64,000 bases of DNA from an uncultured Psychrobacter sp. (GTDB taxonomy: Bacteria; Pseudomonadota; Gammaproteobacteria; Pseudomonadales; Moraxellaceae), in contig CANLXO010000001.1 in assembly GCA_947495055.1 (NCBI GenBank), positions 186,001 through 250,000 of the forward strand, written 5' to 3'. Positions 1-64,000 of the stretch are shown in pieces (position 1 is the first letter of the stretch; each line of letters opens with the position of its first letter). Below the pieces are notes generated by a model. The model was not told the DNA's origin. It saw nothing but the letters and a program-made list of their open reading frames with translations, and searched no databases. The position numbers and the translations under genes were made by a program.

Positions 1-406
1 AATATGCGAGGTATGGGTCGGTTTTCTTTAATGGTTTATGCGTACCTCGTCCCTCGGCAAAAGCTATCGTGTTGCGCTCGGACGCAAAGTTTGTGAAGTA
101 AGCGAAATATGATATTTAGTGTATGGTCATTTGCGTAAATAAACATATTCATCTATCTGTTTCCTATTCATGCGTTGATGCGCTGGGCGCATCCTATGAA
201 AACTCACTAAAAACAACCTGAACCAACAATTGAACTAAAATATTGATTCGTGTTGTAGAATTTAAGACTAAATGATAGTCATGGTTTCCTCTAGCAAGCA
301 TTTAGGATCACCTTTAGTGAATAAGGAGACTTTATTATCTACTGCTTTCGTAAACGATCCACCTGTAGTACTCCAATCATTTCAGGGAGTTGGAACAGAA
401 GTGATT
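1..406. other. Intergenic left edge, no assignable gene
   Basis: No complete gene is visible. A plus-strand frame is open from the window edge to about base 99, but it is too short to judge. A perfect hairpin lies at 177-193 (GATGCGC, loop TGG, GCGCATC), similar in form to a REP unit. On the minus strand an open stretch of about 37 codons (268-381) between two stops has protein-like composition but no convincing start. It may be a remnant of a gene from the accessory block. Confidence 0.4.
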
Positions 407-759
407 TTATAGGGGTAATCTTGTGTCTTTATCTATATCAATATTGTCAAAAATAGTTTTCTTTAATGTGGACTCTGAGAAAATAGCACCTGATAGATCA
501 GTAAAATGATTTATATGATCTGATGTGAACTTGAAATTATCAAAAGTACAGTTATTAAATACACTTCCCCCTAAACTGACACCTTTAAACACAACACTGT
601 TGAACGTACAGTTTCCAAATACGTCTCCATACATTGTACAGTCATAAAAGCATTATATTGATAGCCTTTTGGGTCAATACGTGACTGAAGTGAAGACGAT
701 GTTGGATGGTTTGGCGGAGTGATGGAGTTGTTAGACATTTCATAAACTAGTGACTGCAT
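407..759 (-). pseudogene. Pentapeptide-repeat protein, frameshifted
   Basis: Two overlapping minus-strand frames make up one gene. The first (from 759) encodes an N-terminal leader and runs out of frame at about 645. The second (ending at 407) encodes 75 residues of pentapeptide repeats. Inserting one base in the AAAA run at 646-649 joins them into about 117 codons. The five-residue periodicity, with F, M or L at the centre of each unit, then runs unbroken through the junction, which is strong evidence that the frame was once continuous. Pentapeptide repeats fold as a right-handed beta helix; their function here is unknown. It is the last gene of the PAAR accessory block. An alternative start (MSNN) lies at 738. 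A sequencing error in the homopolymer cannot be excluded. Confidence 0.7.
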
Positions 760-794
760 GAGCTAAAAACTACTGGCTCATACAGTCATCATTA

Positions 795-1592
795 TCATTG
801 GCTCATCTCTTCAATATCACCTAATGTAAGACCAATTTCTTGGGTGCTAAAGATAGTAATGCCTTTATCGTCGATTTTACCATTCATGACCAATCTACCA
901 ATGCGATTACTTGCTTCTTGATTACCTTGATCGGCGGCTTTTTTATACCATTCAAATGCTTTTTCGTAATCTTGTGGCACGCCTTGACCTTGTTCATAAA
1001 GGTCACCAAGATTAAATTGTGCGAGACCCACGTCTTGTTCAGCAGCTTTTTTGTACCACTCAAAAGCTTTAGTATAGCTTTGTGTGACGCCTCTACCAAA
1101 ATAGTACATCGTGCCAATATTGTTTTGAGCATTAAAAGATCCATTATCAGCTGCTAATAAATACAATTGCATGGCTTTTTCATAATCCTGATCAATACCT
1201 ACTCCACTTCCATACATAATACCGAGACTAAATTGAGCATCAGCGTATCCTTGGTTGGCTGCTTTTTGCATCCATGCAAATGCTTTTTGATAGTCCTTTT
1301 CTGTTCCCAGTCCGTCATGATACATCAGACCTAAATAGTGCTCAGCAGGAGCATAGCCTTGATCGGCAGCTACTTGAAATAATTCAAAAGCTTTATCATC
1401 GTCTTCAGGAACGGAGTCGCCCTCGTAGTAGGCCAGTCCAAGCTCGTATGTTTGTTTAGGATCATTTTGCTTTACTGATTCAGTGATATTTAAAGATTCC
1501 GCTGAGCAAGCTGAAACGGTTAAGCCGACTGATAGCGTCGTAGCTAATAATAAAGACTGAGTTAAGTGATTTAGGCTTTTTAGATCCATCAA
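795..1592 (-). CDS. Sel1-repeat lipoprotein
   Basis: A 265-residue protein. The N-terminal signal peptide ends in a lipobox (VSAC), with Cys at about residue 29, so it should be a lipoprotein anchored in the periplasm. From about residue 47 it consists of five Sel1-type tetratricopeptide-like repeats of about 36 residues (pattern LG..Y..G.GV..D...A..W...AA.QG). Such repeats form helical solenoids for protein binding. The second Met is an equally possible start. It follows the three paralogous lipoproteins of the PAAR block with only an 18-base gap, so it is probably cotranscribed with them. A role as accessory or immunity protein for the PAAR effector is inference from position. Confidence 0.85.
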   Translation of the reverse strand: MMDLKSLNHLTQSLLLATTLSVGLTVSACSAESLNITESVKQNDPKQTYELGLAYYEGDSVPEDDDKAFELFQVAADQGYAPAEHYLGLMYHDGLGTEKDYQKAFAWMQKAANQGYADAQFSLGIMYGSGVGIDQDYEKAMQLYLLAADNGSFNAQNNIGTMYYFGRGVTQSYTKAFEWYKKAAEQDVGLAQFNLGDLYEQGQGVPQDYEKAFEWYKKAADQGNQEASNRIGRLVMNGKIDDKGITIFSTQEIGLTLGDIEEMSQ

Positions 1593-1610
1593 ATTCTCGT
1601 TAAAAACTAT

Positions 1611-2180
1611 TTATTGAATAGGCTGATTCGGACTGACTTGCTCATAGCTTTTACCCTCTGGTACAGGTATGCAATTGACCTCTTTTTGCGACTCAGTAGG
1701 CTTGCAGTAGGGCATGCTATCTACATATTCAAATACGGTTCCATAGCGATGTATACCGTCAGTTAATGGTGTTAAGTAAATATTGCCCATATCAATAGTA
1801 ACGAGAGTTTTTAGGTCAGTACTTTTAGATGGTACTATGCCATCAATTGCGAACAGACGTCGCTGATAGCCTTGCGTATCGATCATAATATTAGCGTCTT
1901 TAACTATAGCTTTAAAATAATCTGCGCCCATCTCATCTGTATCTATCTTTTGCATAACAGGTAGCTCAAAGCGACCTTTGTCATCAGAGGTGCCTTGAAT
2001 GTCATCGGTTAAGTAAACCGTAATATTGCTCAGGGGCTGGTCGGTTTGTCTATCAATGAGTTGACCCTTTATAGAGGGCGTCACATAGAGCACTTCAGGC
2101 TCTTGCGCAGTACAAGAAGTGGTTACCAACGCTGTCAGACAAACGATACTGAACAAATTGATTTTATTAAAGATCTTCAC
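1611..2180 (-). CDS. Lipoprotein with carboxypeptidase-regulatory-like fold, paralog 3
   Basis: A 189-residue lipoprotein. The signal peptide ends with TTSC (Cys about residue 23). A segment then resembles the transthyretin/carboxypeptidase regulatory-like beta sandwich (GQLIDRQTDQPLSNITVYL, then DDKGRFELP). The C-terminus carries the paralog signature C.P.ESQKEVNCIPVP with two cysteines that may form a disulfide. The start is GTG, supported by GGAG six bases upstream, and it overlaps the preceding paralog by 14 bases, indicating translational coupling. It is the most divergent of the three copies. Its function is unknown; it is a candidate immunity protein for the upstream PAAR-metallopeptidase because of location, export and tandem duplication. 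Confidence 0.8.
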   Translation of the reverse strand: MKIFNKINLFSIVCLTALVTTSCTAQEPEVLYVTPSIKGQLIDRQTDQPLSNITVYLTDDIQGTSDDKGRFELPVMQKIDTDEMGADYFKAIVKDANIMIDTQGYQRRLFAIDGIVPSKSTDLKTLVTIDMGNIYLTPLTDGIHRYGTVFEYVDSMPYCKPTESQKEVNCIPVPEGKSYEQVSPNQPIQ

Positions 2181-2694
2181 GGTTTACTCCATCTGGCACA
2201 GGAATGCAATTTACTTCTTTTTGTGACTCATTTGGCTGACAAAAAGTCATATCCTCTATATATTCTTCATACTTATAACTATCTTCTATTTTTACATTAT
2301 TTGGCAATGGCGCTAAATACACTCTACCCATATGGATATATTCAGGTACTTCAGATACGCTTACTACTTTTATTCTCGAGATACCAAAATTTGAGTATGT
2401 TTTACCTTTATAGTTTTCTTTATTAATGACAATATCCATTTCACTCAACTCTCCGCTATCAGCAGTATGTCCATCACTAGTAATCGCAGGAAGCTTAAAA
2501 TAACCTTCTTTATCAGTTGTCGTATAGGTATTGCTGGTATACAGAACATTAGCATTGCTAATCGGTTGGTTATTTTGACTATCTAATATTTGCCCAGTAA
2601 CAATAGGAGTTAAATAGTGCTTAGTGGTAGGTTCTGCTTGACAAGCAGTCAATGAGATAGATAGCAAACATAATCCAGCTAATAATATTTTCAT
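2167..2694 (-). CDS. Lipoprotein with carboxypeptidase-regulatory-like fold, paralog 2
   Basis: A protein of about 175 residues. I chose the start at 2694 (MKILLAG) rather than 2748, because it begins a clean lipoprotein signal (LTAC lipobox) and lies two bases after the stop of the previous gene. The mature protein begins QAEPTTKHYLTPIVTGQ and shows the beta-sandwich signature (DKEGYFKLP). It ends with the shared C-terminal motif FCQPNESQKEVNCIPVP. It is most similar to paralog 1 (2697-3242): the lipobox, the HYLTPIV/YYLTPIV segment and the C-terminal motif are nearly identical, while the middle differs. That pattern suggests duplication with diversification of a binding surface. Confidence 0.82.
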   Translation of the reverse strand: MKILLAGLCLLSISLTACQAEPTTKHYLTPIVTGQILDSQNNQPISNANVLYTSNTYTTTDKEGYFKLPAITSDGHTADSGELSEMDIVINKENYKGKTYSNFGISRIKVVSVSEVPEYIHMGRVYLAPLPNNVKIEDSYKYEEYIEDMTFCQPNESQKEVNCIPVPDGVNREDL

Positions 2695-2696
2695 GA

Positions 2697-3242
2697 CTAG
2701 TTGGCGCTTACCTGTTCGTAAGTCATACCATTTGGCACAGGAATGCAATTCACTTCTTTTTGTGATTCATTTGGCTGACAAAACGTCATATCTTTTATAT
2801 ATTCATCTTCGACATCATTGGTGCTTATACCAGTAGGTAATCTTTCAAGGTATATTTTGCCTATATGAACGTATTCAGGTACTTCAAAAGACCTGCTTAT
2901 TTTAATTCTTGGAAAGCCAAAGTTTGAGTAATATTTTCTTTTATAGGTTTCTTTGTATACTGACATACTGCTCTCACTTAATTGATTTAATACCCAGTAG
3001 TCAGGCGAAGAAGATACATTATATTCAATAGCAGGCAATCTAAAAAAACCATCTTTATTCGTTTCAACAAACTCTTTACTGGTGTAAATAATAGTCACTC
3101 CACCGAGAGGTTTACCAGTATTTTTATCCAATACTTGACCAGTAACGATAGGCGTTAGGTAGTACTTAGTAGCAGGCTCTGCTTGACAAGCAGTAAATAA
3201 CGCTATGACTGAATATAATCCAGCTAATGATTGTATTTTCAT
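2697..3242 (-). CDS. Lipoprotein with carboxypeptidase-regulatory-like fold, paralog 1
   Basis: A 181-residue lipoprotein (signal peptide, FTAC lipobox, Cys about residue 19). The mature part starts QAEPATKYYLTPIVTGQ. It carries a carboxypeptidase-regulatory-like segment (LDKNTGKPLGGVTIIYTS, then NKDGFFRLP) and the C-terminal two-cysteine motif FCQPNESQKEVNCIPVP. Its start codon lies two bases after the stop of the PAAR-metallopeptidase gene, the usual place for a cognate immunity gene. Periplasmic anchoring would suit an effector that acts in the periplasm. No catalytic motif is seen. The immunity role is inference. Confidence 0.83.
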   Translation of the reverse strand: MKIQSLAGLYSVIALFTACQAEPATKYYLTPIVTGQVLDKNTGKPLGGVTIIYTSKEFVETNKDGFFRLPAIEYNVSSSPDYWVLNQLSESSMSVYKETYKRKYYSNFGFPRIKISRSFEVPEYVHIGKIYLERLPTGISTNDVEDEYIKDMTFCQPNESQKEVNCIPVPNGMTYEQVSAN

Positions 3243-3244
3243 AA

Positions 3245-4738
3245 CTAACCTCTACTGACTAATGGCACAATCTTAATCATTGATAACCATAAAAAACTAC
3301 GCACATCTTCTTCACTAGCTACAGCTTTATCATATATGTCTAATGGACTTCTTTTAGCATATTTCATTAGATCATATTCATTGCCTATGTTTTGATAGGT
3401 GCCATTAACTTTTTGTGTGGTAACCGTAGAAGAACCTTTATGTCCTTTTGAATAGCTATGGCCGCCATAAGCTAATAATATGTCATGGCCTAATTCATGA
3501 GAAAAAGTTTTACTAAATGCCTCTTTTGCGTCAGTCTCGGTAATATAATCCCAACGATTTGGATATTTAATATATCCTACATTGTAGTATACGATTCGAG
3601 ATAATTCCCAATTCCTAGAGCGCGCGATATTAGTATTAGTGTTAAACTTGATATCGACTTTATTTAGACTATTATTTCCAGTTATTTCACAAGTTGTAAA
3701 AACTTCATATTTATCGCCATTTAAATCAATACCAATTGGGTGATTTTGTTTACCCATTAAGGTACTATTGTTGCGACTCCAATAACGGCTTACGCTTTGT
3801 TTCGCCAATGATTTGATCTCATTATCCGTTATATTTATTTTCTCGATTATGGGCTTATTATTATGTCTTTTAATCTCAGCTGGAGGTACTAAAGGTATCA
3901 GTCTTCTCTTTTCAACATGTACTTTGCTGATCTCCGAAATAGCAACTCGTAGATTGACATCTATTCTCTTGGTACTTCTATTAATTTTTATATCTAGCCA
4001 ATCACATTGTTTATACTCAAATCTATGTTGACTACTGTGCTTGTCTTGACCTCCTTTGCTATTCGTTCCTATAACCGTAAATTCAACCTTATCTTTAGTA
4101 AACCATGTACTATCGTATTTGTCCTTAATAAAACCATCCCATATTATATCGATAGAATCATTTGCATTAAAACTACCAGTCTTTGTGGCTATCTCCATGT
4201 TGTTCATCAAGACTAATAACTTAGTGTAGCTACCCTTAGCTATATTAACCGTTAGTTTAATCTTATCATTAGCCACTTTAGAATCATAACTGGATGGTTT
4301 AAGAGGAGCGAATTCATTACTATGTGCCATCTCAACACGACCCATCCTAATCATAAATATCTCATCAGATTTAGGAGCCAAACTAGCAAACAAAGCATCA
4401 GGATCAGATTTAGGGAACTGTAGAGGGGCGGGTTGTTCGAATGTTGGCTCTGGCTGCTCAACCCCAAACACTTCAAAGTCTGACTCTGCAAATGACTGCT
4501 GAATAGCAATGAGGGTGGCGCCGCAACTTGTCATATCACCGCCGCGGGCAATCGGTGCACCGTCTACAATAAAGGACGGATCGCCTGTGAGAATAGTAGT
4601 GACTTTTTTACATTTTTTGCAAATGACTTTATCGCCTTTACGAGAGACTTGTACACCGTTATGGGTGGTATAAGGTGATCCTGTAATCACTTTACCGCCA
4701 TGTGTGGTAGTTGCGCCTACTGTGATATAAGCTGCCAT
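3245..4738 (-). CDS. PAAR-domain protein with zinc-metallopeptidase-like C-terminus (probable T6SS effector)
   Basis: A 497-residue protein. Residues 1-80 form a PAAR domain (repeated VxxxGxPV-like turns, KKCKK and TSCGA cysteines, VDGAPIARGGD). PAAR proteins cap the VgrG spike of type VI secretion systems and often carry toxins. A linker (about 85-130) leads to a beta-rich middle region (about 145-250). The C-terminal region contains HELGH at 414-418, followed by further histidines at 427 and 433 and an EYDLMKY segment that could supply a Met-turn, as in zincin metallopeptidases. No VgrG or other secretion gene is in the window, so this is an orphan effector locus. The coding region is more AT-rich than the neighbouring tkt, which fits horizontal transfer. 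PAAR assignment is firm; the peptidase is likely; the target is unknown. Confidence 0.85.
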   Translation of the reverse strand: MAAYITVGATTTHGGKVITGSPYTTHNGVQVSRKGDKVICKKCKKVTTILTGDPSFIVDGAPIARGGDMTSCGATLIAIQQSFAESDFEVFGVEQPEPTFEQPAPLQFPKSDPDALFASLAPKSDEIFMIRMGRVEMAHSNEFAPLKPSSYDSKVANDKIKLTVNIAKGSYTKLLVLMNNMEIATKTGSFNANDSIDIIWDGFIKDKYDSTWFTKDKVEFTVIGTNSKGGQDKHSSQHRFEYKQCDWLDIKINRSTKRIDVNLRVAISEISKVHVEKRRLIPLVPPAEIKRHNNKPIIEKINITDNEIKSLAKQSVSRYWSRNNSTLMGKQNHPIGIDLNGDKYEVFTTCEITGNNSLNKVDIKFNTNTNIARSRNWELSRIVYYNVGYIKYPNRWDYITETDAKEAFSKTFSHELGHDILLAYGGHSYSKGHKGSSTVTTQKVNGTYQNIGNEYDLMKYAKRSPLDIYDKAVASEEDVRSFLWLSMIKIVPLVSRG

Positions 4739-5152
4739 ATGAGTGCCCTAAAAGTATTATTCTAAAACTTGATTTGCAAACAAGTTTTACTATTGAGAAA
4801 TTAAACTTAGGCTTAGTTAAGCAGAAAGGTAAACAAATATCAATAAAATGTTGACGATTTCGTCGCCGAGAATATCTTGTCGATACTATTAGCACGTAGT
4901 TTGGATGAAGCTTGTAATATTAAATGTTTGACCCTACATCAAGAGTCATGTCTAGACACTAACTTAACCATCTTTTTGGAGATTTGATAGTAATCAGGAT
5001 GTAAAAGGCAGGATCAGCTCCAAAAATTAACACACCAGAAACCAACCAAAAAAAAGAGCCACCAGAATTATCCAGCAGCTCTTCCTCGTACAATCTCTTC
5101 AATTTAACTATGAATCATAGCTAAGTGCTGGGCTAAAGCCGCAGCCTACGAA
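4739..5152. other. Intergenic between PAAR operon and tkt
   Basis: It holds the 5' region of the PAAR operon and the tkt terminator (5048-5083). No gene with a ribosome binding site is visible. The sequence is AT-rich. No insertion-sequence ends or attachment-site repeats were recognised. Confidence 0.5.
5048..5083 (-). terminator. Rho-independent terminator of tkt
   Basis: On the minus strand a 12-bp stem (AAGAGCTGCTGG with CTGGTGGCTCTT, four G-U pairs) is followed by a run of eight T. It lies about 70 bases after the tkt stop. Confidence 0.75.
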
Positions 5153-7150
5153 TCAAACCAAACTATTCACCGCTTCAACCACCGCATCCGCAGTAATACC
5201 AAACTCTTTATACAAATCGCTAGCAGGTGCAGATTCACCATAAGTAGTCATGCCAATGACTTTACCGTCAAGACCGACGAACTTATACCAGTAGTCTACA
5301 TGCGCGGCTTCAACTGCTACGCGAGCGCGGATAGTGGCAGGCAATACCGAGTCGCGGTAATCAGCGTCTTGTTCCATAAAGATCTCCGCACAGGGCATAG
5401 AGACCACACGGACGCCAACGCCATTTTCGCTAAGCGTTTGATGCGCTTGCATCGCAAGGCCAACTTCTGAACCTGTCGCGATGATAATTGCTTGTAGCTT
5501 GCCCTGCTCTTTGGCTAAGACATAACCACCCCTAACAATATTCGCAACTTGGCTCTCATCACGTGCTTGATGGGGCAAGCTTTGACGGCTAAAGATCAGC
5601 GCCGATGGGTTATTCTCAGACTTAATCGCTTCAACCCATGCGCTAGCAGATTCGGTCGCATCACACGGACGCCAGGTACGTAGATTTGGTGTCGTGCGTA
5701 GGCTGGTCAATTGCTCAACGGGCTGATGCGTTGGGCCATCTTCACCCAGACCGATAGAATCATGGGTGTAGACATGGATGATACGTTGCTTCATCAATGC
5801 GCCCATACGGACAGCGTTACGCGCGTATTCCATAAACATGAGGAAGGTGGCTACATAAGGGATAAAGCCGCCATGCAATGCGATACCATTGGCAATCGCG
5901 GTCATACCGAATTCGCGTACGCCATAGTAGATATAGTTGCCATCAGCGTTAGTTTCGATACCCTTGGCATCTTTAAAAAGTGTTAGGTTTGAGCCTGCGA
6001 GATCGGCAGAACCGCCCATCAGCTCTGGTAATAATGGCTGCAAAGTATTAATCGCGTTTTGGCTGGCTTTACGACTAGCGACATCGCCGCCCTGCTCTTG
6101 AGTTTGCTGGATATAGTCTTTTGCTTGGCTGTCAAAGTCCGCTGGCAAGTCACCATTTAAACGACGTAATAGCTCGCTTGCTAACTCTGGATAGGCTTTT
6201 TTATATGCTTCAAAGTCCGCATCCCAGTTCTTTTGTTGGACGTCGCCTTTGGCTTTGGCATCCCACGCTTCATAGATTTCGTCATCTAATTCAAAGGGTG
6301 CATGTTTCCAAGATAACGCATCACGAGTCAAGGCGATTTCGTCATCACCAAGCGGTGCGCCATGACTAGAGGCCAAGCCTTGTTTGTTTGGACTACCTGC
6401 ACCGATAGTGGTTTTGCAAATGATTAAGCTTGGCTTGCTAGTCTCTTTGATCGCTTGCTCAGTCGCTTTAGTGATCGCATCGGTATCATGGCCATCGACT
6501 TTGATGACTTGCCAGCCGTAGCTCTCAAAGCGCATTTGGGTGTCATCAGTGAACCAGCCTTCGACATCGCCATCGATGGAGATACCATTGTCATCATAAA
6601 AGAAGACTAATTTGCCAAGCTCTAACGTGCCAGCGAGTGAGCAAACTTCATGGCTGATACCTTCCATCAAGCAGCCATCACCCAAGAACGCATAAGTATG
6701 ATGGTCAATGATGTTATGACCATCACGGTTAAACTGCGCAGCCAAAGTTTTTTCAGCAATAGCAAAACCAACGGCGTTAGCGATACCTTGACCTAGTGGA
6801 CCCGTCGTAGTCTCAACCCCTGGCGTATAACCTAGCTCTGGATGGCCAGGCGTTTTAGAATGCAGCTGACGAAAGCCTTTTAGATCGTCAACGCTGACGT
6901 CATAGCCCGTCAAATGCAGGAGTGAATAAATCAGCATCGAGCCATGTCCGTTCGATAACACAAAGCGGTCACGGTTGTGCCACTGTGGATCAGCAGGATT
7001 GTGTTTTAAAAATTTGCGCCACAGAACTTCAGCAATATCAGCCATGCCCATCGGCGCGCCTGGGTGTCCAGAATTGGCTTTTTGAACCGCATCAAATGAG
7101 AGTACACGAATAGCATTGGCAAGTTTGCGTTCGTTAATTGGGGTGGGCAT
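5153..7150 (-). CDS. tkt: Transketolase
   Basis: A 665-residue thiamine-diphosphate enzyme of the non-oxidative pentose phosphate pathway. It transfers two-carbon ketol units between sugar phosphates in the cytosol. The full family length and motifs are present: N-terminal [20 protein letters not shown], the cofactor motif GDGCLMEG with downstream N of DDNGISIDG, the pyrimidine domain [15 protein letters not shown], and the [13 protein letters not shown] segment. The start at 7150 matches the family ([15 protein letters not shown]). It is monocistronic, with its own terminator downstream and serS upstream on the same strand after a 153-base gap that contains a strong hairpin. Confidence 0.97.
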
Positions 7151-7245
7151 AGCGTGTCCTAATATTCAAATAAGAAGTATGGAGGATAAAGAGATAGACT
7201 CAGAAATAAGGTATAAAATTTAGCTGCAATGTTACCATAATAGCG

Positions 7246-7276
7246 ATAAGCCACGCCAAAAAATGGTGTGGCTTAT
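7246..7276. terminator. Hairpin between serS and tkt
   Basis: A 12-bp stem (ATAAGCCACGCC with GGTGTGGCTTAT, one G-T pair) encloses an A-rich loop, just after the serS stop. There is no T tract on either side, so it may be a weak terminator or an mRNA-stabilising structure. Confidence 0.5.
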
Positions 7277-7303
7277 GCGTATGTATTCAAATGAAAAGAG
7301 TTT

Positions 7304-8590
7304 TTAAATCGAAATAGTCTCAACCCCGCCCATAAACGGACGCAGCACTTCTGGAATGGTGATGCTACCATCGGCGTTTTGATGGTTCTCCATAACCGCA
7401 AGTAAAGTACGACCGACCGCTAGACCTGAGCCATTAAGCGTATGCGCAAGACTGGTTTGCTTACCGTCTTTGACGCGCGTACCCATACGCCGCGCTTGAA
7501 AATCGCCACAGTTTGAGCAGCTTGAGATCTCACGGTACGTCTCTTGGCTTGGCAACCAAACTTCGATGTCATAAGTCTTTTGCGCAGAGAATCCCATATC
7601 ACCGGTACAGAGCAGCACGGTACGATAAGGCAGATTGAGCTGCTGTAAGATATATTCTGCTTGCTTGGTCATCGCCTCTAACAAGCTATCGGACTGCTCA
7701 CTTGTAGCAATATTGACCATTTCGACCTTTTCAAATTGATGCTGGCGTATTAGACCACGGGTATCACGACCATGTGAGCCCGCTTCACTACGAAAACAAG
7801 GCGTATGCGCGGTGAACTTCAATGGTAGCTCTTTGATATCCAAACGCTCGCCGCGTACCAAATTGGTCATCGGTACTTCCGCCGTTGGAATCAAGTAAAA
7901 GTCCGTATCTTCGTTATTGGTATGATTGGTCAGTTTAAACAAATCATCTTCAAACTTAGGCAACTGACCTGTGCCTTTTAAGCTCTCACTGTTGACAATA
8001 TAAGGCACATAAGTCTCAGTGTAGCCGTACTTCATCGTATGGGTATTGAGCATAAATTGAATCAGCGCGCGATGCAGCTGTGCTAGCTGACCTTTTAGTA
8101 CATTGAAGCGGCTACCCGTAATCTTGGCAGCGGCTTCAAAATCAAGCATACCGAGCGTCTCACCGATATGCGTATGGTCTTTTATGTCAAAGTCAAACTG
8201 GCGCGGTTCTCCCCACTGGCGTACTTCGACGTTATCGTCTTCTGAGGTACCCGCGGGCACATCGCTAGCTGGCAGATTAGGGATTTGTAGCGCCGCTTGG
8301 GTAATGCGTTCTTGTAAGGTGCGCAGCTCGTCTTCGGCTGCCTTAATCCCACCGCTAACGCTTTGCATCTCACTGAGTAGACTACTGGCATCTTCGCCTG
8401 ATTTTTTGAGTGCGCCCACTTGCTTAGCACCAGCATTACGGCGCGATTGCAGCTCTTCGGTCTTAACTTGCAATGACTTACGCTCATTTTCGATAGTTTG
8501 CCAAAATTCCATATCCAGCGTATAGCCACGGGTCGCCAATTGCTGTTGTAAATCGCTTAAATCGCCGCGTAAGAGTTTTGGATCTATCAT
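7304..8590 (-). CDS. serS: Seryl-tRNA synthetase
   Basis: A 428-residue class II aminoacyl-tRNA synthetase that charges tRNA-Ser (and tRNA-Sec where present). The N-terminal 110 residues form the expected long coiled-coil arm (for example [20 protein letters not shown]). The catalytic core has motif 2 ([20 protein letters not shown]) and motif 3 ([16 protein letters not shown]). The start [10 protein letters not shown] is canonical. Length is typical. It stands alone between tkt and a plus-strand gene. Confidence 0.97.
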
Positions 8591-8860
8591 AAGGGGTGCC
8601 TGTAACGCTAAAAGTGGTAAAAAAGGAATGTCAAAAAATCAAAAACAGCTGCTATGATACCAAGCCATGACAGATTTGACCACGTTTTGACTATAGATAA
8701 GCGAATCTGTTTCTTTTAAGAGCGCTTTTCGGTAAGATAAGCGCATCAAAGCTTGGCGCGTAAGCTTAGATGTCTGATAATGAGTCATCTAACCATCATG
8801 CTTTTAGTTGCCAAGCCCTCAAACCCAAGCATCCAACCATCAAGCATCTGAGAAACTTTT

Positions 8861-9520
8861 ATGGCTTTGTACCCCTACACGCTGCAACCTATCGCCTTAA
8901 ACATGACCGAGGCCGAATTCCATCAAGCACAGTACGAGCTATTTGCCAGTGCTAGCCCCTCTTTTGGTCTCTCGAGCTTTAAGACAAAAGAGTGGATCAT
9001 CATGGCAGTTGTAGTCATCTTAGCACTCGCAGGATTGGTGTTTTTGACGGGTTATTCAACGATTATCTTTTGGCTTATGCTGGTTTCAGTCGCTATCTAT
9101 ATGCTGGTTCGTACCCTTGGGTTTAAATGGTACGTCAAAAAGCAGTTTGATAAACAAGTGGCTGAGCAAGAGATGCCTGATGAGATGCGTCAGATGAAAC
9201 TTGGGGTACAAAAACATGGCCTTGTAATGGCGATGCCTGTCAGTCAGCCAAATCTGATGCAAAACCCGCAAATGCGCGGTATGCAAATGCGCGCAGGCTC
9301 GACCCAGCAAGCGGTTGTTCCATGGAGCGCAATTAAGAGCTGGGATGAGACGGATGATTATCTGATTATGATGTTTGAGCTTAAGGGCCAGCAAGGCAGC
9401 CAAATCATACCCAAACGCCTAAAGGCAGAAAAATTTCCTATTGATACGGTACGCCAACATCTGCAAGAAGTAGTGCCTGTTCGCGGTTTGCAAACTGAAA
9501 ATATACAACTGCCAAAATAA
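8861..9520 (+). CDS. YcxB-like membrane protein
   Basis: A 219-residue protein. Two adjacent transmembrane segments lie at about residues 47-68 and 69-90. They are followed by a cytosolic C-terminal region whose end (VPWSAIKSWDETDDYLIMMF, then QIIPKR) matches the YcxB-like C-terminal domain, a fold of unknown function. A methionine-rich low-complexity stretch (MQNPQMRGMQMR) lies around residue 130. It is divergent from serS, with about 270 bases between. The start is ATG at 8861; an overlapping upstream frame lacks support. Function is unknown. Confidence 0.7.
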   Translation: MALYPYTLQPIALNMTEAEFHQAQYELFASASPSFGLSSFKTKEWIIMAVVVILALAGLVFLTGYSTIIFWLMLVSVAIYMLVRTLGFKWYVKKQFDKQVAEQEMPDEMRQMKLGVQKHGLVMAMPVSQPNLMQNPQMRGMQMRAGSTQQAVVPWSAIKSWDETDDYLIMMFELKGQQGSQIIPKRLKAEKFPIDTVRQHLQEVVPVRGLQTENIQLPK

Positions 9521-9744
9521 AAAGCCTGTAATATTAACACTTATGGCACTGTAATTTTATAAAACATATCGTGTACGTGAGTTTATTCAATTTAACTTAT
9601 TGATGTTTACTTGCTATAGTAGGGGTCATTAAGAGGTTAAACCTATTTACTTTTATAGTAAAAACTAACTTGTATAGCAAAGATATGAAGTAGATCTCAA
9701 GTTTCTTGCTGTGCAAATCAACACTCAATTACAAGGACAATATT

Positions 9745-10227
9745 ATGAGTAATAATACAACGAATCAAATCGGTCTAGAAAAAGCAGATATGAGTGAGAT
9801 TGTCGCCAAGTTAAACAATTTACTATCGAGCTATCACGTCTTTTATATTAATGTTCGTGGTTATCATTGGAACGTTAAAGGCGAGCACTTTTTCTCTTTA
9901 CACGAAAAATTTGAAGAACTTTATACCAACTTGCAAGTTGAAATTGACGAAATCGCTGAACGTATTTTAACACTAGGTAAAACGCCACTTCATGCCTATA
10001 GCGATTTTGCACAGCACGCTAGCATTAATGAGGACAAAAACGTTCATGATGGTAACGCTTGTGTACAAGGTGTCGTTACTGGTTTGCAAGCACTTATCGA
10101 AGAGCAGCGCGAAGTGTCTGCAATAGCCGCGCAAAGTGATGACCAAGGTACTGCTGACTTGCTCGATGAGTACGTACAACAACAAGAAAAACTCATTTGG
10201 ATGTATAATGCGTTTTTAGCCAAATAA
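9745..10227 (+). CDS. dps: Dps-family ferritin-like DNA-binding protein
   Basis: A 160-residue protein starting at 9745, where AAGGACAATATT precedes the ATG; an upstream in-frame start is rejected because it lacks a site. The Dps/ferritin-like four-helix bundle is complete. It has the ferroxidase segments YHWNVKGEHFFSLHEKFEEL (His, then Asp/Glu of helix B) and LQVEIDEIAERI. Such proteins assemble as dodecamers that oxidise and store iron and protect DNA under oxidative and starvation stress. It is monocistronic, ended by a strong terminator that also serves the convergent gene. An 11-bp inverted repeat (AGGTT-A-AACCT, 9634-9644) sits upstream and could be an operator, but I do not assign it. 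Confidence 0.93.
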   Translation: MSNNTTNQIGLEKADMSEIVAKLNNLLSSYHVFYINVRGYHWNVKGEHFFSLHEKFEELYTNLQVEIDEIAERILTLGKTPLHAYSDFAQHASINEDKNVHDGNACVQGVVTGLQALIEEQREVSAIAAQSDDQGTADLLDEYVQQQEKLIWMYNAFLAK

Positions 10228-10255
10228 GCTGTACTTGATAGCTAAAGCGTCATTT

Positions 10256-10289
10256 AAAAAAAGCACCTAGTATACTAGGTGCTTTTTTT
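10256..10289. terminator. Bidirectional terminator, dps / DUF2057 gene
   Basis: A perfect stem (AAAAAGCACCTAGTA with its complement) is flanked by A and T runs, between two convergent genes. Confidence 0.9.
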
Positions 10290-10306
10290 CGTCTAATGGT
10301 GTTAAT

Positions 10307-11026
10307 TTATTGCTGTATCCACTGGCGTATCTTTTCACGCTCGCTTGGCGTCGCTTGTAACCATACTTGCATAAAGTTATCTAAGGTACTCGTAGTTGGT
10401 CTAAGCGTTGCAGCTGGAGCAGTCGTTACCACTGCGTTTGTATTAGTGGTATTGCGCGTCGCTGCCACAGGTGCAGCAGAAGGCTGGCCTAGAGCTGCTA
10501 TGGCTTGCTGGTTTTGTAATTCTGCATCACCACTACCACCAAAGACGCCGCCCAATGCTTTGCCTATCCCTGAAAATATTCCACCTTGATTGCCGCTCAT
10601 GCTTTGCTGACTGGCAATAATCGTATTGTTTTGCTGTACCGCGAGCGTTGGGCGCTCAGCATATTCCTTTGCAGCCGTATACTCTTCTGGCTGGTTAGGC
10701 ATAGTGAGGCGATACGTCTGGTTGTCTACTAGATTTGCCGTAACACTGACATTACCTGAACGTAAATAGTCATGCTCATCACGTGGCAGCTTGTACAGAC
10801 GATCGTATTTGGCGGTAATAGCATGCTGACCAGGTTGTAGAGTAAATGACTTGGTTAAAGGCTGAAACACGCTTTGCTTGATCTCTTGACCGTTGATTGC
10901 AGTAACTTTGATATTGTCATCAACAAGTAAAGTCACTGCTGCGTGCGAGAGCATAGATACTGAGCTTACGCCCGCGATTAAGGTACCTACAGCTAGCTTT
11001 TTGAGTAAGGCTGTCGAGAGAGTCAT
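10307..11026 (-). CDS. DUF2057 (YccT-like) exported protein
   Basis: A 239-residue protein with an N-terminal signal peptide (cleavage near SMLSHA-AVT). The N-terminal half matches DUF2057/YccT: a short VTLLVDDNIKVTAINGQ start, then LQPGQHAITAKYDRLY and YRLTMPNQPE. A Gly/Ala/Thr-rich linker (about 145-210) is followed by the family's C-terminal helix ending ATPSEREKIRQWIQ. Location should be periplasmic. The molecular role of the family is unknown. It is 90 bases downstream of hda on the same strand. Confidence 0.82.
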   Translation of the reverse strand: MTLSTALLKKLAVGTLIAGVSSVSMLSHAAVTLLVDDNIKVTAINGQEIKQSVFQPLTKSFTLQPGQHAITAKYDRLYKLPRDEHDYLRSGNVSVTANLVDNQTYRLTMPNQPEEYTAAKEYAERPTLAVQQNNTIIASQQSMSGNQGGIFSGIGKALGGVFGGSGDAELQNQQAIAALGQPSAAPVAATRNTTNTNAVVTTAPAATLRPTTSTLDNFMQVWLQATPSEREKIRQWIQQ

Positions 11027-11116
11027 AATATGTCCTATAAAGGGTTAAAAGGGTGAAATGCCACCTCTTTAAATTCAATGACAATAGATGTCATCAACTC
11101 AAAAAGCCTAAATCTA

Positions 11117-11920
11117 TTAAAAATCTAGCGGCATAGTATGTTGATCTTGATTGGCAATTTGGTTGTCTGTTTGCGTCTCTTGAGTGATATCAGCAAGCTC
11201 AGCGGCTAATGTCTGCTCATCGATAGTACGCAGCGCATCACTAATGACCGCTTTTGATATATTACTACGACCCAGATTTGAGAACATGGGCTGTATGTAA
11301 ACCAAGACCTCTATTAACGCGCCGATACGATGCGGGCCTTCGCTTAGTAAATGATGGAGTATACGCTCATCAAACTGCCAGCCGCGGCGACGAAGAATGG
11401 ACTGCAATAGCGCTTGGCGATCCGCTATGTTTTGCCCATCAGGTACCTTGAAAGTCGGCGCTTGTGCCAACCGCGTCAGCAAGTCTCTGAGCTCAAAGGG
11501 CAGCTCGCTTGCAGGCTTATTGGCTGCAAATAATAGCTGGCGCTGTCCTTCACGGCTACGATTGATCAGATGAAATAGTGCCTCTTGCCACTGACGGCTT
11601 TGCTCTAACACCTCTAGATCATCGATAGCAATGACATCGAAATTCTCCAAAGAGGACAGTACATTGACATCGGTATGAATCAGCTCGTTCAAAGATAAGC
11701 AAATTGCAGATTTGTCCATATCAATGAACGACTCACAAATGGCGGAGAGCAGATGCGACTTGCCAGTAGCAGGACTACCAAACAGATACAGCTGCCCGAT
11801 CAGACCGACATGCAACTGCCGTACTGCATCGATAATTGACATCCAACCTGGACCTGAAAAGTCGCTAAGGCTTGCATCGTGCTTGATGTCTAGATTGAGA
11901 CTTAGCTGTGATTGGGCCAT
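11117..11920 (-). CDS. hda: DnaA regulatory inactivator Hda (DnaA-like AAA+ ATPase)
   Basis: A 267-residue DnaA homolog without the DNA-binding domain. The N-terminus QLSLNLDIKHDAS resembles the clamp-binding motif QLSL-F by which Hda joins the beta clamp. Walker A is GSPATGKSHLL and Walker B is IDDLEVL. Hda with the DNA-loaded clamp triggers hydrolysis of DnaA-ATP and so prevents re-initiation of replication. The conserved neighbour perM lies upstream on the same strand, 267 bases away, as in related gammaproteobacteria. The C-terminus is about 30 residues longer than in E. coli and polar. Confidence 0.92.
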   Translation of the reverse strand: MAQSQLSLNLDIKHDASLSDFSGPGWMSIIDAVRQLHVGLIGQLYLFGSPATGKSHLLSAICESFIDMDKSAICLSLNELIHTDVNVLSSLENFDVIAIDDLEVLEQSRQWQEALFHLINRSREGQRQLLFAANKPASELPFELRDLLTRLAQAPTFKVPDGQNIADRQALLQSILRRRGWQFDERILHHLLSEGPHRIGALIEVLVYIQPMFSNLGRSNISKAVISDALRTIDEQTLAAELADITQETQTDNQIANQDQHTMPLDF

Positions 11921-12187
11921 TGCTCACCAACTTAAGTTTGCGCTATACCCCATATGCTATATAGAGATAGACGCTAAATGTTTCATAGTTTTGATTGCTC
12001 TATGAGTCACATCCTTGTTTGCCATAAACCAGTAAAATTGCTAATCCATTTGTCTAAATATCGCTATTGTCACCACAAGCAATGATAATCAGACACTGCG
12101 CCTATATATACCATATTTGCAAAATGACTGACAAGTCCTTTCACCGTTATACTTGCCAAGTCACTACATTGGCATCCAAAGCTTGTG

Positions 12188-13321
12188 CTATTTTTTTTCA
12201 AATAACTCTAACTGCTTACGTCCTTTATAAAAGTCTGTAGTTAGATAATAGCCATACAGATGACGAAACAAGACATTAAGAACCGCTGATACTGGTAGTG
12301 CGATAAGCATCCCAACGAACCCTAATATACTAGCGCCTGCCAATACCGAAAAGATAACCCATAGCGGCGATAGACCGATTTTGTCACCTAATAGTAATGG
12401 CTGTAATACATAACCTTCAACCGCTTGCCCTACCAAGAACGCGCCTGCGATCAGCGACAAATAAAACCAGTCAAAGCCAAACTGAAAGAGACCGGCAATG
12501 ATAGCGGCGATAAAACCCAAACCAAACCCTAAGTAAGGAACGAAGCTGGCAACGCCGGCTAACATCCCAATAGTGAGCCCAAGCTCCAGCCCTATTAATT
12601 GTAGCTGCACCGCGTACACTACCCCCAAGAGCACCATAACCAGCAGCTGCCCCTTTACAAATTCCATGAGCGCGCGATCACACTCTTGAGCGATGCCAAT
12701 GACTTTTTTGCTATAGGCGGCTGGTATCGCCATCTTCCAACTATGTAGACGCTTATCCCAGTTGAACAAAAAATAAAACGTCAAAATAGGAACTAAGACA
12801 ATCAAGCCGGCGTTATTGACAAAGCTCATACTCGAGGCAACGAGTTGACTCATCCAGAGGCTGGCATCAGAGATGTTGTAATGCGTCTGCATATACTCAA
12901 CCAAAGTATCAGAAAAACCGCTGACCTCTAACGCGGGCATAACGACATTGGTATTGGTACTAAACCAGTCTCTTACCACATCGTTGTACCAGCTTATAAC
13001 CTTTGGCAAATACTCCCAAGCAGATTGCAACTGATGCCATAGCGTAGGTATAAGCCACCACATTAGTATTGCCATACCAGTCGTAATCGCTGTATATACC
13101 ACAATAATCGCAATCCAGCGTCTGACATACTTAGACAATCTTTTGACTAAAGGGTTGAATAAATAGGCGAGAATAAAAGCGACAAGAAAGGGGATAATCA
13201 CTGGCGTCAATAAGTACAAAAGTAGTAGTGAGACTACGATAACAGTAACTAAAAACAAACGCCGAAAAAAGGGATCTATAGGCTGGGTAATCATTGATCG
13301 TAATCCTACGATTAAGCTCAT
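12188..13321 (-). CDS. perM: AI-2E family transporter / PerM-type permease
   Basis: A 377-residue integral membrane protein with about eight hydrophobic segments: two near the N-terminus (about 22-60), one near 70-90, and a C-terminal set with the family signature (VASFVPYLGFGLGFIAAII and GDKIGLSPLWVIFSVLAGA). This is the AI-2E/PerM exporter-like family; substrates are poorly defined. It is divergent from purM-purN and upstream of hda, the classical arrangement. A second start (MITQPID) lies nine codons in. Confidence 0.88.
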   Translation of the reverse strand: MSLIVGLRSMITQPIDPFFRRLFLVTVIVVSLLLLYLLTPVIIPFLVAFILAYLFNPLVKRLSKYVRRWIAIIVVYTAITTGMAILMWWLIPTLWHQLQSAWEYLPKVISWYNDVVRDWFSTNTNVVMPALEVSGFSDTLVEYMQTHYNISDASLWMSQLVASSMSFVNNAGLIVLVPILTFYFLFNWDKRLHSWKMAIPAAYSKKVIGIAQECDRALMEFVKGQLLVMVLLGVVYAVQLQLIGLELGLTIGMLAGVASFVPYLGFGLGFIAAIIAGLFQFGFDWFYLSLIAGAFLVGQAVEGYVLQPLLLGDKIGLSPLWVIFSVLAGASILGFVGMLIALPVSAVLNVLFRHLYGYYLTTDFYKGRKQLELFEKK

Positions 13322-13486
13322 TTATATGATAGCGATGAGTACTGATGACTAATATGGGAGGGCTTGTTAGAGATGCCCTAATGTCACACATTATTGCAGA
13401 CTTTAGTAAAAAAGCAGTCTTTTTTTGTGTTTTGACGTTTTATTTGACATTTATATCTAGCATAGGCCCAAAAGTGGTAAGTTGTT

Positions 13487-13516
13487 TTGCGGGTGCCTAC
13501 TGTTTTTGGGTATAAT
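13487..13516 (+). promoter_or_regulatory. Candidate sigma-70 promoter of purM
   Basis: There is a perfect -10 TATAAT at 13511-13516 with a weak -35 (TTGCGG, 13487-13492) 18 bases upstream. The placement implies a leader of about 60 bases and supports the downstream purM start. Confidence 0.5.
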
Positions 13517-13582
13517 GCGCGCACCTTAATTAAACTTTGTATGACTGCTATTTTAACTTCTATATATGACTGTGAGATGACC

Positions 13583-14632
13583 ATGAGTGACAAGACTTCT
13601 TTAAGCTACAAAGATGCAGGCGTCGATATCGATGCAGGTGATGCATTGGTACAACGAATCAAATCCGTAGCAAAAGCCACTACTCGTCCCGAAGTGGTTG
13701 GTGGTCTTGGCGGCTTTGGTGCGCTGTGCCGCATCCCAACCGGTTACACCTCACCCCTCCTCGTCTCTGGCACTGATGGCGTTGGCACTAAGCTTAAACT
13801 GGCCTTGCAACTGAATCGTCATGACACTATTGGTATTGATCTGGTCGCCATGTGCGTCAACGATCTGCTGGTATGTGGGGCTGAGCCATTATTCTTTTTA
13901 GATTATTACGCGACAGGCAAGCTTGATGTCGACGTCGCAGCGACTGTAGTCACAGGTATTGGCGCAGGTTGCAAGCTTGCAAATTGTGCCCTTATCGGTG
14001 GCGAGACCGCTGAGATGCCAGGCATGTATCAAGACGATGATTATGACTTGGCTGGATTTTGTGTTGGCGTGGTTGAAGAAAGCGAGGTCATCACGGGTGA
14101 AAACGTTGCCGAGGGTGATGCGTTAATCGCTCTTGCATCGAGCGGCGCACACTCAAACGGTTATTCACTGGTGCGTAAGGTCGTTGAGGTCAGCGGTATC
14201 GATATCATTAGCAGCGATAAGCAACTAGATGGTCAATCTATCCAAGACGCACTGATGGCACCGACACGTATCTATGTCAAAGCCATTAAAGCGCTACAAG
14301 ACACGCTTGGCAATCAAGCTTTGCATGCTATGTCTCATATCACAGGTGGCGGCTTGACTGATAATTTGCCACGCGTACTACCAGATCATCTCGCTGCTAG
14401 TATTGATACGAGTAGCTGGCAGTTCTCGGAGCTATTCACATGGTTACAGGCGCAAGGTAATATCAAGCAAAGCGAGATGTATCGCACCTTTAACTGCGGC
14501 GTTGGCTTCGTTATTGTAGTGCCAGCAGACAAAGCACAAGCGGCAATCAATACGCTAAATGATGCAGGTGAAAAAGCGTGGCAAATTGGTGAAATGATTA
14601 ATCGTCAAGATGAAGCTGTGGTTTACAGATAA
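13583..14632 (+). CDS. purM: Phosphoribosylformylglycinamidine cyclo-ligase (AIR synthetase)
   Basis: A 349-residue enzyme (start [16 protein letters not shown]) that catalyses ATP-dependent closure of the imidazole ring in purine synthesis. Motifs are [45 protein letters not shown] and [16 protein letters not shown]. The frame is open further upstream, but family length and the promoter inside that extension favour 13583; a start two codons earlier is possible. The stop overlaps the purN start by one base (TAATG), so the two are translationally coupled. Confidence 0.96.
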
Positions 14633-15318
14633 TGTCTGATTTGAGAGTGAGTCAAGCAGCTAAGCCGTTGCGCGTTGCCGTACTGGTATCAGGTAGTGGC
14701 AGCAACTTACAGGTCTTGATAGATGCGATGATGGCTGGCGCGCTACCGATTGAGATAGTCGGCGTTATCAGTAACCGCGAGGATGCTTATGCAGTTACGC
14801 GTGCGACAGACGCTGATATCCCAGTAGCCGTATTGTCGCATGTTGCCAATGGCAAACGCATGGGCATCAAGACTTTTGAGAGCCATGCCAGTCGCCAAAT
14901 TGCAGCGTGGCAACCTGACTTGATTGTGTTGGCTGGGTTTATGCGAGTGTTGAGTTCAGATTTTATCCAGCATTCTATCGCTCCAATGATTAATTTGCAT
15001 CCCTCTTTACTTCCCGCTTATAAGGGTCTTGATACTCATAGTAGAGTTATCAGAGCTGGCGAGCGCTATCATGGCTGTAGTGTTCATGTTGTCACAGCAG
15101 AGCTTGATGCAGGTACTGTTTTGACCCAAGCTTTATTGGAAGTTAATCCCAAAGATACTGCTGATAGCTTGCAAAAACGTGTACAAAAACTTGAGCATCA
15201 ACTGCTACCTTGGACACTACTGCTTATCGCTAAAGGAATACTGACCTTCGATAATGATTTGTTAAAAAATAATGACTATCTACCAGTGCTACCATTGACT
15301 CTGTACATTGACCAATAA
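14632..15318 (+). CDS. purN: Phosphoribosylglycinamide formyltransferase
   Basis: A 228-residue enzyme that transfers the formyl group from 10-formyl-THF to GAR in purine synthesis. The motifs are N-terminal VLVSGSGSNLQ, catalytic NLHPSLLPAYKGLDTH (Asn and His) and GCSVHVVTAELDAGTVL (catalytic Asp). The C-terminus ends about 15 residues beyond the usual point. It is coupled to purM by a one-base overlap, and a terminator follows. Confidence 0.96.
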   Translation: MSDLRVSQAAKPLRVAVLVSGSGSNLQVLIDAMMAGALPIEIVGVISNREDAYAVTRATDADIPVAVLSHVANGKRMGIKTFESHASRQIAAWQPDLIVLAGFMRVLSSDFIQHSIAPMINLHPSLLPAYKGLDTHSRVIRAGERYHGCSVHVVTAELDAGTVLTQALLEVNPKDTADSLQKRVQKLEHQLLPWTLLLIAKGILTFDNDLLKNNDYLPVLPLTLYIDQ

Positions 15319-15366
15319 TCACAGTATATCTCTTAATATTATCCAACTTAAAAATGACACGTACAC

Positions 15367-15406
15367 AAAAAGCCCAGTCGCTTAATATATAAGTGACTGG
15401 GCTTTG
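15367..15406. terminator. Bidirectional terminator, purN / aldehyde dehydrogenase
   Basis: The stem AAAGCCCAGTC.CT with its complement (one G-T pair) is flanked by A and T runs, between convergent genes. Confidence 0.85.
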
Positions 15407-15453
15407 TATCGTTTGTTATTCAATCATCTTAGCTTTAAAGACCGTATAGGATC

Positions 15454-16833
15454 TTAGCTACTATGAATATGCAAACCTTTAATGTTTACAAACTCTTTGA
15501 TACCAAAGCCGCCATGTTCGCGGCCATGACCTGAGTTTTTCACGCCACCGAACGGTAGTGCTGGATTTGCAAGACCATAACCATTGATATAGACCATACC
15601 GGTATCAAACTGCTCGCTTGCTAGACGAATAGCTTTATCTTCGTCTTTAGAGAAGATGGCGCCGCCTAAACCATAGCGACTGTCATTGGCAATACGCATA
15701 GCATCGTCTTGATCTTTGGCACGGATCAGTGAAGCGACTGGACCAAATAGCTCATCATCATAAGCCGGCTGACCTTCCTTTACGTTCTCTAAAATCGTAG
15801 CTGGATAGAAGTTACCTTTACCTTCTGGTAATTTACCACCAACTGAAATCGTAGCCCCTTTTTTGACACTCTCTTCGACTTGCTCGTGCAATTTCTCTTG
15901 CAAGTCTTTGCGTGCTAATGGGCCAATATCAGAGCTATCGTCCATAGGATCACCAGCTTTGGTGTTCGAAAACTTCTCAACAATACGATCGCGGAACTCA
16001 TCATATAAACTATCAACAACGATGAAACGTTTCGCTGCAACACAAGTCTCACCATTGTTAATAAGACGCGCTTGCGTACAAGTCTCTACAGCAAGATCTA
16101 AATCAGCGTCTTCAAGAACAATAAAGGCGTCATTTGAGCCAAGCTCTAACACAACTTTTTTGAGGACTTTTGCCGCTTGTTGACCAACAACCTTACCTGC
16201 ATTATCACTACCAGTGAGCGTCACACCGCGCACTTTATCATTACCAATCAGTTTTTCTGACTGATCATGGTCAATTAAGATGGTACGGAATAGATCGTTT
16301 GGCAGATCAGACTCATGAAAGATTTTTTCGATTAATAAGCCAGAGCCTGTCACATTAGCAGCATGCTTCAATAAAATACTGTTACCCGCCATCAAGTTAG
16401 CAATGGCATAACGGAATACTTGATAAGCTGGAAAGTTCCAAGGTTGCATACCATAAATAACACCGATCGGCTGATAAGTGACGATACCTTTTTTCATATT
16501 TTCGATATCGCGTACATCATCGGCAAGAGCGGTAACGCCTTTCTCTGCAGTATAGTCGCAAATTCCTATACACAAATCTACTTCGCTTAAACTTTGATTA
16601 TAAAGCTTACCACGCTCTTCAGTCATCAGTTTTGATAATTCTTCTTTATATTTGGCTAAAGTTTCACCGATAGACTTAATTACTTTGGCACGCTCTTCAT
16701 GACTCGTTTTACGCCATTCTAAAAAAGCTTCGTGCGAGGCTTCAACAATGTTGTTGACCTCATCGTTACTCATATAATTGTATTCTTTAATGTCTTCACC
16801 CGTTACTGGGTTTACCGTAGTAATATCTGCCAT
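15454..16833 (-). CDS. NAD(P)-dependent succinate-semialdehyde dehydrogenase-type aldehyde dehydrogenase
   Basis: A 459-residue aldehyde dehydrogenase. It has the cofactor region GVIYGMQPWNFPAYQ, the general-base Glu in VVLELGSNDAF and the catalytic Cys in NNGETCVAAKRF. Length and the segment PFGGVKNSGHGREHG place it with the Sad/GabD-like semialdehyde dehydrogenases, which oxidise succinate semialdehyde to succinate. Substrate specificity cannot be fixed from sequence alone. No gabT lies nearby. It is monocistronic. Confidence 0.85.
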   Translation of the reverse strand: MADITTVNPVTGEDIKEYNYMSNDEVNNIVEASHEAFLEWRKTSHEERAKVIKSIGETLAKYKEELSKLMTEERGKLYNQSLSEVDLCIGICDYTAEKGVTALADDVRDIENMKKGIVTYQPIGVIYGMQPWNFPAYQVFRYAIANLMAGNSILLKHAANVTGSGLLIEKIFHESDLPNDLFRTILIDHDQSEKLIGNDKVRGVTLTGSDNAGKVVGQQAAKVLKKVVLELGSNDAFIVLEDADLDLAVETCTQARLINNGETCVAAKRFIVVDSLYDEFRDRIVEKFSNTKAGDPMDDSSDIGPLARKDLQEKLHEQVEESVKKGATISVGGKLPEGKGNFYPATILENVKEGQPAYDDELFGPVASLIRAKDQDDAMRIANDSRYGLGGAIFSKDEDKAIRLASEQFDTGMVYINGYGLANPALPFGGVKNSGHGREHGGFGIKEFVNIKGLHIHSS

Positions 16834-17052
16834 GATTTATGTCCTTCTTATTAATATGAATTTGTTGATGCAAATGCATCAAATTATCTTTTTTTGAATG
16901 CTATTTATTATTTAACACCAAATCATAGTAACAAACGTTTAGGCTTTTAATTTTACAAGATATGAAGTTATGTGTTCTAAATGTTAATGATGTGACTGAT
17001 TTATAAAGAATAGCTTAATAGATTTCTATCGATATAATAGAAAGGCACAAGC

Positions 17053-17080
17053 AAAAAAGCCAGCACTATAAGTACTGGTT
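17053..17080 (-). terminator. Terminator of the LysR-type gene
   Basis: On the minus strand an 8-bp stem (CCAGTACT with AGTGCTGG) is followed by CTTTTTT, shortly after the stop. Confidence 0.6.
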
Positions 17081-17103
17081 TTGGCTTGAGTGATAATCTA
17101 ATA

Positions 17104-18093
17104 TTAAAAGAGTTTATTAATCACAGGAATGTCCTGCTGCTGGCTTTCTTCATCAGCGACGACTTGGCGCGCCACATGCATGATCAGTTGACGTAACCAG
17201 CGATGGGCAGGATGATGCTGCAAAAGCGGTGACCATGCCATTGTGAGCTCAAATTCAGGAATAAAAAACGGTGGATCTTCCATAATAATACTATCGTTAT
17301 TAGCTTGCATACGGGCGACGCGAGTAGGTAGCGTCGCTATGAGATCTTTATTGGCAGCGAGCATAGCGGGCATTTGATAGTGACGTGTAAAGACGCTAAT
17401 TTGACGTTTTTGACCCAAGCGCTGAAGTGCCTGATCAATAGAACCAAGTCCGCCAGATTTTTCAGGATTCACGCCAAACCCTACGCCCATACCCGTTTTG
17501 GAGACCCAAACGTGCTGACCCTTTAGGTAGTTTTTGAGATTAAAGCGATTGGCATAAGGACTCTCTGATGACAACAGGCAGCTAAAGGTGTCACGCCATA
17601 CGAGCACTTGATGAAAGCTTTGTGGTATCTCGTTAAAACGGTTAATAGCTAAATCGACGCGCCCCTGCTCCATATCCCGATAAGAGACGTCCGATGGCGT
17701 CAGAAAATCTAAGATGACATTAGGAGCCTCAGAGCGCAGTGCTTTGACCAGTCTAGGCACCAAAGTTGCCTCAGCATAATCTGAGGTCATAATTCGAAAA
17801 ACTCTTGAGGTGCTATAAGGGCGAAACTCGGTACGCGGCTCGAGAACTTGGGTTAGATCTGCTAGTATCTCTCTGATGCGAGGTTGCAGCTCAAGCGCAC
17901 GTTCTGTTGGCGTCATGCCCTCTGATGAGCGCACCAGCAAAGGATCATTAAACAGCTTACGCAATCGGCGCAATATGTTACTCATCGCAGGCTGCGTGAT
18001 GCCCAACTGCTCAGCGGCTCGCGTGACGTTTTTTTCTCGAAGCAGTACATCTAGATGCACCAATAGATTTAAATCAACCCTTTGCAAATTCAT
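17104..18093 (-). CDS. LysR-family transcriptional regulator
   Basis: A protein of 329 residues from the start MNLQRVDLNLL at 18093; the frame extends 12 codons further upstream without support. The N-terminal winged helix-turn-helix is typical (LLREKNVTRAAEQLGITQPA, then SNILRRLRKLF). A NodD/LeuO-like effector-binding domain follows (from FRIMTSDYAEATLVPRL). It is divergent from aceA across a gap of about 545 bases, the usual geometry for a LysR protein and its target, so control of isocitrate lyase is a reasonable inference. The ligand is unknown. Confidence 0.9.
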   Translation of the reverse strand: MNLQRVDLNLLVHLDVLLREKNVTRAAEQLGITQPAMSNILRRLRKLFNDPLLVRSSEGMTPTERALELQPRIREILADLTQVLEPRTEFRPYSTSRVFRIMTSDYAEATLVPRLVKALRSEAPNVILDFLTPSDVSYRDMEQGRVDLAINRFNEIPQSFHQVLVWRDTFSCLLSSESPYANRFNLKNYLKGQHVWVSKTGMGVGFGVNPEKSGGLGSIDQALQRLGQKRQISVFTRHYQMPAMLAANKDLIATLPTRVARMQANNDSIIMEDPPFFIPEFELTMAWSPLLQHHPAHRWLRQLIMHVARQVVADEESQQQDIPVINKLF

Positions 18094-18638
18094 ACGTTTG
18101 TCTCTTTGCCTTAAACGTGCACCGCTCAAAAACGGGCGCTTAGTTATGCTGCTGATGTCTTAAAATCGGTTATTATCAAATTCAATAGATACGTCGATGC
18201 AAACACAATACTATTTATCTTATTTAAGTACATGATTTTATTATACTATAACTATATTGAATACCAAAGATAACGGTCATAAATTAGATAAATCTTGGTA
18301 AAATGGCTATAGTGAATGCCATTGAGGCCTTGAAGTATACAGCATAAGTGCTTTTAGTGCTTTTAGCGCAAGCTGACATACCTATATCAAAAGCAGGTTT
18401 ATTAGACATTATCTGATTACTGCCACTAAGTATGACTACTAATAAGTATCTCAGTATAAACTTATCATTATATCATCAGATTTTGTTATCATTAAGCACA
18501 GGCTGCGATGCTCGTTTTATTTTGATGCTTAAAACAACGATCAAAATATAGTAACTAAAAATATAGTAACTTATAACGCTCGCTACCCTTTTTAATTTAG
18601 TTTTCGCAAGTTTTAATACCCCACCAAGGAGACAATAG
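18094..18638. promoter_or_regulatory. Divergent control region, LysR gene / aceA
   Basis: An AT-rich region without a gene. It contains a 15-bp tandem direct repeat (aaaatatagtaacta, copies at 18543 and 18558) and short repeats of AGTGCTTTT at about 18357-18375. GGAGA ahead of the aceA start at 18639 is the ribosome binding site. No operator can be assigned with confidence. Confidence 0.4.
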
Positions 18639-20228
18639 ATGTCAACTACTTATAAGTCAGCAATCGATTTAGTACGTGAACTTAAGCAAAAGCACGGTAA
18701 CTGGCAGAACATCAGCGAGACTGATGCGGCCCGTATGATGGTTCAAAACCGTTTCAAAACAGGTTTGGACATCGCTAAGTACACCGCTGACATCATGCGT
18801 CAAGACATGGAAGATTATGACAATGACTCGTCTCAGTACACGCAGTCTTTAGGCGCTTGGCACGGTTTTGTGGCTCAGCAAACCATGTATGCTAAGAAAA
18901 AATACTTTGGCACGACGTCAAAAACTTATATCTACCTATCAGGCTGGATGGTTGCCGCCCTTCGCTCTGAGTTTGGTCCATTACCTGACCAATCTATGCA
19001 CGAAAAAACGTCAGTACCTAAGCTTATCGAAGAGATCTACACTTTCCTTCGTCAAGCAGATGCCAAAGTATTAAACGACTATTTCCGTGAGCTAAATGCT
19101 GCCACCGAGGCGGGTCAAGACACCAAAGCTATTCAAGAGAAAATCGAAAACTTCGATTCACACGTTGTGCCAATCATCGCCGATATCGATGCCGGTTTCG
19201 GTAACGAAGAAGCGACTTACTTGCTCACTAAGCAAATGATTGAAGCGGGTGCCTGTGCTATCCAGATCGAAAACCAAGTATCTGATGCCAAGCAATGTGG
19301 TCACCAAGCGGGTAAAGTAACCGTACCACATGAAGACTTTATCTCTAAATTGAATGCAATTCGCTATGCATTCTTAGAGCTAGGTGTTGAAAACGGTATC
19401 ATCGTTGCTCGTACCGATTCTGAAGGCGCATCACTCACGCAAAAAATCCCAGTATCTGAGGAGCCAGGTGATTTAGCTTCTAAATACATCGACTTTATCG
19501 AAATGGAAGAAGTCACTTTAGAGAACGCTAACGAGAACGACAGCTTGCTTAAGCACAACGGCAAACTAGTACGTCCTGTTCGTTTAGCAAATGGCTTGTA
19601 TCAGTTCCGTGAAGACACGAACATCGATCGCGTCGTACTTGATTGCGTAACTGCTTTGCAAAATGGTGCTGATCTACTATGGATCGAGACACCTACGCCA
19701 AACGTTGAACACATCAAAATGATGGTTGATCGTATTAAAGAAGAAGAGCCAAAAGCGAAGCTGGTCTATAACAACAGCCCATCGTTCAACTGGACGCTCA
19801 ACTTCCGTAAGCAGATCATCGCTCAGTGGGAAGAAGAAGGCAAAGACATCTCAGCTTACAATAAAGATGACTTAATGAGCGCTGATTATGACGGTTCTGA
19901 ATTGGACGCTGCTGCTGATGAAGCCGCTAAAAACTTCCAAAAAGATGCGTCACGTGAAGCGGGTGTATTCCATCATCTAATCACTCTACCGACTTATCAC
20001 ACGACTGCTCTTAGCGTACATGAATTGGCTAAAGGCTACTTCGGTGAAGAAGGTATGCTTGCTTATGCCGCTGGCGTACAACGTAAAGAGATCCGCGAAG
20101 GCATCTCATGCGTGAAGCACCAAGCTATGGCGGGTTCTGACCTTGGTGATGATCACAAAGAGATCTTCTCAGGTGACAACGCTCTAAAAGCTGGTGGTGG
20201 CAAAAACACCATGAACCAGTTCGGCTAA
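18639..20228 (+). CDS. aceA: Isocitrate lyase (long form)
   Basis: A 529-residue enzyme of the glyoxylate shunt, cleaving isocitrate to glyoxylate and succinate. The active-site loop is DAKQCGHQAGKVTVPHEDF; the more usual form has KKCGH, here KQCGH, as in the long Pseudomonas/Acinetobacter-type AceA. Other motifs are PIIADIDAGFGN and LVYNNSPSFNW. It is about 95 residues longer than E. coli AceA (434), which fits the long subfamily. The partner malate synthase is at 42159-44357. Its own terminator follows. Confidence 0.96.
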   Translation: MSTTYKSAIDLVRELKQKHGNWQNISETDAARMMVQNRFKTGLDIAKYTADIMRQDMEDYDNDSSQYTQSLGAWHGFVAQQTMYAKKKYFGTTSKTYIYLSGWMVAALRSEFGPLPDQSMHEKTSVPKLIEEIYTFLRQADAKVLNDYFRELNAATEAGQDTKAIQEKIENFDSHVVPIIADIDAGFGNEEATYLLTKQMIEAGACAIQIENQVSDAKQCGHQAGKVTVPHEDFISKLNAIRYAFLELGVENGIIVARTDSEGASLTQKIPVSEEPGDLASKYIDFIEMEEVTLENANENDSLLKHNGKLVRPVRLANGLYQFREDTNIDRVVLDCVTALQNGADLLWIETPTPNVEHIKMMVDRIKEEEPKAKLVYNNSPSFNWTLNFRKQIIAQWEEEGKDISAYNKDDLMSADYDGSELDAAADEAAKNFQKDASREAGVFHHLITLPTYHTTALSVHELAKGYFGEEGMLAYAAGVQRKEIREGISCVKHQAMAGSDLGDDHKEIFSGDNALKAGGGKNTMNQFG

Positions 20229-20281
20229 TCGCCAAACTTTAGAAACTGGGCTTTAAACGCTAAGCTCAATATCTAAAACTA

Positions 20282-20315
20282 AAAGCCGCTCTACTACACG
20301 TAGGGCGGCTTTTTT
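20282..20315 (+). terminator. Terminator of aceA
   Basis: A 13-bp stem (AAAGCCGCTCTAC with GTAGGGCGGCTTT, one G-T pair) is followed by T residues. Confidence 0.9.
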
Positions 20316-20421
20316 ATTGCCAAAACGTCAAAACTTTACTTGTCATCAGCCGCCCTCTCTCATACGATGATTGTAATGTATGCCAAGCTTAGCAGGCAAA
20401 ACTTACACAATATAGGAGAAT

Positions 20422-21987
20422 ATGATGCAAGAGATAGAATTGAAATTTCTAGTGCCAGAGTCGCGGCTTAAAGGTCTGATGCGTCAAACCAAGGTCAAAT
20501 CCTCTAAACAAACGCATATGGCGGCTTATTATTTTGATACGCCAAAGCAACTACTGGCTCAAGCTGGTATTGGTCTACGTATTCGCTTAGAGGGTGACAC
20601 TTGGGTTCAGACCATCAAAGCTGGCGGCGATGGTATTGCTGCGCGCACAGAGCACAATGCAATATTAGATAACGAGCAAGTCAATCTCATGCTCATGACA
20701 GATACGCTACTGCCTGATCTTAGCTTGTATCAAGACACTCCAATCGAACCTATACTGGCGGATTTTAATCTCAAAAAACTAAGTAAAAAGTTAACCTGTC
20801 AATACGTCACTGATGTTATGCGTATCACACGCCTGCTAGAAGGCACTAGCATCATAGAAGATGATAGTAAAAAAGAGGATGGCAATAAAACCGCTATTGA
20901 GCTTGCCTATGATTATGGTGAAATTATTAGCGGTACCAAAAAGCGCTACCCTATTCAGGAGATAGAGTTTGAACTGATATCAGGAGAAGTGGACTTTTTA
21001 TTCGCTACTGCCAAGACATGGTGCAAACGCTATAAGCTGTGCCTATCAACAGTGACTAAAGCTGAGCGTGGCGGTTTATTAATTAACGAACAAGCGCACA
21101 GCCCAGCGGTCAAGACAGATTTTAAGCACTTCGATATCGATAAAGACACTAGCCTGCCTGTATTTGTACGCGCAGCAGTTCATAATTGTTTATTGCAGAT
21201 ACTACCGAACAGTAGCGCCATTGTGGCAGGTAGCGACGATGACGAGCATATTCTGCAACTGCGCATCGGTATTCATCGCTTACGAGTAGCGCTAAAATCA
21301 TTTAAAAAATTCTCAGAACAAATCAACCCTGAATGGCAGCCTATCCTCAAGCAGACACAAAGACTTCTCGGTGAGTATCGCGACTTGACGAATCTAATCA
21401 CGTATATCGAGCCTGCGCTTATTGAGCAAGGTGCGCCAAGCGTCGATTGGAGCACGCAAATCGACAAGATCAAAATCTCCCCTATTGACGCGGTGCGCGC
21501 TAACGACTTTCAGCTAACTTTACTTGAGCTCATTGCATTTACCATGAGCGATGCAAGCACTGATACCAAGACAAATAAGCTTGCGCGAGATAAACTCCCA
21601 AAAATACTATCCAAACGAGATAGTAAACGCTTAAAAGCAGAGCAAGATTTTAGAGAGTTAAGCGCTGGTAATTCAAATAACAGCGATATGGAGGCACTGC
21701 ATAAAGTACGTCGCCGCCTCAAGGACTTACGTTATCTAAGCGCGTTTGCAGCGCCTTTGTATTCAAAAAAGAAAAGCGAGCGCTGGCTAAAGCGTCTAAA
21801 AAAAGCACAAAAGGCGCTAGGACAATATCACGACTACAGCCAGTATCAGCAGCGCTATCAACAAAAATCAGTGACAGACAGCCAAGCCTTGTATGGCGCA
21901 GGATGGTTCGCAGCTAAGCTTGCAAAGAGTCATAAACGCTGCAATAAGCGCCTATCTAAAGTTCGCGAGCAAACACCGTTTTGGTAG
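20422..21987 (+). CDS. CYTH and CHAD domain protein
   Basis: A 521-residue protein. Residues 1-210 form a CYTH (triphosphate tunnel) domain that begins with the ExExK signature (QEIELKF). Residues about 245-500 form a CHAD helical domain with conserved His and Arg/Lys rows (LRIGIHRLRVALKSFKKF and ALHKVRRRLKDLRYLSAF). CYTH proteins hydrolyse inorganic triphosphate or related substrates, and CHAD domains bind polyphosphate, so a role in polyphosphate metabolism is likely. ppk1 lies in the same window but not adjacent. AGGAG precedes the start; ATG at 20422 and 20425 are both possible. Confidence 0.9.
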   Translation: MMQEIELKFLVPESRLKGLMRQTKVKSSKQTHMAAYYFDTPKQLLAQAGIGLRIRLEGDTWVQTIKAGGDGIAARTEHNAILDNEQVNLMLMTDTLLPDLSLYQDTPIEPILADFNLKKLSKKLTCQYVTDVMRITRLLEGTSIIEDDSKKEDGNKTAIELAYDYGEIISGTKKRYPIQEIEFELISGEVDFLFATAKTWCKRYKLCLSTVTKAERGGLLINEQAHSPAVKTDFKHFDIDKDTSLPVFVRAAVHNCLLQILPNSSAIVAGSDDDEHILQLRIGIHRLRVALKSFKKFSEQINPEWQPILKQTQRLLGEYRDLTNLITYIEPALIEQGAPSVDWSTQIDKIKISPIDAVRANDFQLTLLELIAFTMSDASTDTKTNKLARDKLPKILSKRDSKRLKAEQDFRELSAGNSNNSDMEALHKVRRRLKDLRYLSAFAAPLYSKKKSERWLKRLKKAQKALGQYHDYSQYQQRYQQKSVTDSQALYGAGWFAAKLAKSHKRCNKRLSKVREQTPFW

Positions 21988-21997
21988 TATTTACATC

Positions 21998-22035
21998 AAA
22001 AAAGACAGCACTATGCAAATGAGCTGTCTTTTTTT
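21998..22035 (+). terminator. Terminator of the CYTH-CHAD gene
   Basis: An AAAAAAGACAGC stem with its complement, then a T run. A short (TTTAACC)x3 microrepeat follows at about 22066-22088. Confidence 0.85.
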
Positions 22036-22093
22036 GTTTGTTCAACGAGTCGAAGTTAGCTTGCTTTTAACCTTTAACCTTTAACCTTTGCTC

Positions 22094-22603
22094 TTAGCTT
22101 TCAACGATAGTGACAGGTGTACCTTCTTCTACCCAATCAAACAGCTCGATAACCTCATCACTACGCATGCGGATACAACCATGCGAGTATGGGATTCCCA
22201 TAGGTTCGCTGTCAGGTGTACCATGAATATAGATATAACGATTAAATGTGTCGCAGCCGCCGTGCTCGTTATATCCTTTATTAACACCCTTTTCAAGACC
22301 TCTTAGCCATAAGATACGACTGAGTATCCAATCTCGGTTAGGATGCTGAGCGCCAAGACTCGACTCGTAAATCTCACCCGTAGGCACGCGACCGACAAAT
22401 ACGGTATTCTTAGAAGCCTTATCGCCGATTTTTTGAGCGATAATATGCTGACCCAGCGGTGTACAGCCACTGTCTTGCCGGCTACCAATACCACTCTTGG
22501 CTGTAGAGACTCTATACTGCTTAAGAACAGCTTCATCACAACATAACGCTAAAGTTTGCGCTTTAATATTGATCAAAATATGCTTGCTGGATTTATTATC
22601 CAT
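22094..22603 (-). CDS. L,D-transpeptidase (YkuD) family protein
   Basis: A 169-residue protein starting at 22603 (MDNKSSKH), preceded by AGGA at eight bases. A YkuD domain covers most of it, with catalytic motif IPYSHGCIRM (Cys nucleophile) and upstream HGTPDSEP. The family cross-links peptidoglycan or attaches lipoproteins. No signal peptide or transmembrane segment is visible, which is unusual for an enzyme that should act in the periplasm; similar cytosolic-looking YkuD proteins are known in Acinetobacter-like bacteria. It is monocistronic. Confidence 0.85.
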   Translation of the reverse strand: MDNKSSKHILINIKAQTLALCCDEAVLKQYRVSTAKSGIGSRQDSGCTPLGQHIIAQKIGDKASKNTVFVGRVPTGEIYESSLGAQHPNRDWILSRILWLRGLEKGVNKGYNEHGGCDTFNRYIYIHGTPDSEPMGIPYSHGCIRMRSDEVIELFDWVEEGTPVTIVES

Positions 22604-22775
22604 AGTTGTGATCCTAAAATGTAGTAACACCACTTAAAAGAATGAACGTTTCAATTTAACAAAAAAACAAGTAGAAAAATCAGTTTTTGGATATGACGAT
22701 AAAATCTGTAAGAGGGGATTGTATCAGGCTCTTTAGCACCGTAATATAGGTGTACATTTTTGATGCTAGCAGATT

Positions 22776-23972
22776 ATGACGACTATTTCACCGACCAGCG
22801 TGTCGATGTATGATTTTCTATATCAAGATACGCAGCCCATAGTATCCTTGTTAGCCGATGCAGCAGCCCTGTCTATACCGCAAGCACGCCGCGCTACCAC
22901 AGCAAGCCTGCAAGCCATTGTCAGCGCATTACTTGCCTATCATCAGCGTCACAGTAGTCAAGCCGTCAGCAAAAAGCTATTTGGACGTAGCGCGATAAAA
23001 GATCTGCGCCAACATAATGCCATGAGCTTTGAGACCATCAAAAGCGCGCTTTATCATCGTCACGATGTTACCGATACCCTTTTTTTAGATAGTGCCACTA
23101 TCGAGCAAGCCTGTTCTCGTATCGCCGACGAGATCGATGCTAGTCCTATAAAGGTTAACACCCTACTGACTTCACTATGCGTCATCGCTATACGTGAGCT
23201 GGCTATTTTGTCAGAATATAGTCAATTAGATAGTGAGGAGCTAGATAAATGGTTTGCACTGCAGTCTCAGTTTTTGGCAGCAGCGCGTTTTGATCATACG
23301 CTTGAGCACAAAAACAACGTGCCAGCAGATTTGGCTGTATCCAATACTGAGGTCGTACAGGCTGAAATTGTGAGAACTGAGATTGTAACAACAAACAACA
23401 TCTCACCTTTTGATAGCTATTGGTATCAGCTAACAGGCTTTGATAGTACTCAAGTGCATCCCGTACAGGACATGCAACAAGCGACGCCTAATTATTTAAA
23501 AGCGATTGGGCGCTCAGCCCAAAACATTCAGCGCGATCAGCATGATGACTTACTCATGTTCGAGCCTATGAGCGCTATTGCATTACCGCATCAGCGCTGG
23601 TTATTGCAGCTGGCAAAAATAGCTGATATCTATTTAAGTCGCAATCGTTTGCAGATTGCCTCAGAGCCCGCTAGTGCTCCTACGCCGCCACTTGTGAACC
23701 TAGCACTACTCGGTGGTAGTCTTGACAGTGCACAAGCCATTAGCGCTGATAGCACCGCGTCTTTTAAGTCGTACCCACTTTGGAAGAATCCTGTTATTTG
23801 GATTACTCTAGCAGTCATAGCTATCTTGAGCGTTTTGGCCATGATTAAGTATCAAGCAAAGCAGGCCGATCCTAGAACTAGTGTGACTCAAAAGGTTGTC
23901 CAAAAAGATAAGCGTGAGAGCGCCCAGCAACAAGAAGTTATAGAAGAAATAAGCAACAATGCGGAGCATTAG
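22776..23972 (+). CDS. Unknown protein with one C-terminal transmembrane segment
   Basis: A 398-residue protein that I do not recognise with confidence. The first half is helical and Ala/Leu-rich, with some resemblance to DUF937-like proteins. A single hydrophobic segment lies at about 337-356 (WITLAVIAILSVLAMIKY), followed by a charged tail of about 40 residues. There is no signal peptide, so the bulk should be cytosolic and tail-anchored. It is divergent from the L,D-transpeptidase gene and convergent with argG. Confidence 0.7.
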   Translation: MTTISPTSVSMYDFLYQDTQPIVSLLADAAALSIPQARRATTASLQAIVSALLAYHQRHSSQAVSKKLFGRSAIKDLRQHNAMSFETIKSALYHRHDVTDTLFLDSATIEQACSRIADEIDASPIKVNTLLTSLCVIAIRELAILSEYSQLDSEELDKWFALQSQFLAAARFDHTLEHKNNVPADLAVSNTEVVQAEIVRTEIVTTNNISPFDSYWYQLTGFDSTQVHPVQDMQQATPNYLKAIGRSAQNIQRDQHDDLLMFEPMSAIALPHQRWLLQLAKIADIYLSRNRLQIASEPASAPTPPLVNLALLGGSLDSAQAISADSTASFKSYPLWKNPVIWITLAVIAILSVLAMIKYQAKQADPRTSVTQKVVQKDKRESAQQQEVIEEISNNAEH

Positions 23973-24029
23973 TCTTTTAAATAATAAAGGTAAGGAAGTT
24001 GTAAAGATAAAGAGGTTATAAAAGCTATA

Positions 24030-24063
24030 AAAAAAGAGACATCATATTTGATGCCTCTTTTTT
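24030..24063. terminator. Bidirectional terminator, unknown gene / argG
   Basis: A stem of AAAAAGAG(A/G)CATCA form with its complement, with A and T runs on both sides, between convergent genes. Confidence 0.8.
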
Positions 24064-24109
24064 ATTGCTCTTTAGATTTTTATTGTTCTTTGATTGATAT
24101 AGAGCTGCG

Positions 24110-25348
24110 TTATTTTGACAAATCACGACCACGGCTGGCTTCGATAGCCAAACGTAGACCATTTAGACGGATAAAGCCCTCAGCATCTTTTTGATCATAC
24201 GCGCCTGCATCATCTTCAAAAGTAGCAATTTTTTCATCAAATAAGGAATCATCCGACTTACGACCGACTACGCTCACGCAGCCTTTGTATAGTTTGACGC
24301 GTACGGTACCGTTGACATATTCTTGTGATTTGTCAATCATAGCTTGTAGCATCATACGCTCAGGGCTAAACCAATACCCATTATAGATAATCTTAGCGTA
24401 GCGCGGCATCAGCTCATCTTTTAGATGCGCCGCCTCACGATCTAGCGTTAATGACTCAATACCGCGGTGTGCTTTTAGCATGATCGTACCCGCTGGTGTC
24501 TCATAGCAGCCGCGTGACTTCATACCGACGTAGCGGTTTTCGACAATATCTAAGCGCCCAATACCGTGCTTGCCACCAATATCGTTAAGCTTAATCATCA
24601 CCTTATAAGGCTTTAGCGCTTCGCCATCGATTGCAACGATATCACCTTTTTCATATTCTAACTCTAAATACTGAGCCTCATCAGGCGCGTTCTCTGGACT
24701 GACTGACCAGCGCCACATATCTTCTTCTGCTTCAGCATACGGATCTTCTAGGATACCGCCCTCATAAGAGATGTGTAGCAAGTTGGCGTCCATTGAATAA
24801 GGCGACTTGGTCTTGTTGCCTGCATAGTCGATAGCGATGTCATGCTCTTTGGCATAGTCCATCAAGCTTTCGCGGCTCGACAAATCCCACTCACGCCAAG
24901 GAGCAATCGTTACCACATCTGGTGATAAAGCCACCGCACCAAGCTCAAAGCGTACTTGATCATTGCCTTTACCCGTTGCTCCATGGCTTATGGCGTCAGC
25001 ACTGTGTTCTTTGGCAATTTCAACCAAACGCTTGGCAATTAGTGGACGCGCAATAGAAGTACCTAATAAGTACTCGCCCTCATAAATCGCGTTGGCGCGG
25101 AACATCGGGAACACATAATCACGAGCGAACTCTTCACGTAGATCCTCGATATGGATGTGTTTAATACCCATCGCTTGTGCTTTGGCGCGAGCTGGCTCAA
25201 CCTCTTCGCCCTGACCGATGTCAGCGGTAAAGGTAATGACCTCAGCGTCGTAAGTCTCTTGTAGCCACTTGGCGATGATTGAGGTATCAAGACCACCTGA
25301 GTAGGCGAGTACAATTTTATTAATATTTTTGGGATCAAGCTGAGCCAT
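24110..25348 (-). CDS. argG: Argininosuccinate synthase
   Basis: A 412-residue enzyme that joins citrulline and aspartate with ATP in arginine synthesis. The N-terminal PP-loop is [16 protein letters not shown]. Other motifs are [23 protein letters not shown] and [14 protein letters not shown]. It is of the short class (about 400 residues). Monocistronic, divergent from pyrC across 297 bases. Confidence 0.97.
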
Positions 25349-25645
25349 AAATAACTCCTGTTATGATAAGTTGATAATACAAAAGAGTGCTAATAAACAT
25401 TAAGCGGTCAATAAGACGCTCAGTGTACATCATATTTACTATAGGCAAAAGTATCACTACGCCAAACCGCCCTTTATGTATGGATTCATCTTTAAATTTA
25501 ACAATTGCAGGAACAGCGGGTTCAATAAATTAGGCATAGAGGCGACGTGCATATTCAGTCAAGCTAGCAAATCTGTTACTATGACCACAGCCAAATACGA
25601 TCAACAATCACCCTCCTCAATCTTTACATCTAATAATAGAGTGCT

Positions 25646-26725
25646 ATGAACCCGACTACTGATTCGACAACACAAATTACTATTTTGCAGCCAGATGATT
25701 GGCATATTCATCTACGTGATAATCAAGCGCTAGCGACAACTGTCGCTCATGCAGCTAAGAGTTTTAACCGCGTCATCTGCATGCCAAACTTAGTACCACC
25801 AATCAAAACCTTTGACGAGGCTCGTAATTATCGCGCTCGTATTCTCAGGCATCTAGAAGAGAGTAACCTTGTAGCTGAGCGCAAAACTGGCTTTGACCCG
25901 CGTATGACGCTATATTTGACAGACCATACTAGCGTACAAGATATCGAAAACGCAGCAAAATCTGGCATCGTCGAGGCGGTCAAACTCTATCCCGCTGGAG
26001 CGACGACCAACTCTGCAGATGGTGTTACAGATATCAATGGTCTGGTAGATGTTTTTGAAGCGCTAGAAAAACACGATCTGCCGCTACTTATGCATGGCGA
26101 AGTCACACACGACCATGTTGATATTTTTGATCGTGAAAAACGCTTTTTAGATGATGTCTTAGCGCAAATTATCGTAAAATTTCCAACGCTAAAAATCGTA
26201 CTAGAGCATATCACGACCAGTGATGCCGCTGATTTTGTACTGTCACAAGGCAACCAGATTGCAGCGACAATTACCCCGCAGCATCTCATGTTTAATCGCA
26301 ACCATTTACTGCTTGGTGGTATCAAGCCGCATTTTTACTGCTTACCTATCCTCAAGCGCGAAAAACATCAAAAGGTGCTACTCGACGTGGCGACCAGTGG
26401 TAATCCCAAGTTCTTTTTGGGTACAGATTCAGCGCCGCATGCTACTGATCAAAAAGAAAACGCTTGCGGCTGCGCGGGTTGTTATAGCTCAGCGATCGCC
26501 ATGCCTTTGTACGCCACTGCTTTTGATAGTGTCGGTAAGATAGATAAATTAGAAGGCTTTGCCAGTCGTTTTGGGCCACAGTTCTATGGCTTGCCTGTGA
26601 ATGAGAGTACTATTACTTTGGTAAAAACCCCAATGCAAGTGCCCAGTGACTACCCTTACTTTGATGGCTCAACTTTAACGCCGCTCATGGCGGGTGAAAC
26701 CCTGCCTTGGTCGCTAAAAGTTTAA
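25646..26725 (+). CDS. pyrC: Dihydroorotase (PyrC type)
   Basis: A 359-residue zinc amidohydrolase that converts carbamoyl aspartate to dihydroorotate in pyrimidine synthesis. Metal ligands are visible: DDWHIHLRD (HxH), the carboxylated Lys in [24 protein letters not shown] and LGTDSAPHA. The homodimeric PyrC class is indicated by length. rnt follows after about 33 bases on the same strand. Confidence 0.97.
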
Positions 26726-26758
26726 CACCACCCCTTATAACAAGTGATACAACCTGAT

Positions 26759-27556
26759 ATGACCATTCAAAGTAATACAAGCCATAATACAAATGTAGCT
26801 GTAGTAGACAAGGATATTATCGATACGACGACCGATATAAAACCAGTGGGTGACCAAACAGATGATCATACCACTAACATTCCAGCGCCAATGACCTTAA
26901 AAGAGCGCTTTCGTAAGTTCTTACCAGTCGTCGTCGATGTCGAAACTGCAGGATTCAACGCGCAAACTGACGCCCTGTTAGAGATCGCTTGTATTCCTAT
27001 CTTGATGAATGAGCAAGGGGTATTTTATCCTGGCGCGGCGCTGAACGCTCATATTGAGCCTTTTGAAGGGGCAAACTTAGAGCCGCGCGCGCTGGATTTT
27101 ACGGGTATAGACCCAAACAACCCAATGCGTAAAGCTATTGCAGAAGATGAAAAAACTGCTCTGCGACGAATATTTAAGGGTCTAAAAGAAGTGCGAAAAG
27201 CTGAGGACTGCCGCCAGTGCGTGCTAATCGGTCACAATGCACACTTTGATTTGAACTTTTTGAACGCTGCAGTTGTGCGTACCAATAGCAAAAACCACAA
27301 CCCCTTTCATCAGTTTTCAGTGTTTGATACGGTGACACTCGCAGCGGTTGCTTTTGGTCAGACAGTACTCGCCCGCGCTTGCAAGGCGGCGGGGCTTGAG
27401 TTTGACGGTAATGATGCCCATTCGGCGCTATATGATACCCAAAAAACAGCCGAGCTATTCTGTCATATTCTCAATCACTACCCTATGCTGCCCAATGCAT
27501 TATACGCAGAACCTACAGACACTCACATAGAAGCTGATGCTAACAAACATAAGTAA
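26759..27556 (+). CDS. rnt: Ribonuclease T
   Basis: A 265-residue DEDDh exoribonuclease that trims 3' ends of tRNA and other stable RNAs. Motifs are VVVDVETAGFN (Asp/Glu), GHNAHFDLNFL and GNDAHSALYDTQKTAEL (catalytic His, Asp). The N-terminal 45 residues are a Thr/Asp-rich extension absent from the roughly 215-residue classical protein. Internal Met at 26891 (MTLKERFRKFLP) would give the usual length and is a real alternative start, as is GTG at 26744. The closeness to pyrC suggests cotranscription. Confidence 0.9.
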   Translation: MTIQSNTSHNTNVAVVDKDIIDTTTDIKPVGDQTDDHTTNIPAPMTLKERFRKFLPVVVDVETAGFNAQTDALLEIACIPILMNEQGVFYPGAALNAHIEPFEGANLEPRALDFTGIDPNNPMRKAIAEDEKTALRRIFKGLKEVRKAEDCRQCVLIGHNAHFDLNFLNAAVVRTNSKNHNPFHQFSVFDTVTLAAVAFGQTVLARACKAAGLEFDGNDAHSALYDTQKTAELFCHILNHYPMLPNALYAEPTDTHIEADANKHK

Positions 27557-27822
27557 CATGTAACTTTAGTTTGCCAGCACTGGTTTATCGCTCAAAGTTA
27601 ATAGATACTAATAAGACAGCGACTAATTTTAAGGTTAGGTATATGCCTTTTATAGCGCTTTAGTATTTATTTTGTACTTTGACATCTTGGTATGTGATTG
27701 GTGAAGATATGGCTATTGATAGCTAGCATAACCTAAAGACATCCCTTAGATGAGCTAAGTCATCAACATAACCTCAGTGATTTGTAATTGAAAGTGCTAG
27801 GTTTACTAAGAGGGATTTGGTT

Positions 27823-28020
27823 ATGGAACCACATTACATGGTATGGGGCACTATCTTTGGCTATATGGCACTTGCTTTGACGATTAGTGCTATTACCTCA
27901 CTATGGATTCGCTACCATCTCAAACGTAAAAATCTACATCCAAGACGTGCACTCAAAAAAAGATATTTGATGTTGAAAAAACGTCGAAAAAGGCTTGACA
28001 GTAAGCATCGACGCTATTAG
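27823..28020 (+). CDS. Small basic membrane protein
   Basis: A 65-residue protein. AGAGGG eight bases upstream supports ATG at 27823 over a TTG two codons earlier. The N-terminal hydrophobic segment (about residues 6-29) is followed by an extremely Lys/Arg-rich tail (for example RRALKKRYLMLKKRRKRLD). This is the look of a single-pass protein with a nucleic-acid- or ribosome-binding cytosolic tail, but no family is recognised. tRNA-Glu begins 53 bases downstream. Confidence 0.65.
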   Translation: MEPHYMVWGTIFGYMALALTISAITSLWIRYHLKRKNLHPRRALKKRYLMLKKRRKRLDSKHRRY

Positions 28021-28073
28021 AATATGCACCACTTCGGCATAAATGGTGAAAGCAGCTGAAGACGTAGTACCTA

Positions 28074-28149
28074 GTCCCCATCGTCTAGAGGCCTAGGACA
28101 CCGCCCTTTCACGGCGGTAACGGGGGTTCGAATCCCCCTGGGGACGCCA
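28074..28149 (+). tRNA. tRNA-Glu (UUC)
   Basis: A 76-nt cloverleaf. Acceptor GTCCCCA pairs with TGGGGAC, discriminator G, and CCA is encoded. The anticodon stem CCGCC/GGCGG encloses loop CTTTCAC with anticodon TTC at 28108-28110, and the T arm is CGGGGGTTCGAATCCCCC. Isolated, not in a tRNA array. Confidence 0.97.
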
Positions 28150-28171
28150 TATATAAATGCTTTGGCATTTC

Positions 28172-28212
28172 AAAACCTTCAAACTCTATGATAGAGCTTG
28201 AAGGTTTTTTTA
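28172..28212 (+). terminator. Terminator after tRNA-Glu
   Basis: A long stem (AAAACCTTCAA.CTCTAT with complement, one mismatch) followed by seven T. A smaller hairpin (AAATGC-TTT-GGCATTT) lies just before it. Confidence 0.85.
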
Positions 28213-28261
28213 TGTTTTTGTGTTTGCAAAACTGCTCGTATATCCCTCATACCTAAGGCAT

Positions 28262-28290
28262 AAAAAAGCTGACAACAAGTGCCAGCTTTT
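28262..28290 (-). terminator. Terminator of the BLUF gene
   Basis: On the minus strand an AAAAGCTG stem with CAGCTTTTTT, shortly after the stop. Confidence 0.65.
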
Positions 28291-28305
28291 ATTAAACTTT
28301 AGGTT

Positions 28306-28926
28306 TTAGATTTTATCCGCCATAAGTAGCCAAGGTATAGTCATAATGATTAATAAGGCTAGTACAAATTGAATTAAAAAGAAAGCTTGGTGTTCACCGA
28401 CAACTTTGCTGAGTGTCACGCCAAGCGCACTATATTTAATAGGCTGAGTATCAGACTCACCTTTTTGATCAATATCGTCATATAAATGATGCAATACCTC
28501 TAAGAACTGTAAGTATTCATCACAATTCCAACTATAAGGTTTAAAAGGCATTAATGCCTTGATTCTCATATCCTTAACCATACAGCGCTCAAGTACAATT
28601 GAGCGTAACGACCATCCAGAAAAATGACGCTCATCAAGTTCTGAGAAGTCTAGTATCTTTAAATCTTTGTGACGATCATCTAATAGTAAGCGGTTTTTTA
28701 GGTTTGTCAGGTCTTGCTCGCGACCTTCGACACACTGAAAAAAGTAGCCATTGCCGTAACAAAGGATACCCGTAATATCGTTATTGTAATTGTTCTGTGT
28801 CGCTAATTTTGCAATATCATTGAGTGTGCTAGAACCTACAAGTCCAGCAGTAGTAATGCGGCTGATGTAAACCAGTTGGTAAAGATCTTTGGTATCTGAA
28901 TTTGTCATAGCATGCACAGGTGACAA
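28306..28926 (-). CDS. BLUF-domain blue-light sensor with C-terminal membrane anchor
   Basis: A 206-residue protein. Residues about 15-110 form a BLUF (flavin blue-light sensing) domain. The flavin-bonding Tyr20 is in LVYISR, NNDITGILCY carries the conserved ITG motif, Gln64 is in YFFQCVEG, and Trp105 lies in the switch region. A linker is followed by a hydrophobic segment at about 178-203 (ending IMTIPWLLM), which should anchor it in the inner membrane. There is no fused output domain. The start is TTG at 28926, supported by AAGGAG seven bases upstream; ATG at 28908 has no such site. Partner unknown. Confidence 0.88.
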   Translation of the reverse strand: MSPVHAMTNSDTKDLYQLVYISRITTAGLVGSSTLNDIAKLATQNNYNNDITGILCYGNGYFFQCVEGREQDLTNLKNRLLLDDRHKDLKILDFSELDERHFSGWSLRSIVLERCMVKDMRIKALMPFKPYSWNCDEYLQFLEVLHHLYDDIDQKGESDTQPIKYSALGVTLSKVVGEHQAFFLIQFVLALLIIMTIPWLLMADKI

Positions 28927-29191
28927 TCAGCCTCTCCTTATTATTATACGGTTTGTAAATCAATAACTACTAAAACTAGTCTTATACTATTGATTTAATT
29001 TGTTTTATATTTATTGTATTAAGATGGTTACATCATAGGCTAATTGCGTACCAATAGCAAAACATAATTTCTCTGACTAGTCAGAATTATAATTATTAGT
29101 TATTGACAATTATATATCAAATATTGAATATATAGATGAGAGTTGTTTTTATTTACGCTCTCCACCCTACATTTTGCGGTAGCTCATCAAA

Positions 29192-29902
29192 TTATTTTTG
29201 TGACTGTATTAAAGATAAAATGAGTAGCTCATCATCGGCGTAGGTCAGTTTGATGTTTTGCCGACTACCAGTAACAAGTCTTATTGGTAAGGTTAGATAC
29301 TCAAAAGCACTGGCTTCATCAGTGATACTCAAATGTTGCAGTGCCACATGCTCAAGTACTTTTGTGAGCGCTCCTGCACGAAAGACTTGCGGGGTTTGTG
29401 CTTGCCACATGCCCTCTCGATCAACAGTATGAGAGACGTAGCACCGTGAGGTATCGTCCTGCTGCGCTTGCTTTAGAGTATCCGCTACTGGTGCTGCTAA
29501 AATAGCGCCATAAGGTTCAAGCTTGGCCGCCGCAATAACCTCATCTATATCTGCTAAAGGCACAGTAGGACGTGCTGCGTCGTGAATAAGAATCAAATCA
29601 TCATCACTTGCGCCTTTACTCATGATGGCCTCTATCCCTGCGCTGACGGATTGCCAACGCTCAGTACCACCAGTGGCGTAGAAAACAGGCATTGCAAATT
29701 TTAGATTTTGCGCTGTATTATCATCTGCTGCCACAACGAGCAAACACTCGGTAATCTGCTCGCTTTGAGCTAATCTCCCAACACTATGCTGCAATAGAGT
29801 CTGATTGCCGAGAATAGTATATTGCTTAGGTACAGACGCACCAAAGCGGCTGCCGCGACCAGCAGCGACAATCATTGCATGCAATTTAGGGGTTTTATTC
29901 AT
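29192..29902 (-). CDS. ispD: 2-C-methyl-D-erythritol 4-phosphate cytidylyltransferase
   Basis: A 236-residue enzyme of the non-mevalonate isoprenoid pathway that makes CDP-methylerythritol from CTP and MEP. The nucleotide-binding start is MIVAAGRGSRFGASVPKQY; other motifs are LIHDAARPTV and TDEASAFE. It lies 66 bases after ftsB on the same strand, the conserved ftsB-ispD pair. ispF is not adjacent. Confidence 0.96.
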   Translation of the reverse strand: MNKTPKLHAMIVAAGRGSRFGASVPKQYTILGNQTLLQHSVGRLAQSEQITECLLVVAADDNTAQNLKFAMPVFYATGGTERWQSVSAGIEAIMSKGASDDDLILIHDAARPTVPLADIDEVIAAAKLEPYGAILAAPVADTLKQAQQDDTSRCYVSHTVDREGMWQAQTPQVFRAGALTKVLEHVALQHLSITDEASAFEYLTLPIRLVTGSRQNIKLTYADDELLILSLIQSQK

Positions 29903-29968
29903 GTGAGAGGTTCGTGATAAAAAAAGGGCTCGTACTAATGATAAGTTATAGCATCGCCATATGCTATG

Positions 29969-30274
29969 TTATTGACTATGCGTTGTTGGTGCAGTAGATA
30001 TTTGAACAAAGGTTTCATTGGGTTTGATCAACCCCAAATCTAGCCGCGCGTGTTCCTCTACGGCCTCAAGTCCATTTTTTAAATCGCTTACGTCAGTGCG
30101 TAGTAAGTTATTGGCTGCAACTTGGTTGTCATTGAGCTGCTGCTGATTATCAATCTGGGCACTGAGCTTACTATGCTCAAATCGACCGTTTTCACCCAGC
30201 CAATATTGATATTGCAGGCCCATCAACACAGCAACTGCAAAAGCTAATAGTATAAACTGGCTAAAGTATTTCAT
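29969..30274 (-). CDS. ftsB: Cell division protein FtsB
   Basis: A 101-residue bitopic protein starting at MKYFSQF (30274); the open frame continues upstream into the eno end but without homologous content. The N-terminal transmembrane segment (about 5-22), the YQYWLGENGRF motif typical of FtsB and a coiled coil (about 30-75) fit the FtsQLB divisome subcomplex. The DLGLIKPNETFVQI segment matches the family C-terminus. It sits between eno and ispD, as in many gammaproteobacteria. Confidence 0.93.
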   Translation of the reverse strand: MKYFSQFILLAFAVAVLMGLQYQYWLGENGRFEHSKLSAQIDNQQQLNDNQVAANNLLRTDVSDLKNGLEAVEEHARLDLGLIKPNETFVQISTAPTTHSQ

Positions 30275-30365
30275 AGTAGACGCGCAAAATATAAGGATAC
30301 TAAGTACAAATAAAAAGCAGTATGTCATTGGGTACAAAATCACACACTGCTTTGTTTGAATGGTT

Positions 30366-31703
<1,338 letters not shown>

Positions 31704-31889
31704 TCATGCCAAGTTTGTGGGATAAAAAGGGCAAGCTATAAACAAAAATAAATTTGGTGATAATGCTTGGCATCATAGCATAAATTTTGTCAAACATCGC
31801 CCATCTTCGAGACAACAATAAGCGATTCATCGCGTCAGTTAGAGCGCGAAACTACATGATAAACAAATAAGATTTTATGATTGCAAATG

Positions 31890-34268
31890 TTAAGCATCTA
31901 TCACTTTTGGTTTGCTAGTATTCACCTTAGCACTAGCATCCGATACCGTATTAGTCAGCTCAACCTCAGTTTTAAAGCGTGTTAAGCGTAGCGCGTTCAT
32001 CAAGACTGATATGGAGCTCAGTGCCATCGCCGCGGCTGCTATCATCGGGTTCAAAAACCCAAAAGCGGCCAGAGGAATACCCAAGCAATTATAAATAAAG
32101 GCAAAAAATAGGTTCTGTTTGATATTACGAACCGTTGCTTGCGCGATCTTTTGCGCCGCATCAATATGCATGAGCGACTCGCCCATCAAACGTGCGGACG
32201 CACTATGCTGCGCCACATCAGTACCCTCAAACATCGCAAAGCTAGCATCAGCGGTCGCCATAGCGGGTGCATCGTTGACGCCATCACCTGCCATCGCTAC
32301 TTTGTGACCTGCTGCTTGGAGTTTGGAGATTTGACTGGCTTTATCACGCGGGCTCATAGCGCCATACGCTTTGGTGATACCCAGTTGTCCTGCCACATGA
32401 TCGACCACAGACTGCTTATCACCGCTCATTAGCACTACATCAATATCAGCTGCTTGTAAGGTAGCAATCGCCTGCGGCGTATCGTCTTTTAGATCGTCAG
32501 CTAGTGCAAAAGCGCCAAGCGGCTTATCATTGATACTTACGGCAACCGTACTAGCGATACTCCAAACTTTGGGCATATGCTTAGGTAAATTTAACTCAGC
32601 GAACGCCGCTGTCCCTACCTTGATGAGTCCTAAACCTGCAATAGTGGCTTGGATACCTGCGCCTTTGACTACGCTGATGTCGGTTACCTCTAGTAGGGGC
32701 AAATTGCGCTCTGTAGCAGCATTAATAAGCGCCGTCGCTAATGGATGACTGGCATGAGCCTCTACGCTCGCCGCAAGCTGTAACACATCATCGACATTGA
32801 GTGATTTATCGACCATGACTTTATCGACGATGACGGGCTTACCTATCGTTAACGTGCCTGTCTTATCCAGTACGACCGTGTCTATGTCACCCGCCGCCTC
32901 CAGACTTTGCGCGTCTTTGAACCAGACGCCATGACGCGCCGCGACTCCCATACCTGCCATGATAGCAGCGGGCGTGGCAAGGCCTAACGCACAAGGACAA
33001 GCGATGACCAATACGGATACCGCATGCATAAGTGCCGTATCGACCCTACCCGTGAACCACCACGTCAGCGCAAAAGTCGCAACGGCAATGGCCACTACGA
33101 CGGGCACAAAAATAGCGGTGACTCTATCGGCAAGGCGCGCCAGCTTGGCCTTTGAGCCTTGGGCGTCGCTGAGCGCTTGTACCATATCGCCAAGCTTAGT
33201 ATCACTGCCTTTGGCGCTGACACGGTACAGCAAGCTACCATTCTCAACGAGCGCACCTGCCAGTAGCGTATCGTTAACGTCTTTTTTGAGCGGTACCGAC
33301 TCCCCTGTCAAATGACCTTCAACGCACCAGCCACTACCGTCAACAACAGTGCCATCGGTTGCCACGCGGCTACCTTGCTTAGCCCGCAAGATATCACCAA
33401 TTTGCACGTCTTTTAGAGCAACATTGTGAAAATCGCCATTGGGCTGCTCTAATTCAACTTCATCTGGGGTGAGCGATAGCAGTAAATCAATACTGTTTAG
33501 ACTTCTCTTTTTGGTGCGCTCTTCTAGATATTTACCTGTACGTACAAAGGCAATGACCATGACTCCGGCTTCAAAATAAACACCAGGGCCATGACCTTCA
33601 ATAGACAAAAGACTAGCCAAACTGCCATCACCGTGCGTCAACCACAGATAAGTAGAATACGCCCAAATGGTCACCGTACCGATGACCACGAGTACATCCA
33701 TGTTGGCAAGACCACCCTTAACAGATGCCCACGCGCTACTATAAAAAGGCAGTGCCAAACCGAACTGAACGATCGTCGCCAAGACAAACTGTATCCATAC
33801 TGGCGGCATCCACGCCATACCTTGTCCTACAAGCATACCTGCCATACCCACCAAAAACGGCACCAGACATATCCAAAGCGCAATCAGTCGCCATGGTCTT
33901 TTGGTTGCCGTATCCTCATCGTTTTGCGCAAACAGCGAGTCACCAGCTTGCAGGTTGGCGACAAAGCCTGTTTTATTGACCCACTCTGTGACTTGCTCTG
34001 GTGTGGTCTCGCTAGGGTTGTAGTCAACATTGGCAGTCTCACCTGCGAAGTTGACGCTCACCTCATAGATAGAGGGCTTTTTATTGAGCACTTTTTCAAT
34101 ACGCGAGGCACAGGCTTGGCACGACATACCGTCAATCGCCAATTGCAAATGCGCACGTTGCGGCGCTTGCTGAGTGTTTGACTCAACATCGGTGTTAACC
34201 TCATTGCTGACCTTGTTGGCAGTACCAGCATCATAGTTAGAATCAGTCGCGGCGCTAGAATCAGTCAT
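31890..34268 (-). CDS. copA: Copper-exporting P1B-type ATPase
   Basis: A 792-residue membrane pump. One N-terminal heavy-metal-associated domain carries MSCQAC (Cys50, Cys53). It is followed by transmembrane helices, the actuator TGES motif (HLTGESVPL), the CPC metal site in VIACPCALGLATP (about residue 422), the phosphorylation motif DKTGTLTIGKP (about 464), the HP locus (ASHPLA) and GDGVNDAPAMA. These define a Cu(I) exporter. The first 35 residues are a low-complexity Asn/Thr/Asp tail. It lies downstream of copZ but behind that gene's terminator, so it probably has its own promoter. No CueR operator was recognised. Confidence 0.95.
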   Translation of the reverse strand: MTDSSAATDSNYDAGTANKVSNEVNTDVESNTQQAPQRAHLQLAIDGMSCQACASRIEKVLNKKPSIYEVSVNFAGETANVDYNPSETTPEQVTEWVNKTGFVANLQAGDSLFAQNDEDTATKRPWRLIALWICLVPFLVGMAGMLVGQGMAWMPPVWIQFVLATIVQFGLALPFYSSAWASVKGGLANMDVLVVIGTVTIWAYSTYLWLTHGDGSLASLLSIEGHGPGVYFEAGVMVIAFVRTGKYLEERTKKRSLNSIDLLLSLTPDEVELEQPNGDFHNVALKDVQIGDILRAKQGSRVATDGTVVDGSGWCVEGHLTGESVPLKKDVNDTLLAGALVENGSLLYRVSAKGSDTKLGDMVQALSDAQGSKAKLARLADRVTAIFVPVVVAIAVATFALTWWFTGRVDTALMHAVSVLVIACPCALGLATPAAIMAGMGVAARHGVWFKDAQSLEAAGDIDTVVLDKTGTLTIGKPVIVDKVMVDKSLNVDDVLQLAASVEAHASHPLATALINAATERNLPLLEVTDISVVKGAGIQATIAGLGLIKVGTAAFAELNLPKHMPKVWSIASTVAVSINDKPLGAFALADDLKDDTPQAIATLQAADIDVVLMSGDKQSVVDHVAGQLGITKAYGAMSPRDKASQISKLQAAGHKVAMAGDGVNDAPAMATADASFAMFEGTDVAQHSASARLMGESLMHIDAAQKIAQATVRNIKQNLFFAFIYNCLGIPLAAFGFLNPMIAAAAMALSSISVLMNALRLTRFKTEVELTNTVSDASAKVNTSKPKVIDA

Positions 34269-34438
34269 AGATAAAACTCAAAATACGATGGATAGGGATA
34301 CAATTTTTAGCAATGCATTTTATTATACTAAAAAACATACTATAGTAATGAGATGGTTGCTATTACCGCTAATGCAAGTGATTAAGCGGTTATCAGTAGT
34401 GAATAGCCTTGCTACCACTCAGTAATGAGACTGCCATT

Positions 34439-34465
34439 AAAAAAACCAGCCATGATAGCTGGTTT
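34439..34465 (-). terminator. Terminator of copZ
   Basis: On the minus strand an AAAACCAGC stem with GCTGGTTTTTTT, 20 bases after the stop. Confidence 0.85.
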
Positions 34466-34483
34466 TGAGATCGTACTCTAAAA

Positions 34484-34708
34484 TTATGAGTTAGCGACTT
34501 CGGCATCAAAACCGCCTTCAGTAATGACTGCAGCGATCTCGTCCGCGCTGGTCATAGTGTCATCAAAAGTAACGGTCGCCTGATTGGTTGGTAGCTCAAC
34601 CGTCATGCTGATGAGACCTTCAAGCTCGGTGGTCACGCCGTGTACACTCTCTACGCATTTGTCACAAGTCATACCGTCAATCTTAATAATTCTAGTTTGA
34701 TGTGCCAT
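34484..34708 (-). CDS. copZ: Copper chaperone, HMA domain
   Basis: A 74-residue single heavy-metal-associated domain with GMTCDKC near the N-terminus, the family's typical length and a beta-alpha-beta pattern. It should bind Cu(I) and deliver it to the CopA pump encoded downstream. AAAGGAG precedes the start. It is followed by its own terminator. Confidence 0.9.
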   Translation of the reverse strand: MAHQTRIIKIDGMTCDKCVESVHGVTTELEGLISMTVELPTNQATVTFDDTMTSADEIAAVITEGGFDAEVANS

Positions 34709-34844
34709 GCTAGGCTCCTTTATTAGATCAAATTAATGTTAATTATAAGCTTGGAATAAGCTAATACCTTTATACCCTAAGCGATATAAGTACCAACATC
34801 AACTCAGTTTGGTAAAGAAGTTCGCGACTACTCATGATTAAAAT

Positions 34845-35093
34845 TTAATTGTCAGGGTTTTGCGGCGCGTCAATCGGAAATGGCTGCGTCACATAATCGA
34901 CCATACTAATCGCTGCGGTGAACGCATGAATGCTGGTATCGGTATCGTCATAGCGGATAAGCGCTGTATTAGTATCCGCATCAAGCTCTACCGCAACGAC
35001 GCCAGTTATATTCTGTAGCGCAGTCATCACACTATCCAAACCCTCAGCATCATCGATATTCTCAATGCTGACCTTTGCCATCTTAATCGCCAT
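34845..35093 (-). CDS. HMA-like small protein lacking the metal-binding cysteines
   Basis: An 82-residue protein. Length and pattern (VSIENIDDAEGLDSVMTALQ, then ITGVVAVELDADTNTALIRYDD and a second helix) match a heavy-metal-associated fold, but there is no Cys at all and the CxxC loop is replaced by IDDAEG. AAGGATAAGG supports the start. It lies between kdsA and copZ. It could be a structural or regulatory relative of the chaperone; metal binding by cysteines is excluded. Confidence 0.7.
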   Translation of the reverse strand: MAIKMAKVSIENIDDAEGLDSVMTALQNITGVVAVELDADTNTALIRYDDTDTSIHAFTAAISMVDYVTQPFPIDAPQNPDN

Positions 35094-35144
35094 TGCCTTA
35101 TCCTTTTATTACAAATTTAGCTACTCTGTTGCTCTCACCCTTGT

Positions 35145-36035
<891 letters not shown>

Positions 36036-36197
36036 TTATTGTTATCAACAATTTATGTTAAGACTTATCGCTATTGTAACCGATACAACGATAAAGAAAA
36101 GTCCACGAACGTAATCGTCTCTCTCGCTATTTTCAGCTCATAATTCAACCTAGTTCATTATTTGATAAAGATTGAGGGCTAAACGTCTCAATCGGAT

Positions 36198-36231
36198 ATA
36201 AAAAAAGACCAATCCGTAGATTAGTCTTTTA
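36198..36231 (-). terminator. Terminator of pyrG
   Basis: On the minus strand AAAGACTAATC / GATTGGTCTTTTTTT with one G-T pair, about 30 bases after the stop. Confidence 0.8.
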
Positions 36232-36261
36232 TTGGCTAAAGTTTAAAACAATTGCTATAGC

Positions 36262-39118
<2,857 letters not shown>

Positions 39119-39224
39119 AACATATCTCTACTTATTTATTAAAATGTTGACTGATAGCTATGCAAACCATTCTTAAAATCGATAGTTTAAGCTTACCTAT
39201 TCCTAGAGATTAAATAAAGCAAAC

Positions 39225-39250
39225 AAAAAACTCACCCCGAAGGATGAGTT
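39225..39250 (-). terminator. Terminator of porin copy 2
   Basis: On the minus strand a 9-bp stem AACTCATCC / GGGTGAGTT with a TTCG loop and T run. Confidence 0.8.
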
Positions 39251-39277
39251 CTTAATAAACCATGTCTTGCATTTAGA

Positions 39278-40414
39278 TTAGAATAAGTATTCTAGACCAG
39301 CACCGATAGCAAGAACGTTTGCATCACCGCTACCACGAACACTAACAACTTCACCATTATCACCGTCTACATCTTCACGGGTAAAGAATCTATCATTGTC
39401 TAAATCAGCAGAGTTATAACCAGCGTAAGCATGCGCAATCATATTGTCTTTAAAGAAGTACTGACCACCAACCACAAACTGGTCAGAGTCATTGCCGTCA
39501 AGACCACTTAAGCTATCTGTTTTATTGTACTGCGCATAAATAGCTGCTGGACGAGCAAAGTTATCTAGACCCATTTTGGCACTAACGATTAGGCCGTCTT
39601 CTTCACCAAGACCATCATAATCAGCTTGCTGGTATAGCAGTCCCATTGTAATTGGCATAGTAATGTAGTTACTTAGATCTAAACTTGCGGTACCACGCAG
39701 GATGTCTCCATTGATGGTCATGTCTTTATCATAAGCCACACCAACCGTAAAGCCTGTGCCTGGGTTGTAGTTCAATGAAGCTCCGTAACCTTCGTCACGA
39801 TCATCGCTATCAGAGACAAAAGTCTCATCAGCACCGTACTGTAGTACTAAGTCTAATGGTAAGTCATTGTACTTAGGCGCAAACCACATGATAGAGTTGT
39901 TAATACGGCCGCCATCAGTCATAGTCAACGCTTCAGCAACGGTTCCGCCATTAATACTACTGGCACCAATGTTATCCCAATAGCCTTTGGTCACTAGTAC
40001 GTTATCAAGAACATAATCGGTTACTGAGTAGTTGCGACCAAAACGGAATTGACCGTATTGCTCATTAGCTAGGCCAAGATAAGTATCACGGCTTTTGAAG
40101 CCAATGTTGTCATCGCCGCTATCATCGATGTTGATAGCGTATTCTAACTGATAAATGACATCAGTATTGGCAGTGATGGCCTCAGAGCCTTTAAAGCCTA
40201 AACGTGAGATGTTTGAGTTCACTTGCAATGAATCACTATCGTTATTGATTCTTTGTATATCGCCGTCAAAATCAGTGTCTACAGTCTCTTCAACGTCAAG
40301 CTCAGCGTTGACATAATCGGTAGTGAGGAAGGCTTTACCGTATAAAGTAGGTGCAGCATTAGCAGCTGATACAGACAGTGCGGCAATTGAAGTTGCTAAA
40401 AGTAGTTTTTTCAT
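39278..40414 (-). CDS. Gram-negative porin, copy 2
   Basis: A 378-residue porin with signal peptide MKKLLLATSIAALSVSAANA, very close to that of copy 3. Strand motifs include SNISRLGFKGSEAI, SRDTYLGLANEQ and FRFGRNYSV, and the C-terminus is GLEYLF. It differs from its neighbours mainly in Asp-rich loops (for example SDSDDRDEGYG). The leader AAGTGGAGATATTTT is conserved with the other copies. A terminator follows, so each copy can be a separate transcript. Confidence 0.93.
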   Translation of the reverse strand: MKKLLLATSIAALSVSAANAAPTLYGKAFLTTDYVNAELDVEETVDTDFDGDIQRINNDSDSLQVNSNISRLGFKGSEAITANTDVIYQLEYAINIDDSGDDNIGFKSRDTYLGLANEQYGQFRFGRNYSVTDYVLDNVLVTKGYWDNIGASSINGGTVAEALTMTDGGRINNSIMWFAPKYNDLPLDLVLQYGADETFVSDSDDRDEGYGASLNYNPGTGFTVGVAYDKDMTINGDILRGTASLDLSNYITMPITMGLLYQQADYDGLGEEDGLIVSAKMGLDNFARPAAIYAQYNKTDSLSGLDGNDSDQFVVGGQYFFKDNMIAHAYAGYNSADLDNDRFFTREDVDGDNGEVVSVRGSGDANVLAIGAGLEYLF

Positions 40415-40468
40415 AAAATATCTCCACTTCGTAATTTTGTCAAGATTGGTAAGTAAAATTCTTTAATG

Positions 40469-40496
40469 AAAAACTCACCCTAAGGATGAGTTTTTT
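40469..40496 (-). terminator. Terminator of porin copy 3
   Basis: On the minus strand AAAAACTCATCC / GGGTGAGTTTTT with a three-base loop. It is nearly the same sequence as the terminator of copy 2, so it was probably duplicated with the gene. Confidence 0.8.
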
Positions 40497-40518
40497 AAAC
40501 AAGTTCTAAAAGGCTGGA

Positions 40519-41628
40519 CTAGAATAAGTACTCTAGACCGCCACCGATAGCGAATAGATCGATATCAGTATTAGAGTTGCCAATTTCAGCTGAGTTCGCA
40601 CCCGCATAAGCATGAGCAATCATGTTTTTCTTAAACTCATACGTGCCGCCAACAACTAGCTGGTCTGAGTCAGCATCATCAATACCATCTAAGTTATTAG
40701 TATGGTTGTACTGAGTATAGACTGTTGCAGGGCGAGCAAAGTTAGTTAAGCCCATCTCAGCACTTACCACTAAGCCTTTCTCTTTTTCAGAACCGCTGAA
40801 GTCAAAGTCTGCTTGTTGATACAAGACACCAAGTTGTACTGGGTAAGCCACATAGTTACCTAGATCAACGCTAGCACTGCCACGTAAGATTTCACCTGCA
40901 ATGTTTAGATCATCGCTATAGGCGATACCAGCGGTAAAACCAGTACCTGCGTCAAACATGAGTGAGGCACCGTAACCTTCGTTGCGATCATCGCTGTCTT
41001 CGACAAAAGTCTCATCAGCACCATACATAAGGGCTAGTGATAACGGTAGGTCATTATATTTAGGTGCTTTCCAGACGATAGAATTATTAACACGGTTACC
41101 GTCAGTCAAGTTTAGTGCTTCGCTAAGACTTGGGTTATCAAAGTCAGCACTGCCAGGACCTAGGTTATCCCAGTAGCCTTCGTTGACCGCGACGTTATTG
41201 ATGTAATCGATAACTGAGTAGTTACGACCAAAACGGAATTCACCGAAGTTTGCGTTTTTTAGACCAAGATAGGTATCACGGCTTTGGAACGTTCTGCTCT
41301 CGCCATCTACGGCGATGCCATATTCTAACTGATAGATAACATCAGTCTCAGCAGTGATAGCTTCAGCACCTCTAAAGCCTAAACGTGAAATGTTTGAGTT
41401 GATTTGTAATGAATCAGCGTCAGCATCACCAACTTCAACATTTCTGACTTCAACAAACTCACCGGTAATAGGATCTCTAACATTAGATGTAGTAGTAACT
41501 GGAATATTGTTACCATCAGCATTAACATAGTCAGTAGTAATGAATATTTTACCGTAGACGGTTGGAGCAGCTTGCGCCGCTGATACAGATAGAGCAGCAA
41601 CTGCTGTAGCTAAAAGTAGTTTTTTCAT
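40519..41628 (-). CDS. Gram-negative porin, copy 3
   Basis: A 369-residue porin, first in transcription order. Signal peptide MKKLLLATAVAALSVSAAQA; beta-barrel motifs SNISRLGFRGAEAI, SRDTYLGLKN and FRFGRNYSVIDY; C-terminal GLEYLF. The leader AAGTGGAGATACCCC precedes the start. The long region of about 530 bases upstream suggests regulated expression. Confidence 0.93.
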   Translation of the reverse strand: MKKLLLATAVAALSVSAAQAAPTVYGKIFITTDYVNADGNNIPVTTTSNVRDPITGEFVEVRNVEVGDADADSLQINSNISRLGFRGAEAITAETDVIYQLEYGIAVDGESRTFQSRDTYLGLKNANFGEFRFGRNYSVIDYINNVAVNEGYWDNLGPGSADFDNPSLSEALNLTDGNRVNNSIVWKAPKYNDLPLSLALMYGADETFVEDSDDRNEGYGASLMFDAGTGFTAGIAYSDDLNIAGEILRGSASVDLGNYVAYPVQLGVLYQQADFDFSGSEKEKGLVVSAEMGLTNFARPATVYTQYNHTNNLDGIDDADSDQLVVGGTYEFKKNMIAHAYAGANSAEIGNSNTDIDLFAIGGGLEYLF

Positions 41629-42158
41629 GGGGTATCTCCACTTACAATTTTAGTAGTAGGCTGGCTATCATTAGCTGGTGCCCGTAATGGTATCGTCACA
41701 AATCCTCAAAAGATAAAATATGTAACTGACGACCGGAATCTGTTCAAAAAAGTGTGGTATGTCTATCACTATCAGGTAAAAAACCATTACTTAAAGAATC
41801 GTATGCTTACATGTAACCCTTATGTAAAATTTGGCTTTTAACACTTCAATGTGTAACATCCGTTACCAAACTCATACTTCGGCTATAAGCATAACAACTC
41901 TGACATAATTTGCAACATTTTTTTGAGCTAATTGTTTCTACTGTGTGTCAAATATTCTCTAGAGACAACGTTTTATTTGCCTTAGACAACATTCGTAAAC
42001 CGAAAAAAATATCATTATATTGTATTTAATACCTATAACTATTATCGAGAAAACCGTATTCATTGATAAATAAATTTTTACCCACAAAAAAGCGCCACCT
42101 ATCCTAAGATAGATGACGCTGTTCTTAACGAGCTTGCAAGCAGGTTAATTATTTACTT
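41629..42158. other. Intergenic between porins and glcB
   Basis: AT-rich, with no gene. It holds the 5' region of porin copy 3 and, at 42085-42120, the glcB terminator. A TTGACA on the minus strand near 41948 lacks a matching -10. Confidence 0.5.
42085..42120 (-). terminator. Terminator of glcB
   Basis: On the minus strand AGCGTCATCTATC / GATAGGTGGCGCT with two G-T pairs, then TTTTTT. Confidence 0.8.
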
Positions 42159-44357
42159 TTAAAAATTAGCCTTTAGATCTAGGCGAGCTTGATGCAATAA
42201 AGGCTCAGTATAACCGCTTGGTTGCTCGCGACCCTTGAATACAAGATCACAAGCGGCCTTAAAGGCATAAGAGTGCTCAAAATTATTTGCCATAGGCTGA
42301 TAGCTATTGTCACCTGCGTTTTGCTCATCGACGACTTTTGCCATACGCTTCATGGTTTCCATAACTTGCTCTTCACTCACCACGTCATGATGGAGCCAGT
42401 TGGCAATATGCTGACTTGAAATACGCAGTGTTGCGCGATCCTCCATGAGACCCACATCATTGATATCTGGCACTTTTGAGCAGCCAACGCCTTGGTTAAC
42501 CCAGCGTACCACGTAACCTAAGATACCTTGCGCATTGTTATCAAGCTCGTTTTGTATCTCTTCATCGCTCCAATCAGTATTAGCAGCAAGCGGTATGGTT
42601 AAGATATCATCGAGACTCGCGCGCGCGCGAGATTTTAGCTCGTCTTGTACGTCTGCAACGTTGACTTGATGATAGTGCATAGCATGCAAAGTCGCGCCTG
42701 TTGGTGAGGGTACCCAAGCGGTACTAGCACCTGATTTTGGATGCGCCGCCTTGGTCTCCATCATCTCCTTCATCTCATCAGGCTTCGCCCACATGCCTTT
42801 ACCGATTTGTGCATGACCTTGCAAGCCAACTTCAAGGCCAATATCAACGTTCCACTGCTCGTAGGCTGGCTGCCAAGCTTGCGACTTCATATCCCCTTTA
42901 GGTACGAACGCGCCAGCATTCATACTAGTATGCATCTCATCACCTGTACGATCCAAGAAGCCTGTATTGATGAAGATCACGCGCTCTTTAGCTTGACGAA
43001 TAGCGTTCTTTAGATTGACCGTCATGCGGCGCTCTTCATCCATAATGCCAATTTTGAGCGTATTACGCTCAAGACCTAATAAGTCCTCTGACGCATTGAA
43101 CAAGTCGTTTGCCATTTTGACTTCATCAGGACCATGCATTTTTGGCTTAACGATGTACATAGAGCCTTTGCGTGAGTTGGATAGCTCGCTTTTGCCTTTT
43201 AGGTCATTTAGAGTTAATAACGGGGTGATCAAGCCATCCATAAGCCCTTCAAAGATTTGTTCTTGCCCGTCACCCAAATCAACTAAGATGGCTGGGTTTT
43301 GCATCAAATGACCGACGTTACGGATAAGCAGTAACGAGCGGCCGGGCAAAATCAGCTTACCGCCATCTGGCGTCGTATATTCGCGGTCTGGGTTTTGCTT
43401 ACGCGTACGCGTCTTACCGCCCTTCTCAAAGGTCTCTTGCAGATCGCCGTTCATAAGACCTAGCCAATTGCGATAAACTTCGACTTTTTCTTCGGCGTCC
43501 ACAGCAGCGATAGAATCTTCACAATCTTGAATCGCAGTAATAGCAGACTCTAACAAGACGTCTTTGATACCAGCAGGGTCATCTTTACCCACTGGATGAG
43601 CGCTATCAATTTGAATCTCGGCATGTAGGCCGTTGTTCTTGAGCAATACTCCTGTTGGGCTATTAACATCACCGACGTAGCCTACGAACTTATTCGCATC
43701 TTGCAGCTTGGTGCTGCTCTCGCCTTGTACAATCTCAAGCGCGCCATCTACAACTCTAAAGCCTGTTGCATCACGGTATGACCCTGAGGCCAAAGCGAAG
43801 TTCTCATCCAAGAAATTTTTGGCATAAGCGACAACGGCGGCGCCGCGAGTTGGGTTGTAGCCGCCAGTGGCTTCTTGACCGTTTTCATCGCTAATCACAT
43901 CTGTGCCATATAGGGCATCATACAAGCTGCCCCAGCGCGCGTTAGTGGCGTTCAATGCATAACGAGCGTTACGTACAGGTACTACCAACTGCGGGCCTGC
44001 GATATGTGCAATCTCGTCATCGACATTTTGCGTGCTGACTTTGAAGTCCTCACCTTCTGGCAACAAATAACCGATCTCTTGCAAAAACTGCTTATAAGCT
44101 GCGGTATCGATTTCGCCGTTTTTGGTAGGATGTTGTAGATGCCACTGATCGATCTGCTTTTGCATCTCATCACGAGTGGCAAGCAGTGCCTTATTACGCG
44201 GCGTAAATTCTTTGATAACCTTCTCAAACCCTGACCAATAGCTGTCTGAGTCAAAACCAACTTTGGGTAGGACTTCATTTTCAATAAAGTCGTACAAGGT
44301 TTGGTCAATGGCAAGAATTCCTTTTTGGATACGATTGGTTTGAGAATACTGACTCAT
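42159..44357 (-). CDS. glcB: Malate synthase G
   Basis: A 732-residue enzyme that condenses glyoxylate and acetyl-CoA to malate, the second step of the glyoxylate shunt. Family length and segments are present: [70 protein letters not shown] and the C-terminal [16 protein letters not shown]. It works with aceA (18639-20228), which is not adjacent. Monocistronic. Confidence 0.96.
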
Positions 44358-44794
44358 ACAGATGTCCTTATGATTTGGTAATAGTTATGACTATCAGGTT
44401 TTTGTTGAATGTAGATGACATATAAATACTCAAAAACACATGGCTTAAGAGTATTTGGCATCAAAGTATTTGGTGCTTGATGATTTAATCTTGGGATTGA
44501 TGTTTGATTGTAACTACACCGCAAAATATTATCCTACTATCAAATCAAAAAATTAACAAGGATATGCTATTTTGTGGCTAAATGTTGACATTGCTCTGTA
44601 GTGATACCCTATGCTCCATCAGGCTTTGATAACTTACGTATTGCATATCGAGTAGACGACTAAGGAGTAAAGTTAAACTGTAAGTAATCATTTCAATAGT
44701 TATTTAGTCTCAAAGTCATGCCTCAATAGCAGCTGACTTGATATAATCGGTGCACAGTGATGAAATTTAATACTTTATGGATAGCTACTAGATT
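44358..44794. other. Divergent intergenic, glcB / miaE
   Basis: No gene visible. It contains the 5' regions of both genes. An extended -10 (TGATATAAT, 44739-44747) upstream of miaE is the only clear promoter element. Confidence 0.45.
44739..44747 (+). promoter_or_regulatory. Extended -10 element of miaE
   Basis: TGATATAAT matches the extended -10 consensus, 48 bases before the start codon. No good -35 is seen, as is usual for this class. Confidence 0.4.
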
Positions 44795-45520
44795 ATGAAT
44801 GTTGAACACTTAGAGATAACACAGACCAATAATACTTCATCAGTCTTTTTTGCGGACGACAGCGATGATAGTAGAGTACAAGACGAGGATGGCCAGCAAC
44901 TACGACCCCCTACCAAAGTTGATATGAGCGCGGTCTACGAGTTTTTGGGCGCGCGTACTTCGCAAGCTTGGATTGATGCAGCAGTGAATAATATACCTTT
45001 AATTATTCAAGATCATGCCAACTGCGAAAAAAAGGCAGCGGGAACAGCGATGAACCTTATCTTTCGCTATGAGTTTGCCCATGATTTGCAGTGCAAACTG
45101 GCACAACTCATACGCGAGGAGATGCTGCATTACGAGCAAGTACTAGGTATCATGAAAGAGCGCGGACAAGACTGGATGCACTTGGGTGCAGGTCGTTATG
45201 CCAAAGGCATGTTAAAGCATAAACGTACTTATGAGCCTGCCGCGATGATAGACGTGCTGATCATAGGGGCGTTTATCGAAGCACGCTCCTGTGAGCGTTT
45301 TGCAGCGCTCAGCCATGTGATAGATGATGCGCGCCTTAGTAAGTATTATCGTTACTTGCTAAAATCTGAGAGTCGTCATTTTGAGGATTATCTAGCATTG
45401 GCGCAATCGTTGTCTGATACTTGTATCAACGAGCGTGTTGATTTTTTTAAAGCTATTGAGAGCGAGCTGATATCTACGCCTGACGATGAACTACGCTTTC
45501 ATAGCGGCGTACCTATTTAG
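44795..45520 (+). CDS. miaE: tRNA-(ms2io6A)-hydroxylase (MiaE-like)
   Basis: A 241-residue diiron ferritin-like enzyme that hydroxylates the isopentenyl group of ms2i6A37 in tRNAs. Diiron ligands are visible: DHANCEKKAAGTAM (Glu), LIREEMLHYEQV (Glu, His), FIEARSCERFAAL (Glu) and KSESRHFEDYL (Glu, His). The first 40 residues are an acidic low-complexity extension. Oxygen-dependent tRNA modification by MiaE is known in facultative and aerobic gammaproteobacteria. Monocistronic. Confidence 0.92.
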   Translation: MNVEHLEITQTNNTSSVFFADDSDDSRVQDEDGQQLRPPTKVDMSAVYEFLGARTSQAWIDAAVNNIPLIIQDHANCEKKAAGTAMNLIFRYEFAHDLQCKLAQLIREEMLHYEQVLGIMKERGQDWMHLGAGRYAKGMLKHKRTYEPAAMIDVLIIGAFIEARSCERFAALSHVIDDARLSKYYRYLLKSESRHFEDYLALAQSLSDTCINERVDFFKAIESELISTPDDELRFHSGVPI

Positions 45521-45572
45521 CTTGCTTATAATCGATGTCTTTTAATAAAAATTGATGTCTTTTAATAATAAC

Positions 45573-45621
45573 AAAAGCAGCGACTATTGTTAGTCACTGC
45601 TTTTGTTAGTCACTGCTTTTT
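45573..45621 (+). terminator. Terminator of miaE with duplicated right arm
   Basis: The stem AAAAGCAGCGACTA with TAGTCACTGCTTTT (one G-T pair). The right arm is then repeated (45605-45621), so two alternative hairpins share one left arm. A 15-bp direct repeat (gatgtcttttaataa) lies immediately upstream at 45534 and 45554. Confidence 0.75.
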
Positions 45622-45641
45622 TGTTTTATGCTAACTGATAC

Positions 45642-45842
45642 TTACCTTTTAGACTCAGTAACGTCAGTATCGTATTGCTTATTGTCTTTGGCAATGTGAT
45701 GCGGATCATGATCATCCGTCGCGCGCTCAGCAGCTGCTGGATTCGCTTTTTGTAGTGCGTCGTCTTGCACGATACCTTCATTGTCATCAGAATCTTTTAG
45801 CTTGTAATTGGTATCATCATGCATGTCTTTTGGCGTACTCAT
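45642..45842 (-). CDS. Small acidic protein predicted to be disordered, 4th in operon
   Basis: A 66-residue hydrophilic protein rich in Asp, Lys, Asn and Ala, with no Cys, Trp or Phe and hardly any aliphatic residues; it should be intrinsically disordered. AAGGAG six bases upstream of ATG marks an efficient start. It contains RATDDHDPHH, similar to QATDHDDNQ in the first protein of the same operon. No family recognised. It is last of four small genes. Confidence 0.72.
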   Translation of the reverse strand: MSTPKDMHDDTNYKLKDSDDNEGIVQDDALQKANPAAAERATDDHDPHHIAKDNKQYDTDVTESKR

Positions 45843-45926
45843 GCCCTACTCCTTTACTATCGTTATCTGTGCTTTTGCGCTCTATACCTTTGTACATTGT
45901 ACCTTTTATTTTATACACAATCGCGA

Positions 45927-46307
45927 CTAGTCTTTTTCGTCAGGCGTTAATGTACGAGTTTGCGCATTATTTACATTCGCGTAGCGATTGCGATCGGTAA
46001 TCTCATCACTTTGCGGCGCTTTACTTCCTACCGTATCTTCATTGATGTTTTCATCAAAAGCCGTGCTGCCTTCTTGATCGCGGCGATCAGGTTGACGCGC
46101 TGGATTATCACCATCTTTGACGTGCTCGCTGTCGACTATGTTATCTTCAAAAGTGTCAGTGCCTTTGTTAACAGTCGTATTGTCTTCAATCTTTTCGTGG
46201 TTGTCTGAAGCTAAGTTATGAGCATCGTCATTAACAATAGCAGTGCCGCTTTCTCTATTGGTGTTGTCAATACGTGTTTTGCTCAGGGCTGGATCGTTAG
46301 TCTTCAT
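45927..46307 (-). CDS. Acidic protein predicted to be disordered, 3rd in operon
   Basis: A 126-residue protein dominated by Asp, Asn, Glu and Thr, with no Cys or Trp and no hydrophobic core, signal peptide or transmembrane segment. AAGGAC precedes the start at six bases. The composition resembles stress-protective hydrophilic proteins, but no known LEA or hydrophilin motif is present. The longest of four consecutive small genes on this strand. Confidence 0.72.
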   Translation of the reverse strand: MKTNDPALSKTRIDNTNRESGTAIVNDDAHNLASDNHEKIEDNTTVNKGTDTFEDNIVDSEHVKDGDNPARQPDRRDQEGSTAFDENINEDTVGSKAPQSDEITDRNRYANVNNAQTRTLTPDEKD

Positions 46308-46361
46308 TGTTATGTCCTTTATTATTATTTAATAGGCTTACTACAGAAGTCCTGTCATCAA

Positions 46362-46622
46362 TTAGATATTGTTGTTTTGACTCAAATCATGAGCATTTAG
46401 GTCAGCGACGTTTTTGCCACCTGCTGGTAAGTTTTCTTCTTTACGTGGATCTGAGTATACCTCATCGGTTTCTTGTGAGGCTTGCTCCGGTCCATCTATT
46501 TCAGGATCGTATTTGCGGCCTTCGTAGCTATCCTTTGGATTAAGCACTTTTGCGGCTACAGGATCGTCAACAGGGACTCTTTCTTCGTTATTGGGTTGTT
46601 CATTTTCCTTATGTATAGTCAT
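46362..46622 (-). CDS. Acidic protein predicted to be disordered, 2nd in operon
   Basis: An 86-residue hydrophilic protein, Pro/Glu/Asp/Asn-rich, with AAGGAG six bases before ATG. Segments such as VPVDDPVAAKVLNPKDSYEG and GRKYDPEIDGPEQ look like short linear motifs in a disordered chain. No family recognised. It is spaced 61 bases from the previous gene of the set and 54 from the next. Confidence 0.72.
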   Translation of the reverse strand: MTIHKENEQPNNEERVPVDDPVAAKVLNPKDSYEGRKYDPEIDGPEQASQETDEVYSDPRKEENLPAGGKNVADLNAHDLSQNNNI

Positions 46623-46683
46623 AACTTACTCCTTGTATACACGCTATAATTAATCAGATTTGGCTGACACTAACGAGCCGTGA

Positions 46684-46860
46684 TTACTGATCTGTGCGTA
46701 ACGACTCATCGATAAAGGGCGCTTGATTATCATCATGATCGGTAGCTTGCTCATCATCGTTGTTAAGGTTTTTTTCGAGCTGCTCAGCATCGACATTTTG
46801 CGCCGCATTGGTTACTTCTGATTTTGGGTCATTGTTGCTCTTTGTGTCATTGTTACTCAT
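46684..46860 (-). CDS. 58-residue acidic protein predicted to be disordered, 1st in operon
   Basis: A short gene found by reading the strand directly. ATG at 46860 is preceded by CAGGAG at eight bases and runs 58 codons to TAA at 46684. The protein begins MSNNDTKSNNDPKSE and ends IDESLRTDQ; it is rich in Asp, Asn, Gln and Glu, with no Cys, Trp or Tyr. Composition matches the three genes that follow. The QATDHDDNQ segment resembles RATDDHDPHH of the fourth protein, suggesting common origin. Confidence 0.68.
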   Translation of the reverse strand: MSNNDTKSNNDPKSEVTNAAQNVDAEQLEKNLNNDDEQATDHDDNQAPFIDESLRTDQ

Positions 46861-47174
46861 GGTAAAACTCCTGAATTTTAGTGGTTATCACTTTAAATCT
46901 ATTGGTAGAGATTAAAAATCTATTGGTAGAGATTAAACGTTTCAAGCTTGTATATAAGTGTTCTAAAGTTATTTAGCTTAGGTCTAAATGTATAACTTAG
47001 CTCTATATGTGCAGCTTTACATGTACAGAGTATCTAAATGTAAAAAGCTAGTATAGAGACATTAAGCTTTATCATACCAGTGTGCTCAGGTGTCTAAATG
47101 TGAATAAATGTGATACGACTAGCAAGTTTGTAACTATTTGAGTCGCTTACTACCTGCACTCTTATCATTCATCA
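46861..47174. other. Intergenic between ppk1 and the small-protein operon
   Basis: It holds the candidate promoter of the small-protein operon with a 21-bp tandem duplication (46895-46936), and three copies of TCTAAATGT (46983, 47033, 47093). No gene is seen. Confidence 0.5.
46895..46945 (-). promoter_or_regulatory. Candidate promoter with duplicated -10 block
   Basis: On the minus strand -35 TTGAAA (46940-46945) and -10 TAGATT (46917-46922) are spaced by 17 bases. A perfect 21-bp tandem duplication (copies at 46895 and 46916) repeats the -10 block toward the operon, giving a second TAGATT at 46896-46901. Confidence 0.5.
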
Positions 47175-49379
47175 TTAGACTGGTTCCCCAACACGATTAA
47201 TAACCTTTAATAAATAATCCTGTGCAATATGCAAAGGCTCGTTATCTATGCGTTTGACCTTGTGCCATTGTCCGCTGCCATTGAGCGTCCATGCTTGTAC
47301 GTTGTCTTGCAGGTAGTTTTGTAGCCCATCCTCAAAAATCTGCTTGAATAGTTTTTTGTCTTCAATCGGAAAAGCGACCTCGACGCGATGAAATAAGTTG
47401 CGATCCATCCAGTCAGCGCTTGCGCAGTACAGGCGCTCATCACCACCATTATAAAAGTAATAAACGCGCGTATGCTCCAAAAAGCGCCCGATAACAGAGC
47501 GTACAGTGATGTTCTCAGATAAACCTTTGACCTGCGGACGTAAGCAGCACATAGAGCGCAGTATCAGCTCAATCTTTACCCCAGCTTGTGAGGCATCATA
47601 GAGCTTATCAATCAAGCGGCGCTCGGTAAGTGCATTGACTTTGATAATGATATGCGCGCGCTTGCCTGCCTTTGCTTGCGTAATCTCAGCATCAATAAAC
47701 TCTATAAGCTTGTCGTGTAAAGTAAAAGGTGCATGAAGGAGCTTTTTGAGGTTAGCAGGCTTACCCATGCCGGTGAGCTCTTGAAATATCTTGTGTACGT
47801 CCTCTGAGATGTCAGGGTCGGCGCTAAAGAGTCCGTAGTCGGTATATACTTTGGCATTGGCCGCATGATAATTACCCGTCCCTAGATGCACATAACGACG
47901 GATGCGCTCATCCTCACGGCGCACAATGAGCATAAGCTTAGCATGAGTCTTGTAGCCCACGATGCCATAGACCACAACCGCGCCCGCCTCTTGCAAGAAG
48001 TTGGCAACGGCAATGTTAGAAGCCTCATCAAAGCGTGCGCGTAGCTCGATCACGGCAGTCACTTCTTTACCATTACGAGCAGCGGCGGCGAGCGCTTTGA
48101 CAATTTCAGAATTGGTGCCTGAGCGGTAAAGCGTTTGCTTAATCGCTAACACTTTGGGGTCGCTAGCGGCTTGCCACAGCAGATTGATAATAGGCGCGAA
48201 CGAATGAAAAGGATGATGTACGAGCACATCACGCTTACGCATAGCGGCAAACATACTAGTCGCCTTGTCGAGTTTATCTACCTCGCGGCGAAAGGGTTTG
48301 GGCATAATATGAGTAAAGGGCTGATAACGCAGCTTTGGAATATTAAAATCAAAAAGCAAGCGCGTAAGGTTCACAGGGCCATTGACGCGGTAGAGCTGGT
48401 TATCATGCAGTTCAAACTCGTTGAGCAAATAATCGCTAATCGGTGTTGGGCAGTCGGTTGTGACCTCTAGGCGCACTTTATCCCCAAAGCGGCGATTTTC
48501 AAGCTCGCCCTCTAAAGCTTTGGCGATATCATCAACATCGTCTGCTAAGTCCAAATCGGCGTTGCGCGTCAGCCTAAACTGATGGCAGCCGGTGACGTTC
48601 ATCCCCGGAAACAGCTCGCCGACGTGCTCATGAATGACCGCCGAGAGCATGACATGATGCTCTTTGCCGCCTGTGAGCTCATCAGGCAGACGAATCACTC
48701 GCGGTAAGCTACGCGGCGCAGGGACAATAGCCAAATTAATATCGCGACCAAAAGCGTCTTTGCCTTCTAAGGTGGCAATAAAGTTTAGGCTTTTATTCAC
48801 AAGGCGCGGGAACGGGTGCGCCGGATCAATGCTAATCGGCGTGAGTACGGGCGAGACTTGCTCGGTAAAGTAGCGCTTCATCCATGCTGATTGCTCGCTA
48901 TTTAGCTCATCGCGTTTGAGGTAGCGGATGTCCTCAAGGGCAAGAGCGGGCAAGATATCTTCGTTTAGTATGCGGTACTGCTCATCGATAGCATTGTGCG
49001 CAACTGCGGATATCTCACCTAGCACCTCGCTTGGGCGCATACCGTGCGGGCTGGTAACGACGTTGCCTAAATTAAGCTTTTGCATAATGCCTGCAACGCG
49101 AATCTCAAAGAACTCATCCATATTTGATGAAAAGATAATCAAAAAGAATAAACGCTCAAGCAGTGGATGACGCGGATTGGCGGCTTGCGCGAGTACCCGC
49201 AGATGAAACTGTAACAAGGACAAATCACGGTTGATATAGCTGCTGGGCGAATAGCTACCATCTTCAGAGCGCTGCCAAGCTATCTCGGTCAAAGCCGTTT
49301 GCGTCACCGCTTTATCCGATGTGAGACTATGCTCATCCAGTGCTCTATTGTCCATGGCGTCGCTATTGGCAGTACTCAT
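47175..49379 (-). CDS. ppk1: Polyphosphate kinase 1
   Basis: A 734-residue enzyme that polymerises the gamma phosphate of ATP into polyphosphate. It has the N-terminal helical domain ([16 protein letters not shown]), the head domain and two phospholipase D-like catalytic halves, with [16 protein letters not shown] and the autophosphorylated His region [16 protein letters not shown], plus [17 protein letters not shown]. The first 35 residues are a polar extension. Functional link: CHAD domains (20422-21987) bind its product. Monocistronic, though mtgA lies 54 bases upstream on the same strand. Confidence 0.96.
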
Positions 49380-49433
49380 GATGTCATCCTTTGTTTTTAT
49401 TTTTGATCACTGAACATTTTTGGTTATCAGCCA

Positions 49434-50120
49434 TTAAGCCGCTTGTGGTAAAGCCGCGTTTTTCATACGTTTTTTGATAATGCGCTGCTTGTTGCGCAGG
49501 CGTCTATCGCCTTTATTATCCTGATAGTATTTGGGATTGGTGAGCATACCGATAAGCAGTGCGGACTCATCTCGGTTAAGATTGTCCGCGGATTTGTCAA
49601 AGTAATGTTGCGCGGCCTCCTCTATACCGTAAATGCCGTTGCCAAATTCGGCGACATTAAGATAAGCGGTCAAAATGCGCTGTTTGTCCCAAATAGTCTC
49701 TATCATAACGGTAATAATTGCCTCCTCGCCTTTACGAATGTAGGAGCGATGAGAGGTCAAAAATAGATTTTTGGCAAGCTGCTGGGTAATCGTTGAGCCG
49801 CCAGCGGACGCTTTGCCAGAGGCTTCATTCTTTTTCATTGCCACCTCAATGCCTTCAAGATCAAAGCCATTGTGCTGAGTGAACTTTGAATCTTCACTAA
49901 CGATAGCCGCTTGCTTGGCTGATTTGGCGATATTGTCATACTCCACCCAAGTTTGCGTGACCTCACCGCCTGTCAAGCGATGTGTGAGCATAAACATACT
50001 GTTATTGATGGGCTGGGTCTTCCATATCAATAGCAAGCCTGCAACCAACACATGAAAAGCCACTACCAGCAACATAAAGGCCAATAGTATTTTTTTGATA
50101 ACTTTGCCAAAACTTGTCAT
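49434..50120 (-). CDS. mtgA: Monofunctional peptidoglycan glycosyltransferase
   Basis: A 228-residue inner-membrane enzyme that polymerises glycan strands from lipid II. An N-terminal transmembrane helix (about 10-32) is followed by the GT51 domain: catalytic Glu in AAIVSEDSKFTQHNGFD, then ASAGGSTITQQLAKNLFLTS and LNVAEFGNGIYGIEEAA. It has no transpeptidase domain, so it is the monofunctional form. It precedes ppk1 on the same strand. Confidence 0.95.
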   Translation of the reverse strand: MTSFGKVIKKILLAFMLLVVAFHVLVAGLLLIWKTQPINNSMFMLTHRLTGGEVTQTWVEYDNIAKSAKQAAIVSEDSKFTQHNGFDLEGIEVAMKKNEASGKASAGGSTITQQLAKNLFLTSHRSYIRKGEEAIITVMIETIWDKQRILTAYLNVAEFGNGIYGIEEAAQHYFDKSADNLNRDESALLIGMLTNPKYYQDNKGDRRLRNKQRIIKKRMKNAALPQAA

Positions 50121-50365
50121 GCGCTATGTATCCAAATAATAAATTAAAAATAACTTTGGTGAATTGCAAGCTATCTTACCTAATTGGGCAATCGCTGTCA
50201 TTATTTACCCCATTTCTTTATCATGTCAGTAGTACAATGCAATATAAGCTTTTTACAATAAGCTTTTTTATGACCCATTCAAATAAACGAAGCGGTTGCC
50301 ACCCACATAAAAACAAGCGCCAGACGTAGAACGTTAGATATAAACAATAGAGCACGAGTATAAAC

Positions 50366-50683
50366 ATGGATTATGATAATAATATAGCAGAGCTGCGGGC
50401 ATGCATAGTAGCCGCCAACCCTAGCCTTGGCACTAGTGAAAATATCGATAACTGGTGGCTGCTTGGCACCACAGGCTGCCATCTGTGTGAAATCGCTGAG
50501 CAACTTATGGTGCGCTTTCAAAGCGTACAACCTATTACCTACGAGAATGTCGATATTGCAGACTTTAATGAAGATCTGATGATGGAGTTTGCCACCACCA
50601 TTCCCGTAATTCTGACGCCATCAAAACGATTAGACTATCCATTTTCAGTCATGGATTTACAGCAACTGTTAGCTCACAACTAA
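50366..50683 (+). CDS. Glutaredoxin-like (DUF836-type) protein
   Basis: A 105-residue thioredoxin-fold protein with a CxxC site in GTTGCHLCEIAEQL, the cis-Pro region TTIPVILTP and a family-typical length. Such proteins are annotated as glutaredoxin-family/DUF836; redox partner unknown. Divergent from mtgA across about 245 bases. Confidence 0.8.
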   Translation: MDYDNNIAELRACIVAANPSLGTSENIDNWWLLGTTGCHLCEIAEQLMVRFQSVQPITYENVDIADFNEDLMMEFATTIPVILTPSKRLDYPFSVMDLQQLLAHN

Positions 50684-51184
50684 CGGCACTTTGTTTTGAT
50701 GTTATAGAGCTTTTAAATTTCTTATATTAGAATATCTACCGCTAATTTTAGATAGTATGGTATTTCAATATTTGCTAGACTACTTTTATATTCTGTTTGG
50801 TAAATTGATTATACTAATGCTAATGATTTACTGATCAATAATCTCAAATCTCTAACCTTGCACTCTGTTAAATCATATACATACAATTCTCAGCGAAAGC
50901 ACCTAAGAGCAACTATTAGGGCGTGTTTAACACGCCTTAATAAATATAGTTAGCTGAATGTAAAACTGTTATGGATTTGAACGCGCTACTGGTATAAATT
51001 TTACTTGCGTGCTGCGTTCCCAGAGGCTGCGCAACCTACGTTTAAAAATAGCATCCCAGTAGCGCTATGACATTTTTAGAGTGTATCGACTATAGTAATA
51101 ACTTAGTATGACTTTAAAACCAGTAAAAAATAAGCTGGTATACACAACAATAAGGACTGTTAATAACAATAAGGACTGTTAATT
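50684..51184. other. Intergenic upstream of lctP
   Basis: No gene visible. It contains a strong hairpin GGCGTGTT-T-AACACGCC (50920-50936) and, next to lctP, a 19-bp tandem duplication that carries the ribosome binding site. No regulator gene (such as lldR) is present. Confidence 0.5.
51146..51183 (+). promoter_or_regulatory. Duplicated ribosome-binding-site block of lctP
   Basis: A perfect 19-bp tandem repeat (copies at 51146 and 51165), each with AAGGA. Only the second, nine bases from ATG, is placed for initiation at lctP; the first lies 28 bases from the start. Confidence 0.7.
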
Positions 51185-52957
51185 ATGTACACTTTCTTAG
51201 CCTTAGCGCCAATTCTCGTTGTATTCATACTACTCATAGTTATGCGCCTGCCAGCTAAGATATCTATGAGTATTGCCTATTTGGTGACAGCTCTGCTAGC
51301 CTTTTTCATTTGGCACGCTAGTGGTGCTCAGGTAGCGGCTGCTACTGTTAATGGGATTATTGTGGCACTTACTATTTTATTCATTGTATTCGCAGCTATT
51401 TTACTGCTGAATACGCTGAAAGAAAGCGGCGCTCTTGTCGCCATACGTAAGGGCTTTATGGATATTTCACCTGATAGGCGCGTCCAAGCGATCATTGTGG
51501 CATGGTTGTTCTGCTCTTTAGTAGAAGGTTCATCAGGATTCGGAACACCATCTGCAGTGGGTGCTCCGCTGTTGTTGGCTTTAGGCTTTCCAGCGATGGC
51601 ATCGGTCATGGTTATTCTTATCATTCAATCTACACCCGTATCATTCGGTGCAGTTGGTACGCCTCTACTACTTGGCGTTTGGTCTGGTATTACTGATAAA
51701 CAAGATTTAGCACAGTCCATTGCCCCTACTACTGCCGAAAATTATTTATTACAGATTACAGCTAACGTAGGCCTTGTACATGCGCTTATTGGGTTTTTGA
51801 TACCTTTAATTTTAAGTGCTTTTTTGACAAGGTTCTTTGGTGAAAAACGCTCCTTCATAGAAGGGCTTAAAGTATGGCCATTTGCCATTTTTGCAGGTCT
51901 TTGCTTTACTATTCCTTATTTTTTGGTTGCTAAATTTCTAGGGCCTGAGTTCCCTTCACTCATTGGCGGTTTCATTGGGTTGTTAATTGTACTTCCCGCT
52001 GCTAAGCGTGGTTTTTTGATGCCTAAAGATACTTTTGATTTTGCCCCTCGCGCAAAATGGGACAAAGACTGGCTGGGTACTTTAGACGAGGTAAAATATG
52101 ATGATTCAGCAACCCCAAAGTTCTCTTTAATTCGTGCATTTTCGCCCTATTTCATTGTGATTGCCTTATTGGTCATAACTCGAGTGATTGCACCACTCAA
52201 AGCTTTTCTGGTAGGGGATTTAACAACCATTAGCCTTACTAATCTTTTTGGTACAACAATCTCTAGTAAGATACAGCTCGCCTATTCTCCTGGTAGCATT
52301 CTAATTATTACTTCTTTATTATGTATTTTACTGTTCAAAATGAATAGCCAAGCGGTGAAGCGCAGTTGGAGTAACTCGGCAAAGACCATGGTTGCTGCCG
52401 CACCAGCTTTGCTATTCTCGGTGCCTATGGTACAAGTATTCATTAATTCAGGCTCAGCCTCTGAAGTCGCTACTGCGCTACCGGCTATGCCAATATTACT
52501 GGCTGAAAGTGCTGCCGATGCTTTTCAAAATGCGTGGCCGCTAGTGTCTCCATGGATTGGGGCAATGGGTGCTTTCATCGCCGGTTCAAATACTATTAGC
52601 AATATGATGTTTTCATATTTTCAATGGTCAACAGCCAATCAGATCGGACTCAATAGTGACCTTGCAGCACAAGTAATAGCCTTGCAAGCTGTGGGTGGTG
52701 CGGCTGGTAACATGATTTCGGTGCATAATGTGGTAGCTGCTTGCGCAGTAGTCGGCTTGGTGGATAAAGAAGGCTATGTGATTCGCAAAACACTGCTAGC
52801 GATGATTTATTATGTCGTGCAAGCAGGTTTGATCGGTATGGCTATCATCTTCGGTCAAATATGGTGGTGGGCTTTAGCCGTTCTCTGGCCCATAACATTC
52901 TTTGGACTGATGTCTTTTTGTGGCAAATTTTCCCGTAGAAAACTGAATGGACGATAA
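51185..52957 (+). CDS. lctP: L-lactate permease
   Basis: A 590-residue inner-membrane transporter with about 13 hydrophobic segments along its length and the LctP-family motifs VEGSSGFGTPSAVGAPLLLALG and GGAAGNMISVHNVVAACAV. It imports lactate with protons. It precedes lldD by 91 bases, forming the lactate-utilisation operon. The usual regulator LldR is missing here. The start has a duplicated ribosome binding site. Confidence 0.95.
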   Translation: MYTFLALAPILVVFILLIVMRLPAKISMSIAYLVTALLAFFIWHASGAQVAAATVNGIIVALTILFIVFAAILLLNTLKESGALVAIRKGFMDISPDRRVQAIIVAWLFCSLVEGSSGFGTPSAVGAPLLLALGFPAMASVMVILIIQSTPVSFGAVGTPLLLGVWSGITDKQDLAQSIAPTTAENYLLQITANVGLVHALIGFLIPLILSAFLTRFFGEKRSFIEGLKVWPFAIFAGLCFTIPYFLVAKFLGPEFPSLIGGFIGLLIVLPAAKRGFLMPKDTFDFAPRAKWDKDWLGTLDEVKYDDSATPKFSLIRAFSPYFIVIALLVITRVIAPLKAFLVGDLTTISLTNLFGTTISSKIQLAYSPGSILIITSLLCILLFKMNSQAVKRSWSNSAKTMVAAAPALLFSVPMVQVFINSGSASEVATALPAMPILLAESAADAFQNAWPLVSPWIGAMGAFIAGSNTISNMMFSYFQWSTANQIGLNSDLAAQVIALQAVGGAAGNMISVHNVVAACAVVGLVDKEGYVIRKTLLAMIYYVVQAGLIGMAIIFGQIWWWALAVLWPITFFGLMSFCGKFSRRKLNGR

Positions 52958-53048
52958 TCAGGCAAGCTGACGCTATTAAACTAGATCTAGTAGCGTTAGG
53001 TTAAGGTTGCCTTCTAGTTAAAACATAACAGTAATAAGAGATAAACCT

Positions 53049-54257
53049 ATGAAAGACTTAACTAAAATCACCGAAATCGAAGATCTGCGCCGCGTTGCTG
53101 AGCGTAAAGTGCCGCGTATGTTTTATGATTATGTCGATTCAGGCTCATGGACGCAAACCACCTATCGGAATAACGAAACCGATTTTGATCGTATTAAGCT
53201 GCGTCAACGCGTACTCGTCGATATGGAAAATCGCTCACTGGCAACCACAATGATCGGTGAAAAAGTCAACATGCCTGTCGCCATTGCACCTACTGGCTTT
53301 ACGGGGATGATGTGGGCAGATGGCGAGATTCATGCGGCGCGCGCCGCTGAAAAGTTCGGTGTGCCGTTTTCTTTATCGACGATGAGTATTTGCTCTATTG
53401 AGGATGTGGCGAGTCATACCAGTGCGCCCTTTTGGTTTCAGCTGTATGTCATGCGTGACAAAGCTTTTATGAGCAATCTGATTCGCCGTGCCAAAGAAGC
53501 CAATTGCTCAGCGCTGATCTTGACCGCTGACTTACAAGTGCTCGGTCAACGCCACAAAGACATCAAAAACGGTCTCTCTGCGCCGCCCAAACCGACGCTG
53601 GCTAATATCCTTAACCTTATGACCAAGCCGCAGTGGTGCCTCAATATGCTTGGTACCAAAAGACGCAGCTTTGGTAATATCGTCGGTCATGCTCAAGATG
53701 TCGAGGATATCTCCTCCTTGTCCGCATGGACAGCAGAGCAGTTCGATCCGGCGCTGAGCTGGGATGATGTGGCTCGTATCAAAGATGAATGGGGTGGTAA
53801 AATTATCATCAAAGGCATCATGGAGCCTGAGGATGCGATACTCGCGGCTCGTAGTGGCGCTGATGCGCTAGTCGTCTCCAATCATGGCGGTCGGCAATTG
53901 GACGGCGCGCCCTCCTCAATCGCTGCCCTAAGCGATATCGTGCAAGCGGTACGTGCAGAAAGTAGTGAGATTGAGATTTGGCTCGATAGCGGGATTCGCT
54001 CGGGGCAAGATGTCCTCAAAGCTATGGCACTAGGCGCTACTGGTACGATGATCGGGCGCGCTTTTTTGTACGGACTCGGTGCTTATGGCGAGGATGGCGT
54101 ACGCCGCGCCCTGGAGCTTATTTACAAGGAATGTGATGTGAGTATGGCGTTTTGTGGTCATACTGATATCACCCAAGTGACTGACGATATCTTGGTCAAA
54201 GGCACTTATGAGCATCTAAAATCTGGTCAGCCATATCTTGCACCGATGCGCTGGTAG
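53049..54257 (+). CDS. lldD: FMN-dependent L-lactate dehydrogenase
   Basis: A 402-residue membrane-associated flavoenzyme that oxidises L-lactate to pyruvate and passes electrons to quinone. Motifs are MFYDYVDSGSWTQTTY, PVAIAPTGFTGMMWADGE, FWFQLYVMRD, the catalytic SNHGGRQLDG (His) and IWLDSGIRSGQDVLKAMALG. Length matches LldD (about 396). It follows lctP. Confidence 0.95.
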   Translation: MKDLTKITEIEDLRRVAERKVPRMFYDYVDSGSWTQTTYRNNETDFDRIKLRQRVLVDMENRSLATTMIGEKVNMPVAIAPTGFTGMMWADGEIHAARAAEKFGVPFSLSTMSICSIEDVASHTSAPFWFQLYVMRDKAFMSNLIRRAKEANCSALILTADLQVLGQRHKDIKNGLSAPPKPTLANILNLMTKPQWCLNMLGTKRRSFGNIVGHAQDVEDISSLSAWTAEQFDPALSWDDVARIKDEWGGKIIIKGIMEPEDAILAARSGADALVVSNHGGRQLDGAPSSIAALSDIVQAVRAESSEIEIWLDSGIRSGQDVLKAMALGATGTMIGRAFLYGLGAYGEDGVRRALELIYKECDVSMAFCGHTDITQVTDDILVKGTYEHLKSGQPYLAPMRW

Positions 54258-54317
54258 TTCTTTGATTTAATGATTGGCTTATCTTGTTTACCCATATCCT
54301 TTAACTGATACCCATTT

Positions 54318-55313
54318 ATGACCATACAGCAATTACTAAAAACTGCACCTGTCAGTACCTTACTCTTAGTCAGCTTTATCGGGCTGTTTATCATCCAAGT
54401 GCTTTTAGGCGTCGATGCCAATAACCCCTCGACCCAAGCGCTCATCCATTGGGGCGCTAATGCGCTGCCATTGACGATGGTGGATGACCCGTGGCGGCTG
54501 GTTAGCAGTGCGTTTTTGCATATTGGTTTGATGCATCTACTGTTTAACGGTTTTGCCATGTATTTCTTTGGGCAAGTAGCCGAGCCTATGTTTGGCTCAG
54601 TGAAGTTTTTGGCGCTGTTCTTGCTTGCTGCTATCGGTGGCAATTTATTAAACAATTATGTAACGTGGCAAGGCATTTTAGATGGCTCAGCGCAGCCCGG
54701 ATTATCCGCTGGCGCGTCTGGCGGTATCATGGGTATTGGCGCAGCCTTACTGATAGCAGCACTGTTTAAAATATCAGTCAATGGAATGGTGCTCAATCTA
54801 AAGAGTCTGATATTCATTATGGGTATCAATCTGGTTTATGGCTTTGCGGTACCAGGTATCGATAACGCGGGGCATATCGGCGGCGCGATCACAGGACTGG
54901 TTATTGCCCTTGGTTTTGTTTTTGCTCAGCGCCAGCGCCAAGGGGCTCAGCAACAAGCGATTGCAGAGTACCAAAGCGCCTTACGAAATCAGTTGCCAAC
55001 AGCTGACCCTCAAGTTACCGATTATAACGATCCACCGCTTAGGGATATTTTTAGTGATAACACTAGCCAAATCCCTGTAAACTTAGAGCATGATTCTGCT
55101 AGTACTGTTAATAATACCGACGTGAATACGACCATTAACTACAATAATCCAGCTTATGTTAGCGTCAAACCTGTTGCTACTAAGCCCGTCAAAGTCAGCA
55201 AGATATGGCAACTACTGCCTTGGCTCATGATGCTTATCGTCTTGATTGGCTTTGTCTGGTGGTGGCAAGATATGCATAATCAGATACTACAAGTGCTCGC
55301 TGCTAACGAATAA
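54318..55313 (+). CDS. Rhomboid intramembrane serine protease with C-terminal extension
   Basis: A 331-residue protein. Residues 1-205 hold the six-helix rhomboid core with LMHLLFNGFAMYFFG, catalytic Ser in SAGASGGIMGIGAAL and His in AGHIGGAITGLV. It then has an unusual hydrophilic Asn/Asp/Thr-rich stretch (about 210-290) and a seventh hydrophobic segment (about 298-316, LPWLMMLIVLIGFVWWW). Substrate unknown. It starts 60 bases after lldD, so may be cotranscribed. Confidence 0.9.
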   Translation: MTIQQLLKTAPVSTLLLVSFIGLFIIQVLLGVDANNPSTQALIHWGANALPLTMVDDPWRLVSSAFLHIGLMHLLFNGFAMYFFGQVAEPMFGSVKFLALFLLAAIGGNLLNNYVTWQGILDGSAQPGLSAGASGGIMGIGAALLIAALFKISVNGMVLNLKSLIFIMGINLVYGFAVPGIDNAGHIGGAITGLVIALGFVFAQRQRQGAQQQAIAEYQSALRNQLPTADPQVTDYNDPPLRDIFSDNTSQIPVNLEHDSASTVNNTDVNTTINYNNPAYVSVKPVATKPVKVSKIWQLLPWLMMLIVLIGFVWWWQDMHNQILQVLAANE

Positions 55314-55319
55314 ATAAGT

Positions 55320-55360
55320 GCGCTATAGTGATCAAAAATGAGTATCACCCACTAAAGCGC
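55320..55360 (+). terminator. Weak terminator of the rhomboid gene
   Basis: An 11-bp stem (GCGCTATAGTG with CACTAAAGCGC, one mismatch) followed by TATTTT. Confidence 0.45.
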
Positions 55361-55397
55361 TATTTTACTTACCCTTACCTGCTCAAGAGACCCAACT

Positions 55398-56201
55398 ATG
55401 TCAAAACTATCCGCCCCTTTTATCACTAGCCGCACTCTGCTCACTGCCCTAACGGCTACAGTGCTATTTGGCATTGGCAGCCATGCTAACGCCGCCCTAT
55501 TCAAAAATCTGCCTGCTGATCAAGATGCCGAGCTCAGCGTTGGCGTCAATGTATTATATAGCAAAAGTGCTTATGATCTAGATGATGAGCAGGTACGTGT
55601 CTTGCCAGGCGTGTTCTATGACAACAATAAGTTCTATGCCCGCGGCGCGCAAGCAGGCGCTTATATCGTCAATGATGGTACCAATCAGCTGGCCGCTTAT
55701 GTCCAACTGGCAGGCAGCGAGTTTGACCCTGATGATGCCAATGGCGCGCTCCAAGGTTTAGATGAGCGTAAAGCATCAGCGGCGGCAGGTCTAAGCTACC
55801 TACGCCGTACGCCTGTCGGTGGCTTCCGTATTCAAGCCGCTACTGACGTTTTAGACCGTAGTGATGGTAATACTGCCCGCTTAACCTATCTGGCGCGTAT
55901 CACTAAGAATAAGCTGACCGTCTATCCGAGCATAGGTTTTGAGTATCACGATGATGACTACAACGAATACTATTACGGCGTCAGCGATGAAGAGTCCGCA
56001 AAGACAGGTGTCGCCGCTTATAAATCAAACTCAAGCTTAAACCCTTATATTAACGTTAGCGCTAACTACGATTTCAACGAGCGCTGGGCAGGTTTTTTTA
56101 ACCAAAGCTTAAGCTACTTGCCTAATGAGCAATATGATAGCCCAATGGTGGACTCGCGTACCGATGCAACAACGACGCTGGGTTTGCTGTATAAGTTTTA
56201 G
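55398..56201 (+). CDS. MipA/OmpV family outer membrane protein
   Basis: A 267-residue protein with a signal peptide (cleavage after HANA), then a beta-barrel pattern. The motif YNEYYYGVSDEESAKTGVAAY is characteristic of MipA/OmpV, and the C-terminus is LGLLYKF. Family members scaffold murein enzymes or act as outer-membrane proteins of uncertain role. Confidence 0.9.
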   Translation: MSKLSAPFITSRTLLTALTATVLFGIGSHANAALFKNLPADQDAELSVGVNVLYSKSAYDLDDEQVRVLPGVFYDNNKFYARGAQAGAYIVNDGTNQLAAYVQLAGSEFDPDDANGALQGLDERKASAAAGLSYLRRTPVGGFRIQAATDVLDRSDGNTARLTYLARITKNKLTVYPSIGFEYHDDDYNEYYYGVSDEESAKTGVAAYKSNSSLNPYINVSANYDFNERWAGFFNQSLSYLPNEQYDSPMVDSRTDATTTLGLLYKF

Positions 56202-56222
56202 GGTTTTAGCAATTTAGTATTG

Positions 56223-56252
56223 AAAAGCTGAGCATTTTGCTTGGCTTTTTTT
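56223..56252 (+). terminator. Terminator of the MipA/OmpV gene
   Basis: A 10-bp stem AAAGCTGAGC / GCTTGGCTTT (with G-T pairs), then T run. Confidence 0.75.
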
Positions 56253-56316
56253 ATTGTGAATCGTTTACTGTAATGTTATCTTACTGTTCTAAAATTAAAC
56301 ATTATAAAGAGTAGAA

Positions 56317-58554
56317 ATGAACATAATCGACCAAGGTATTACTGAAGGAATTATCCGCCTTGACGATGACAGAAAAAATGTTTACTACTGTCATCAAGAA
56401 AATAAACGTAGAAATTATAATAACCCTGAAGAACAAGTTCAAGTAGAAGCTTATCTTAAATTAATCTTCTCTTACGGCTATTCTGTCAATCGTATTAGAC
56501 TATTTGTCAGCGTCACAATGGGTGTCTCTACTAAAGAGGCTGATATTGTCGTCTATGATGACGATGAATGCACGAAACCAATAATCATCGTTGAATGCAA
56601 AAAGGAAGAGGTATCAGAACTTGAGTTTGAACAGGCTGTGAAGCAAGCATCAAGTTATGCGTATGCTCTCTCTGGAACGGTTAAGTACCTTTGGATCACT
56701 TCAAAAATTAAGAGTAAATATTGTCTTGTCGATAAAGATAGTGACGTTGTGCATACTATTCCAGATATTCCAAGATTTGGTATCACAGAAGTACAAAAGT
56801 TTAAGTACGCTAAAGGTGGTAGAAAAGAAAACGAAGATCCTGAAAACAATGAAATCAAGCAAAAATATTTTGAGCTAAAAACGGTATCAGAAGATGATCT
56901 AACCAAAGCGTTTAAACAAGCTCACAATTCTCTCTGGGCAGGTGGTCAGCTTAATCCATCAGAAGCATTTGATGAGCTAGATAAACTTATTTTTTGTAAA
57001 ATATGGGATGAAAGATTACCTAGAAAAGTTGGTGAACCTTATCACTTCCAAGTCTTTAATGAGTCCATACCCAAAAATGCTACCAAAGAGCAACGCAAAA
57101 AGGTAGAGCAAAAAATAGCTGATGATCTTTATAACCGAGTCGTCGCTATATACGCTGAAGGTAAGAAAAAAGATCCTGAAGTGTTTAAAGACGATATCAG
57201 ACTTGATACTAATAAAGTTAAAACAGTCGTGGGCTATCTTGAGTCTATTAATCTAAGCGAAACGGATTTAGACAGTAAAGGTAAAGCGTTTGAAACCTTC
57301 ATGGGTAGTTATTTTAGAGGTGACTTTGGTCAATACTTTACGCCGAGACCTATCGTTAAGTTTATCGTAAACGCACTACCGATTACTCACGACTCTAAAG
57401 TGTTAGATACCTCATGTGGCAGTGGTGGTTTTTTACTATACGCTTTGGATAAAGTACGGACTGAGGCTAATGCTCTATATCCAGAGTATTTAACTAACAA
57501 TCGCGAGTTTACTAACCACTATAGACACTGGCATGACTTTGCTGAAAAGCAGCTCTATGGTATTGAGCTTAATGAACAAATTGCTCGTACTGCTAAGATG
57601 AATATGATCATCCATGATGACGGTCATACCAATGTCATCTCATCAGATGGTTTACTTCGTGCAGAAGTTATGCGAGAGAGAAGCGGCAGAGATGGTTTTG
57701 TGTACGGCTCATTTGACTTTATTATCACTAATCCTCCGTTTGGAAGTTCCGTTAAGCAAACTGAAAAAGCCTATTTGCATCAATATAATTTAGGTATCAA
57801 AGATCTAGACTGGCTTGATAAAAGCTATAGAGCAGATTATGACAAGTTTAGCGATTCTAATATTAAGAAATTAGGTAAAAGTAATCAAAGTACCGAGGTG
57901 CTATTTATTGAGCAGTGTTGGAACTTCCTTGATGAAGGAGGATATCTAGCCATTGTGCTTCCAGATGGCGTACTCACTAACAGTAGCTTGCAATATGTCA
58001 GAGATAATATTGAAGAATGGTTCAGAATAGTCGCTGTCGTCTCTATGCCTCAAACAGCGTTCTCTCATACGGGCGCAGGCGTCAAAAGCTCTGTATTGTT
58101 CTTACGTAAATGGAGCAAGGAGACCACTGAACAATTCCAAACGCTAAAGCAAAACTTGCAAACTCAAGTAAGAAATGAAAACCATTATTTAGTAGAAGTA
58201 GCTAAAATAGAAAATGAGAAAAAAGCAGCTATTAAAGATCATAATGGCTTTGAAAATACTACTGGCCAAAAAAATGGGAAAAAGTCTATCGAGAAAACCG
58301 AAGTATTTAAGCTATGGAAAAAAGAAACTGGTGAATACTATAATCAGAAAATTAGCGATCTAAAAGATGAATTAAGCGACATCTATATGAAGAAGAAACA
58401 AGAAGCGCTACCTGATTATCCTATATTTATGGCAATAGCTGAAGACATTGGCTATGACGCGACAGGGAGAGAGACAGGTAATAATGAGCTGGAGTTTATC
58501 GGTCAAAAGCTCGTTGAGTTTATCACTCATATTAATGCGGGTGAGTCGATATGA
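56317..58554 (+). CDS. Adenine-specific DNA methylase with N-terminal nuclease-like domain (restriction-modification)
   Basis: A 745-residue fusion. Residues about 35-130 resemble the HsdR N-terminal PD-(D/E)XK nuclease: Glu44 in EAYLKL, Asp76 in EADIVVYD, Glu93 and Lys95 in IVECKKE. A helical region (about 190-330) leads to an N6-adenine methylase core: GQYFTPRPIV, motif I DTSCGSGGF (364-372), GIELNEQIARTAKMN, and catalytic NPPF (472-475). The C-terminal 150 residues are charged and helical, typical for contact with a specificity subunit. No helicase motor is present. This is a type IIB/IIG or BcgI-like arrangement rather than classic type I. Its stop overlaps the hsdS start by four bases (ATGA). 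Confidence 0.88.
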   Translation: MNIIDQGITEGIIRLDDDRKNVYYCHQENKRRNYNNPEEQVQVEAYLKLIFSYGYSVNRIRLFVSVTMGVSTKEADIVVYDDDECTKPIIIVECKKEEVSELEFEQAVKQASSYAYALSGTVKYLWITSKIKSKYCLVDKDSDVVHTIPDIPRFGITEVQKFKYAKGGRKENEDPENNEIKQKYFELKTVSEDDLTKAFKQAHNSLWAGGQLNPSEAFDELDKLIFCKIWDERLPRKVGEPYHFQVFNESIPKNATKEQRKKVEQKIADDLYNRVVAIYAEGKKKDPEVFKDDIRLDTNKVKTVVGYLESINLSETDLDSKGKAFETFMGSYFRGDFGQYFTPRPIVKFIVNALPITHDSKVLDTSCGSGGFLLYALDKVRTEANALYPEYLTNNREFTNHYRHWHDFAEKQLYGIELNEQIARTAKMNMIIHDDGHTNVISSDGLLRAEVMRERSGRDGFVYGSFDFIITNPPFGSSVKQTEKAYLHQYNLGIKDLDWLDKSYRADYDKFSDSNIKKLGKSNQSTEVLFIEQCWNFLDEGGYLAIVLPDGVLTNSSLQYVRDNIEEWFRIVAVVSMPQTAFSHTGAGVKSSVLFLRKWSKETTEQFQTLKQNLQTQVRNENHYLVEVAKIENEKKAAIKDHNGFENTTGQKNGKKSIEKTEVFKLWKKETGEYYNQKISDLKDELSDIYMKKKQEALPDYPIFMAIAEDIGYDATGRETGNNELEFIGQKLVEFITHINAGESI

Positions 58555-59969
58555 GAGAGTATAGTTTAGATAGTAACGCTGATAATATTTTTTTGATTAA
58601 TTTTTCTGAGCTAAAAGAACGTTTTGATCCAATTTACTACACAGACGTTTTAACTTATTTAAACAAATCCAGTTATGAAAAGTTCAAGTTGAATGCTCTA
58701 TGCTACAGTTTTACTTCGGGTTTTGGTGCTGGCGGTAATGATCAAACAGATGAACAGAACGGTATTATTCAGATTAGACCTACAAATTTAGATAATGATG
58801 GTAATTTAATTTTCAATCGAAATATTTATGTCCCTAACGATAATATAGGTAGTAAGTTTATCGTTGAAAATAATGATATTCTTTTTAATAATACAAATAG
58901 TCAGGAGAGAGTAGGGAAAACTGCAATAGCTGAAGATATTGGGGATAATATATATACTTTTTCAAACCATATCACTAAATTTAGAGTGAGAGAAAATTTA
59001 GTATTACCAAAATATCTATTTATTTTATTAAATTTATATCAGTCTCGAAAAATATTTTATAGCATCTGTACAAATTGGAATAATCAGTCAGGTGTAGGCT
59101 TAGATTTATTAAAGAAACTTATAATCCCTGTGCCACCTAAAAACAAGCAACAGTTAGTAGTCGATTGCTATAACAAAGCTTACCAAGCTAAACAGCACAA
59201 AGAACAAGAAGCCAAATCACTTTTATCTAGTATTGATGACTACTTATTAAGTGAGTTAGATATTAAGTTGCCAGAAATTAATAATTCGCTTAACGAAAGA
59301 ATTTTTACAGTTAAATTTAGCGATATAAGTAATGAAAGAATAGACCCTTTCTTCAACAATCCAAGCTATATTAAGTTTTCTGAGGATTTAAAAAACCACT
59401 CGAAACTCAGTGAACTTATAATAAGTATAACTAAAGGAGAGACACCTCTCTGGCGTGGCGATAATTATGTAAAAGAAGGGATCCCACTTCTTCAAGTAAA
59501 CAACTTATCTAATAAAGGAATTGATTCGAACTTCAAACTTATACCTACAGAAGTACACAGTAGGATGCACAGGTCTAAACTATTTGGTGGTGAAGTTCTC
59601 TACTCTATGGCTGGAACCATCGGTATCGCAGTATTGAATAATCTTCAAACTGAGGCTAATATTAACCAAGCTATTGCAAAAATAGTGGTAGATGAAGAAG
59701 CAGTAAACAAACTATATTTGATCGAATATTTAAACTCTACGTTAGGTAAGATTCAGGCAAAAAGATACTTAACAGTATCATCACAACCAAACATAAACTT
59801 TGGTCAAATTAAAGATATAAGAGTCATATTACCTTCTAAGGAAAAACAAGTCCGAATAATTGAACACATACTAAGTATTAGAAAAACCGCACAACAGCTT
59901 GAACAAGAGGCTGATGACATTATGGAAAACTCTAAATCAGAAGTTGAGAGGTTAATCTTAGGTCAATGA
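58551..59969 (+). CDS. HsdS-type specificity subunit
   Basis: A 472-residue DNA-recognition subunit with two target recognition domains. TRD1 is about residues 15-195 (with IQIRPTNLDNDGN and ending in PPKNKQQLVV), followed by a helical spacer (about 200-235, NKAYQAKQHKEQEAKSLL). TRD2 is about 255-435 (LLQVNNLSNKG, NINFGQIKDIRVILPSKEKQ), followed by a second helix. This two-half architecture binds a bipartite site. AT-rich compared with neighbouring core genes, suggesting transfer. Overlaps both neighbours by four bases. Confidence 0.9.
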   Translation: MREYSLDSNADNIFLINFSELKERFDPIYYTDVLTYLNKSSYEKFKLNALCYSFTSGFGAGGNDQTDEQNGIIQIRPTNLDNDGNLIFNRNIYVPNDNIGSKFIVENNDILFNNTNSQERVGKTAIAEDIGDNIYTFSNHITKFRVRENLVLPKYLFILLNLYQSRKIFYSICTNWNNQSGVGLDLLKKLIIPVPPKNKQQLVVDCYNKAYQAKQHKEQEAKSLLSSIDDYLLSELDIKLPEINNSLNERIFTVKFSDISNERIDPFFNNPSYIKFSEDLKNHSKLSELIISITKGETPLWRGDNYVKEGIPLLQVNNLSNKGIDSNFKLIPTEVHSRMHRSKLFGGEVLYSMAGTIGIAVLNNLQTEANINQAIAKIVVDEEAVNKLYLIEYLNSTLGKIQAKRYLTVSSQPNINFGQIKDIRVILPSKEKQVRIIEHILSIRKTAQQLEQEADDIMENSKSEVERLILGQ

Positions 59970-61042
59970 GTATTATAAAAATTCAAATCAATCATACTGA
60001 GAATATTCCTAAAGAAAAATTAGCTTTTCATCTTTATGATGAAATTGGTGAAGAATATGATATTTCTGAAGATGATATAGAAGACTATTTCAATATTGAC
60101 TATGTTTTGCAGCTTCCTAATGATTCTTTTGTTACTATCTTTACTTTGGACTTCCCTACTCTAGCTGTGCGAGACATTGAACTTAAAGACGTCTTAAAAT
60201 CTTACTTAAACACTCTGCGAGATTTGGAAGAAGTAGAGAATGTGGTAAAACTTCAAGATGAGATACTACAGGAAATTGCACTTGAATATTATAAATCGCT
60301 CTTCTCAATAGAAATGGAACTAAGAAATGTACTAACCTATATACTGACCTATGATGAAAAACCTATCGTTTCAGATACCTTTAAAGATTTCGGAATAGAT
60401 AAAGCTCAAACCTTCACCGGTAGTGATATTTTGGATAGACATGAAAACGGCCTATTTTATATATTATTCAATCATTACGGTAGCTTCACTGAGCCTAAAA
60501 ACCTAAAGGCTGAGAAGATAGCAGAGTTATTACAAGATGTTAGTATCAGCGATTACACAGAGTTTAAAAATAGAATTCAATCAAGATACATTAGTTGTGA
60601 TAGACATAGCCAGTTTTTATACTCAATAAAGCAGAAACTAGATCCTCTTGAAAAAATGCGCAACGCTGTGATGCATATAAGAAATTTGTCAGACTCTTTA
60701 ATAACTAATTTCGAGAATGCTATAGATGATGGTCATCAAGGTAAAGGAGTAAGTACGCTTATAAATGATTTTTGGCAATCTGAGGCTCTTTGTTTAAATG
60801 AGTCAACTTGGCGTAGCTTGGCTGTAAAAGAGTTATCCAAATTCAATACGGATGAAATTCTTAGAGATGATCAAAACAATTTCGACGATAGAGAAGACGT
60901 TATAGATTATATCGTTGATGAAATTAATAGCAAAGTTGATATATCGGACTTTGAACCGTCTGATGACGATTTTGATGAGCTAAGAAATTTACTTAATTCA
61001 GAATCATCAGACGTCCCAAGCTCCTCCCAACATGAAAATTAA
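59966..61042 (+). CDS. Unknown protein with HEPN-like R-x4-H motif, in the restriction cassette
   Basis: A 358-residue acidic protein that I do not recognise as a named family. After a beta-rich N-terminal part (1-70), a long helical region contains an EMELRNVLTYIL helix (116-127) and later EKMRNAVMH with R232-x4-H237. That pair of features is typical of HEPN ribonucleases (Abi, Swt1 and related toxins). The last 60 residues are highly acidic (Asp/Glu/Ser). Translation is coupled to hsdS by an ATGA overlap, so it belongs to the cassette. An RNA-cleaving backup function is inference; a structural role is also possible. Confidence 0.75.
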   Translation: MSIIKIQINHTENIPKEKLAFHLYDEIGEEYDISEDDIEDYFNIDYVLQLPNDSFVTIFTLDFPTLAVRDIELKDVLKSYLNTLRDLEEVENVVKLQDEILQEIALEYYKSLFSIEMELRNVLTYILTYDEKPIVSDTFKDFGIDKAQTFTGSDILDRHENGLFYILFNHYGSFTEPKNLKAEKIAELLQDVSISDYTEFKNRIQSRYISCDRHSQFLYSIKQKLDPLEKMRNAVMHIRNLSDSLITNFENAIDDGHQGKGVSTLINDFWQSEALCLNESTWRSLAVKELSKFNTDEILRDDQNNFDDREDVIDYIVDEINSKVDISDFEPSDDDFDELRNLLNSESSDVPSSSQHEN

Positions 61043-61405
61043 TCTTTTCAAAACTCTGAAAAATATTAAGGCTTGAACTACGAAAATTCTATGCAAAAAC
61101 GAGATGTCGCCATTAGCCCTGATTGTAGTGGTTACCCTGTCTTAGCTAGTCTAGAAAATCATAGATTTTCTCTTGCGTCGGGGCAACTGTTTCCCAGACA
61201 CTTGCTTTTTCCCTCCTCATGCAGGCGTAACTGGGGGCGGTATCGAGGTAACAGGAACGCTACCAGTCACAAAAGCCTGCACGCCAGCGGCAAAACAGAT
61301 AAAAGCAGTATCAGCTTCCAAAACTTCTAACGAAAAAAAGACCTTGCCACATTCTTATATAAAGGGCGACAAGGTCTTTTTATTAAATCAAAAATAAACG
61401 CTAAA
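61043..61405. other. Intergenic, unusual composition, between HEPN gene and fumC
   Basis: The stretch 61080-61330 is more GC-rich than the cassette and open in several frames on both strands. A minus-strand frame ends ...PVTSIPPPVTPA at about 61217 and looks protein-like but has no good start. It includes a perfect hairpin AGAAAATC-ATA-GATTTTCT (61153-61171). It could be a gene remnant or a repeated element. A bidirectional terminator closes the region. Confidence 0.4.
61334..61381. terminator. Bidirectional terminator before fumC end
   Basis: The stem AAAAAGACCTTG with CAAGGTCTTTTT and A/T flanks serves fumC on the minus strand and possibly the cassette on the plus strand. Confidence 0.8.
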
Positions 61406-62806
61406 TTAAGAAGGATGCACCATATCCGCAGGCGTAACCCATTCATCGAACTGCGCTTCGGTCATTAAGTCCAGTTCAACCGCGACTTGCTTGAGCGTTT
61501 TGTTTTCTTTATACGCCGTTTTGGCAATCTTCGCCGCATTCTCATACCCGACATGACGATTCAGTGCGGTGACTAGCATTAATGAGTTATGCAAGAAGTC
61601 ATCGATTTTGTCTTTGACTGGCTCAATACCAACCGCACAGTTGTCGTTAAAGCTGTTGCACGCATCGCCAAGCAGCTGGATAGATTGCAACAAGTTAAAG
61701 GCAATTACTGGCTTAAATACATTCAGCTCAAAGTTACCTGACGCGCCTGCCATGCTAATAGTGACATCGTTACCCATCACTTGAGCGACAACCATGGTCA
61801 TCGCTTCTGACTGGGTTGGGTTCACTTTACCTGGCATGATAGATGAGCCTGGCTCGTTCTCTGGAATGGTCAATTCGCCGAGACCACAACGAGGGCCTGA
61901 GGCGAGCCAGCGTACATCGTTAGCGATTTTATTTAAGCTGCCCGCTAGAGTCTTAAGTGCGCCTGAAGCAAAGACTTCGGCATCACGCGCCGCTAGGGCT
62001 TCAAATTTATTCGGGGATGTGACAAACGGCAAGCCTGTTAGCTCTGCTAATTGCTCAGCTGCTTTTACCGCGTAATCAGGATGGGCGTTAAGACCAGTAC
62101 CGACCGCTGTACCGCCTAATGGCAACTCATACAAGCCTTGTAGCGCGTTGTCGATACGAGTCAACGAATGATCAAGTTGGCTAACATAACCGCTGAACTC
62201 TTGGCCTAGGGTCAAAGGTGTCGCGTCTTGTAAATGCGTACGCCCGATTTTGACGATGCTATCGAATTCTTTGGCTTTTTTATCTAGTGTGTCGCGTAGT
62301 GCTTTTACCGCTGGGATAAGTAGGCTGTTAATTTGACGCGCCGCAGCGACACGAATAGCGGTTGGGAAGCTGTCGTTGGTCGATTGCGCGTGATTGACGT
62401 GATCGTTGGGGTGAATCGGTGCGTAAGTGCCACGCTCAGAGCCTGCGATTTCATTGGCACGGTTGGCTAGGACTTCGTTCATGTTCATGTTCGACTGCGT
62501 ACCCGAACCCGTCTGCCAAACGACTAATGGAAACTGATCGGTAAGACCGCCGTTGATGACTTCGTCAGCGGCTTGCACGATAAGATCACGCTTATCGCCT
62601 TCGATACGCTCTAGGCTAGCATTAGTAATCGCAGCGGCCTTTTTGACTAATGCCATCGCCTCAATCATCGGACGCGGCAAGGTCTCACCGCCAATCTTGA
62701 AGTTCTCACGGCTACGCTGGGTTTGCGCGCCCCAATAGGCGTCTGCTGGGACTTCGACATTGCCCATGGTATCTTTTTCGGTACGGGTGGCCTGATTTTG
62801 TGACAT
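61406..62806 (-). CDS. fumC: Fumarate hydratase, class II
   Basis: A 466-residue iron-independent fumarase of the citric acid cycle. Motifs are [58 protein letters not shown] and the signature loop [16 protein letters not shown]. Length and start ([15 protein letters not shown]) are normal. Class II enzymes resist oxidative stress and iron limitation. Monocistronic. Confidence 0.97.
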
Positions 62807-63033
62807 AACGATCCTCTTTTATTAGTAGTTAATAAATGGTTTATCATAAAAAGTGCAACTAAAGCTGCACATAAGGAGAATAGGCTGTAAAGTGAGGTTA
62901 TGATAGCATGGCTTATCATAAATTTCTCCAAGCCGATGCGAGTATTTATACTTACTAGACACTGAACAAATAGATACTAAGTAAAAGTGATTGATCGCCA
63001 CATATCTTTTTAACCAATACTGTAAATACTATT

Positions 63034-63909
63034 ATGACAACCAATCCACCTAGACGTCAGTTTACTCGCCTGCGCCGACGACTGACTGCTAATCAGCGCC
63101 GACAACTAGCTCGTGATGCTAGCCTACACTTAGTTAAACTCCAGCAGCGCTTGCCTGCCAACGCACGTATCGGTATTTATTACGACGGCTTTGGTGAGTT
63201 GCCGACTCAGCCGCTATTGGACTGGTGCCAGCGCTTAAACTATCAAGCGTACCTGCCTGTCGTTGGCTCATTAGGCAATGACGATAAACGCTTGCGCTTT
63301 GTGCCGATTTATCACTCCAAACTGCTCAATGTACCGACGCGCATCCATAGCTTAGGCATGCCGCAAAATCATAGTCGCAAATTACTTTGGGCAAGAGAAT
63401 TAGACGTCATTATCTGTCCGCTAGTAGCGGTTGATCGCGAAGGCAATCGGATGGGAATGGGTGGCGGTTTTTATGATACGACGCTGGGTAAAGCTTATCG
63501 TTCTGGTGCAAAAAAACCACTACGCGTGGGCTGGTGTTATGACTTTCAAGTAGTAGATAAGCTTGAGAGTCAACCGTGGGATGTGCCCTTAGATGGGTTG
63601 ATAACGCCAAGTGAGCTTAGGTGGTTTGATAATAATGCACAGATCAACACCAGTGCTAAAACGCCTAGCGCTGACGAAAAATCCTCTAGCGCGGATACGG
63701 TTGATACCTATTTGCAAACACTAGGCAATGATGACGCTAGGGAGATGCTTTATTACAGTCAAGAACAAAACTTTAGTTCTGATGAGCTATCAAGCGTTAT
63801 TAATGAGGCGCGTTTGAATGAGTTATTGGCGCAGAGTGATGAGTTTTTGAATAGTTTGGGTGATGAGATTGAGGGTTTTGAGGATGACTCTGATGAAGAT
63901 TACTATTAA
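63034..63909 (+). CDS. 5-formyltetrahydrofolate cyclo-ligase with acidic C-terminal tail
   Basis: A 291-residue protein. Residues 1-205 match the family that converts 5-formyl-THF to 5,10-methenyl-THF with ATP: N-terminal basic segment, RIGIYYDGFGELPTQPLL, LDVIICPLVAVDREGNRMGM and the GGGFYDTTLG motif. The family is normally about 180-200 residues; here a Ser/Asp/Glu-rich tail of about 85 residues follows (ending EGFEDDSDEDYY). The tail looks disordered and its role is unknown. Divergent from fumC. Confidence 0.92.
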   Translation: MTTNPPRRQFTRLRRRLTANQRRQLARDASLHLVKLQQRLPANARIGIYYDGFGELPTQPLLDWCQRLNYQAYLPVVGSLGNDDKRLRFVPIYHSKLLNVPTRIHSLGMPQNHSRKLLWARELDVIICPLVAVDREGNRMGMGGGFYDTTLGKAYRSGAKKPLRVGWCYDFQVVDKLESQPWDVPLDGLITPSELRWFDNNAQINTSAKTPSADEKSSSADTVDTYLQTLGNDDAREMLYYSQEQNFSSDELSSVINEARLNELLAQSDEFLNSLGDEIEGFEDDSDEDYY

Positions 63910-63925
63910 GAATATTGAATAACTT

Positions 63926-63992
63926 GTAGGGTGCGCCTCGCGCACCGATAGTCGAGATTAGTTTCTTTTTTGGTGCGCGAGGCGCACCCTAC
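63926..63992. repeat. Inverted REP-pair (BIME-like) palindrome
   Basis: Two perfect 21-nt inverted arms (63926-63946 and 63972-63992) are separated by 25 bases. Each arm is itself a hairpin: GGTGCGC-CTC-GCGCACC. This two-unit structure is that of a bacterial interspersed mosaic element made from two REP sequences facing each other. It sits 17 bases after the preceding gene's stop and may also terminate or stabilise its mRNA. Confidence 0.85.
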
Positions 63993-64000
63993 TCAGCTCT

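Follow-up and report, generated by a model that had tools for sequence, protein, structure and literature searches.

The analysed window, a stretch of 64,000 nucleotides from an uncultured Psychrobacter sp., carries a three-gene cassette at positions 56317-61042 of the forward (+) strand, on which all the features described below are located. The cassette was recognised from its open reading frames and two ATGA overlaps. Gene 1 (56317..58554, 745 aa) encodes an HSDR_N-type nuclease fused to an N6-adenine methyltransferase, gene 2 (58551..59969, 472 aa) encodes a HsdS-like specificity subunit with two target-recognition domains, and gene 3 (59966..61042, 358 aa) encodes a probable HEPN protein, assigned from its motifs and a profile match. 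The sequence confirmed that the three genes are joined by four-base ATGA overlaps, as described in the original prediction, at 58551..58554 (genes 1/2) and 59966..59969 (genes 2/3). Gene 3 is probably coupled translationally to the restriction-modification (R-M) genes, and promoter-like matches for an internal promoter of gene 3 were no commoner than in shuffled sequences. The R-M operon comprising genes 1-3 was probably acquired horizontally; no attachment-site repeats stood out in the regions flanking the cassette.

The Pfam analysis of gene 1 identified HSDR_N_2 at residues 37-152 (1.8e-16) and N6_Mtase at residues 319-631 (9.5e-35), in agreement with the proposed nuclease-methylase fusion. 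In the gene-1 alignment, the nuclease residues D76 ... E93-x-K95 (56542..56601), which we take to represent a PD-(D/E)xK type motif, were retained as D76 and E93-C-K95 in 80 of 81 rows, with the remaining row gapped there, and the methylase motifs CGSGGF and NPPFG (57415..57744) were kept in 81 of 81. The nuclease and methylase motifs of gene 1 are intact. The two target-recognition domains predicted for gene 2 correspond to two Methylase_S stretches in Pfam, and the protein matched the PADLOC Specificity_I model (4.5e-43). No helicase family was detected by Pfam within the operon (genes 1-3). BcgI-like R-M enzymes combine nuclease and methylase in one polypeptide, use a separate S subunit and cleave on both sides of their site. 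As these enzymes are generally described, genes 1 and 2 divide the labour in the same way, and the operon differs from them by its third gene. Homologs of gene 1 were present in 4 of 72,556 plasmid records (at 1e-60), phmmer found no gene 3 near them (loci L004-L007), and gene 1 DNA had no match in E. coli genomes.

The third protein had been called unrecognised, and it showed no significant match in Pfam or NCBIfam (best Pfam E 0.11). Four full-length members were available for comparison, namely the window protein and three homologs (41-44% identical). A ferredoxin-like domain was predicted for residues 1-97 (59966..60256). It is followed by a probable HEPN domain of the Abi2/Swt1 kind (residues 98-290, 60257..60835), delineated by hhalign to HEPN_Swt1-type profiles, and by an acidic tail (residues 291-358, 60836..61039), for which charge counts gave a net charge of -17, -15, -13 and -12 across the four members, the first value being that of the window protein. 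The complete window protein has a pI of 4.34 and a net charge of -41 (-34, -30 and -28 in the homologs), and the pI was within 4.34-4.65 in all four. The R232-x4-H237 motif of the original prediction was found as R232-NAVM-H237 (60659..60676), beside the helical segment EMELRNVLTYIL; its R, N, M and H are invariant in the four members. Upstream, E116-x3-R120 (60311..60325) is likewise invariant and corresponds to the Ex3[KR] motif of HEPN proteins. In PMC3710099, HEPN motifs are defined as Rx4-6H with a polar N, D or H after the arginine and as an upstream Ex3[KR]; the asparagine after R232 fits this definition, as does the upstream motif. By itself, the R-H motif would be weak evidence: across 627 other ORFs from the fetched loci (208,443 residues in total), 38 instances of the pattern R[ND]x3-4H were counted, or approximately 0.065 per 358 residues. 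It goes beyond chance because it is invariant in four of four members and is accompanied by the invariant upstream Ex3R.

The profile comparison pointed in the same direction. Residues 93-300 aligned by hhalign to a HEPN_Swt1-type profile with a score of 34.8 (E 1.2e-4), against 20.4 for the best of 150 column shuffles, 19.6 for the best of 12 control families and 19.7 for reversed columns. With a broader set of 12 Swt1-type sequences the score was 28.1, and the best of 200 shuffles reached 19.8. Of five matches fetched, four were used, all assigned to HEPN_Swt1 by Pfam over the cut-off, and the alignment placed R232-H237 of gene 3 onto the R-x4-H of the Swt1-type proteins. The matches spanned only 30-36 columns at 27-55% probability, lower than the 75-98% given for the HEPN families of PMC3710099. 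Curated HEPN models did not match gene 3 (Pfam, three of the four members; NCBIfam, window protein). The full-length structure model (mean pLDDT 66.5) was usable for residues 1-97 only; the C-terminal domain was helical in it, with block pLDDT values of 49-86, and gave a poor model (pLDDT 44) when predicted alone. PDB fold searches matched the N-terminal domain only, Foldseek against PDB and BFVD returned nothing at E 0.001, and no HEPN chain occurred among the 50 VIA fold matches listed, a search that effectively covered residues 1-101. Three matches of a PDB sequence search (E 0.2-0.3) and the best PHROGs match (E 0.021) were regarded as chance. With both motifs invariant, so that R232 and H237 did not prove poorly conserved, and with the HEPN_Swt1 match above all shuffles, the predicted HEPN identity is supported, and the gene 3 product is very probably an Abi2/Swt1-type HEPN protein.

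A total of five copies of gene 3 were found, one in the window and four in the distantly related Campylobacterota, all directly after hsdS at a spacing of -4, -4, -1, -1 and 0 bases. The anticipated linkage to R-M genes was thus observed in each copy. The count is partly biased because gene 1 served to retrieve the contigs of three of the five; the L091 copy was found via gene 3 alone. In the genomes searched there was no convincing copy away from restriction genes. The window protein as a query detected its own genome (1/1) and no other in the genus (1/105) or order (1/293). Profile searches yielded 1 of 274 in its own class (again its own genome), 3 of 348 in the order of genome G391, 4 of 175 in the family of G391 and 1 of 44 in the family of G720. 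Gene 3 was present in none of 72,556 plasmid and none of 50,697 phage records, nor in viral contigs in two scans. A peptide-pattern scan of genome contigs confirmed none of 120 stretches, and it was insensitive for this gene, since L011 and L013 of the same contig collection hold it. Gene 3 represents a small protein family without a model of its own in the Pfam, NCBIfam or PADLOC searches. In the gene-1 tree, all rows with gene 3 fell into one clade of 10 rows (SH-aLRT 93), and within its Campylobacterota branch gene 3 was found in all three rows readable past hsdS. The R-M pair can dispense with gene 3, since L008, L009, L021 and L029 of the same clade have none after hsdS.

We infer a HEPN fold, RNase activity, physical contact and a trigger for the gene 3 protein. 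The explanation to which we give an even chance is that of a helicase-free R-M operon equipped with a HEPN endoribonuclease as a second layer, most likely restrained by the R-M complex. The DNA-cutting first line would consist of the nuclease-methylase fusion together with the S subunit. The gene 3 protein would act as the second, cleaving host or phage RNA and thereby stopping growth once the first has been blocked or overwhelmed. Until then the R-M complex would most likely keep it inactive through direct contact, with the S subunit as the best candidate partner, and a disturbance of the complex would release it.

The position after hsdS is variable, which bears on a competing explanation. 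In 34 of 80 relatives, hsdS was followed within 60 bases by a gene on the same strand that encodes at least 100 aa. Among the Pfam matches listed for these 34 genes (25 of 48 families) were Zeta_toxin (four), HEPN_Apea (two), Fic, RhuM and TIR_2 (one each), and L066, from the same genus, has a third gene that differs from gene 3. Relatives of the R-M enzyme carry other effector-like genes at this position. Gene 3 may accordingly be independent cargo, i.e., a HEPN abortive-infection gene that works by itself, responds to a separate trigger and simply occupies a defence-gene slot after hsdS, neither restrained nor sensed by the R-M enzyme; we consider this a serious possibility that falls well short of an even one. 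Such a gene should also occur alone, yet the only candidate off hsdS was the partial match in G827 (L092, family of G391; E 0.009, residues 247-349), which was set aside as chance-like. Moreover, in L014 and L090 gene 3 remains after hsdS despite an additional gene, DinD-like by eye, between genes 1 and 2.

The marked acidity of all four members is compatible with a subunit that is not an active RNase but serves the R-M complex in regulation or RNA binding, in which the HEPN-like helix would be structural, and HEPN domains devoid of the motif are read as non-catalytic RNA binders in PMC3710099. The same paper predicts motif-keeping HEPN domains to be RNases, and gene 3 retains R, N and H; acidity is also compatible with an RNase, as one of the four Swt1-type proteins checked (L095) has a pI of 4.65. 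This subunit role therefore appears improbable. We regard it as similarly doubtful that the HEPN resemblance arose by chance in an unrelated helical protein: the missing HEPN model match, the low pLDDT of the C-terminal model, the short profile match and the base rate of the motif would allow it, but both motifs are invariant and the profile score exceeded every shuffle in two tests, with 150 and 200 shuffles respectively. The acidity might alternatively indicate a DNA mimic docked in the groove of the nuclease-methylase/S complex, where its RNase would be held inactive. Entry of a phage DNA-mimic anti-restriction protein into the groove, or an excess of unmodified phage DNA, would displace and free it. 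This variant is a long shot; if true, anti-restriction proteins would be trapped by a system that has neither an ATPase nor a translocase.

The proposed restraint of a HEPN RNase by an R-M complex has a parallel in PrrC-PrrI, where a type Ic R-M enzyme guards an anticodon nuclease that is likewise a HEPN-type protein encoded within an R-M operon. According to PMC3710099 (section 10), PrrC is restrained by PrrI, and release upon R-M failure is proposed as a general principle, giving a second line once the R-M enzyme is defeated. PrrC has an ABC ATPase, whereas gene 3 carries a predicted ferredoxin-like N-terminal domain instead; consistent with the original prediction, no ATPase family was detected in gene 3 or its L011 and L013 homologs. 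PrrI also has a separate translocating HsdR, which is absent from this operon, where the nuclease is fused to the methylase. Membership in PrrC was rejected on both grounds. If the preferred explanation is right, the PrrC idea of an RNase firing upon sabotage of restriction would extend to helicase-free fused nuclease-methylase systems, and PrrC-like guarding would need no ABC ATPase. The gene 3 family would then offer a guarded HEPN toxin testable with three genes. The HEPN/R-M linkage is supported, but its novelty is smaller than first implied because at least 16 clades of HEPN genes beside R-M systems are already described in the literature (PMC3710099, section 10). No paper describing this gene trio was recognised in the literature search.

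Other assignments were rejected: MADS, since genes 1 and 2 matched the MAD2 and MAD5 models at 301 of 720 bits and 79.8 of 400 bits, far under the NCBIfam cut-offs, and the MNT-type toxin-antitoxin pair, as by Pfam no nucleotidyltransferase is encoded by gene 1 or gene 2. HEPN_Swt1 proteins, including the PADLOC candidate PDC-M34B, share with gene 3 the Ex3R ... R-x4-H layout and the profile match at the catalytic helix; gene 3 falls short of Pfam HEPN_Swt1, and PDC-M34B was matched by only one of the four members (E 0.0033). In L094 and L095, the stretches read around PDC-M34B contained no hsdS, and in both loci the gene adjoins a DUF5343 gene (two of two partners tested). ApeA-type HEPN proteins have the same R-M family slot in common with gene 3 and differ from it in HEPN family and N-terminal domain. 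Neither HEPN_Apea nor ApeA_NTD was detected in gene 3 (at E 1) or the L011 and L013 homologs (at E 5), and single-sequence hhalign showed no relation to ApeA: excluding two gene-3 homologs, the best probability was 8.6%, from a control. For finding more effectors, the variable position downstream of hsdS in this family of R-M enzymes is a practical hunting ground. ApeA-type HEPN genes occupied it in L024 and L085, and occurred close by in L071 (second in line) and L067 (147 bases on).

The cassette consists of three plus-strand open reading frames, encoding a nuclease-methylase fusion (gene 1, 56317-58554), an S subunit (gene 2, 58551-59969) and the probable HEPN protein (gene 3, 59966-61042). 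ATGA overlaps join genes 1 and 2 as well as genes 2 and 3, which bears out the cassette of the original prediction. Gene 1 unites an HSDR_N nuclease domain and an N6 methylase, and gene 2 carries two recognition domains of the S-subunit type. Of 81 aligned rows, 80 conserved the nuclease residues D76 and E93-C-K95 and one was gapped there; all 81 conserved the methylase motifs. The GC content of the cassette was 0.342, compared to 0.436 in the rest of the window, and equally low values occurred in 2 of 297 cassette-sized sliding windows, counting those over the cassette; this fits a recent acquisition. The host genome comprises 47 contigs (2.93 Mb). Gene-1 relatives were also present in the same-genus genome G044 and in the Psychrobacter pygoscelis record of locus L066.

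The HEPN signature, as given in PMC3710099, consists of Rx4-6H with a polar residue after the arginine, and an upstream Ex3[KR]. Gene 3 carries R232-N-x3-H237 and E116-x3-R120, both of which were invariant in the four full-length members (the window protein and three homologs with 41-44% identity to it), so the R232/H237 motif noted earlier is both present and conserved. The R-H motif would be weak evidence if taken alone; its background was 38 matches per 208,443 residues of other ORFs. The PADLOC candidate PDC-M34B matched the window protein weakly (E = 0.0033, residues 221-255) and none of the three homologs. Five PDC-M34B matches from other genomes were fetched, and all four examined were HEPN_Swt1 by Pfam, over the cut-off. 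A profile of gene 3 residues 93-300 scored 33.9-34.8 against these four proteins (E-values of 2.5e-4 to 1.2e-4), with R232-H237 placed on their R-x4-H, compared to 20.4 for the best of 150 column shuffles, 19.6 for the best of 12 control families and 19.7 for reversed columns. Scoring against a broader set, 12 Swt1-type sequences, gave 28.1 (best of 200 shuffles, 19.8). The match spanned 30-36 columns with a probability of 27-55%, below the 75-98% reported for HEPN families in PMC3710099. None of the HEPN models of Pfam and NCBIfam matched gene 3, and the predicted structure of the candidate domain (pLDDT 44) was too poor for use. Judging from the invariant motifs and the profile scores, gene 3 very probably encodes a HEPN protein, and RNase activity is likely. 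Three PDC-M34B loci (L094-L096) each had a partner gene upstream of the HEPN_Swt1 gene, matching DUF5343 in both of those tested (L094, L095). By eye, the L096 partner resembled them, and an ORF downstream in L096 looked TIR-like.

Scanned with gene 1, the genome contig collection yielded 455 candidate stretches, of which 438 were confirmed; the best 80 loci were kept and their ORFs called by a simple script. Using gene 3 as the phmmer query, homologs were found in two of the 80 loci, L011 and L013, both Sulfurovum. The contig of L014 (read as L090) contained the start of gene 3 right after hsdS and ended after 26 codons, and a profile search in the family of the L013 genome gave a further copy (L091). 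Gene 3 directly followed hsdS in all five copies, at a spacing of -4 bases in the window and L013, -1 in L011 and L091, and 0 in L090. In L014 it was still next after hsdS, with an extra gene, DinD-like by eye, between genes 1 and 2. The earlier interpretation is partly supported, namely in HEPN identity (invariant motifs and a profile score above all shuffles) and in the claimed linkage to restriction genes.

In a gene-1 tree of 81 rows built by a quick method, the four gene-3-bearing rows all fell within a single 10-row clade (SH-aLRT 93), scattered rather than forming one branch, and the window row paired with Xanthovirga (89). The clade also held rows lacking gene 3 after hsdS (L008, L009, L021 and L029) and two (L010, L012) whose stretches end before that position can be read. 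In the Campylobacterota branch (99), gene 3 was found in all three rows readable past hsdS. Judging from this distribution, the trio has probably moved across phylum borders, gene 3 being gained or lost on the way.

Among the best 80 of the 438 relatives, hsdS was followed within 60 bases by a gene of 100 aa or more on the same strand in 34. The remaining loci had a more distant next gene (17), one on the opposite strand (14) or a short one (3), reached the contig end (6), or gave no S subunit with the script (6). Among the Pfam matches listed for these 34 genes (25 of 48 families) were Zeta_toxin (4), HEPN_Apea (2), Fic, RhuM, TIR_2, DUF3800 and a FokI-type nuclease (1 each), as well as AAA families. 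ApeA-like proteins were also encoded by the second gene after hsdS in L071 and 147 bases on in L067; in L075 the HEPN_Apea match was below threshold. The R[ND]x3-4H motif occurred in 8/34 of the slot proteins versus 37/627 other ORFs (Fisher p = 0.0012), and in 6/32 without the two gene-3 homologs (p = 0.014). Given these families and the motif enrichment, effector-like genes, HEPN proteins among them, often follow hsdS in this R-M family.

This variability of the slot, together with the rows of the gene-1 clade that lack gene 3, would also suit gene 3 being free cargo with no functional link to the R-M enzyme. We regard that reading as possible but rather doubtful, as every copy found sits after hsdS and the reading frames overlap; on these grounds a functional link is favoured. 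Such a link fits the release logic of PrrC, an RNase kept inactive by an R-M enzyme and freed once a phage defeats that enzyme (PMC3710099). By analogy, the enzyme of genes 1 and 2 would hold the putative gene 3 RNase inactive through contact, and its defeat by a phage would be the trigger for release. Unlike PrrC-PrrI, gene 3 lacks an ABC ATPase and the cassette operon lacks a translocating HsdR. According to PMC3710099, R-M systems are associated with at least 16 clades of HEPN proteins, and release from inhibition is proposed there as the common principle. Abi2 is listed among those encoded within R-M operons, and a Swt1-like group (Ava_2192) as sharing operons with R-M components. HEPN proteins beside R-M systems are thus a known theme, to which the cassette adds a variant with a moderately interesting, directly testable mechanism.

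Several other loci merit description. In Bacteroidota, ApeA-type HEPN genes lie next to this R-M family (L071, 13470-14819; L024, 5954-7318; L085, 11581-12957), a separate and independent association of the enzyme with HEPN. Four Methylococcales relatives (L034, L041, L059, L079) had a 190-aa gene after hsdS with a common, P-loop-containing start; we take these to be the four Zeta_toxin genes. The related R-M pair of P. pygoscelis (L066) was followed by a different third gene (500 aa, 11522-13021), with a nucleoside-deoxyribosyltransferase match below threshold and weak TIR-effector and DpdB matches, and several relatives had proteins of about 500 aa, similar to it by eye, between genes 1 and 2. 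The gene-1 relatives in L029, L030, L035, L037 and L060 were 1,141-1,209 aa long; by their length, they may combine the nuclease, the methylase and the specificity part in a single polypeptide. Elsewhere in the window, a low-GC patch on the minus strand (795-4738) encoded a 497-aa protein with a PAAR-like repeat at its start and a metalloprotease-like HELGH. The genes after it are three small, mutually similar lipoprotein-like ones and one of Sel1-repeat-like type; as read by eye, the arrangement resembles a type VI secretion effector accompanied by immunity genes in several copies.
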